Shown in pieces: positions 1 through 39,279 of a stretch of DNA of 39,279 nucleotides. Within the stretch, counting starts at the first letter, position 1. Each line of letters starts with the position of its first letter. The DNA comes from Vulcanimicrobiota bacterium (GTDB taxonomy: Bacteria; Vulcanimicrobiota; Vulcanimicrobiia; Vulcanimicrobiales; Vulcanimicrobiaceae): contig DAHUZB010000014.1 of the NCBI GenBank assembly GCA_027306785.1, positions 1 to 39,279 of the forward strand, given 5' to 3'. A program made the translations under genes and the position numbers. Under the pieces are notes generated by a model. The model had not been told where the DNA came from, made no database searches, and saw nothing but the letters and a program-made list of their open reading frames with translations.

Positions 1-86
1 TGGGCGGCGGGCTCACCGGCGACGTGTACGGCGCGATCGCGGTGATCGCCGAGGTGCTGATCCTCTTAGCGTTCGGCGTGCGCTGA
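1..86 (+). CDS. cobS: Adenosylcobinamide-GDP ribazoletransferase, C-terminal fragment
   Basis: Only the last 27 codons are in the window; the gene enters from the left edge and ends with TGA at 84-86. The readable tail contains GGGLTGDVYGAIAVIAEV followed by a hydrophobic end. A GG-TGD-GA pattern followed by a membrane helix is typical of the C-terminus of CobS. This membrane enzyme joins adenosylcobinamide-GDP to alpha-ribazole in the last stage of cobalamin assembly. The next gene, on the other strand, encodes a cobalamin-binding protein, which supports a B12 context. The call rests on a short tail, so the family is likely but the full domain cannot be checked. Confidence 0.72.
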   Translation, partial: GGGLTGDVYGAIAVIAEVLILLAFGVR

Positions 87-941
87 CGCGAGCAGTTCCG
101 CCATGATCTCGGCGGTCTCCACCAGGCGCGGGCCCGGGCGAGGGAGATAGGCGGTGCCGTCCATCGCGAAGACGCGATCCTCGCGATAGGCGCGCAGCGC
201 GGTGAAGGCGGGGATCGTTTCGAGTGCTTCGAGCGCTTCGTGCGTCTTCTCGAGGTCGTAGCCGCAGGGCGCAACCACGATCGCATCGGGATCTTCGGCG
301 GCGATCGTCTCCCAGGCGAGCGTGACCGAGTTCGCGCCGGGATTGCCGAGCACGGGTGCGCCGCCGGCAAGCTCCACCAGCCCGGGCGTCCAGTGCCCGC
401 CGCTCATCGGCGGATCGGTCCATTCGAGCACGAGCACGCGCGAACGTCGCGCGTCGGCGGTGCGGGCGCGCAGCGTCGCGACGCGTTCGCGCAAGTCGGC
501 GACCAGACGCTCCGCGTTCGCGCCGCGTCCGGTGAGATCGCCGAGCAGCGTGATGTTGGCGAAGACGTCGTCGAGCGACGACGGTTCGAGCGAGACGATG
601 CGCGGATCGCCGCGCAGTCGCTTCGCCGCGCGATCCACGATCTCGTACGACACGGCGCAGACCGCGCAGAGCTCCTGTGTCACGATCAGATCGGGCGCGA
701 GCGTTTCGAGACGATCGGCGTCGAGATGGTAGAGGCTCGAACCGCCGTGCACGCTCGCGCGAACGTGTCGATCGATCTCCGCCGAGCTTCCCGCGGGCGG
801 AAGCGCCGATGCGGTGAGCGCGGGCAGGGCGCGTGCCGCTTCGGGAAAATCGCACTCGTGCGTGACGCCGACCACATCCTCACCCGCGCCGATGGCGAAG
901 AGGATCTCGGTGGCACTCGGAAGCAGGCTGACGATGCGCAT
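66..941 (-). CDS. Cobalamin-binding protein, BtuF-like periplasmic-binding fold
   Basis: This 291-residue protein has the two-lobed iron/B12 periplasmic-binding fold (PF01497). It starts directly with the first strand (MRIVSLLPSATEILFAIG). It also carries EWTDPPMSGGHW near residue 170 and PRPGPRLVETAE near the end, both usual in the soluble cobalamin-binding branch of this family. There is no signal peptide or lipobox, so it may act in the cytoplasm, or export may depend on something not visible here. The 3' end overlaps the cobS tail by 21 bases in antisense. The family binds corrinoids for uptake or salvage; direct transport is less certain here because no BtuC/BtuD genes are in view. No B12 riboswitch fits in the short upstream gap. 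Confidence 0.82.
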   Translation of the reverse strand: MRIVSLLPSATEILFAIGAGEDVVGVTHECDFPEAARALPALTASALPPAGSSAEIDRHVRASVHGGSSLYHLDADRLETLAPDLIVTQELCAVCAVSYEIVDRAAKRLRGDPRIVSLEPSSLDDVFANITLLGDLTGRGANAERLVADLRERVATLRARTADARRSRVLVLEWTDPPMSGGHWTPGLVELAGGAPVLGNPGANSVTLAWETIAAEDPDAIVVAPCGYDLEKTHEALEALETIPAFTALRAYREDRVFAMDGTAYLPRPGPRLVETAEIMAELLASAHAER

Positions 942-961
942 GCGCGCGGCTTCGACGCGGC

Positions 962-1723
962 GTGAAACCTTACCCGGCGCCGATACGTATCTCCGGTATG
1001 CTTCCGACGTCGACGACGATCTACACGCAGATGAGCCTCGCGATGAACGCGCAGCCGCATGCGCCCGCGATGCGCTTCACGCAGCGCTTGCACGGTCGCG
1101 GCATCTCGCTGCGCATCGTGGGCGACCGTTTCGGCAACACCGCGCCGTATCTGAGCGTCTCGCGCGACCGCGCGAACGCGCGCTTCACGGTGGAAGAAGA
1201 CGATCGCTACGGCATCGAGCGCACGACCGACGAATCCACGCACGCGGTCTATCCGAATCAACGCATCTTTTGGAGCGCGACCTGGCCCATGATCCATACG
1301 CTCGGGCTTCAGCCGCCCGAGCCGACCACGCCGCGTCCGCGGCCCTCGCTCGCGCCGCTCGCCGACGACGTGGCGTTAACCGATCCGGCCTATGCGATGC
1401 GCACGGCGGGCGAGGCGACGGTCGACGGCGCTCGCTGCTATCATCTCGTGCTGCACGCGCGCGGGAACAAGGAAGCGCACCCGCTCACCGATCTCTACGT
1501 CGACGAAAAGAGCAAGCTGCTGCGCCGAGCGGTGATGGCGTTTCGTACCGAAGAGATCGTGGCGGGAAGCAGCGGCACGATCGCGCTCGATTTCGGCCGC
1601 GTCGGTGCGTACTGGCTCGTGACCCACGGACGCATCGACGCCCGCGCGCACAGTCTCCTGATGCACGCGGGCGGCGCTGCGACCTTCGTGAATTCGGCGT
1701 TCCGCTTTCGCTCGACCTACTGA
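962..1723 (+). CDS. Protein of unknown function, paralogue of the 25581-26513 protein
   Basis: About 253 residues from the GTG at 962, or 241 from the ATG at 998; neither has a clear ribosome-binding site. I do not recognise a named family. The C-terminal half has a motif around VDGARCYHLVLHA, then a YVDEKSKLLRR strand and alternating beta-like segments. The same arrangement (VDGHLCYHLALHP, then WIDEHTFAVWKL) occurs in the exported protein at 25581-26513, so the two are probably members of one family. The strand-rich pattern recalls LolA-like or outer-membrane-lipoprotein-sorting folds, but that is only a guess. Unlike its relative it has no signal peptide. The 3' end overlaps the isocitrate dehydrogenase gene by 7 bases, tail to tail. 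Confidence 0.7.
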   Translation: MKPYPAPIRISGMLPTSTTIYTQMSLAMNAQPHAPAMRFTQRLHGRGISLRIVGDRFGNTAPYLSVSRDRANARFTVEEDDRYGIERTTDESTHAVYPNQRIFWSATWPMIHTLGLQPPEPTTPRPRPSLAPLADDVALTDPAYAMRTAGEATVDGARCYHLVLHARGNKEAHPLTDLYVDEKSKLLRRAVMAFRTEEIVAGSSGTIALDFGRVGAYWLVTHGRIDARAHSLLMHAGGAATFVNSAFRFRSTY

Positions 1724-3174
1724 CCCTGGGCGAGCGAGTAGCCGCGCTCGCCGTTGAAGGTGAAGAGTCCCTCGGTCTTGATCACGTCGAAGCCCGCTTT
1801 GTCGGCGGCTTGCAGCAGCTTCACCACGTGCTCCTGCGTGAAGAGCGCATCGCCGTCGGCTTCGAAGCGGCACGACCAATGGTCGCTCCAGTAGGTATCC
1901 GGATTGCCGTTCGGCCACACTTTCGTGCCCCGATTGGAGATGACGGTGAGCTTGGTGCCGTCGACACCGAAGCGCTGCATCAGCTCGGCGATCCGATCCG
2001 GGTTTCCGTCGCGCCGGTCGATGAAGAGATCGACGCCCACGCGCACCTTCATCGGCGGCTTTCCGGCCGGACGAATCGCGAGATTCATCGATGCGTCTTC
2101 GGCGTACTCGGCCGCTTTGAGCTGCGAAGGACGACGTCCGAGGCGCGCGATCACGGCGTCGGCGAATTCGCGCGTGCCGACTTTTTCTTTCGAGACGCCC
2201 TCTTTGTAGATGTCGTAGGTGTGCACGCCGTCTTCGATCGTGGTCAGCCAGGCGTTGTGCACGTTCTCGGCGACCTTCGGTTGTCCGATGTGCACGAGCA
2301 TCAGGATCGCACCGTGCAGCAGACCGGAGGGATTGGCGAGATTTTGACCGGCGCGGCGCGGTGCCGAGCCGTGGATCGCTTCGAACATCGAGCAGTGATC
2401 GCCGATGTTCGCCGATCCCGCGAGCCCGACGGAGCCCGTGATCTGCGCCGCGACGTCGGAGAGCACGTCGCCGTAGAGATTCGGCATCACGATCACGTCG
2501 AACGCTTCGGGCGTGTCGGCCAATTTGGCCGCGCCGATGTCGACGATCCAGTGCTCGTTCTCGATCTCCGGGTACTCTTTCGCGATCTCGTCGAAGGTGC
2601 GGTGGAACAGGCCGTCCGTGATCTTCATGATGTTGTCTTTGGTGAAGCACGTGACTTTTTTACGCTTGTTCGCGCGCGCGTACTCGAACGCATAGCGGAT
2701 GATGCGCTTGCTACCCGGACGCGAGATCAGCTTGAGGCACTGCGCGACCTGATTGGTCTGACGGTGCTCGATGCCGCCGTAGACGTCTTCCTCGTTCTCG
2801 CGCACGATCACGATGTCCATGTCGGGGTGCTTGGTCGCGACGAACGGATGCAGCGACGCGCACGGACGCACGTTCGCGTACATGCCGAGCGTCTTGCGCA
2901 CCGTCACGTTGAGGCTCTTGAAGCCGCCGCCCTGAGGCGTGGTGATCGGGGCCTTCAGAAAGACCTTCGTGCGGCGCAGCGACTCCCAGGAGGCGGGCTC
3001 GATGCCGCTCTGCAGGCCGCGGTTATAGACCGATTCACCGATTTCGATCTCTTCGATGTCGAGCTTGGCGCCCGCAGCGAGGATGATCCGCAGCGTCGCG
3101 TCCATGATCTCGGGTCCGATGCCGTCGCCGTGCGCGACGGTGATCGGAACGTTTTTCGCCGTGGTAGTGGTCAA
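1717..3174 (-). CDS. icd: NADP-dependent isocitrate dehydrogenase, Thermus-type long form
   Basis: This TCA-cycle enzyme oxidises and decarboxylates isocitrate to 2-oxoglutarate. The 485-residue length fits the long bacterial type found in Thermus, which has an extra C-terminal domain (here about residues 350-485), rather than the 416-residue E. coli form. Visible motifs are HGDGIGPE at 15-22, SLNVTVRK at 87-94 (substrate-binding Ser, Asn and Arg), NLYGDVLSDVAAQ near 231 (metal-binding aspartates) and HGSAPRRAGQNLANP (NADP loop). The start is TTG: AAGGAG lies six bases upstream, and an upstream ATG in frame is not seen. It stands alone on the minus strand downstream of the EgtB-like gene, with a 75-base gap. 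Confidence 0.95.
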   Translation of the reverse strand: MTTTTAKNVPITVAHGDGIGPEIMDATLRIILAAGAKLDIEEIEIGESVYNRGLQSGIEPASWESLRRTKVFLKAPITTPQGGGFKSLNVTVRKTLGMYANVRPCASLHPFVATKHPDMDIVIVRENEEDVYGGIEHRQTNQVAQCLKLISRPGSKRIIRYAFEYARANKRKKVTCFTKDNIMKITDGLFHRTFDEIAKEYPEIENEHWIVDIGAAKLADTPEAFDVIVMPNLYGDVLSDVAAQITGSVGLAGSANIGDHCSMFEAIHGSAPRRAGQNLANPSGLLHGAILMLVHIGQPKVAENVHNAWLTTIEDGVHTYDIYKEGVSKEKVGTREFADAVIARLGRRPSQLKAAEYAEDASMNLAIRPAGKPPMKVRVGVDLFIDRRDGNPDRIAELMQRFGVDGTKLTVISNRGTKVWPNGNPDTYWSDHWSCRFEADGDALFTQEHVVKLLQAADKAGFDVIKTEGLFTFNGERGYSLAQGQ

Positions 3175-3180
3175 CGAAGG

Positions 3181-3186
3181 CTCCTT
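3181..3186 (-). promoter_or_regulatory. Shine-Dalgarno site fixing the TTG start of icd
   Basis: On the minus strand the sequence reads AAGGAG, six bases before TTG. It sits inside a short palindrome (GAAGGAGCCTTC), which could partly mask the site. It is the main reason for accepting TTG as the start codon. Confidence 0.7.
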
Positions 3187-3249
3187 CGCGTGTTGTGACG
3201 AGAGAATGACGAGCCTTCGGGTTTCGCGTTTGCGGTGCGTCGCCCCCCG

Positions 3250-4512
3250 CTACGCGACCAGGCGAAACTTGGCGTACATGTAGGGATAGTCGTCGTAAAA
3301 CCAGTTGCGGAAACTGCGGCGCACGAGCTCGCGCGCGGTGACGGGCGAGGCGCCCTTCATCACGTAGTGCTTGCCGTCGAAGAAGTCGGCCGAGTACTGC
3401 GGGTACGAGGCCATCGCTTCGAAGCCCGCGTGCGGGGCGAACGGGGTGGCGGTCCACTCCCAACCGTTGCCGACGAGATCCTCGATCTCCCAGGCGCTCG
3501 CGCCCGCCGGATGCGCGTCGACCGGTTCGGGATCAAAGCGTTCGAAATCGAAATTCCCGTGCATCGGATGCGGCGCCGCATCGCCCCACGGATGCGGTCG
3601 CTCGTTCCCGTAGGGCGTGCCGAACGCCGCGCGATGGTACTCGGCCTCGGTCGGCAGGCGCATCCCTTTCCAGGCCGCGTACGCGCATGCGGCGCGGTGG
3701 GTCGCGTAGACGGGCCAGGAGAGCGGCAGCGGGAGCTCTTCGAAGACGCCGCGCAGGCGGTATTCGCCGTCGCGCTCCACCCAGAACGGCGGCACCGGAC
3801 CGCCCGCCGCCACGAACGCGAGCCAATCGCCGTTGGTGACGGGGCGGTGCTGCATCGAGAAGGCGGGCACGAAGAGCTCGCTGCGATCGAACTCGTTGTC
3901 CCAGCCGAACGGCAATTCGTCACGCGACGCGCCCAGGGTCGCGATGCCCGCGTCGATCGTGCGCATGCGGGCCGGACCGATACGATGATCGTAATGCTCC
4001 TGCGCGATGCGCCCTTTGCGCGCGGCGTCGAGCCGGTGAATGATGTACACCAGCGTCTCGTGGTGCATCTGCTCGTGCTCGAGGATCGTGAATGCCGCCT
4101 GCGCGCGTACGAGACGCGGAATCGCGGGATCGTGCAGCGTCGCTTCCGCGAGCGCGCGCTTCACGCGTTCGTCGCAGGCACGCCCGAAGGCCTCGACCTC
4201 GTCGCGCGCGGGCCATGCGCTCCGCGCGTGCGCGACCGCCGCGTCGAGCGAGGCGGGATCGATGCCGCGTTCGAACAGGCGCTCGAGCGCGGGGTCGATC
4301 GGCGCCTCGCCGAGCGCGCGTTCGTTGAGCGTCAGGTAGCTGAACGCGGGCAGATGGCCGTCGTAAAAGACGAACGGATGGCGCAGCGGAATCGGCCGCT
4401 CGGTGTACGCCGTGTCGTCGACGAGCGCGAAGAGCGAGGCGGAGCGTTCGCGATTGCGCCGGTACCAGGCCAGGAGCGCGTCGCGATCGAGTGCGGGAGC
4501 GGTAACGGTCAT
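3250..4512 (-). CDS. EgtB-like nonheme-iron sulfoxide synthase (DinB_2 + FGE-sulfatase)
   Basis: This 420-residue protein is of the EgtB/OvoA/SenA type, enzymes that use Fe(II) and O2 to join a thiol or selenol to a histidine derivative. The N-terminal DinB-like part has the presumed iron ligands H53 (in FYDGHLPAF) and H146/H150 (in EHEQMHHET). The C-terminal half is a formylglycine-generating-enzyme fold ending in RRSFRNWFYDDYPY and KFRLV. The segment RHPFVFYDGH with a later FERGIDP looks more like the N-terminus of OvoA than classical EgtB, but the length excludes full OvoA. No EgtD methyltransferase or SenB/SenC gene is nearby, so the product is open. The start at 4512 leaves a 10-base gap to the previous gene; an in-frame ATG at 4545 would overlap it. 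Confidence 0.8.
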   Translation of the reverse strand: MTVTAPALDRDALLAWYRRNRERSASLFALVDDTAYTERPIPLRHPFVFYDGHLPAFSYLTLNERALGEAPIDPALERLFERGIDPASLDAAVAHARSAWPARDEVEAFGRACDERVKRALAEATLHDPAIPRLVRAQAAFTILEHEQMHHETLVYIIHRLDAARKGRIAQEHYDHRIGPARMRTIDAGIATLGASRDELPFGWDNEFDRSELFVPAFSMQHRPVTNGDWLAFVAAGGPVPPFWVERDGEYRLRGVFEELPLPLSWPVYATHRAACAYAAWKGMRLPTEAEYHRAAFGTPYGNERPHPWGDAAPHPMHGNFDFERFDPEPVDAHPAGASAWEIEDLVGNGWEWTATPFAPHAGFEAMASYPQYSADFFDGKHYVMKGASPVTARELVRRSFRNWFYDDYPYMYAKFRLVA

Positions 4513-4522
4513 CGTGCTGTAC

Positions 4523-7429
4523 TTACCCCGATGCGGCCGACGCATCGCGCCGCCCGCGCATGAAGACTTCGAATTCGTGCGCCGGGAGCGGCGGCGAGAT
4601 CGCGTAGCCCTGCACGAGATCGCAGCCGAACGCGGTCAGGAATTCGAGCTGGTCGGCGGTCTCCACCCCTTCGGCGATCACCTCGAGGCCGAGGCTGTGC
4701 GCCATGCCGACCACGGTCTTGACGATCGTCTCGTCGTAGACCTCGTGTCCGACCCCGATGATGAACGAACCGTCGATCTTGAGCACGTCGAGGGCGAAGC
4801 GGCGCAGATACGCAAGCGACGAGTAGCCGGTTCCGAAATCGTCGACCGCGATGCGGATGCCGGAGGCCTTGAGATCGCGCACGATGCCCACGGTCTGCGC
4901 GGCGTCGGACATCGCGACGCTCTCGGTGATCTCGAGTTCGAGCAGCGAGGGATCGAGGCGCGCTTCTTCGAGCCGTCGGAGCACGCTGCGGCGCAGATCG
5001 CGCTGATGGAATTGACGCCCGGAGAGGTTGACGGCCAGGCGCAAGGGCCCGAGCGTGTGCTGCCAAGCCTCCACCTGTTTGGCCGCGGTCGCGAGAACCC
5101 AATCGCCGAGCGGCACGATGAGCCCGGAGAGCTCCGCGCTCGGGATGAAGTGCGAGGGTTCGATCAGGCCGCTCTTGGGATGATTCCAGCGCACCAGCGC
5201 TTCGACGCTCACGATCGCGCCGCTCTGCAGATCGTACTGCGGCTGGTAGTACACGAGGAATTCGTCCAGGTCGAGCGCGCGCCGCAGCAGCTTCTCTTGC
5301 GAGAGGCGCATGTGGATCGGCGCTTCGAGCGTCGGGTTGTAGAAGTAGTAGCCGTTGCGCCCGCGGTCTTTGGCGCGGTACATCGCGATGTCGGCATTTT
5401 TGATCAGGGTCTGATCGTCGCGCCCGTCTTCGGGGTAGATCGCGATGCCGATGCTGGTCGAGATGTACTGCTCGTACTCATCGAGCGGAAAGGGCTCGCT
5501 GATCGCCGCGATCACATGATCGGCCACCGCGCGCGCGTGTTCGGCGTCGGTACAGTCGGTGAGCAGGATCACGAACTCGTCGCCGCCCATGCGCGCGATC
5601 GTCGCGCGATCGTCGAGCTCGCCCGCGAGCCGTTCGGCGACCAGTTGCAATAAGCGGTCGCCGCGCGCATGCCCGAGCGTGTCGTTGACGTCTTTGAAAC
5701 GATCGAGATCGAAGAAGAGTACCCCGACGCGCGTCATGCGCGACTGGGCGACCTCGATGGCATCGCGCAGCTTCTCGGCCAGAAAGACGCGATTGGGCAG
5801 GCCGGTGAGCGTGTCGTAATAGGCCATCGCGCGCAAGCGCGCGCGCTGACGGCTGCGATCGATCGTACCGGCGATCAGCATCGCGATCAAGCCGAGCAGA
5901 TCGGCGTCGGTCGAGGAGAGATCGCGGTTGCTGCCCGGCGCCGTGGCGAAGATGATCGCGCCGTACCGCTCGCCCGCTACGTCGATGCGCAGTGCGACGC
6001 CGTGATCGAAGAGCACCGGGAGCGGCGTGCCCTCGATCGCGCAGGCCCGTATCGCCATCGCGAGGATCTCGTCGTCGCTCACGCTCTCGGCGTTCGGATC
6101 GCGATAGATACCTTCGATACGCGGTCCCTCGCGCGTGACCTCGACCACCGCGCCCGCGGTGAGATCGAAGGCCTGGCAGCCCATCTCGAGCGAGGCGCGC
6201 ATGCGCACGTCGGGATAGTCGCCGCTCGCGGAAATGAAGTAGAGGTTGCGAATGCGGCGGCTCTGCATCTCCGCTCGTCGTTCGGCGACGCGCTGTTCGG
6301 TGATGTCCTGCAGAATGGTATAAACGCCGACGCGTTCGCCGCCGGAGAATTGCGGAATCATCGTCGCGTCGAGTTCGAGCGGCGAGCCGTCGATACGGAA
6401 CGACTCCATCGTGAGCGAGACCGGCTCGCCCGCGAGCGCGCGCGCGAAGGCTCGCTCGACGCGCTCGATCTCGTGCGCCGGCAGAAAGCGCGCGAAGCGC
6501 TCGCCGATCACCGCTTCGCGCGGAAAATTCCCCACGCGCAGGCAGGCGTCGTTGACGTCGACGATTGCGCCGTCGGTCGCGATCGCGAGCACGCCGTCGG
6601 GATTGTGCACGAAGAGCGAACGCAGGCGGGCCTCGCTCTCGGCGAGCGCGCGTTCTTGTCGTTCGATCTGCGCCTGCGCATGACGCCGATCCGTCTCGTC
6701 GCGGACGATCGAGAACGCGCCCTCGATCGAGCCGTTGCGGTAGACCGGTACCGTCGTGATCGCGACGTGCAGTTCGCGTCCGTCGAGCGCATGCGCGCGT
6801 GCATGGTAGTAGAGCGTCTCGCCCGCGAGCGCGCGCTTGAGGTACATCTCGTGCTTCGGCGAGTCTTCGGGATCGAGGAAAACGCTGTAGTGCATGCCGA
6901 CGAGTTTCTCGCGCGGCACGTTGCCGAAGCGCGTGATCGCCGCGTTCGTGTCGACGATGCGCCCGTCGGGCGAGAAGAAGATGATGATGTCGGGATTGTA
7001 TTCGAAGAGCGAACGAAAGCGCTCTTCGCTGTCGGCGAGCGCGGCCTGGGCTCCGACCGACTCCGTCACATCCTCGGCGTAGCACAGCACGTGAAAGCGC
7101 TCGTCGTCCTGCACCGCGAAGGTCGTCCAACGGCAGATGCGCTCTTCGCCGTCCTTGCGCACGTTGCGATTGACGTTCACGAAGGCGCGAACCGAGCCGC
7201 CCGCCTCGATCTGCCGCTGCACGTCGCGGACGAGTTCCAGATCGGCCGGCTCGACGAACGTCCAGTCCTCGAGGCCGCGTCCGAGCGCTTCAGCCGCGGT
7301 GTAGCCGAAGATCTCGACGGCGCGGTGCGACCAGAACGAGATGCGCCGCTGCGCGTCCCACGCGATCACCGCGAGCGGCGATCGTGCGAGAAACTGGCTG
7401 AGGGTCTCGAGGTCGCCTTCGCCGAGCAT
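4523..7429 (-). CDS. PAS-PAS-PAS-GAF-GGDEF-EAL cyclic-di-GMP signalling protein
   Basis: This 968-residue soluble protein has no membrane helices. Three PAS-like domains lie at roughly 10-125, 130-255 and 265-385, then a GAF-like domain (about 390-530), a GGDEF domain and an EAL domain. The diguanylate cyclase signature is intact (GGDEF, residues 615-619), as are the EAL signature (743-745, followed by VRWNHP) and DDFGTGYSSL. Both synthesis and breakdown of c-di-GMP are therefore possible on motif grounds. The PAS and GAF modules suggest control by a small ligand, light, oxygen or redox state, not determinable here. The gene lies 16 bases after the aldehyde dehydrogenase gene and 10 bases before the EgtB-like gene, so the three may share a transcript. 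Confidence 0.95.
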   Translation of the reverse strand: MLGEGDLETLSQFLARSPLAVIAWDAQRRISFWSHRAVEIFGYTAAEALGRGLEDWTFVEPADLELVRDVQRQIEAGGSVRAFVNVNRNVRKDGEERICRWTTFAVQDDERFHVLCYAEDVTESVGAQAALADSEERFRSLFEYNPDIIIFFSPDGRIVDTNAAITRFGNVPREKLVGMHYSVFLDPEDSPKHEMYLKRALAGETLYYHARAHALDGRELHVAITTVPVYRNGSIEGAFSIVRDETDRRHAQAQIERQERALAESEARLRSLFVHNPDGVLAIATDGAIVDVNDACLRVGNFPREAVIGERFARFLPAHEIERVERAFARALAGEPVSLTMESFRIDGSPLELDATMIPQFSGGERVGVYTILQDITEQRVAERRAEMQSRRIRNLYFISASGDYPDVRMRASLEMGCQAFDLTAGAVVEVTREGPRIEGIYRDPNAESVSDDEILAMAIRACAIEGTPLPVLFDHGVALRIDVAGERYGAIIFATAPGSNRDLSSTDADLLGLIAMLIAGTIDRSRQRARLRAMAYYDTLTGLPNRVFLAEKLRDAIEVAQSRMTRVGVLFFDLDRFKDVNDTLGHARGDRLLQLVAERLAGELDDRATIARMGGDEFVILLTDCTDAEHARAVADHVIAAISEPFPLDEYEQYISTSIGIAIYPEDGRDDQTLIKNADIAMYRAKDRGRNGYYFYNPTLEAPIHMRLSQEKLLRRALDLDEFLVYYQPQYDLQSGAIVSVEALVRWNHPKSGLIEPSHFIPSAELSGLIVPLGDWVLATAAKQVEAWQHTLGPLRLAVNLSGRQFHQRDLRRSVLRRLEEARLDPSLLELEITESVAMSDAAQTVGIVRDLKASGIRIAVDDFGTGYSSLAYLRRFALDVLKIDGSFIIGVGHEVYDETIVKTVVGMAHSLGLEVIAEGVETADQLEFLTAFGCDLVQGYAISPPLPAHEFEVFMRGRRDASAASG

Positions 7430-7445
7430 CTTCGGTCGTTATCGG

Positions 7446-8882
7446 CTATCCGGCCAGGTATTCATAGAGCCCGTGCACGCCGCCCTCGCGGCCGAAGCCG
7501 GATTCGCGGTAGCCGCCGAAGGGCGAGGCCGGATCGAACTGGTTGAAGGTGTTGCACCAGACCACCCCCGCGCGCAACGCCTGCGCGACCCACATGTTCT
7601 TGCTGCCGGTATCGGTCCAAATGCCCGCGGAGAGGCCGTAGGGCGTATTGTTCGCTTTCTCGATCGCCTCGTCGGGCGTGCGGAAGGTGAGGATCGAGAG
7701 AACGGGTCCGAAGATCTCTTCGCGCGCGATGCGATGCGACTGCTGCACGCCCGTAAAGAACGAGGCGGGAAAGAAGAACCCGCGTTCGGGCAGCGTGCAC
7801 GGCTGCTGCACGAGTTCGGCGCCGTCGGCGATGCCGCTGCGCACCAGCTCGTCGATCTTCTCGAGCTGCGCGCGCGAATTGATCGCGCCGATATCGGTGT
7901 TCTTATCGAGCGGATCGCCGAGACGAAGCGTTGCGATGCGCTCGGTCAGCCGCGCGACGACCTCGTCGTGCACGCGCTCCTCGACGAGCAGGCGCGATCC
8001 GGCGCAGCAGACGTGACCTTGATTGAAATAGATGCCGTTGACCACGCCTTCGATCGCTTGATCGAGCGGTGCGTCGGCGAAGACGATGTGCGCGGCTTTG
8101 CCGCCGAGTTCGAGCGTGAGTCGCGTCCCGCTCCCCGCGAGACGGCGCGCGATCGTTTTGCCCACTTCGGTCGAACCGGTGAACGCGATCTTGTCGCAGC
8201 CGCCGTGCTCCACGAGCGCCGCGCCCGTCGCACCATCGCCGGGAATCACGTTCACGACGCCCGGCGGCAGATCGGCCTCTTGAACGATCTGCGCGAGCGC
8301 GAGCGCGGTGAGCGGCGTCGTCTCGGCGGGCTTGAGCACGACGGTATTTCCGCAGGCGAGCGCGGGCGCGATCTTCCACGCGGCCATGAGAAGCGGGAAG
8401 TTCCACGGCACGATCGCGCCGCAGACGCCGAGCGGCTCGGGCGTACGTCCGGCGCGCATCGCCCACTCGAGTTTGTCGGCCCATCCGGCGTAGTAAAAGA
8501 AGTGCGCCGCGGCGGTCGGGATGTCGAAGTCGCGCGACTCTTTGATCGGCGTGCCGCCGTCCATCGTCTCGAGCACGGCGAGCTCGCGGCCGCGTTCGGT
8601 AATCGCGCGCGCGATGCGAAAGATGTACTTCGCGCGATCGGCGGGTTTGAGCTTGCGCCAGTATTTCTCGTAGCCTTTGCGTGCGGCGCGAACCGCGCGA
8701 TCGACGTCGGCGGCGCTCGCGTAGGCGATCTCGGCCAAGCGTGCTTCGGTCGCCGGATCGATCGTCTCGAAGGTGCGGCCGTCCTGCGCCGCCTGCCACG
8801 CGCCGTCGATGAAGAGACCGTACCGCTCGCGCAGGTGCGGGCGCACGCTCTCGGGTGCGGGGGCGTACTCAAACGTCGTCAT
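7446..8882 (-). CDS. Aldehyde dehydrogenase (NAD(P)+-dependent)
   Basis: This 478-residue class 1/2-type aldehyde dehydrogenase oxidises an aldehyde to the acid. Catalytic residues are visible: N161 in PWNFPLL, E258 in LELGGKAAH, and C292 in GHVCCAGSR. The cofactor loop FTGSTEVGK is present near 234. The start at 8882 is supported by AAGGA seven bases upstream, lying inside the end of deoC. The reading frame stays open further upstream but that part is the shadow of deoC. The stop of deoC (8885) is 2 bases before this start, so the two are translationally coupled. A reasonable inference is that it oxidises the acetaldehyde made by DeoC, though betaine or aromatic aldehydes cannot be excluded. 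Confidence 0.94.
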
Positions 8883-8884
8883 CG

Positions 8885-9778
8885 TCAATCCTTCGGTATG
8901 TAGTCGGCGCCCGCATAACGGCCGGTCGCGAGCTTCTCGCGCTGCATCAAGAGATCGTCGAGCAGCGAACTCGCGCCGATGCGAAAGAAGTCGGGTTCGA
9001 GCCAGGCGCCGCCGAGCGTCTCGTTCACGATCACGAGATAGGTCAACGCCTGCTTGGTGGTGCGTACGCCGCCCGCGACCTTGAGGCCGCGCCGCTCGCC
9101 GGTACGTCGCGCGAAGTCGCGCAGCGCCTCGCACATCACGAGCGCGGTGGGAAAGGTGGCGTTGGTGCCGACCTTCCCGGTCGAGGTTTTGATGACGTCC
9201 GCCCCCGCCGCGAGCGCGAGATCGCTCGCGCGGCGGATATTCGCGTAGGTGCCGAGCTCGCCGGTCTCCAGAATCACTTTGAGGTGCACGGGGCCGCAGA
9301 GCGCTTTGACCGCGACGATCTCATCGAAGACCTTGCGTTCGTTGCCGCTCAGGAACGCGCCGCGATCGATCACCATGTCGATCTCGTCGGCGCCCGCCGC
9401 GATCGCCGCCGCGGTGTCGGCGAGCTTCACCTCGAGGCTCGAGAGGCCGCTCGGAAAAGCCGTGGCGACCGATGCGACGCGCACGCTGCCGCCGCGCAGC
9501 GCGTCTTTCGCGACCGCGACCAGATTCGGGTAGACGCAGACCGTCGCGACGCTCGGCGTATCGGGCCGGCTCGGCTGCGGCGTCATCGCCTTCGCGCAGA
9601 GCGAACGCACGCGACCCTCGGAGTCTTTGCCTTCGAGGGTCGTGAGATCGATGCAGCGGATCGCAAGATCGATTCCGACGCGTTTCGATTCGTTCTTGAT
9701 CGAGCGCTTGGCGAGCGCCGCGGCGCGTGCTTCGAGCATCACGGCGTCGACCGGAACCGTCGACATGATCCGGTGCAT
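8885..9778 (-). CDS. deoC: Deoxyribose-phosphate aldolase, DERA-like long type
   Basis: It cleaves 2-deoxyribose-5-phosphate to acetaldehyde and glyceraldehyde-3-phosphate in deoxynucleoside breakdown. Key residues are D134 in EIDMVID, Schiff-base K197 in VIKTSTGK, and K233 in LKVAGGVRT. At 297 residues it is longer than the E. coli enzyme. The IDLTTLEG entry motif, the ETGELGT segment and the LFRIG-like tail followed by TGRYA resemble the animal DERA form. The ATG at 9778 begins 2 bases after the HPPD stop; another in-frame ATG at 9766 is possible. With the aldehyde dehydrogenase downstream it forms a short route from deoxyribose phosphate to acetate. Confidence 0.93.
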   Translation of the reverse strand: MHRIMSTVPVDAVMLEARAAALAKRSIKNESKRVGIDLAIRCIDLTTLEGKDSEGRVRSLCAKAMTPQPSRPDTPSVATVCVYPNLVAVAKDALRGGSVRVASVATAFPSGLSSLEVKLADTAAAIAAGADEIDMVIDRGAFLSGNERKVFDEIVAVKALCGPVHLKVILETGELGTYANIRRASDLALAAGADVIKTSTGKVGTNATFPTALVMCEALRDFARRTGERRGLKVAGGVRTTKQALTYLVIVNETLGGAWLEPDFFRIGASSLLDDLLMQREKLATGRYAGADYIPKD

Positions 9779-9780
9779 GG

Positions 9781-10896
9781 TCAGAGCGTGCCGCGCTTCG
9801 CTTGCTCTTTTTCGATCGAGACGAAGAGCGCTTTGAAGTTGCCCTTCCCGAACGAGAGGCTGCCCTTGCGCTGAATGATCTCGAAGAAGACGGTCGGGCG
9901 ATCTTGCAGCGGCTTGGTGAAGATCTGCAGCATATAGCCCTGATCGTCGCGATCGACGAGGATGCGCCGCGCGCGCAGCACGTCGAGCGCTTCGTCGATC
10001 GCGCCGACGCGATCTTCGAGCATCTCGTAATACGACTCCGGCGTATCGAGGAATTCGACGCCGTTTGCTTTCAGAGCGTCGATCGTCGCGACGATATCGT
10101 CGGTGCGGATCGCGATATGCTGCACGCCCGCGCCGCGGTAGAAGTCGAGATACTCCTCGATCTGCGATTTCTTTTTGCCTTCGGCGGGTTCGTTGATCGG
10201 AAACTTCACCTGATGGCGCGGGTCGGTCATCACCTTCGACTTCAGCGCCGTGTATTCGGTCGAGATATCGTTGTCGTCGAACGAGACCAACTGCGAGAAA
10301 CCGAAGACGCGCGCGTAGAAGTCGCCCCACGCGTCCATCTCGCCCCAGCCCACGTTGCCGACGCAGTGATCGACGAACTGCAACTGCGGCGCTTTCGCGC
10401 CCGCGATCGAGCGACGCTCGGCGATGAAGCCCGGCATGAACGCGCCCGTGTACCCGTCGCGCTGGACGAATGAGTGCACGGTATCGCCGTAGGTCGCGAT
10501 CGTCGCCTTGACGATCCGACCGTGCTCGTCGCGCGACTCGGTGGGCGCGAGGACGCTGCGGGCTCCGCCCGCGATCGCCATCTCGTATGCGGCGCGTGCG
10601 TCCTCGACCAGAATCGCGACGTCTTTGACGCCGTCGCCGTGGAGCAACACGTGGCGCGCGATCTCGTCGTCGGGCAGCAAGCTCGCGGTGAGCACGAAGC
10701 GGAGCTTGTTCTGCGCGAGCACGTAGCTGCAGCGATTCTTGACGCCCGTCTCGGGGCCCGCGTAGGCCACCTGTTCGAATCCGAACGCGGACATATAGTA
10801 GTGCGCGGCCTGCTTGGCGTTGCCGACGTAGAATTCGATGTAATCCCAGTCGATGCGGGCGAGCGGATTGCTGCGCGCGGGTGTCGTCGTGCTCAT
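9781..10896 (-). CDS. hppD: 4-hydroxyphenylpyruvate dioxygenase
   Basis: HPPD converts 4-hydroxyphenylpyruvate to homogentisate, the second step of tyrosine breakdown. The 371-residue protein has two glyoxalase-fold halves. The 2-His-1-carboxylate iron site is complete: H177 (FVDHCVGN), H260 (GVQHIAI) and E339 (VFFEIIQRKG). The C-terminal helix region GKGNFKALF is typical. The gene is the first of a minus-strand run (HPPD, DeoC, aldehyde dehydrogenase) and is divergent from the unknown gene at 10977. The 80 bases between should hold both promoters, though I see no clear hexamers. Homogentisate dioxygenase and fumarylacetoacetase lie close by, confirming the pathway. Confidence 0.96.
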   Translation of the reverse strand: MSTTTPARSNPLARIDWDYIEFYVGNAKQAAHYYMSAFGFEQVAYAGPETGVKNRCSYVLAQNKLRFVLTASLLPDDEIARHVLLHGDGVKDVAILVEDARAAYEMAIAGGARSVLAPTESRDEHGRIVKATIATYGDTVHSFVQRDGYTGAFMPGFIAERRSIAGAKAPQLQFVDHCVGNVGWGEMDAWGDFYARVFGFSQLVSFDDNDISTEYTALKSKVMTDPRHQVKFPINEPAEGKKKSQIEEYLDFYRGAGVQHIAIRTDDIVATIDALKANGVEFLDTPESYYEMLEDRVGAIDEALDVLRARRILVDRDDQGYMLQIFTKPLQDRPTVFFEIIQRKGSLSFGKGNFKALFVSIEKEQAKRGTL

Positions 10897-10965
10897 GCCG
10901 CAACCGTTGGCGAAGCGCGACGAACGGCCCTGTTCGGCATGAACGCCGCGCCCGCGTCCCTAATG

Positions 10966-10971
10966 AAGGAG
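10966..10971 (+). promoter_or_regulatory. Shine-Dalgarno site of the unknown gene at 10977
   Basis: AAGGAG lies five bases before the ATG at 10977. It fixes this start even though the frame is open further upstream, across the divergent HPPD gene. Confidence 0.7.
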
Positions 10972-10976
10972 CCGCA

Positions 10977-11927
10977 ATGACTCTCTCCACGCATCCCGCT
11001 GCGAGCCTCTCGGCCGCGCTCGGCGGCCTGATCGACTACGCCGGACTCTTTCCGCCCGCGCGCCTGGAAATGGCGCCCGCCGTCGCGGAGTACGCGCAGG
11101 CGCGGGCCGGAGCGCACGCCTGGATGCTCGGCCGGTTCATCGTTCCCGCCTCGCGCTTGGGCGAGCTGCGCGACGCGCTCGCCGCCGAGCAGCCGCCGCT
11201 GCCGCTCAGCGTGATCGTCGATGCGCCGAGCGATGCGCGCGCGTGGTTCGGCGCGGTCCGGCAGATCCTCGCGCGTCTCGAGGCGCTGCGGGCGGAGCCG
11301 CGCTTCACCATCGAGGCGCTCGAAGTGCCGTTGCCGCGATTGACGGGCGAGCGCGAGACCTACGACGGCACGATCGGCCAGTTTGCGATGCTCGCCGAGA
11401 CGCACGGCCTGCGCGGGCTGCCCATCTTCGTGGAGCTTCCGACGGGAGGCGAACGCGCGGATCTGCTCGCCGGGGCGATGGCCGCGCTCGGGCGCCATCG
11501 TCTGCACGCCAAGCTGCGCTGCGGCGGCATCACGGCCGACGCCTTTCCGAGCGTCGATGCGGTCGCGGCGTTTGTCACGGCCGCGGCGGAGGCGGGCGTC
11601 GCGTTCAAGGCGACCGCGGGCCTGCATCATCCCATTCGTCACGTTGACGCGGCGACCGGGTTTCCGATGCACGGATTTCTGAATCTGCTCGCGGCTGCGG
11701 CGTTCGTCGATCGCGGCGACGGGGCGACGCTGCGTGCCGTCCTCGCCGAGAAGTCGGCGAGCGCGTTCGCCCTCGACGGCGACGGGCTACGCGTGGGCGA
11801 TCTGCTCGCCGGGCCCGATGCGCTGCGCGAGATGCGCGGCGCGCGCTTCTTCGGATACGGCAGTTGCAGCTTCGCGGAGCCGATCGCCGATCTCACCGCT
11901 CTTCACATCCTGCCCGCAAGCGAGTAA
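10977..11927 (+). CDS. Uncharacterised protein of the tyrosine-catabolism locus, barrel-like
   Basis: 316 residues; I do not recognise a named family. The sequence shows a repeating strand-helix pattern with acidic or basic residues at strand ends: VIVDAP (80-84), ALEVPLP (114-120), IFVELP (150-155), HAKLRCGG (177-184), FKATAGLHHPI (210-220) and FGYGSCSF (292-299). E116, E153, K179, R181, K211 and H217/H218 would face one end of a TIM-like barrel, resembling an aldolase or isomerase active site. There is no signal peptide. The gene ends two bases before the fumarylacetoacetase GTG and is probably co-translated with it. The position suggests a role with homogentisate or maleylacetoacetate. The fold and function are inference only. 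Confidence 0.8.
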   Translation: MTLSTHPAASLSAALGGLIDYAGLFPPARLEMAPAVAEYAQARAGAHAWMLGRFIVPASRLGELRDALAAEQPPLPLSVIVDAPSDARAWFGAVRQILARLEALRAEPRFTIEALEVPLPRLTGERETYDGTIGQFAMLAETHGLRGLPIFVELPTGGERADLLAGAMAALGRHRLHAKLRCGGITADAFPSVDAVAAFVTAAAEAGVAFKATAGLHHPIRHVDAATGFPMHGFLNLLAAAAFVDRGDGATLRAVLAEKSASAFALDGDGLRVGDLLAGPDALREMRGARFFGYGSCSFAEPIADLTALHILPASE

Positions 11928-11929
11928 CC

Positions 11930-13201
11930 GTGCCGCACATCGAATCCTGGGTTCCCGTTCCCGCCGGGAGCGATTTTTCGATCTACAACCTGCCGTACGG
12001 CGCGTTTTCTCGCCCGGTTTCGCCCGCGCGCCTCGGCATCGCGATCGGCACGCAGATCCTCGATCTCCACGCCGTCGCGTCGGCCGGATTGCTCGACGAC
12101 ATCTGCGATCGGCGCGTCTTTCTCGGCGGCACGCTCAACGCGTTTCTCGCCGAAGGTCGCGAGGTGTGGCGGCGCACACGCCTACGCATCGCCGCGCTCT
12201 TGCGAACCGACGAGGCGGGCGATCCGCGGCTGCGCGCGCTCGACACCGCGAAGTTTTTGGTGAACCAGCGCGACGTGCGCATGCTGCTGCCGATCGAGAT
12301 CGGCGACTACGTCGATTTCTATTCGTCGATCGAGCACGCGACCAACCTCGGGCGCATCTTTCGACCGAACGGCGAACCGCTGATGGAGAACTGGCGTCAC
12401 CTGCCGATCGGCTATCACGGTCGCGCGAGTACGGTGGTGATCGACGGCACGCCGGTCGTGCGTCCGAGCGGTCAACGCCGACCGCCCGGCAGCAGCGCGC
12501 CGGTCTTCGGGCCGTCGACGCGACTCGATATCGAACTCGAGATCGGCTTCGTCACCGGGCCGGGCAACGCGATGGGCACCGCGATTCCGACCAGCCGCGC
12601 GCGCGAGCACATCTTCGGACTCGTGCTCGTGAACGACTGGAGCGCGCGCGATATCCAAGCCTGGGAGTATCAGCCGCTCGGCCCGTTCCTCGGCAAATCG
12701 TTCGCGACCACCGTCTCGCCCTGGATCGTGCCGCTCGACGCGCTCGACCCCTTCGCGCTGCCGAGTCCCGCGCAGGATCCGCAGCCGCTGCCGTATCTAC
12801 AGGCGGGCGGCCGTTGGGCGTACGACATCAACCTCGAGGTCGATCTGCAAACCAAACGGATGCGCGACGCCGGCATCGCGCCGCAGACGATCTCGCGCAC
12901 GAACTACAAAGAGCTGTATTGGAATATGGCGCAGCAGCTCGCGCACGTGACGATCAACGGCACCGCGATTCGCCCGGGCGATCTCTATGCGTCGGGGACG
13001 ATCAGCGGCAGCACGGCCGACAGTTGCGGAAGCCTGATCGAACTCACGTGGAACGGTGAGCGCCCGATCGTGCTGCCCGACGGCGAGCGCCGGACGTTCC
13101 TCGAGGACGGCGATACGATCGCGCTGCGCGGCTGGTGCGCGGCGGGCGATTTTCGCATCGGATTCGGATCGGCGCGCGGGACGATTTCGCCCGCGCGCTG
13201 A
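11930..13201 (+). CDS. fahA: Fumarylacetoacetase
   Basis: FAH hydrolyses fumarylacetoacetate to fumarate and acetoacetate, the last step of tyrosine breakdown. The 423-residue protein matches the length of mammalian FAH (about 420). Metal and catalytic positions are visible: D129 and H136 in DFYSSIEHATNLG, E202 and E204 in DIELEIGF, and D236 in VNDWSARDIQ. A SH3-like N-terminal domain precedes residue 120. I chose the GTG at 11930 because it gives the family length and lies right after the previous stop; the open frame upstream lies inside the unknown gene. The gene converges on homogentisate dioxygenase with only 7 bases between the stops and no terminator hairpin. Confidence 0.96.
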   Translation: MPHIESWVPVPAGSDFSIYNLPYGAFSRPVSPARLGIAIGTQILDLHAVASAGLLDDICDRRVFLGGTLNAFLAEGREVWRRTRLRIAALLRTDEAGDPRLRALDTAKFLVNQRDVRMLLPIEIGDYVDFYSSIEHATNLGRIFRPNGEPLMENWRHLPIGYHGRASTVVIDGTPVVRPSGQRRPPGSSAPVFGPSTRLDIELEIGFVTGPGNAMGTAIPTSRAREHIFGLVLVNDWSARDIQAWEYQPLGPFLGKSFATTVSPWIVPLDALDPFALPSPAQDPQPLPYLQAGGRWAYDINLEVDLQTKRMRDAGIAPQTISRTNYKELYWNMAQQLAHVTINGTAIRPGDLYASGTISGSTADSCGSLIELTWNGERPIVLPDGERRTFLEDGDTIALRGWCAAGDFRIGFGSARGTISPAR

Positions 13202-13208
13202 TTCCGCG

Positions 13209-14375
13209 TCAGCGCGTCGCGGGCGCCTCGATCCAGGAGCGATAATAGGCGGCGTCTTCGACGTCGATCGCGCTCTGCGCCACGTGCAGCGGTTTGAAGG
13301 TATCGACCATCACCGCGATCTCGTCGGTTCCCGTCTTGCCGAGGCTGCCCTCGACGGCGCCGGGCTGCGGTCCGTGCGGCGCGCCCGCGGCGTGCAGCGT
13401 GATCGAGCCCTCTTCCACGCCGCGACGGCTCATGAAGTTGCCGCTCACGTAGTAGAGCACTTCGTCGCAGTCGACGCTCGAGTGGTTGTACGGCACCGGC
13501 ACGGCAAGCGGATGATAATCGAAGAGCCGCGGAACGAACGCGCAGAAGGCCGCCCCGGGCGCTTCGAACGTCGCGTGCGCGGGCGGCGGCTGGTGCAGCT
13601 TGCCGGTGATCGGAGCGAACTCTTCGAGATTGAACGCGTAGGGATAGCAGTATCCGTCCCACCCGATCACGTCGCAGGGATGGTTCTCCACGAGGTAGAT
13701 CGCGTGGCGGCCGCGATTGCTCACGCGCACTTCGTGCTCGCCGCGATCGTCGACCGGCCCTTTGAGGAGCGGCGTGCGGAAATCGCGCTCGTAGTACGGC
13801 GCGTGCTCTTCGAGCTGACCGAATTCGTTGCGATACTTGCGCGGAATCTTGACGGCGCCCGACGATTCGTGCACGAGCATGCGCGTCGGCGCGGCGGGCA
13901 GCACGCGATAGGTGGTACCGGTGGGAATCACCAGGTAATCGTGCGCGCGATATGCGAGCTCGCCGAAGGGCGTTTCGATCGTGCCCGCACCCTCGTGGAT
14001 GAACAGCAGTTCGTCGCCGCTCGTGTTGCGATACCAGTAGTGCATCGGACGATCCGCGTGCGCGATCGAGATCAGCAGATCGTCGTTCCCGAGCAGCGCT
14101 CGGCGCGACTCGAGCGCGTCACCGCTCGTCTCTACGTGCGCGACCTTGAAGTGGCGATTGCGCAGCGGATCGTTGGGCAGCAGCGTGACGCCCGGACGAT
14201 CCCAGGGACGAACCTCGAGCGTCGCGGTGGGCGGACGCAGGTGATAGAGCAGCGAGTAGACGCTCTCGAAGCCCTTGGTGGAGAAGAGTTCCTCCGCGTA
14301 GAGTCCGCCGTCGGGACGGCGAAACTGAATGTGGCGCTTGTGCGGCAGCGAGCCTGCGCGAACGTACGAGGGCAT
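13209..14375 (-). CDS. hmgA: Homogentisate 1,2-dioxygenase
   Basis: It opens the ring of homogentisate to maleylacetoacetate using Fe(II) and O2. The 388-residue protein is shorter than the human enzyme (445). Likely iron ligands are H298 and E305 in NHSSVDCDEVLYY and H334 in APHGPQPG; in human HGO the His-Glu spacing is one residue shorter, so this belongs to a divergent bacterial subgroup. The ribosome-binding sequence AGGAG overlaps the end of the CDGSH gene just upstream, so translation of the two is coupled. The enzyme, HPPD and fumarylacetoacetase make the pathway complete except for the isomerase step. Confidence 0.93.
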   Translation of the reverse strand: MPSYVRAGSLPHKRHIQFRRPDGGLYAEELFSTKGFESVYSLLYHLRPPTATLEVRPWDRPGVTLLPNDPLRNRHFKVAHVETSGDALESRRALLGNDDLLISIAHADRPMHYWYRNTSGDELLFIHEGAGTIETPFGELAYRAHDYLVIPTGTTYRVLPAAPTRMLVHESSGAVKIPRKYRNEFGQLEEHAPYYERDFRTPLLKGPVDDRGEHEVRVSNRGRHAIYLVENHPCDVIGWDGYCYPYAFNLEEFAPITGKLHQPPPAHATFEAPGAAFCAFVPRLFDYHPLAVPVPYNHSSVDCDEVLYYVSGNFMSRRGVEEGSITLHAAGAPHGPQPGAVEGSLGKTGTDEIAVMVDTFKPLHVAQSAIDVEDAAYYRSWIEAPATR

Positions 14376-14378
14376 CGG

Positions 14379-14591
14379 TTACTCCTGATGTCGCGGCGCG
14401 CGCTCGGCCGCCGCGAATCCGTTGTGTTTGTGCGACCCGTCGCAGAACGGTTTGGTCGCCGAGCCGCCGCAGCGGCAGAGCACGAAGTTCTCTTCGACGC
14501 TGTACGGCGTGCCGTCGGCATCGACCAGTTCGACGCGCCCGGTCACGAGATAGGGTCCGTTCTCGCGGACTTTGATGCGAACGTCCTGCAT
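14379..14591 (-). CDS. CDGSH iron-sulfur domain protein
   Basis: A 70-residue protein whose C-terminal half carries CRCGGSATKPFCDGSH, the Cys3-His signature that binds a redox-active [2Fe-2S] cluster. The N-terminal half (MQDVRIKVRENGPYLVTG) is the strand segment often joined to this domain in bacteria. It ends three bases before homogentisate dioxygenase, whose ribosome-binding site lies inside its last codons, so the pair is co-translated. A supporting role, such as electron supply or iron care for the Fe(II) dioxygenase, is inferred from this linkage alone. It is too short to be a fused dehydrogenase, and no other domain is present. Confidence 0.88.
   Translation of the reverse strand: MQDVRIKVRENGPYLVTGRVELVDADGTPYSVEENFVLCRCGGSATKPFCDGSHKHNGFAAAERAPRHQE
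14382..14386 (-). promoter_or_regulatory. Shine-Dalgarno site of homogentisate dioxygenase
   Basis: On the minus strand AGGAG precedes the ATG at 14375 by six bases. It directly abuts the TAA stop of the CDGSH gene, a layout expected for translational coupling. Confidence 0.7.
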
Positions 14592-14623
14592 GATGCGTAC
14601 GGCCTTCGCCGCGTGCGCGCGCC

Positions 14624-15127
14624 TTACCGCTCGCGCGAACGCGGCGGGCGAACGGTCGCGAAGCGCCCCACGAGCGTGCGCTGCGCGAGCACGTGACCGG
14701 CGATGCGCGCGAGCAGTTCGCTCTCGGTGAGCGGATGTCGCGCGCGTACGTGCGCGACGTCGAGCGCATAGAGGGTGATGCGATACCGATGCGCCTTCCC
14801 CGGCGGCGGACACGGCCCGAAGTAGCCGATCGCGCCGGTATCGTTTGTGCCGCGTTCGCCCGCGGGAAGCGCCGCGTTCTCCGCAAGCGACGTCGTGCTC
14901 GCGGGCAGATCGTACAGGACCCAGTGGGTGAAGCCGCCCGCGCGCGGCGCATCCGGATCGTGCATCACGATCGCGAAGCTGCGCGTGCGCGCGGGAGCAT
15001 CGCTCCACCGCAGTTCGGGCGATCGATTCTCGCCGCCGCACGGAGGGGCGGCGATGCGTGTGGGGATGCGTGCGTTCGGTGCGAACGAGGAGCTCGTAAG
15101 GGTCAGGGCGAGCGCGACGGCGATCAT
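14624..15127 (-). CDS. YbhB/YbcL-type PEBP family protein, exported
   Basis: A 167-residue phosphatidylethanolamine-binding-protein fold. The family signature is visible: PELRWSDAP, MHDPDAPRAGGFTHWVLYDLP and a GYFGPCPPPGKAHRYRITLYAL stretch forming the anion-binding pocket (Asp, His, Pro). Residues 1-16 form a short hydrophobic leader ending in SSSFA, so export is likely. Bacterial members have no settled function; some eukaryotic PEBPs inhibit peptidases or kinases. Its ATG overlaps the stop of the M3-like gene by four bases, so the two products are made together and both appear exported. Confidence 0.9.
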   Translation of the reverse strand: MIAVALALTLTSSSFAPNARIPTRIAAPPCGGENRSPELRWSDAPARTRSFAIVMHDPDAPRAGGFTHWVLYDLPASTTSLAENAALPAGERGTNDTGAIGYFGPCPPPGKAHRYRITLYALDVAHVRARHPLTESELLARIAGHVLAQRTLVGRFATVRPPRSRER

Positions 15128-16731
15128 GGATCGTCCTCCGTAAAGATGTGCGCGAGATCGAGCGGACGACCGACGACGCGTGCGATCTCGGCCGCGGGAT
15201 CGTCGCTCTGCGCGGGTTCGAAGAGTTCCATTCGAAGGTCGAGACCCGTCGCGGGATCGAGCGGTGCCGCCGCGAGCGCGGAATCGAGATCGGCTGCCGC
15301 GAGCCGGGCGTAGAGACGCATCGAGAGCAGCCCTTCGTCACGAATCAGCGCGGCGCGGGCGGGCGCATCGAGCGAGTCCCACAGCGCGGTCAGCGGCGGT
15401 GCGGCGCCGCTCGAGGCGAGCTGCAGATCCGCGGCGGCGACCTTGGCCTCCGAGGCGAGCGCATCCAGCTCGACGGTGCGGCGGGTGGAGAGCAGGCGTG
15501 CGAGCACCGGAGCGGAGAGCGGCCGATCCCCGGCCAAGCGCGCGAGCGCCGTCGGATCCCAGGCGAGGCGTTCGAGCGCATCGGCGGACAGCCGCCCGAG
15601 ACCGGCGGCCGGTGCGTTCAGGCGCTCGTAGGGCGTGCGGGCCAGGAGCAGCGCGAGCCCGCCGCCGAGATCCCCGACGAGCTCGCGGAGTCGGCGGTGG
15701 GGGAGGCCGCTCGGATGAAAGCGCGAGGGCAGGGGCCAGGTGCGGCGCACGACCGCCTCGCCGGGCACCCACGCCGCGCCCACGACACGCCCGGGCCGTA
15801 TCACGTGAGCGCCGCGGGGCAGCCCGCCGTCGGCAGGCGCGAAGAGGTCGAGGTCGAGTCGTCCGAGCGGAGCTCCCGTCGCCGCATCGGCGACATCGTA
15901 GGCGCGCACCCCCCGAGCCCAGGCACCCTCCGTCGCCGGAAGGAGCGTTACTCCGAGGAGCCGTTCGTAGATGCCGGTGAGCCGTTCCAGCACCGCATCG
16001 AGCGGAAACGACTCCGCGACGAGGCTCGGATCGACCGCGCGCGCCGGCGCTTGCCCCTGCGCTCCGGTACGCGCGAGGGTTGCCTCGACCAGCTTCTCCG
16101 CCCGGGCGGGCGTATGCAGCAGCGTCGGGGCGAGCGCGTAGGCGGCCCAATCGGCGTAGCCGAGGAGATGCGCGATGCGATCGCGGGCAGCGACGGCGCG
16201 CGCGAGCAAGGTCAGCGTCGGCCGCTCCGCGGCGGCGCGCAGGATGCTGCGCAGCTCTCCGCGGCGTAGGGCAAGCTCGCGTCGCCCCGCCGGCGCGAGC
16301 AGGGCCCCGTCGTCGCGCAGTCGCGCGAGCCACGCACGCTCGAGGGCTCGGTCGCTCGCGCTACGGGCGCCGCCGTCGCGCACCGCGCTCATGACGCGGC
16401 CGAAGAGCGCGGGATCGGCGAGCGCCGCATCGCTCGTGTCGTCCGCCTCCGCCGCGCACGCGTCGGCCGCGGCGCGCAGCGCGGCGTCGGGCGCCTCGAC
16501 GGCGAGGATGCGATCGCGGGCGACCGCGTCGTCGAGCGCGCTCTGCGCCTCTTCGAGCGGCTCGACCGTGCGCGAGAAGTCGGGCGGCAGGGGATCGCGT
16601 GCGAGCGCGTCGACCGCCGAGCGGTACCGCGCGACCGCGGCGGTGCAGGCGCTGCCGACGCCCTCGGTGGAGGGGCGCCAGGCGGTCGCCGCGGCGATCG
16701 CGAGCGAGAAAAGTAGCAACAGACCTCCCAT
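15124..16731 (-). CDS. M3 metallopeptidase-like protein lacking the zinc-binding motif
   Basis: 535 residues with a signal peptide (MGGLLLLFSLAIAAATA). The body follows the M3 thimet-oligopeptidase layout: an alpha-helical N-half with RDRIAHLLGYADWAAYAL (184-200), LTGIYERLLGV (251-261), the VRAYDVADAATGAPLGRLDLDLF strand region and, near the C-terminus, LERLAWDPTALARL (386-399) and LLSTRR. Where active members have HEFGHALH, this protein has VGDLGGGLALLL (352-363), and the downstream ligand-bearing DFVE segment reads GLGRL. All three zinc ligands are therefore missing, so it should not be an active peptidase. The reading frame is intact and GC-typical, so it is not an obvious decayed gene. 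It is coupled to the PEBP gene and divergent from the SRP RNA. Confidence 0.75.
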   Translation of the reverse strand: MGGLLLLFSLAIAAATAWRPSTEGVGSACTAAVARYRSAVDALARDPLPPDFSRTVEPLEEAQSALDDAVARDRILAVEAPDAALRAAADACAAEADDTSDAALADPALFGRVMSAVRDGGARSASDRALERAWLARLRDDGALLAPAGRRELALRRGELRSILRAAAERPTLTLLARAVAARDRIAHLLGYADWAAYALAPTLLHTPARAEKLVEATLARTGAQGQAPARAVDPSLVAESFPLDAVLERLTGIYERLLGVTLLPATEGAWARGVRAYDVADAATGAPLGRLDLDLFAPADGGLPRGAHVIRPGRVVGAAWVPGEAVVRRTWPLPSRFHPSGLPHRRLRELVGDLGGGLALLLARTPYERLNAPAAGLGRLSADALERLAWDPTALARLAGDRPLSAPVLARLLSTRRTVELDALASEAKVAAADLQLASSGAAPPLTALWDSLDAPARAALIRDEGLLSMRLYARLAAADLDSALAAAPLDPATGLDLRMELFEPAQSDDPAAEIARVVGRPLDLAHIFTEDDP

Positions 16732-16753
16732 GCAGTAGCGCGATTGGCGGATG

Positions 16754-16762
16754 TGGTATCAT
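16754..16762 (+). promoter_or_regulatory. Candidate extended -10 promoter for the SRP RNA
   Basis: TGG-TATCAT reads as an extended -10 element ending about 15 bases before the SRP RNA helix. No -35 hexamer with normal spacing is visible. A TATTCT with the same GTGG prefix (22018-22023) precedes tRNA-Arg. Confidence 0.4.
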
Positions 16763-16776
16763 GCCCAGGCCATGAT

Positions 16777-16879
<103 letters not shown>

Positions 16880-16898
16880 GTCGTGGTTCCTTATTTTT

Positions 16899-17393
16899 AT
16901 GATGCCGATCACTACGATACTCGCCGCCGCGGCAGCGCTCGCCGTTGCGCTTGCGGCCTTGGCCCTCTACCATGCGCGGGCAGTGCGCCCGTCGCTCGAT
17001 CGCCTCGCCGTGCTCGCCCGGACGCACGACGAGCTGATCGGCGGCGGCGCGAGCGCATCCGAACGCCTCGACGCGCTCGACCGCGAGATTGCCGCCCAAC
17101 GGCTGGCCGTGCAGGGGGTTGCCGAGCGTGCGACCGAACTCGAAGCCCTGGCCCGTACCGACCTCTCCCGGGTAGGGTTCACTCGGTACGACGCCTTTGA
17201 CGATACCGCGTCGGAACTCTCGTATGCCCTTGCTCTGCTCAACCGAGAGGGCGACGGCGTGGTTCTCTCGAGCATCTACTCGCGCAGCGAGACCCGCACG
17301 TACGGCAAGGCCGTCGTGAAGTTCGTTCCGTCGGCGCAAGCCTCGGAAGAAGAGCTTCGTGCGATCGAGCTCGCGCGATCGAAGAAGGCATGA
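16899..17393 (+). CDS. DUF4446 family membrane-anchored protein
   Basis: A 164-residue protein with one N-terminal membrane helix (residues 5-25), a coiled-coil-prone middle (residues 30-90) and the conserved DUF4446 core: RYDAFDD, then SYALALLNREGDGVVLSS, SRSETRTYGK and a C-terminal helix after SEEELRAI. The molecular function is unknown. It begins 20 bases after the SRP RNA with no recognisable ribosome-binding site (the upstream sequence is T-rich), so translation may be inefficient or leaderless. Two ATG codons are adjacent; either could be used. It overlaps the next gene by four bases. Confidence 0.87.
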   Translation: MMPITTILAAAAALAVALAALALYHARAVRPSLDRLAVLARTHDELIGGGASASERLDALDREIAAQRLAVQGVAERATELEALARTDLSRVGFTRYDAFDDTASELSYALALLNREGDGVVLSSIYSRSETRTYGKAVVKFVPSAQASEEELRAIELARSKKA

Positions 17394-18301
17394 TCAACGA
17401 CCGCTACTACGTGAAGATCGTCCCGCAGAAGGGCGAGACCGTGCATCGCTTCCAGGTGCGCCGACGGCACATCTACGGAGCGCTCGGCGTGCTCGCGCTG
17501 CTGATTCTCGGATCGCTCGCGTTCGCGGCCGCGACCGCGCTCACCGCGCACGCGCAGGTCGCGAGCCTTCGCGCGCAGACCGACGCGCAGCAGCGCACGC
17601 TCAAGCAGATCGATCATCAAACCGATCTCCTGCGCCGCCAGCTACAGAGCGTGCAGAAGCAGAACCTCGAGATTCGCGCGCTGATCGGCGCGCCCGCGCC
17701 GAAGCACGTCGTGCAGAAGACCGCATGGGTGCGCGGGGTCTCGCTCCCGGCGATGGCCGCGCGCGTGAAGGTGCTGAGCGTCGAAGGCAGCGCGATGGCG
17801 CGCGAGACCGTCGCGATGCGCCGCCTCGCGCTGCACGTGCTGAACATCCGCCACCTGCGCGATCTCGCGCGCGCGCAGATGGTCGCGGCGATCCCGTCGA
17901 TCGATCCGGTCGCGGGCGCCGAAGTGCTCGGCTGCTTCTGCTATCGCACCTATCCCGACACCGAGTTTCACGAAGGCGTCGATCTCGGCGCCGACTACGG
18001 CGATACCGTGCGGGCGGCCGCCGCGGGCACCGTGGTCGCGGCCGGTTGGGACGGCGGCTACGGCATCAAGATCGACATCGATCACGGGAACGGCTACCAC
18101 ACCTGGTACGCGCATCTCTCGCACGTCGACGTCCGCATCGGCGAGCACGTGTATAAAGGCGAACCGATCGCGGCGGTCGGCTCGACCGGCTTCTCGACCG
18201 GTCCGCACCTGCACTATCAGGTGATGTACGACGGCACGCCCGTCAACCCGACGCCGTATCTGCACGGCGTTCCCGCAAATGTCTTAGCGAAGCTTCCGTA
18301 G
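17390..18301 (+). CDS. M23 (LytM) family peptidoglycan endopeptidase, membrane-anchored
   Basis: 303 residues: a short cytoplasmic N-terminus, one membrane helix (28-50), a coiled coil (55-95) and a C-terminal LytM domain outside the membrane. The zinc ligands are complete: H194 and D198 in FHEGVDLG, H275 in GPHLHYQV, with catalytic H242 in YAHLS and H273. It should cut peptide cross-links of peptidoglycan, or act in cell-wall remodelling with a partner amidase. The usual SPFGYR-like entry motif is replaced by GCFCYR (181-186), adding two cysteines. It is coupled to DUF4446 upstream by an ATGA overlap and followed by YggT. Confidence 0.93.
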   Translation: MINDRYYVKIVPQKGETVHRFQVRRRHIYGALGVLALLILGSLAFAAATALTAHAQVASLRAQTDAQQRTLKQIDHQTDLLRRQLQSVQKQNLEIRALIGAPAPKHVVQKTAWVRGVSLPAMAARVKVLSVEGSAMARETVAMRRLALHVLNIRHLRDLARAQMVAAIPSIDPVAGAEVLGCFCYRTYPDTEFHEGVDLGADYGDTVRAAAAGTVVAAGWDGGYGIKIDIDHGNGYHTWYAHLSHVDVRIGEHVYKGEPIAAVGSTGFSTGPHLHYQVMYDGTPVNPTPYLHGVPANVLAKLP

Positions 18302-18317
18302 AACTGCGAGCCCCGAC

Positions 18318-18605
18318 GTGAATGGATTACTCTGCCAGCTCGACCAGCTGGTGATCTCGCTTGCCCGCTTGTACTCGATCGTGCTCTTCGTCTATGCGGT
18401 GATCTCGTGGCTGCCGGATCTGCGCGGAGCGTGGGTACGCTATCTCGCGATGGTCGTCGAACCGGTGCTCGCGCCGGTGCGTCGCATCATCCCGCCGATC
18501 GGCGGCTTCGACATGGCGTTCATCGTGGTCATCATCGTGCTCAACTACGTGCTCGTGCCGCTGCTGCTGCGCGCCACGTTCAACGCCTGCTACGGCGGAC
18601 TCTGA
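18318..18605 (+). CDS. YggT family membrane protein
   Basis: 95 residues with two hydrophobic helices (about 11-32 and 66-88) separated by the conserved loop [20 protein letters not shown], the family's signature. YggT proteins are inner-membrane proteins linked to osmotic tolerance or cell-division regions, with no defined reaction. The start is GTG; a nearby ATG at 18322 is in another frame. It lies 16 bases after the M23 peptidase gene and ends 4 bases before lepA, so it is inside the operon. Confidence 0.9.
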
Positions 18606-18609
18606 TTTC

Positions 18610-20439
18610 GTGCCGACCAAACCCGAGCAGCCGCACCGTTCGCTGACGGCGGCCAACGTGCGCAACTTCTGTATCATCGCGCACATCGATCACGGCAAGA
18701 CCACGCTCTCGGATCGGCTGCTCGAGCTCACGCGCACCGTCGAATCGCGCGATCTCGAAGACCAGGCGCTCGACGCCATGGATCTCGAGCGCGAGCGCGG
18801 CATCACGATTCGCATGCACCCGGTCACGCTGAAGTATCGCGCAAAGGACGGTCAGGAGTACGAGCTCAACCTGATCGACACGCCCGGGCACGTCGATTTC
18901 TCCTACGAAGTCTCGCGCTCGCTCGCGGCCTGCGAGGGCGCGCTGCTGATCATCGACGCCGCGCAGGGCATCGAGGCGCAGACGCTCGCGAACTACCATC
19001 TGGCGCTCGAGCACGACCTGACGATCATTCCGGTCATCAACAAGATCGACTTGCCCGCCGCCGATCCCGAGCGCGTGATGGGCGAGGTCGAAGAGCTGCT
19101 CGTGATCGAGAAGAGCGAGTGCATCCTCGCAAGCGCGAAGAACGGCATCGGCGTCGAGGATATCCTCGAGGCAATCGTGGCGCGCATCCCCGCGCCGAAG
19201 GGTCACACCGATCACTTGCGCGGATTGGTCTTCAACGCGCAGTTCGATCCGTATCGCGGCGTCGTCTCCTACGTGCGCGTGGTGGACGGTGAGCTCAAAG
19301 CCGGCAGCCGCTTCATGTCGATGGCGCATCAAAAGGTGTACGAGTGCACCGAGGTAGGCGTCTTCAGTCCGCACATGCGCCCGATCAAGAAGCTCGCGAT
19401 GGGCAGCGTCGGCTACGTGATCGCCAACATCAAGTCGCTCGGCGACATCGACGTCGGCGACACGCTGACCGAAGCGAACAATCCCGCGCACGTCGCGCTC
19501 GCCGGGTATCGCAAAGCGGTACCGATGGTCTACTGCGGCCTCTATCCCAACGAAGGCGTGGAGTACGACGATCTGCGCGACGCGCTCGATAAGATGAAGC
19601 TCAACGACGCGGCGCTCTCCTACGAACCGGAGACGTCGGTCGCGCTCGGCTTCGGATTCCGCTGCGGCTTTCTCGGTCTCTTGCACATGGAGATCGTGCA
19701 GGAGCGCCTCGAACGCGATTTCAACCTCGATCTGATCGCCACGTCGCCCTCGGTCGTCTTCCGCGTGACCAAGACCAACGGCGAGGTCGAGATGATCGAC
19801 AATCCCTCCAAGCTGCCGGTGATGAACACGATCGAGTCGATCGAAGAACCGTTCGTCAAGGCGACGATCATCACGCCGCCGGAGTACGTCGGCGCGATCA
19901 TGGACATCACGATCGCGCGGCGCGGCACGCTTGCGAACATGGAGTACCTGCACGACGGGCGCGTGATCCTCACCTTCGAGATGCCGCTCATCGAGGTGAT
20001 CGTCGATTACTTCGATCAGCTCAAATCGCGCACGAAGGGCTACGCCTCGCTCGATTACGAGGTGATCGGCTACCGCGAAGGCGACCTCGTCAAGCTCGAG
20101 ATCCTGCTCAACGGCGAACCGGTCGATGCGCTCTCGTTCATCGTGGCACGCGATAAGGCGCCCTCACGCGGGCGCGCGCTTGCGGAGAAGCTCAAAGAGC
20201 TGATCCCGCGGCAGATGTTCGAGGTGCCGATTCAAGCGGCGATCGGCGGCAAGGTCGTCGCCCGCGAGACGGTGAGCGCGCAGCGCAAGAACGTGCTCGC
20301 GAAATGCTACGGCGGCGATATCACGCGTAAGCGCAAGCTGCTCGAGAAGCAGAAGGCCGGCAAGGAGCGCATGAAGCGCGTCGGCCGCGTGGAGCTGCCG
20401 CAAGAGGCCTTCATGGCCGTTCTCAAACTCGACGACTAG
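18610..20439 (+). CDS. lepA: Elongation factor 4
   Basis: A 609-residue translational GTPase that acts on the ribosome, linked to back-translocation and assembly. The G1 motif is AHIDHGKT (24-31); DTPGHVDF and NKIDLP are also intact. The C-terminal domain with [18 protein letters not shown] is unique to LepA and separates it from EF-G. The GTG start at 18610 follows the YggT stop by four bases. Length and domain order are normal. It is likely transcribed with the M23, YggT and RdgB genes. Confidence 0.98.
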
Positions 20440-20458
20440 CGGCAGGCGAACGCCTCGC

Positions 20459-21052
20459 ATGCTGACCTACGTCGCCACCAAGAACCGCGGAAAGCTCGCC
20501 GAACTCGAAGCGATCTTTCAGGGCGGACATCTTGCGCTTGCCACCTACGACGGTTACGCCGACGTCGTCGAAGGCGCCGACGGCTATGTCGAAAATGCGC
20601 GTTTGAAAGCACGCGCGCTCATGCGCCAGCTGCGCCAAGCCGGAATCGACGCGGCGGTGCTCGCCGACGATTCCGGTCTCGAAGTCGACGCGCTCGACGG
20701 TCGTCCCGGCGTGCTCTCGGCGCGCTACGCGGGCGCGGACGCAAGTTGGCCGGAACGCCGCGCCGCGCTGCTACGCGAACTGCGCGGCCTCCCGGTCGGC
20801 GAACGCGGCGCGCACTTCGTGAGCGTGCTCGTGCTCGTGCTGCCGACCGGCGAAGAGATCGTCGCCGAGGGAATCGTCGACGGCGCCATCACCGAGCAAG
20901 AATGCGGTGCGAGCGGCTTCGGCTACGATCCGATCTTTTTCTATCCTCCCTCGCGCCGCACGTTCGCGGAGATGAGCGAAGAGCAGAAGAACCGCGTGAG
21001 CCATCGGCGACGCGCGGCCGACGCACTGCTGCGGGCGCTGCGCACGAAGTGA
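20459..21052 (+). CDS. rdgB: XTP/dITP pyrophosphatase, RdgB/HAM1 type
   Basis: A 197-residue house-cleaning enzyme that hydrolyses non-canonical purine nucleoside triphosphates to monophosphates, keeping them out of nucleic acids. Signature motifs are ATKNRGKLAELE near the start, ADDSGLEVDALDGRPGVLSA (the catalytic acid and metal site), GFGYDPIF and the C-terminal SHRRRA. All are in the expected order and the length is usual. It starts 19 bases after lepA and its stop overlaps the GTG of the next gene by four bases. Confidence 0.96.
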   Translation: MLTYVATKNRGKLAELEAIFQGGHLALATYDGYADVVEGADGYVENARLKARALMRQLRQAGIDAAVLADDSGLEVDALDGRPGVLSARYAGADASWPERRAALLRELRGLPVGERGAHFVSVLVLVLPTGEEIVAEGIVDGAITEQECGASGFGYDPIFFYPPSRRTFAEMSEEQKNRVSHRRRAADALLRALRTK

Positions 21053-21906
21053 ACGAGCCCGAGATCGCGCTCGCGAACGAGAGCGAACTGCACGATCTGG
21101 CTCGCCGCCGCTGCGCGGACGATGCGAGCCGCCGCGTCTACCTTGCATCGGCGCAGCACGCGGCGCGCGGCGTCTGGGTGGCGCGCGATGCGGGCACGCC
21201 GATCGGCATCGCGTTCGCCCGCGAATTCGCCTTCGAACTCTTCGTGAGCGAGCTCTTCGTGGAGCCCTCGTTTCGTAACGCCGGAATCGGCATGCGCCTC
21301 TTGCGCGCGGCCTCGCAGGATGCATCGGATCTCGCGCTCAGCGGGCTCGCCGCCGCGTGCGATCCGGCCTCGATCGCCTTCGCCCTGCATGCCGGACTGG
21401 GCTTGCACGTCCCGGTGCTACGGATCGCGGGCGAGATTCCGCGCGACGAGCAGTTGGTGCGGATCGCCGCCGGCACGCACCGATTCGCAACGCTGCCGAT
21501 CGAACCCGGAGGCAACGCCGACGAGCTCGATGCGCTCGACCGCGAGATCCGGGCGACGGCCAAACCCCGCGAGCACGACCGTTTCGCGGCGTCGGCAACG
21601 GGGACGGCGTTCGTGCTCGACGGCGATTGCGTCGGCTACGTCTATGTCTGGCCCGACGGCCGGATCGGCCCGCTCGGCGCCGCTTCCGCCGCGTATCTGC
21701 CCGCGTTCTTCGCGTTCGGGCTTGCCGCGTTACGGCGCACCTATCGCGCGAGCTGGTGTACCGCGCTCGTGCCGGGGAGCAACGCCCGCGTGCTGCGCGC
21801 GGCGGTCACGCTCGGGCTGCGCGTCGAGCCGGAGGCGATCTTCGCAAGCGATCGCGCCGAAGTCGATCTCGGCCGCTATGTAGGGTTCCACGCCTCCGCG
21901 TTTTAA
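21049..21906 (+). CDS. Tandem GNAT-fold acetyltransferase-like protein
   Basis: 285 residues from a GTG that overlaps the rdgB stop (GTGA). The N-terminal half has the GNAT acetyl-CoA motif VEPSFRNAGIGMRLL (R76-x-x-G-x-G81). The C-terminal half shows a second, less clear GNAT-like pattern (GYVYVWPDGRIGPLGA, then a helix and an N-A-R-V-L-R stretch) without the classic loop, so it may be a substrate-binding or decayed domain. The substrate is unknown. A further upstream start would read into rdgB and is not used. It is the last protein gene before tRNA-Pro, 19 bases downstream. Confidence 0.82.
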   Translation: MNEPEIALANESELHDLARRRCADDASRRVYLASAQHAARGVWVARDAGTPIGIAFAREFAFELFVSELFVEPSFRNAGIGMRLLRAASQDASDLALSGLAAACDPASIAFALHAGLGLHVPVLRIAGEIPRDEQLVRIAAGTHRFATLPIEPGGNADELDALDREIRATAKPREHDRFAASATGTAFVLDGDCVGYVYVWPDGRIGPLGAASAAYLPAFFAFGLAALRRTYRASWCTALVPGSNARVLRAAVTLGLRVEPEAIFASDRAEVDLGRYVGFHASAF

Positions 21907-21925
21907 TGTTGGGTCGACGCCGTCG

Positions 21926-22002
21926 CGGGACGTAGCTCAGCTTGGTAGAGCGCTTGCTTTGGGAGCAAGAAGTCGCAGGTTCGAATCCTGTCGTCCCGAC
22001 CA
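21926..22002 (+). tRNA. tRNA-Pro (anticodon TGG)
   Basis: The acceptor CGGGACG pairs with CGTCCCG. The anticodon stem CTTGC/GCAAG frames the loop TTTGGGA, giving anticodon TGG. The T-loop is TTCGAAT. The 3' ACCA is encoded. It lies just behind the GNAT gene with room for only a minimal promoter. Confidence 0.97.
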
Positions 22003-22035
22003 CTTGCGTCGCCGTGGTATTCTAACGTGGTGCTC

Positions 22036-22109
<74 letters not shown>

Positions 22110-22128
22110 AACCAAAGCGCGCTTACGT

Positions 22129-22206
22129 GGTGATTGTAGCTCAGCTGGTTAGAGCGCCTGACTGTGACTCAGGAGGTCGCCGGTTCGAACCCGGTCAGTC
22201 ACCCCA
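22129..22206 (+). tRNA. tRNA-His (anticodon GTG)
   Basis: The acceptor GTGATTG pairs with CAGTCAC (one G-U). The extra G at 22129 faces the discriminator C, the hallmark of tRNA-His. The anticodon loop is CTGTGAC (GTG) in stem CCTGA/TCAGG. CCA is encoded. Confidence 0.97.
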
Positions 22207-22213
22207 ATGAACG

Positions 22214-22248
22214 ACGCCCGGTCGGAAGCGATACGACCGGGCGTTTTT
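22214..22248 (+). terminator. Rho-independent terminator after the Pro-Arg-His tRNA cluster
   Basis: A perfect 11-bp stem (ACGCCCGGTCG with CGACCGGGCGT) encloses a 9-base loop and is followed by a T run. It is the first clear terminator after the SRP RNA at 16777, so it may end the whole plus-strand unit. Confidence 0.9.
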
Positions 22249-22307
22249 GCATTCGTGCCACCCGCCTGGCAGTAGTAAGGCGAGTAGGAGAGAAGTCCCA
22301 TTACCGG

Positions 22308-25097
22308 ATGACGCGAGAACGCCCCGCCGCTGCGCGCCGGCGAGACTCCCTCGGCATCGCGGTGACGGTCGTCTCAGCGATGCTGATGGCGCTCGTGCTG
22401 TGGCAGATATCCCAGCTCTCGAAGGATGCCGATCTCGATCGGCCCGCGGTTGCACGCGAACGCGCCGCGGTGCGCGAAACGACGGCGCTCATGCCGCTGA
22501 TGGATGCGCTCGACGCCTACCGCTACGCGCTCGTGCTCGATACCGGCGAGGTCGCGCGCTCTCGCGCCCGGGTCGCACGGTCGATGCACGCGGTCTCCGC
22601 GCAGCTCGCCGAGGGCGACGGATCGCTGCTCGGGGTCGACCACGCGTGGGCCGCGGTCGAGCAGCGGTGGAACGTCGCCTTGCACCTGGCGCCTTCGCCG
22701 CACGCGATGGACGGCATGCGCGCGGTCTTCGCCGGCGTCTCCGACTACATGACCGCGATCGAAGACAACTCCGGACTCACCTATGAGGTGAGCCCCGTGG
22801 CTCAGAATCTCGCCGATCTCTTCATCCAAGAGGTGCCGTACGCGATCTCGGGCACGCAGCGTCTGCGGACGCTCGCCGAGCTTGCGGAGAAGCAGCACGG
22901 CCTCACCCTCGCGCAGCGGATCGATATCGCGACGACGGTGTACGCGCTGCGCAACGGCTACGACGTCTCGCCGGATCATCCGGGGCATATCGCCGAGACG
23001 CTCGATAAGCTGCGGCCGGCGGAGCGCGTGCGCTGGAGCGACCTCCCCAAGCTCGCCGACGCCATGAACGCCGCCGGCAGCCGCTACGTCGGACGCTTCT
23101 CGAACAGCGTGTTATTGCAGCCCGTGCCGACGATTCCGATCGCGAGCCTACGTAGCGACGCGGCCCGAGTCGAAGGCATCGCTCGCGCGCTCTTCGCGGC
23201 GAGCGGTGCGGCGCTCGACGCCGACATCGTCGCGCGCGGTCGCGAACAGGCGCTGCGCGATCGGTATTGGTACGCCGCGTTCGTGATCGGGGCCGTGCTC
23301 CTGGTCGGCATCATGATCTCCATCGCACAGCTCATCGCGCGTCGGGACCGCGAGGCGCTGCGCGTCGCGCACCAGGAATCGGCGCGACTCGCCGCCGAGC
23401 TCGCACGTCAGGACGCAGAAGAAGCCCTGCGCCTTTCCGAAGCGCAGTTTCGAGCGGTCTTCGACGGCGCCGCGGTCGGAATCGCCGTGCTCGATCGCAG
23501 CGGCGCACTGCTCGACGGAAACGACGTCTTTCGCACGATGTTCGGCGACACGAGTGCGGCGGCGCTGCAAGGACACGAAGACGCCCTGCATCTGCTATTG
23601 AGCGGCGAACGCGAGACCTACGAGTACGAGCAGCACGTTCGGCCTCCGACCGGCAGCGAGATTTGGGCGGATGCGACGCTCTCGATCGTCACCGATGCGG
23701 GCGCGCCGCGCTTCATCATCGCGATGTTCCGCGACAAGACCGAGCTCAAGCACACGGAGCGGCGCATCCAGCACGATAAGACGCACGACGCGCTGACCGG
23801 ATTGCCGAACCGACAGCTCTTCGAGGAGCAACTGCGCTACCGTTTCGACGAAGCAAACGCGCTGCTCGACTCGTTCTTCGCGGTGCTGGTGATCGATCTC
23901 GAGCACTTCAAGGACGTCAACGAGGCGATGGGACATGCGGCGGGCGATCTCGTGCTCACGCAGGTCGCCGCCAAGCTGCGCGCCTCGGTCGATGCGCGCG
24001 ACGTCGTCGCCCGCTTGGGCAGCGACGAGTTCGCGATCCTGGTGGAGTCGCTCGGGGATATCCTGCACGTCGAATCGGTCGCGCGCCGCATCCTGAACAA
24101 CCTCTCGAAGCCGATCAACGTCGGGAATCGCTCGGCGTACCTGGGCGCGAGCGTCGGCATCGCGATCGGCGCGGCGAGCTACGAGCGCGCGGAGGACGTC
24201 ATGCGCGACGCCGAGATCGCGATGCAGCACGCCAAGAACACCGGCGGCACGCGCTTCGCGGTCTTCGATTCCACCATGCAGGAGCGCGCGCAGCGCCGCG
24301 TGCAGCTGCGCAACGATCTGCGCGCGGGCATCGAACGCAACGAATTCTTTCTGGTCTATCAGCCGATCGTCGGCATGCACGACGGCGTTCCGACCGGGTG
24401 CGAAGCGTTGCTGCGCTGGAATCACCCCACGCTCGGCCTCCTCGGTCCGAACGAATTCATCGCGATCGCCGAGCAAGCGGGGCTCATCTCGCAGCTCGGC
24501 CGCATCGTACTGCAGAGCGCGGCCGAGCAACTCGCGGCCTGGCGTCGCAATCGCGGCGGAACCCTCGACTTCAGCATGCACGTGAACGTCTCGGCGAGCG
24601 AGCTCTCCGAACCTGATTTCGAACGTCTGCTGGCCGCGCTCGTCGAACATCACGGCCTCGCGCCCGCCGATCTCACGCTCGAGATCACCGAGAACGTCGT
24701 GCTCGATGCGGGCACGCGCGCCAACGTCACGCTCGAACGCGTGCGCGGCCGGGGCTTTCAGATCTGCATCGACGATTTCGGAACCGGATACTCCTCGATG
24801 CGCTACTTACAACAGTTCAAGGTCGACGCGATCAAGATCGATCGCTCGTTCGTCGCGGGCGCCGACGGCGATCTCGCGAGCGAACCGATCGTGCGCACGC
24901 TCTTGACCCTCGCGGAAGCCTACGACGTGCGCGTGGTCGCCGAAGGCGTGGAGACCGAGCGTCAGCGCGAGATGCTGCGCATCAGCGGCTGCCGGCTCGC
25001 GCAGGGCTTTCTCTTCGCGCATCCGCTCTCGGGCGAGGAGATGGCCGCGCGCTATCCGGAGATCCTGGGCCGCACGCCGCGTTCGGCGACCGCATAG
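22308..25097 (+). CDS. Membrane sensor PAS-GGDEF-EAL cyclic-di-GMP protein
   Basis: 929 residues. Two membrane helices (about 16-38 and 320-343) enclose an extracytoplasmic sensor region of roughly 280 residues that I cannot assign to a known domain. A cytoplasmic PAS domain (about 370-480), a GGDEF domain and an EAL domain follow. The signature reads GSDEF (571-575), a single change from GGDEF that may reduce cyclase activity. The EAL motif is intact (E699-L701, followed by LRWNHP), as is DDFGTGYSSM. Net c-di-GMP breakdown is therefore the safer guess. I chose the ATG at 22308 because the longer frame runs through tRNA-His. AGGAG lies 18 bases upstream, too far to be a good ribosome site. 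Confidence 0.93.
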   Translation: MTRERPAAARRRDSLGIAVTVVSAMLMALVLWQISQLSKDADLDRPAVARERAAVRETTALMPLMDALDAYRYALVLDTGEVARSRARVARSMHAVSAQLAEGDGSLLGVDHAWAAVEQRWNVALHLAPSPHAMDGMRAVFAGVSDYMTAIEDNSGLTYEVSPVAQNLADLFIQEVPYAISGTQRLRTLAELAEKQHGLTLAQRIDIATTVYALRNGYDVSPDHPGHIAETLDKLRPAERVRWSDLPKLADAMNAAGSRYVGRFSNSVLLQPVPTIPIASLRSDAARVEGIARALFAASGAALDADIVARGREQALRDRYWYAAFVIGAVLLVGIMISIAQLIARRDREALRVAHQESARLAAELARQDAEEALRLSEAQFRAVFDGAAVGIAVLDRSGALLDGNDVFRTMFGDTSAAALQGHEDALHLLLSGERETYEYEQHVRPPTGSEIWADATLSIVTDAGAPRFIIAMFRDKTELKHTERRIQHDKTHDALTGLPNRQLFEEQLRYRFDEANALLDSFFAVLVIDLEHFKDVNEAMGHAAGDLVLTQVAAKLRASVDARDVVARLGSDEFAILVESLGDILHVESVARRILNNLSKPINVGNRSAYLGASVGIAIGAASYERAEDVMRDAEIAMQHAKNTGGTRFAVFDSTMQERAQRRVQLRNDLRAGIERNEFFLVYQPIVGMHDGVPTGCEALLRWNHPTLGLLGPNEFIAIAEQAGLISQLGRIVLQSAAEQLAAWRRNRGGTLDFSMHVNVSASELSEPDFERLLAALVEHHGLAPADLTLEITENVVLDAGTRANVTLERVRGRGFQICIDDFGTGYSSMRYLQQFKVDAIKIDRSFVAGADGDLASEPIVRTLLTLAEAYDVRVVAEGVETERQREMLRISGCRLAQGFLFAHPLSGEEMAARYPEILGRTPRSATA

Positions 25098-25117
25098 AGC
25101 GCGAGCTTTGTCGCACC

Positions 25118-25147
25118 TTGTCAAGTGCGGCACCCCGACGCTACAAT
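25118..25147 (+). promoter_or_regulatory. Sigma-70-type promoter of the tRNA-Lys cluster
   Basis: TTGTCA (25118-25123) and TACAAT (25142-25147) are separated by 18 bases. The predicted start near 25154 leaves a short leader before tRNA-Lys at 25174. Confidence 0.7.
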
Positions 25148-25173
25148 ACCGCAGGCACGAAGATGCCTCGAGC

Positions 25174-25246
25174 GCGCCTTTAGCTCAGTCGGTAGAGCAG
25201 CGGACTTTTAATCCGTTGGTCCTGGGTTCGAGTCCCAGAGGGCGCA
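25174..25246 (+). tRNA. tRNA-Lys (anticodon TTT)
   Basis: The acceptor GCGCCTT pairs with AGGGCGC. The anticodon stem CGGA/TCCG frames the loop CTTTTAA (TTT). The T-arm is CTGGG/CCCAG. CCA is not encoded; tRNA-Lys(CTT) begins three bases later. Confidence 0.97.
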
Positions 25247-25249
25247 CGT

Positions 25250-25324
<75 letters not shown>

Positions 25325-25337
25325 ACTTCTCGGGCGA

Positions 25338-25360
25338 CGGCTCCGGAGACTCCGGAGCCG
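25338..25360. repeat. Perfect inverted repeat between the tRNA-Lys copies
   Basis: CGGCTCCGGA and TCCGGAGCCG pair over 10 bp around a 3-base spacer (GAC). No T run follows, so it is not a normal terminator. It could be a processing hairpin in the tRNA precursor. Confidence 0.65.
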
Positions 25361-25419
25361 CGACCGCGGAGCGAGGAAGGCACGGCGGCATCGAGCGAGA
25401 ATCAGAAGCGCGCGAGCGT

Positions 25420-25494
<75 letters not shown>

Positions 25495-25503
25495 CGTTTC
25501 CAA

Positions 25504-25544
25504 ACGAGCGGTCCGGAGCGCTATCCGGGCCGCTCGTCGTTTTT
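25504..25544 (+). terminator. Rho-independent terminator after the tRNA-Lys cluster
   Basis: A 13-bp stem starting ACGAGCGGTCCGG pairs with CCGGGCCGCTCGT (one G-U), with an 8-base loop and a run of five T. Confidence 0.88.
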
Positions 25545-25580
25545 CGGCAAAGGGAAACATCGGGGCGGCGTCCGACGTAG

Positions 25581-26513
25581 ATGCCGGTGATGCGACGGGT
25601 GCTCTTCATCGTGCTCGCGGCGGCGCTCGCCGCGGTAAACGCCGCGGCCGCGGCCGAGCCGAACCCCTACACGATCTTCGCGAACGCGCGCTCCTATTGG
25701 CTCGCGCAGCGCTATCCGCAGATGCTCGCCTACGACGTGGCGGTCGCGGTAACCGAGGGCGGCAAGCAGCGCGTCGAGCGCTACGACTCGGCGTTGGACG
25801 CGCGCACCGGACGCATCGTGGTCGATCCGGTCAGCGATTACGAACTCGCGCATCCGGTGAAGCCGAAGGGGATCAATCTGGGACTGCTCTTCCCGATCGG
25901 CAAGCCGTTGCCGCCGATCGATTTCCTCGGCGTACCGCATCTTGCGCCGACCTACTCGTTCGGAATGGCGCCCTTCGTACCAGCGCCCACACCGACGCCG
26001 TTCGATTCCGCCGCGCTCGTGCGCGATATCCGTCGCGAATTCCACGATCCGAACCCTCGCGTTTCCTCGCCCGCGCCGTCGCCGAGCGGATTGCAGACGA
26101 TCGTGGTGACGGCCGCGTCGGCTCGCGACTACACGATCCGTCTGCTCGGCGAAGAGCCCGTGGACGGGCATCTCTGCTATCATCTCGCGCTGCATCCGAC
26201 GCACGATCCGCAACGTCTGCGCATTCGCGAAGCGTGGATCGACGAGCACACGTTTGCCGTCTGGAAGCTGATCGATGCACTGAATTTCAAAAGCGGCGCG
26301 GGGACCACGGTGCCGTGGACGATTCGCTTTGCCGACCTCGACGGCGCGCACTATATCGCGGAAGAAGATGCGAACGCGCCGCTGCGAGCCGGCGGCGAGA
26401 TCTATACGCGCACGACGGTTCGTTTCGAACTTCTGCGCGCGGTCGCGCGCATGCCGCTCGGTCCGCCGATCGTCGCGGGCGTGGCGCGCGGCGAACGCTT
26501 GGAAGAACCGTAA
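25581..26513 (+). CDS. Exported protein of unknown function, paralogue of the 962-1723 protein
   Basis: 310 residues with a clear signal peptide (VLFIVLAAALAAVNAAAAA, cut near residue 25). No named family is recognised. After a helix (NPYTIFANARSYWLAQRYP) come strands that include the motif VDGHLCYHLALHP followed by AWIDEHTFAVWKLID, shared with the protein at 962-1723. A proline-rich linker (PAPTPTPFD) lies in the middle. A LolA-like lipid- or lipoprotein-binding fold is one possibility, not shown. It sits between tRNA-Lys and tRNA-Leu genes with a terminator in front, so it must have its own promoter. Starts at 25581 and 25590 are equally possible. Confidence 0.85.
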   Translation: MPVMRRVLFIVLAAALAAVNAAAAAEPNPYTIFANARSYWLAQRYPQMLAYDVAVAVTEGGKQRVERYDSALDARTGRIVVDPVSDYELAHPVKPKGINLGLLFPIGKPLPPIDFLGVPHLAPTYSFGMAPFVPAPTPTPFDSAALVRDIRREFHDPNPRVSSPAPSPSGLQTIVVTAASARDYTIRLLGEEPVDGHLCYHLALHPTHDPQRLRIREAWIDEHTFAVWKLIDALNFKSGAGTTVPWTIRFADLDGAHYIAEEDANAPLRAGGEIYTRTTVRFELLRAVARMPLGPPIVAGVARGERLEEP

Positions 26514-26592
26514 CCCGCGCAGAAGGAAAACGTCTCGACGCGTCCTATTTATGGTGGTCGCTCGGTCGCCGCTGTAGGCAGCTCGGCTGCGC

Positions 26593-26674
26593 GGGCAAGT
26601 GGCGGAACCGGTAGACGCGCTGGATTTAGGTTCCAGTGGGGCAACCCGTCAGAGTTCGAGTCTCTGCTTGCCCA
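26593..26674 (+). tRNA. tRNA-Leu (anticodon TAG)
   Basis: The acceptor GGGCAAG pairs with CTTGCCC. The anticodon stem CTGGA/TCCAG frames the loop TTTAGGT (TAG). The long variable arm expected for tRNA-Leu is present (GTGGGGCAACCCGT). The T-arm is CAGAG/CTCTG. CCA is not encoded. Confidence 0.96.
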
Positions 26675-26718
26675 AGTCTCCGGCGACATTTGCGGTAGCC
26701 CGATGCAGACGGGTTCCG

Positions 26719-26724
26719 TATAAA
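26719..26724 (+). promoter_or_regulatory. Candidate -10 element before tRNA-Gly
   Basis: TATAAA lies 15 bases before the tRNA. The best -35 match (TTGCGG, 26690-26695) is 23 bases away, which is too far, so the promoter call is weak. Confidence 0.3.
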
Positions 26725-26738
26725 CGGTGAGTGGTTCT

Positions 26739-26813
26739 GCGGAAGTAGCTCAGTGGTAGAGCATCGCCTTGCCAAGGCGAGGGTCGCGAGTTCGAATCTC
26801 GTCTTCCGCTCCA
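26739..26813 (+). tRNA. tRNA-Gly (anticodon GCC)
   Basis: The acceptor GCGGAAG pairs with CTTCCGC; the discriminator is T and CCA is encoded. The anticodon stem TCGCC/GGCGA frames the loop TTGCCAA (GCC). Confidence 0.97.
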
Positions 26814-26821
26814 TGATCGGT

Positions 26822-26865
26822 GAGGGGCGCCGGCGCAACAGCGCCGAAGCGTCCCTCGTCATTTT
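26822..26865 (+). terminator. Rho-independent terminator after tRNA-Gly
   Basis: The arms GAGGGGCGC and GCGTCCCTC pair (one G-T), then a 2-base bulge, then CGGCGC/GCGCCG around the loop AACA. A T-rich stretch (ATTTTC) follows. It separates the tRNA unit from tig. Confidence 0.8.
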
Positions 26866-26898
26866 CTCCCCTCATTTTCCACCGAAGAGAGCAGTTCC

Positions 26899-28194
26899 GT
26901 GAGCACCTCGACCCTGACTCGCCTCGCGCCCACGCAGGTCGAACTCGTCATCCCGATCGGCGCGGACGAGCTGGCCGCCGCCGAAGAGCGCGCCTTCCGC
27001 CGCCTCGCCAAGAACGTCAAGCTGCCGGGCTTCCGCGCGGGCAAAGTGCCGCGCAAGGTCTTCGAGCAGACCTACGGCGCGGGTGCGATCACGAACGAGG
27101 CCATGGACGACGTGGTGCCGGAGCTCTACGCGAAGGCCGTGCGCGAGCACGACCTCGACCCGGTCGATCGCCCCAAGATGGAGCTGCTCGCGACCGAGGA
27201 GGGGCAGCCGACCCGTCTGAAGGCGACCGTCGAAGTGCGTCCCGATTTCACCCTCGGCACCTACAAGGGCGTCGCGGTCGAGGTCGCGCCCGTCGCGGTC
27301 GGCGACGAGGACGTCGAGCGCAGTCTCGAGGCGCTCGCCAAGGAGCGCGCCACCCTCGTCCCGGTCGAGCGCGAGGCGCGCCTGGGCGACGTGGTGACGA
27401 TGGATTTCGAAGGCAAGATCGACGGCGTCGCCTTCGAGGGCGGCACCGCGCAGGGCCAGATGGCCGAGCTCGACGAGAACCGCTTCATTCCCGGCTTCGC
27501 AAGCGGCATCGCGGGCATGAAGCCCGGTGAGACCCGCGACGTCGAAGCGACCTTCCCCGAGGAGTACGGGCAGGCCGAGCTCGCCGGCAAGACCGCGGTC
27601 TTCACGATCGCGCTGCACGACGTCAAGAGCTACGAGCTGCCCGCCATCGACGACGAGTTCGCGAAGTCGATCTCCGAGAACGAGACCGCCGAAGCGCTCC
27701 GCGCCGACGTACGCAATCGTTTGGAGAGCATCGCGACCGGCCGTCGCCGTCGCGAGATCAGCGACGCGGTGATGCAGCAGCTGGTCGACGCGCACGAGAT
27801 TCCGCTCCCCGAGACGATGGTCGAGCGCGAAGTCGATCACATGGTCAACGACGCGATGAGCCAGGTTGCGCGCGCGGGCATCAGCTTCGAAGATTATCTC
27901 GCGCAGTCGGGCAAGACCGAGGACGAACTGCGCGCCGACTATCGGAAAGACGCGGAGATTCGCGTGAAGGGCACGCTGCTGATCGAGGCGATCGCGAAGG
28001 CGGAGAACATTACCGCGACGCCCGCCGACGTCACCGAAGAGCTCGAATCGCTTGCGCGCCAGTACGGCCAGCCGGTGGATCGCATCCGCGCCGCGCTCGG
28101 CAACAACGTGCTCGCGATGATGAGCGGGATCGTCCGAAACAAGACGCTCGACTTCCTCGTCGATCACGCCGCGGTCACCGACGCGAAGAAGTAG
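26899..28194 (+). CDS. tig: Trigger factor
   Basis: A 431-residue ribosome-bound chaperone with prolyl isomerase activity. The ribosome-docking signature GFRAGKVP is at 44-51. The FKBP-type domain occupies about 155-245 (GDVVTMDFEGKIDG, then PGFASGIAGMKPGE). The helical C-terminal substrate-binding arms follow. The start is GTG after a weak purine-rich site. It is followed by clpP and clpX, the common bacterial order tig-clpP-clpX, and is likely the first gene of that operon. Confidence 0.97.
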   Translation: MSTSTLTRLAPTQVELVIPIGADELAAAEERAFRRLAKNVKLPGFRAGKVPRKVFEQTYGAGAITNEAMDDVVPELYAKAVREHDLDPVDRPKMELLATEEGQPTRLKATVEVRPDFTLGTYKGVAVEVAPVAVGDEDVERSLEALAKERATLVPVEREARLGDVVTMDFEGKIDGVAFEGGTAQGQMAELDENRFIPGFASGIAGMKPGETRDVEATFPEEYGQAELAGKTAVFTIALHDVKSYELPAIDDEFAKSISENETAEALRADVRNRLESIATGRRRREISDAVMQQLVDAHEIPLPETMVEREVDHMVNDAMSQVARAGISFEDYLAQSGKTEDELRADYRKDAEIRVKGTLLIEAIAKAENITATPADVTEELESLARQYGQPVDRIRAALGNNVLAMMSGIVRNKTLDFLVDHAAVTDAKK

Positions 28195-28281
28195 GAGCGG
28201 CGCGAAGCAACTCCGTACCTCCGCACGTAGTTACAAGAAGAACAGTTCCGCCGGCACGCGCGGCGCAGTAGGAGAGAGAGA

Positions 28282-28890
28282 ATGGGTCACTTGGTTCCGA
28301 TGGTCGTCGAGCAGAGCGCGCGCGGTGAGCGCGCGTACGATATCTACTCGCGCCTTCTGAAAGACCGTATCGTTTTCGTGGGCGGACCGATCGACGATCA
28401 CCTGGCGAATCTCGTGATCGCGCAGCTGCTCTTCCTCGAAAAGGAAGACCCGGACAAGGATATCGACATGTACATCAACTCGCCGGGCGGTAGCGTCACG
28501 GCGGGGCTCGCGATCTACGACGCCATGCGCTTCATCAAGCCTGACGTCGCGACGATCTGCATGGGCATGGCGGCCTCGATGGGCTCGGTGCTCCTCACCG
28601 GCGGCGCGGCAGGCAAGCGCTACTCGCTGCCCCACTCCAAGATCCTGATCCACCAGCCCTGGGTCTCCCAGATCGGCGGCCAGGCGACCGACGTCGAGAT
28701 CGCGGCCCGCGACCTGATCGCGACCCGGCAGACGATCGCGCACATCTACGAGAAGACCTGCAATAAGTCGCTCGAGCAGATCCTCAAGGACATCGACCGC
28801 GACTACTATATGACCTCGGAAGAGGCCAAGGACTACGGGATTATCGATCACGTCATCGAAGACCGTGGGGCCTTGCCGACGCCGGCTTAA
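28282..28890 (+). CDS. clpP: ATP-dependent Clp protease proteolytic subunit
   Basis: A 202-residue serine peptidase that forms the tetradecameric chamber of ClpXP. The catalytic triad is visible: S99 in AASMGS, H124 in ILIHQP, and D173 in IDRDYYM. The SPGGSV loop (67-72) forms the oxyanion side. A strong AGGAG (28270-28274) lies seven bases before the ATG. It lies between tig (87-base gap) and clpX (23 bases), so one operon is expected. Confidence 0.98.
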
Positions 28891-28913
28891 GCCGAGAAGG
28901 ACGTCCGCGACTC

Positions 28914-30170
<1,257 letters not shown>

Positions 30171-30735
30171 GGCCGCGCCGCCGCACGGGGCGCGCCGGTA
30201 CGCCGGCGACGAAACCGCCCTGCGCGACATCCTCCAGCACTACCGCACCGGCCGCAACGATCGCGTTGCGGCCGATGTGCACTCCGGGGGCGACGATCGC
30301 GCCCGAATAGATGATCGCGCATGCATCGATACGCACCGGCGCGACGTCGACGACGAGCAACGGGCGTTCGAGCGCTGCGGGATTCGGCGGAAAGTGTCCC
30401 CACTGCGAGGTCACGTGCACGCCCGCGCCCAGATGCACGTCGTCGCCGATCGTCACGCCGCCGCCGCCCCAGATCACGCACGCGGGTCCGATCTCGACGC
30501 GATCCCCGAGGACGATGCGGCCGCGGCGTTCGGCGACGATGCTCGGGTTCAGGTACGCACCGTGATCGATGAAGCAGTCGCGGCCCGCGCGTATCCGCTT
30601 CCAGCCGCGAATGCGTACCCCCGCGCCGCACCGCACGTGCGCGAGCGCGCTACGGCCGCGCACGTCACGAGCGAACTCCGCGAGCATGGCGCCGAGCACG
30701 TGTGCCGTTGCGAGGATGCGTTGCGTTCCGAGCAT

Positions 30736-30875
30736 GAGGGAGTTCCATCATCGGCCGGCATGCCGCGAGCAGCCTAGCGGCGCCCGACCCGGCGCGCGGG
30801 GCCGTCCGCCCCAACCGCGATTGAGCGGCATGTATCTCGGCGCTCGCACGGTGTGCCGCGTACGATGGTGGCGGA
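30736..30875. other. Divergent intergenic region, acyltransferase / capD
   Basis: 140 very GC-rich bases between divergent genes. It should hold promoters in both directions, but I see no convincing -35/-10 pair or operator palindrome. Confidence 0.5.
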
Positions 30876-32816
30876 ATGAAATCGACGTCGGGGAGCCGCG
30901 GCATTCGGCCGCTCTTACGCGCCGCATTGTTCGCGACCGATTGCGTGCTCGTTGCGATCGCCGTCGCCGCGGCGCCCGCGATCGGCGACGTGCACAGCGC
31001 ATCGACGGCCGAACTCGCGATCATCGGCGGCATCATTCTCCTCGTCGGCAGCTACGTGCAGATCCGCTACGAGAGCGCGCGCACCTTCGATTTTCACGAC
31101 GTGCTGCGCCTCTTCGCGGGAGCCCTCGCGGGCGCGATTCTCGCGCTGCTCTTCGAACAGATCCCGACGCCGTTCTCACATGCCTCCGGGCGCATCGTCG
31201 CAATCGCCGCAATGACCGCCTTCGTGTTGCGCATGATTCCGCGCATCGCGCTCGTGCAGCTGCGCACGTGGTGGATCGGACGCCGCCCCGACGGCAAGCG
31301 TGCGCTCGTCGTCGGGCACGGCATCGCCGCGCAGAGCGTGATCAAAGCGATCCTCGAGGATCGTACGATGCCGCTCGTCGTGGTCGGTTGCGTGGACGAC
31401 GGCGTCTCGGAGCGGCGCGTCGACGGCGTGCGCGTGCTGGGCGACGTCGCGCAGTTGCCCGACCTGGTCCGCGCGCACGCGATCGACGTCGTGATCGTCG
31501 CGATCTCCGCCGCGCCGCTCGCGCTCGTCAACCGGATCAAATCGCTCTGCGTGGCGCTTCCCGAGGGCCTACGTCCGCGCGTAACCGTGGTGCCCGAAGC
31601 CTCCGACCTGCTGAGCGAACGCGTGCGCGTGGCGCGCACGCAGGAGCTTCGCATCGAAGACGTGCTCGACCGCGACCCGGTCGTCATCGACACGGTCGGC
31701 ATCCGTCCGCACCTCGAGGACCAGGTGGTGCTCGTCACCGGCGCGGGCGGCTCGATCGGCGGCGAGATCTGCCGTCAGATCGCCACCTTCGAACCGCGTT
31801 TGCTGGTGCTGCTCGGTCACGGTGAAAACTCGCTCTTCGAGATCGAGCGCGAGCTGCGCGAGAAGTACCGCTTCGATCGCACGCGCATCGTGCTCGCCGA
31901 CGTTGCCGACGGTGCGGCGATCCGCGCGGTCTTTTCGGCCTATCGTCCGCGCGTCGTGCTGCACGCCGCAGCGCACAAGCACGTCCCGATCGTCGAAGAG
32001 AACGTCTGCGAAGCCGTGCGCAACAACGTCCTCGGCACCAAGGTCGTTGCGCTCGCCGCCGCGGCATCGGGCGCCGCCAAGTTCGTGCTCCTCTCAACCG
32101 ACAAGGCGGTCAATCCGACGAGCGTGATGGGCGCGACCAAGCGTATGGCCGAGTTGATCTGCCAATCCTTCGCGGGCGGATCGCCGACCGAGTTCGTCTC
32201 CGTCCGTTTCGGAAACGTGCTCGGCAGCCGCGGCAGCGTGGTCCCGATCTTTCGCGCGCAGGTGCAGGCGGGCGGTCCCCTGACGATCACGCATCGCGAG
32301 ATGCTGCGCTACTTCATGACGATTCCCGAGGCGGTCTCGCTCGTGCTGCAGGCGATGTCGATGGGACTCGACGGCGAGGTCTTCGTGCTCGACATGGGCG
32401 CACCGGTGCGCATCGTCGATCTCGCCGAGGCGGTGATTCGTCTCTCGGGCTACGAGCCGTATCGTGACATCGATATCGTCGAGCGCGGCATCCGTCCGGG
32501 CGAGAAGCTCTTCGAAGAGATCCTCACGAGCGGCGAAGGCTTCACCCGGACGAGCCACGAGCGGCTCTTCATCGCCAAGCAGGAGCGCCGCGACTACGCC
32601 GAGCTGTGCGACGCAATCGATGCGCTGCGCGCGGCGATCCGTCGGAATGACGCGCACGCGTGCGTCGATATCCTCACGCGCGTCGTGCCGGAGTACCGTC
32701 CCGCCGCGTCGCCGCTTCCCGCCGTCGCGTCCGAGAGCCCGCAGCCCACGACGGCCGCGGTGGAGCGCGGCGTCATCGCCGATTTCACCCTCACCCCCAT
32801 CGAGGCGAATATCTGA
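30876..32816 (+). CDS. CapD/WbpM-type UDP-sugar 4,6-dehydratase, membrane-bound
   Basis: 646 residues. Four membrane helices (about 10-36, 45-62, 78-97 and 106-125) precede a CoA-binding-like domain and the short-chain dehydrogenase-type catalytic domain with VTGAGGSIGGE (near 287-297). The catalytic triad uses Met in place of Tyr, as in the WbpM/PglF family: PTSVMGATK with M418 and K422. RPGEKLFEEI is a family signature. It should dehydrate UDP-GlcNAc to the 4-keto-6-deoxy sugar, making a second UDP-sugar (for example towards QuiNAc or FucNAc). It opens the glycan operon; the wbpA-like GTG follows one base after its stop. Confidence 0.95.
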   Translation: MKSTSGSRGIRPLLRAALFATDCVLVAIAVAAAPAIGDVHSASTAELAIIGGIILLVGSYVQIRYESARTFDFHDVLRLFAGALAGAILALLFEQIPTPFSHASGRIVAIAAMTAFVLRMIPRIALVQLRTWWIGRRPDGKRALVVGHGIAAQSVIKAILEDRTMPLVVVGCVDDGVSERRVDGVRVLGDVAQLPDLVRAHAIDVVIVAISAAPLALVNRIKSLCVALPEGLRPRVTVVPEASDLLSERVRVARTQELRIEDVLDRDPVVIDTVGIRPHLEDQVVLVTGAGGSIGGEICRQIATFEPRLLVLLGHGENSLFEIERELREKYRFDRTRIVLADVADGAAIRAVFSAYRPRVVLHAAAHKHVPIVEENVCEAVRNNVLGTKVVALAAAASGAAKFVLLSTDKAVNPTSVMGATKRMAELICQSFAGGSPTEFVSVRFGNVLGSRGSVVPIFRAQVQAGGPLTITHREMLRYFMTIPEAVSLVLQAMSMGLDGEVFVLDMGAPVRIVDLAEAVIRLSGYEPYRDIDIVERGIRPGEKLFEEILTSGEGFTRTSHERLFIAKQERRDYAELCDAIDALRAAIRRNDAHACVDILTRVVPEYRPAASPLPAVASESPQPTTAAVERGVIADFTLTPIEANI

Positions 32817-32817
32817 C

Positions 32818-34155
32818 GTGAAACTGCTCGATGCACCGTCGCTGCGCGCGAGCGCGCTCAAGAAGAAGATCCTCGATCGCAGTGCGGTCGTAGGCGTGAT
32901 CGGAATCGGCTATGTCGGCCTTCCGCTCGCGGTGGAGAAGGCGAAGGTCGGCTTTCGCGTGATCGGCTACGATCGCAATCCGATTCGCGTCGATCAGATC
33001 CGCCAAGGGTTGAACTACATTCGCGATGTGAACGACGACGAGCTCGCGCAGGCGGTCGAAGCGGGATTGCTGAGCGCCTCATCGGACTTCGGCTCGCTCG
33101 ATAGCTGCGACTGCATCGTCATCTGCGTGCCGACGCCGCTGACGGCGAACAAAGAGCCGGATATCTCGTTCATACGCAGCGTCGCGGCCGAGGTGGCGCG
33201 CGAGTTGCGACCGGGGCAATTGATCTGCCTGGAGAGCACGACCTATCCGGGCACGACCGAAGAGGTGCTGCTCGCTGCGCTCGCACGGTCGGGCTTGCAG
33301 GTCGGCGAGGAGTTCTTTCTCGCCTTTTCGCCCGAACGCGTCGATCCCGGCAACGCGCGCTACACCACGAAGAACACGAGCAAAGTGGTCGGCGGCGTCA
33401 CGCCCGCCTGCCTCGACGTGGCGGCGACGTTCTACGCGCAGACGATCGCGCAGGTGGTTCCGGTCTCGTCGCCGCGCGTCGCCGAGATGACGAAGGTCTT
33501 CGAAAACACGTTCCGCGCCGTCAACATCGCGCTCGTGAACGAGATGACGCTCCTCTGCGATCGCCTCGGCATCAGCGTCTGGGACGTACTCGACGCGGCG
33601 GCCACCAAGCCGTTCGGCATCATGCGCTTCGATCCGGGCCCGGGCGTCGGCGGGCACTGCATTCCGCTCGATCCGTTCTACTTGGCGTGGAAGGCGCGCG
33701 AGTACGACATGAACGTGCGCTTCATCGAGCTGGCGGGCGAGATCAATTGGACGATGCCGTACTTCGTACGCGAAAAGCTGATGCGCGCGCTCAATGAAAA
33801 CGGCCGCTCGCTCAAAGGCAGTGAGATCTTCGTGCTCGGCGTCGCCTACAAGCACGATATCGAAGATTGGCGCGAATCGCCCGCGCTCAAGGTGATCGAT
33901 CTGCTCAAACGCGACGGCTCGCGCATCACCTACCACGATCCGCACGTGCCGAGTTTTACCGACGAGCACGGCGAACTCTGGCATTCGCTGCCGCTCTCGC
34001 GCGAGATCCTCGAACGCGCCGATGCGGTGCTCATCCTCACCGATCATGCCGCGATCGATTACGGCCGCGTCTGCGATGCCGCGCGGCTGGTGGTGGATAC
34101 GCGCAACGCCACCCGTGCCGTGCGCGACGGTCGCACGAACGTGGTGCTCCTATGA
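32818..34155 (+). CDS. wbpA: UDP-N-acetyl-D-glucosamine 6-dehydrogenase, WbpA-like
   Basis: A 445-residue NAD+-dependent enzyme that oxidises the C6 of UDP-GlcNAc to the acid, step one of the UDP-ManNAc(3NAc)A route. The Rossmann motif is [10 protein letters not shown] (29-38). The catalytic Cys is C281 in [16 protein letters not shown], and the FSPERVDPG loop is present. GTG at 32818 is the start; upstream frame extension would read into capD. The next gene overlaps by four bases. A UDP-glucose dehydrogenase is the alternative, but the order with the Wbp enzymes fits WbpA better. Confidence 0.92.
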
Positions 34156-35156
34156 CGGCGATCCGACATCCGCGCGTCGGCGTGCTCGGAGCGGGCCGCT
34201 GGGGCGCGAATCTGATCCGCACCTGCGCCGAGCTCGCGCTCTTGGAGAGCGTCTGCGAGCCCGAATCGGAGGCGCGCGCGCGCCTTCGCGCGCAGTATCC
34301 GCGCCTGCCGATCCTGAGCGAGCTCGACGCATTCCTGGCCCGCGACATCGACGCCGTGATCGTCGCCACCCCGCCCGCCACGCACGTCGAGCTTGCGCTC
34401 GAAGCGATCGCGGCGGGCAAGCACGTCTTCGTGGAAAAACCGCTCGCGCTCTCCGAAGCCGACGCGCTGACGGTACGCCGCGCCGCTCGCGCGGGTCGGC
34501 GGATCGTCTTCGTCGGACACGTCGTGCTCTATCATCCGGCGATTCGACGCGCGATCGAACTCGTACGCTCGGGCGCGATCGGCGAACTGCGCCACATCCG
34601 CGCGCGCCGCTGTGCCTTCGGCCGACTGCGCGCGCGGGAGAACGTGTGGTGGAGCCTCTCGCCGCACGACGTGGCGATCGTGCTCGCGCTCTTCGAATCC
34701 GATCCGATCGCGGTCAGCGGGTCGCTGCACGCGTTCGTGCGGCCGGATGTCGCGGACTTCGCCTATGCGGACATCTCCTTCGACGGCGGGCGCAGCGCGC
34801 ACATCGAATCGTGCTGGCTCGATCCGGAAAAGAACGCTCAGCTCGACATCTTCGGGTCGACCGGCGTGCTTCGCTTTATCGACGACGCCGAGGGCGGGAC
34901 GCTCGCGCTCACCCCCTGCGGCAGTGCCCCGAACGCGCACGGCGATCCCGAGCTGTGGCGCGAGGAGCGTCACGCGATTGCGTGCGATCGCATCGAACCG
35001 TTGCGTGCCGAGCTCTGCGCCTTCGCAAATGCGCTCGCGACCGGCGAGCCCGCGCTGACCGACGCGGACGAGGGCACGCGTGTCGTCGCGGTGCTCGATG
35101 CGCTGGAACGCGCGGCGCACGCCCGGCACATCCTTCCCGCCGAGGCGCTCGTATGA
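34152..35156 (+). CDS. wbpB: Gfo/Idh-type NAD-dependent oxidoreductase, WbpB-like
   Basis: 334 residues. The N-terminal NAD-binding motif is GVLGAGRWG (10-18). [14 protein letters not shown] is the Gfo/Idh lysine motif, and a [10 protein letters not shown] strand and C-terminal domain follow. In the Pseudomonas pathway WbpB oxidises C3 of UDP-GlcNAcA to give the 3-keto substrate for the aminotransferase and recycles NAD with 2-oxoglutarate. The ATG overlaps the wbpA stop and the stop overlaps the next ATG, so the block is co-translated. Function is from family and context. Confidence 0.88.
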
Positions 35157-35752
35157 CGTCGCTTCGACCGCAGGCGCACGCCGCGTTCGTCCATCCGTCA
35201 TCCTACGTGGACGAGCCGTGCGAGATCGGCGCGGGAACCAAGATTTGGCACTTCTCGCACGTGATGGCGGGCGCGCATATCGGAGCGAACTGCTCGATCG
35301 GACAGAACGTGGTGATCGCACCCAACGTTCGGATCGGCGACAACGTCAAGATCCAAAATAACGTCTCGGTCTACGAGGGCGTCATCCTGGAAGACGACGT
35401 CTTCTGCGGCCCGAGCATGGTCTTCACCAACGTGGTGACACCCCGCTCCGGCACGCCGCGCAACACGGCGGCGGATTATCGCCCCACGATCGTTCGGCGC
35501 GGCGCGACGATCGGTGCGAACGCGACGATCGTCTGCGGTCACGAACTCGGCGCCTTCGCGTTCGTCGGCGCCGGTTCGGTCGTCACCAAGGACGTGCCGG
35601 CCTATGCGATGGTCTATGGCAATCCCGCGCGCATTCACGGCTACGCCTGCGAGTGCGGCCTCGCGCTCGCCTTCGACGGCGACGCCGCACGCTGCGATGC
35701 ATGCGGGCGCGGGTATGCGCGCACCGGCAGCACGGTTCGGAGGAGCTCATGA
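35153..35752 (+). CDS. wbpD: WbpD-like UDP-sugar N-acetyltransferase with zinc-ribbon tail
   Basis: 199 residues. A left-handed beta-helix of hexapeptide repeats covers about 20-160 ([20 protein letters not shown] and the [18 protein letters not shown] region). It should acetylate the 3-amino group, giving UDP-2,3-diacetamido-2,3-dideoxy-glucuronic acid. The C-terminal tail has C166, C168, C181 and C184 in CEC then CDAC spacing, like a small zinc ribbon. The function of the tail is not known to me. Both ends overlap neighbours by four bases. Confidence 0.87.
35739..35745 (+). promoter_or_regulatory. Shine-Dalgarno site of the WbpE-like gene
   Basis: GGAGGAG precedes the ATG at 35749 and lies within the last codons of the wbpD-like gene. 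It gives the internal aminotransferase gene its own strong ribosome site. Confidence 0.6.
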
Positions 35753-36855
35753 TCCCGATTTGCGACGTCACCGAGCAGTACCGCACCCTCAAAGGACAGA
35801 TCGACGCCGCCGTGCTCGACGTCTTCGCGCACGGACAGTACATCAACGGTCCGAACGTGCAGGCGTTCGAACGTGAGTTGGCGGCGTACCTCGGCTGCGG
35901 CTATGCCGTCGGTTTGAACTCCGGTACCGACGCGCTGCACCTCGCCCTGCGCGCCCTCGACATCGGTCCGGGCGACGAAGTGATCACCACGCCCTTCACC
36001 TTCGTCGCAACGACCGAGGCGATCGGGATCGTCGGCGCGACGCCGGTCTTCGCGGATATCGATCCGCAGCGATTCACGATCGATCCGAAGGCGATCGAGG
36101 CGGCGATCACGCCGCGCACGCGCGCCATCCTACCTGTGCATCTTTACGGCTTCCCCGCACCGATGCACGAGATCCTCGCGATCGCGCAGCGCTACGGCTT
36201 GGCGGTGGTCGAAGACTGCGCGCAGGCAATCGGCGCGACGATCGAGGGGCGACACGTCGGCACCTTCGGCGATGCGGCGGCGTTCAGTTTCTTCCCTTCG
36301 AAGAATCTCGGCGCGTACGGAGACGGCGGGGCGCTCTGCACGTCGCGACCCGATCTCGCGGAGCGCGTGCGCGCGCTGCGTGCCCACGGCGGACGCGTCA
36401 AATATCATCACGAGGAGCTCGGGGTCAACAGCCGCCTCGACGAAGTGCAAGCGGCGATCTTGCGCGTCAAGCTGCCGCATCTGGAGCGCTGGATCGCCCG
36501 GCGCCGCGCGCATGCCGCCGCCTACGACGCCGCGCTACGCGAGGTGGTGGCAACGCCCGTGGAACTCGGGGGCTACGGCCACGTCTACCATCAATACACG
36601 ATCCGCACGAGCGAGCGCGATCGGATGCAACGCGCGCTCGGCGATCTCGGCATTCAAACGATGGTCTACTACCCGATCCCGCTGCACTTGCAGCGCGTGC
36701 TCGGCGAGCTCGGGCTGCGCGAGGGCGCCTTCCCGCACGCGGAGTTCGCGGCGCGCGAGGTCCTCTCGCTTCCGATGTACCCGGAACTGCGCGACGAGCA
36801 ACGGCTGCGCGTGGTGCGCGCGGTGCGCGCGCAGGGCGCGTTCGCGGCGGTATGA
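35749..36855 (+). CDS. wbpE: DegT/DnrJ/EryC1 aminotransferase, WbpE-like
   Basis: A 368-residue PLP enzyme that transfers an amino group to the 3-keto sugar. The PLP lysine is K185 in [27 protein letters not shown] and [10 protein letters not shown] bind the cofactor. The VYHQYTIR and YPIPLHLQ segments near the C-terminus are typical of this family. The position between WbpD- and WbpI-like genes fits WbpE. The wbpI-like ATG overlaps its stop. Confidence 0.92.
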
Positions 36856-37949
36856 CGGCGTTACGCGTGCTGAGCGTCGTCGGGGCGCGTCCGCAGTTTA
36901 TCAAAGCGGCGCTGCTCTCGCGCGCCTTCGCGGCGCACGGCGTCACCGAGCTCCTCGTCCATACCGGCCAACATTACGACGAGGCGATGAGCGCGGCGTT
37001 CTTCGCCGAGCTCGCGCTTCCGCAGCCGCACGCCGCGCTCGGGGTCGGATCGGGAACGCACGCGCAGCAGACGGCGGAGATGCTCGTGCGACTCGAGCGC
37101 GTGCTGCTCGATGCCGATCCCGATTGTGTGCTCGTCTACGGCGATACCAACAGCACGCTCGCGGGCGCGCTTGCCGCCGTAAAGCTCGGCATCCCGCTCG
37201 TGCACGTCGAAGCAGGGCTGCGTTCGTTCGATCGCCGGATGCCCGAAGAGGTGAACCGGCTGGTCGCCGATCATCTGGCCGACCTCCTCTTCGCGCCGAC
37301 GGAATCCGCCGCCGAGCAGTTGCGACGCGAAGGGACGGATCGTCCGATCGCGGTCGTCGGCGACCTCATGGTCGATCTCGCGCTCGCCGTCGCGCGAGAT
37401 CTGCCCGCGCGTCCCGCGGTGCTGGATCGCTTCTCGCTACGCAGCCGCGCGTACGTGGTCGCCACGATCCACCGCGCATCGAACACCGCGCAGACCGCGC
37501 GCTTCGCGCAGTTGATCGCGGGCCTACGGCAGATCGGATTGCCGGTGATCTTTCCCGTGCATCCGCGCACCCGGCCGCTGGTCGAGGCGTTACGCGTCGG
37601 AGTCGACGACGAGATCACGGTCTGCGAGCCGCTGCCCTACGCGGAGATGATCGCGCTGCAGCAACACGCGCGCGCGGTCGTGACCGACTCGGGCGGCATG
37701 CAGAAGGAGGCGATCGTGCTCGGAACCCCCTGCGTGACGCTGCGCGACGAGACCGAGTGGACGCAGACGCTCGAAGGCGGCTGGAACGTGCTCGTCGGCA
37801 GCGATCCGGCGGCGATCGCACGCGCGGCGCGGCGTGCTCCGCCGGTCGCACGCATCATGCCGTACGGTGACGGTACGTCCGCGGCGCGCATCGTCGCGGC
37901 GATGCTCGCGCATCTCACCCCGAGGGCGGCGGATTCGTGCGCATCCTGA
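36852..37949 (+). CDS. wbpI: UDP-HexNAc 2-epimerase, WbpI-like
   Basis: 365 residues of the UDP-N-acetylglucosamine 2-epimerase fold. Visible motifs are GARPQFIKAA, HTGQHYD, YGDTNSTLAGALAA, HVEAGLRS, MPEEVNRL, HPRTR and TDSGGMQKEA. In this operon it would epimerise C2 of the 2,3-diacetamido sugar to the manno form. The alternative is plain WecB (UDP-ManNAc formation), which cannot be excluded by motif alone. The 3' end overlaps the next glycosyltransferase gene by 13 bases. Confidence 0.93.
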   Translation: MTALRVLSVVGARPQFIKAALLSRAFAAHGVTELLVHTGQHYDEAMSAAFFAELALPQPHAALGVGSGTHAQQTAEMLVRLERVLLDADPDCVLVYGDTNSTLAGALAAVKLGIPLVHVEAGLRSFDRRMPEEVNRLVADHLADLLFAPTESAAEQLRREGTDRPIAVVGDLMVDLALAVARDLPARPAVLDRFSLRSRAYVVATIHRASNTAQTARFAQLIAGLRQIGLPVIFPVHPRTRPLVEALRVGVDDEITVCEPLPYAEMIALQQHARAVVTDSGGMQKEAIVLGTPCVTLRDETEWTQTLEGGWNVLVGSDPAAIARAARRAPPVARIMPYGDGTSAARIVAAMLAHLTPRAADSCAS

Positions 37950-39160
37950 TCCTCACGCAGTACTACGCGCCCGACGTGGGAGCCCCGCAGACGCGGCTAC
38001 GCGCGCTCGCCGCCGAACTGCGCGCGCTCGGGCACGCGGTCGAAGTCGTGACCGCGATGCCGCACCATCAGCGCGAGCGCGTTCCGGCACCCTATCGCGG
38101 ACGCTTCTACGCGCGCGATGAAGTCGACGGCGTGCGCGTGCACCGCACCTGGGTGCTCCCGGCGAGCGGTACCGGACTACGGCGCATGGCGAGCTATCTC
38201 TCGTTTGCGGCATCGTCGCTGGTCGCCCTTGCGCGCGTGCGCCGACCCGACGCGATCTTCGTGGAATCGCCGCCGCTCGTGCTCGCGGTGCCCGGGTGGA
38301 TCGCGGCACGGCTCGCGCGCGCGGCGCTGATCTTCAACGTCGCCGATCTCTGGCCGGATTCGATTCGCGACCTCGGCGTGATGCGCGACGGCGCCTTCCT
38401 GCGCGCCGCCGCGTCGCTCGAACGCTGGACGTACCGGCAAGCACAGGTCGTCAACGCGGTCACCGACGGTATCCGCGAACGCCTGCGCGACGAAAAAGCG
38501 GTCCCGCTCGGAAAGCTGCGTTCGCTGCCCAACGGCGTCGATCTCGAAGGCTTCGCCCCGCGCGCGCGCGACCGCGAGCTCGCGCACGCACTCGGCCTCG
38601 ACGCGCGTCCGGTGCTGCTCTACGCGGGTACGCACGGGATCGCGCAGGGCCTGCACCACCTGCTCGATGCCGCCGAGATGCTCGGCGATACGGCGCAGTT
38701 CGTCTTCGTCGGCGGCGGTTCGCTGCGCGCCGAGCTCGCGCGCGATGCCGCGTCGCGCGGATTGCGCCACGTTCGGTTCCACGATGCGGTCCCCGCGAGC
38801 GAGATTCCCCGCTGGTACTCGCTCGCCGATGCGGCGCTGGTGCCGCTCGTGCGCTCGCCGGTCACCGCCGGCGCGCGTCCGTCGAAGATGCTCGCGGCGT
38901 TCGCCTGCGGCGTTCCGGTCGTCTATTGCGGCGAAGGCGAAGGCGCGGCGCTCGTCGAGCGCGAGCGCGCGGGCATCGTCGTGCCGCCGGAAGACCCGAA
39001 GGCGCTCGCGCTTGCATTGCGCCTGTATCTCGCCGATCCGCAGCGTCGCGGGCGCGACGGCGAACGTGCGCGCGCGTACGCCGAGCGCGAGTGTTCGTGG
39101 GGCCCGATCGTCCGCCGCTGGCTCTGCGATCTTCCACCCTTTGCCGGAGCATCGTCATGA
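37937..39160 (+). CDS. Family 4 glycosyltransferase, WbuB-like
   Basis: 407 residues of GT-B fold. The N-terminal acceptor half starts MRILILTQYYAPDVGAPQTR. The donor half has VLLYAGTHGIAQGLHHLL and the PSKMLAAFACGVPVV loop followed by E-x7-E-like GEGAALVERERAGI. It should add a hexosamine-type sugar to the lipid-linked glycan on the cytoplasmic face. The start is GTG, inside the 3' end of the epimerase gene. Donor and acceptor sugars are not determinable. Confidence 0.9.
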   Translation: MRILILTQYYAPDVGAPQTRLRALAAELRALGHAVEVVTAMPHHQRERVPAPYRGRFYARDEVDGVRVHRTWVLPASGTGLRRMASYLSFAASSLVALARVRRPDAIFVESPPLVLAVPGWIAARLARAALIFNVADLWPDSIRDLGVMRDGAFLRAAASLERWTYRQAQVVNAVTDGIRERLRDEKAVPLGKLRSLPNGVDLEGFAPRARDRELAHALGLDARPVLLYAGTHGIAQGLHHLLDAAEMLGDTAQFVFVGGGSLRAELARDAASRGLRHVRFHDAVPASEIPRWYSLADAALVPLVRSPVTAGARPSKMLAAFACGVPVVYCGEGEGAALVERERAGIVVPPEDPKALALALRLYLADPQRRGRDGERARAYAERECSWGPIVRRWLCDLPPFAGASS

Positions 39161-39279
39161 AACGCGTTCTCGTGCTCACCTACTACATGCCTCCGCGTGC
39201 GGCGGTCGCGTCGCTGCGCGTCGGTCACCTGCTGCGCACGTTGCCGCGCTTCGGCTGGGAGGTCCTCACCGTCACGCCC
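39157..39279 (+). CDS. Glycosyltransferase, N-terminal fragment
   Basis: Only 41 codons are in the window; the gene runs off the right edge. It starts MKRVLVLTYYMPPRAAVAS and continues RVGHLLRTLP, the usual first strand and helix of a GT-B glycosyltransferase (family 4 type). Its ATG overlaps the previous stop by four bases, so it continues the glycan operon. Confidence 0.72.
   Translation, partial: MKRVLVLTYYMPPRAAVASLRVGHLLRTLPRFGWEVLTVTP

Follow-up and report, generated by a model that had tools for sequence, protein, structure and literature searches.

A predicted TIM-barrel protein family encoded beside fumarylacetoacetase as a candidate glutathione-independent maleylacetoacetate isomerase

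INTRODUCTION

How is maleylacetoacetate (MAA) isomerized at a homogentisate locus that carries no isomerase gene? The window (the whole 39,279-nucleotide stretch of DNA analyzed here) raises this question. It encodes 4-hydroxyphenylpyruvate dioxygenase (HPPD; 9781 to 10896, minus strand; TIGR01263, 456 bits), fumarylacetoacetase (FAH, fahA; 11930 to 13201, plus strand; TIGR01266, 530.8 bits against a cutoff of 375; PF01557 and PF09298), and a homogentisate 1,2-dioxygenase of a short, divergent type (13209 to 14375, minus strand; PF20510, E value of 1.7e-10; TIGR01015, 59.7 bits and so below the cutoff of 510.75), which converges on FAH from downstream. A homologue of this short dioxygenase is annotated as that enzyme in Priestia relatives. 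These three genes mark the region as a locus for tyrosine/homogentisate catabolism, one that has no isomerase gene.

Such a gap has already been recognized. In Bacillus anthracis, HPPD, FAH, and HmgA are found in one operon, a maleylacetoacetate isomerase gene is not identifiable, and the fate of MAA in such homogentisate breakdown has been called unclear (PMC4457819). As cited in PMC4457819, Crawford 1976 is reported to show that some Bacillus hydrolyze MAA directly, so that a rival solution, in which FAH or another hydrolase acts on MAA, is also backed. This was the sole relevant paper on a thiol-free or missing MAA isomerase in the open-access literature, the only text searchable, and we found no description there of the protein family examined below.

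RESULTS

An unnamed protein family precedes FAH in bacteria and archaea. Between HPPD, its divergent upstream neighbor, and FAH lies the gene for P0001 (10977 to 11927, plus strand), which has an ATG at 10977 and a TAA at 11925 to 11927 and translates to 316 amino acids. A Shine-Dalgarno-like AAGGAG, read directly at 10966 to 10971 on the plus strand 5' of the gene, was rated a good to strong ribosome binding site. The GTG start of FAH at 11930 is two bases past the P0001 stop, the arrangement that a first-pass annotation of this DNA had described. P0001 matched no Pfam, NCBIfam, or PHROGs model and no PDB sequence.

A scan of genome contigs recovered at least 575 confirmed relatives of P0001. 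The best 80 of these, by the taxon names recorded with the sequences, came from Eremiobacterota, Actinobacteria, Armatimonadetes, Bacillota, Cyanobacteria (Nostoc), Acidobacteria, Gemmatimonadetes, Bacteroidetes, Planctomycetes, Chloroflexi, and Calditrichaeota and, among the archaea, Marine Group III and Heimdallarchaeota. None of 78 diverse members had a Pfam or NCBIfam match at an E value of 0.01, and the family profile gave only chance matches against the PDB. Members in named plasmid records are annotated as "hypothetical protein." The P0001 family thus has no name in these databases and is present in bacteria and archaea.

Within the best 80 of the at least 575 relatives, the family gene was directly 5' of FAH at 70 of the 80 loci scanned; a 4-base overlap was the commonest spacing at the 70 linked loci, as given by automatic start choice. 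This gene order was seen in Eremiobacterota, Acidobacteria, Actinobacteria, Bacillota, Gemmatimonadetes, Bacteroidetes, Planctomycetes, Chloroflexi, and archaea. Plasmids of Rhodococcus and Pseudonocardia have the order hmgA-gene-fahA, and Priestia has hppD-gene-fahA-hisC-hmgA. Conservation across phyla of the protein, and of its place ahead of FAH, excludes chance. Among the unlinked loci, one (L078) has FAH 2.8 kb downstream, two (L089 and L111) are cut by a contig end, and the remainder have FAH elsewhere in the genome. Fusions of the family protein with FAH were searched for and none was found.

Several neighborhoods have features of their own. The short divergent homogentisate dioxygenase is common to the window, Priestia, and many P0001 family loci, and a classical type is present at several Acidobacteria loci with the family. 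Beside HPPD in the window is a DeoC aldolase (8885 to 9790, minus strand) with an aldehyde dehydrogenase (7446 to 8888, minus strand), a pair that probably serves deoxyribose use; DeoC is kept adjoining HPPD at 14 Eremiobacterota loci. At the Heimdallarchaeota locus L106 (genome G188), the family gene is not beside FAH, which is elsewhere in that genome, and lies directly before a 365-amino-acid ORF and after a 374-amino-acid ORF that by eye resembles enolase.

The family co-occurs with FAH across genomes. FAH scored over the cutoff in all 50 sampled genomes carrying a P0001 family gene. In the window's phylum (149 genomes, with FAH fragments at contig edges scored as present), 91 genomes had both FAH and the gene, 8 had FAH only, 1 had the gene only, and 49 had neither. 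The corresponding counts in a second phylum, that of genome G156 (Acidobacteriota, with L078 and L101 as members; 237 genomes), were 42, 9, 1, and 185. Fisher P values were 1.1e-29 for the window's phylum and 1.5e-36 for the second, uncorrected for the relatedness of the genomes. In both gene-only genomes the gene sits at a contig edge, as a fragment in G032 of the window's phylum and at the edge in G390 of the second. Several genomes of the second phylum keep both genes far apart or on separate contigs; since the genes co-occur even when unlinked, the association reflects more than operon inheritance. Distance-matrix correlations with the P0001 family were alike for FAH (r, 0.71), HPPD (0.72), and HmgA (0.80), and FAH is therefore not singled out among the three. 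Linkage and co-occurrence place the P0001 family in the homogentisate pathway.

MaiA is absent where the family is found. The first-pass annotation had observed that the locus lacks a GST-type isomerase. This extends to the genome: MaiA (TIGR01262 over the cutoff) was absent from the window's whole genome, which is 96.4% complete, and its absence is therefore not merely a gap in the locus. MaiA over the cutoff was likewise found in 0 of 50 genomes with a P0001 family gene and in 0 of 149 genomes of the window's phylum. Among the 237 genomes of the second phylum, it was found in one genome only, which carries neither FAH nor a P0001 family gene. The genome-wide checks that the same annotation had proposed, on an isomerase and on co-occurrence, thus found no isomerase elsewhere and the gene without FAH only in the two contig-edge cases.

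Our survey of MaiA-rich phyla for the P0001 family gene covered plasmids. FAH was present on 119 plasmid records and the family gene on 24, which by genus were actinobacterial, Priestia, or cyanobacterial and in no case proteobacterial. On Sphingobium and Acinetobacter plasmids, it is MaiA that adjoins fahA.

Glutathione synthetase (TIGR01380), the one route to glutathione covered here, was not found in the window's genome, and among the 50 genomes with the gene it was over the cutoff in two only, each from Nostoc. A GST-type isomerase would be unworkable without glutathione, which gives a rationale for its replacement by the P0001 family. The Nostoc loci (L065 and L073) keep the gene despite glutathione synthetase, with HPPD and HmgA nearby, and at L065 the gene follows an ORF that by eye resembles an AsnC-type regulator.

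Some FAH genomes have neither isomerase. Among the 150 FAH genomes of the two phyla, 17 (8 and 9, respectively) had neither a P0001 family gene nor MaiA. HPPD or HmgA lies beside FAH in some of these genomes, and no alternative isomerase was recognized beside FAH in the 17. HPPD adjoins FAH at five such loci (L143 to L147, in G301, G361, G353, G292, and G345), and a protein with the motif FLMCPPKxYDVNYVINPWM is encoded nearby in four of these genomes. Together with B. anthracis, in which MaiA is reportedly not identifiable, the exceptions imply that the pathway may run without a dedicated isomerase or that a third solution exists; the 17 genomes may be of the direct MAA hydrolysis type. They weaken the view that the pathway always requires an isomerase and leave untouched the view that the P0001 family gene is an isomerase.

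Invariant residues map to a predicted TIM barrel. The first-pass annotation had singled out E116, E153, K179, R181, K211, H217, and H218 as the pattern of a TIM-barrel active site. All seven are at those positions and are invariant in alignments of 27 and 78 sequences, as are three residues that it had not listed, D20, N236, and C297; R287 is nearly invariant in the 78-sequence alignment. Among the rows examined, D20, E153, K179, K211, N236, and R287 had no substitution, and C297 was replaced in a single divergent gene only (G077, fetched twice, as L118 and L128). That copy, directly before FAH, lacks R181, H217, H218, and C297 and retains D20, E153, K179, K211, N236, and R287. This enzyme is either decayed or altered, and it serves as a natural experiment on the importance of individual residues.

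The AlphaFold2 model of P0001, built from the 78-sequence alignment, is a TIM barrel (pLDDT, 95.7; pTM, 0.93), and the barrel proposed earlier is borne out by this confident prediction, with the seven named residues at or just after strands 4 to 7. DSSP assigned the eight strands to residues 19 to 21, 51 to 57, 75 to 80, 110 to 118, 150 to 153, 177 to 181, 210 to 213, and 291 to 296. In the model, D20 is on strand 1, E116 on strand 4, E153 on strand 5, K179 on strand 6, and K211 on strand 7. On the plus strand of the window, counting codons from 10977, K179-x-R181 at the end of strand 6 is encoded at 11511 to 11519, and K211-x-T213 through H217-H218, on strand 7 and its loop, at 11607 to 11630. 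Cys297, in a GSCS motif just after strand 8, has its codon at 11865 to 11867.

The top Foldseek match in the PDB was the deoxyribose-phosphate aldolase 1n7k (E value, 3.9e-4; probability, 1.00), the only match with an E value below 0.001. The next matches were mostly deoxyribose-phosphate aldolase (DERA) entries and DERA-based designs, with query-normalized TM-scores of about 0.42 to 0.53. In a model of the window's own DeoC, D48, D138, K201, and K237, which we take to be the equivalents of E. coli DERA D16, D102, K167, and K201, are in strands 1, 4, 6, and 7, the same strands as D20, E116, K179, and K211 of P0001. Sequence homology to DERA was also considered; hhalign gave a probability of 0.7% against a shallow DeoC alignment, and homology is not claimed. 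The Lys chemistry proposed below is therefore drawn by analogy of fold.

DISCUSSION

From its genomic context, P0001 is probably a glutathione-independent maleylacetoacetate isomerase that replaces the GST-zeta enzyme MaiA. The first-pass annotation had suggested a cofactor-free isomerase, and on genomic context this is well supported as the best role for the protein. In MaiA, glutathione adds to the alkene, the bond rotates, and glutathione leaves. For P0001, we find it plausible, with the arguments evenly balanced, that a Lys iminium and a built-in Cys nucleophile isomerize MAA without a thiol cofactor in a DERA-like barrel family.

The reaction itself, and every chemical step in it, we infer as follows. 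P0001 would turn the HmgA product MAA (cis) into fumarylacetoacetate (trans), which the cotranslated FAH would then hydrolyze. Lys179, the proposed Schiff-base residue, or Lys211 would form an iminium with the C4 ketone of MAA, next to the cis double bond, and this iminium would be a stronger acceptor than the ketone. The thiol of Cys297, the proposed nucleophile, would add reversibly to the activated alkene in place of glutathione; the former double bond would rotate as a single bond, and the trans isomer would form as the thiol departs. Arg181 and His217/218 may hold the carboxylates, and E116, E153, and D20 may shuttle protons. Engineered DERA entries such as 7p76, which performs iminium-activated conjugate addition and was among the PDB fold matches, indicate that a DERA barrel is able to carry out such chemistry. 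Metal-based chemistry is an alternative, in which Glu, Cys, and the His pair would be the ligands.

Other roles for P0001 have to be weighed against isomerization of MAA. It could be some other homogentisate pathway enzyme, acting on a side product such as succinylacetone or maleylacetone, in Schiff-base decarboxylation or cleavage of a beta-keto acid, or on acetoacetate. A DERA-like Lys pair would fit beta-dicarbonyl chemistry, and linkage to FAH alone leaves the step unfixed, but such a role leaves the MAA step empty in 50 of 50 genomes that have FAH and lack MaiA. An enzyme for a side reaction should, moreover, also turn up alongside MaiA, a pairing that neither the 50 genomes nor the two phyla showed, and we consider this role unlikely. 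It is somewhat less likely still that FAH hydrolyzes MAA without prior isomerization, yielding maleate and acetoacetate, and that P0001 isomerizes or hydrates the maleate, even though the Bacillus report (Crawford 1976, via PMC4457819) and the existence of FAH-only genomes speak for direct hydrolysis. An invariant Cys would suit a cofactor-free maleate isomerase, but maleate offers no ketone to the conserved Lys pair. The specificity of FAH would also have to change in every lineage, and FAH is well over its equivalog cutoff in all 50 genomes.

In many phyla the gene is tightly coupled to FAH in translation, which might instead point to a catalytic or noncatalytic partner of FAH, such as a chaperone, a complex subunit, or a channeling scaffold. 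This is the least probable of the roles considered, and we give it very little credence: the barrel strands carry a full set of invariant polar residues at their C-terminal ends, several genomes have the gene and FAH at separate places, the fusion search was negative, and FAH functions without the P0001 family in organisms with MaiA.

If P0001 is a glutathione-independent MAA isomerase, it accounts for the step missing from tyrosine breakdown in prokaryotes that lack glutathione, with one gene filling the gap in most genomes examined. Confirmation would give the "hypothetical protein" of very many genomes a correct annotation and add a new fold to the cis-trans isomerases. It would also provide a naturally occurring DERA-like barrel that performs iminium-activated conjugate addition, a chemistry that DERA has so far acquired through laboratory engineering.

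Among known systems, DERA/DeoC resembles P0001 in providing the best PDB fold match and in having an Asp on strand 1, an acid on strand 4, and Lys residues on strands 6 and 7. P0001 differs from it in having Glu for Asp on strand 4 and the additional invariant E153, R181, His pair, and C297, and it has no profile or sequence similarity to that family, no membership in it, and no expected link to deoxyribose. The mycothiol-dependent maleylpyruvate isomerase (MDMPI) of Actinobacteria performs a cis-trans isomerization without glutathione in an analogous ring-cleavage pathway; P0001 differs in fold, MDMPI needs mycothiol, and its Pfam model was unmatched by all 78 family members. Maleate cis-trans isomerase, of the Asp/Glu racemase superfamily, is cofactor free and has a catalytic Cys but a different fold, and neither the Pfam nor the PDB sequence search linked P0001 to it. 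MaiA (GST zeta, TIGR01262) shares with P0001 the proposed reaction, the position in the pathway, and a gene beside FAH. P0001 and its 77 relatives had no NCBIfam match and hence none to TIGR01262, and the eight-stranded barrel of the model is not the thioredoxin-like and helical fold of a GST. MaiA is a glutathione-dependent enzyme of about 210 amino acids with that GST fold, whereas P0001 is a predicted 316-amino-acid TIM barrel, without sequence relation to MaiA, from a family whose genomes mostly lack glutathione synthetase.
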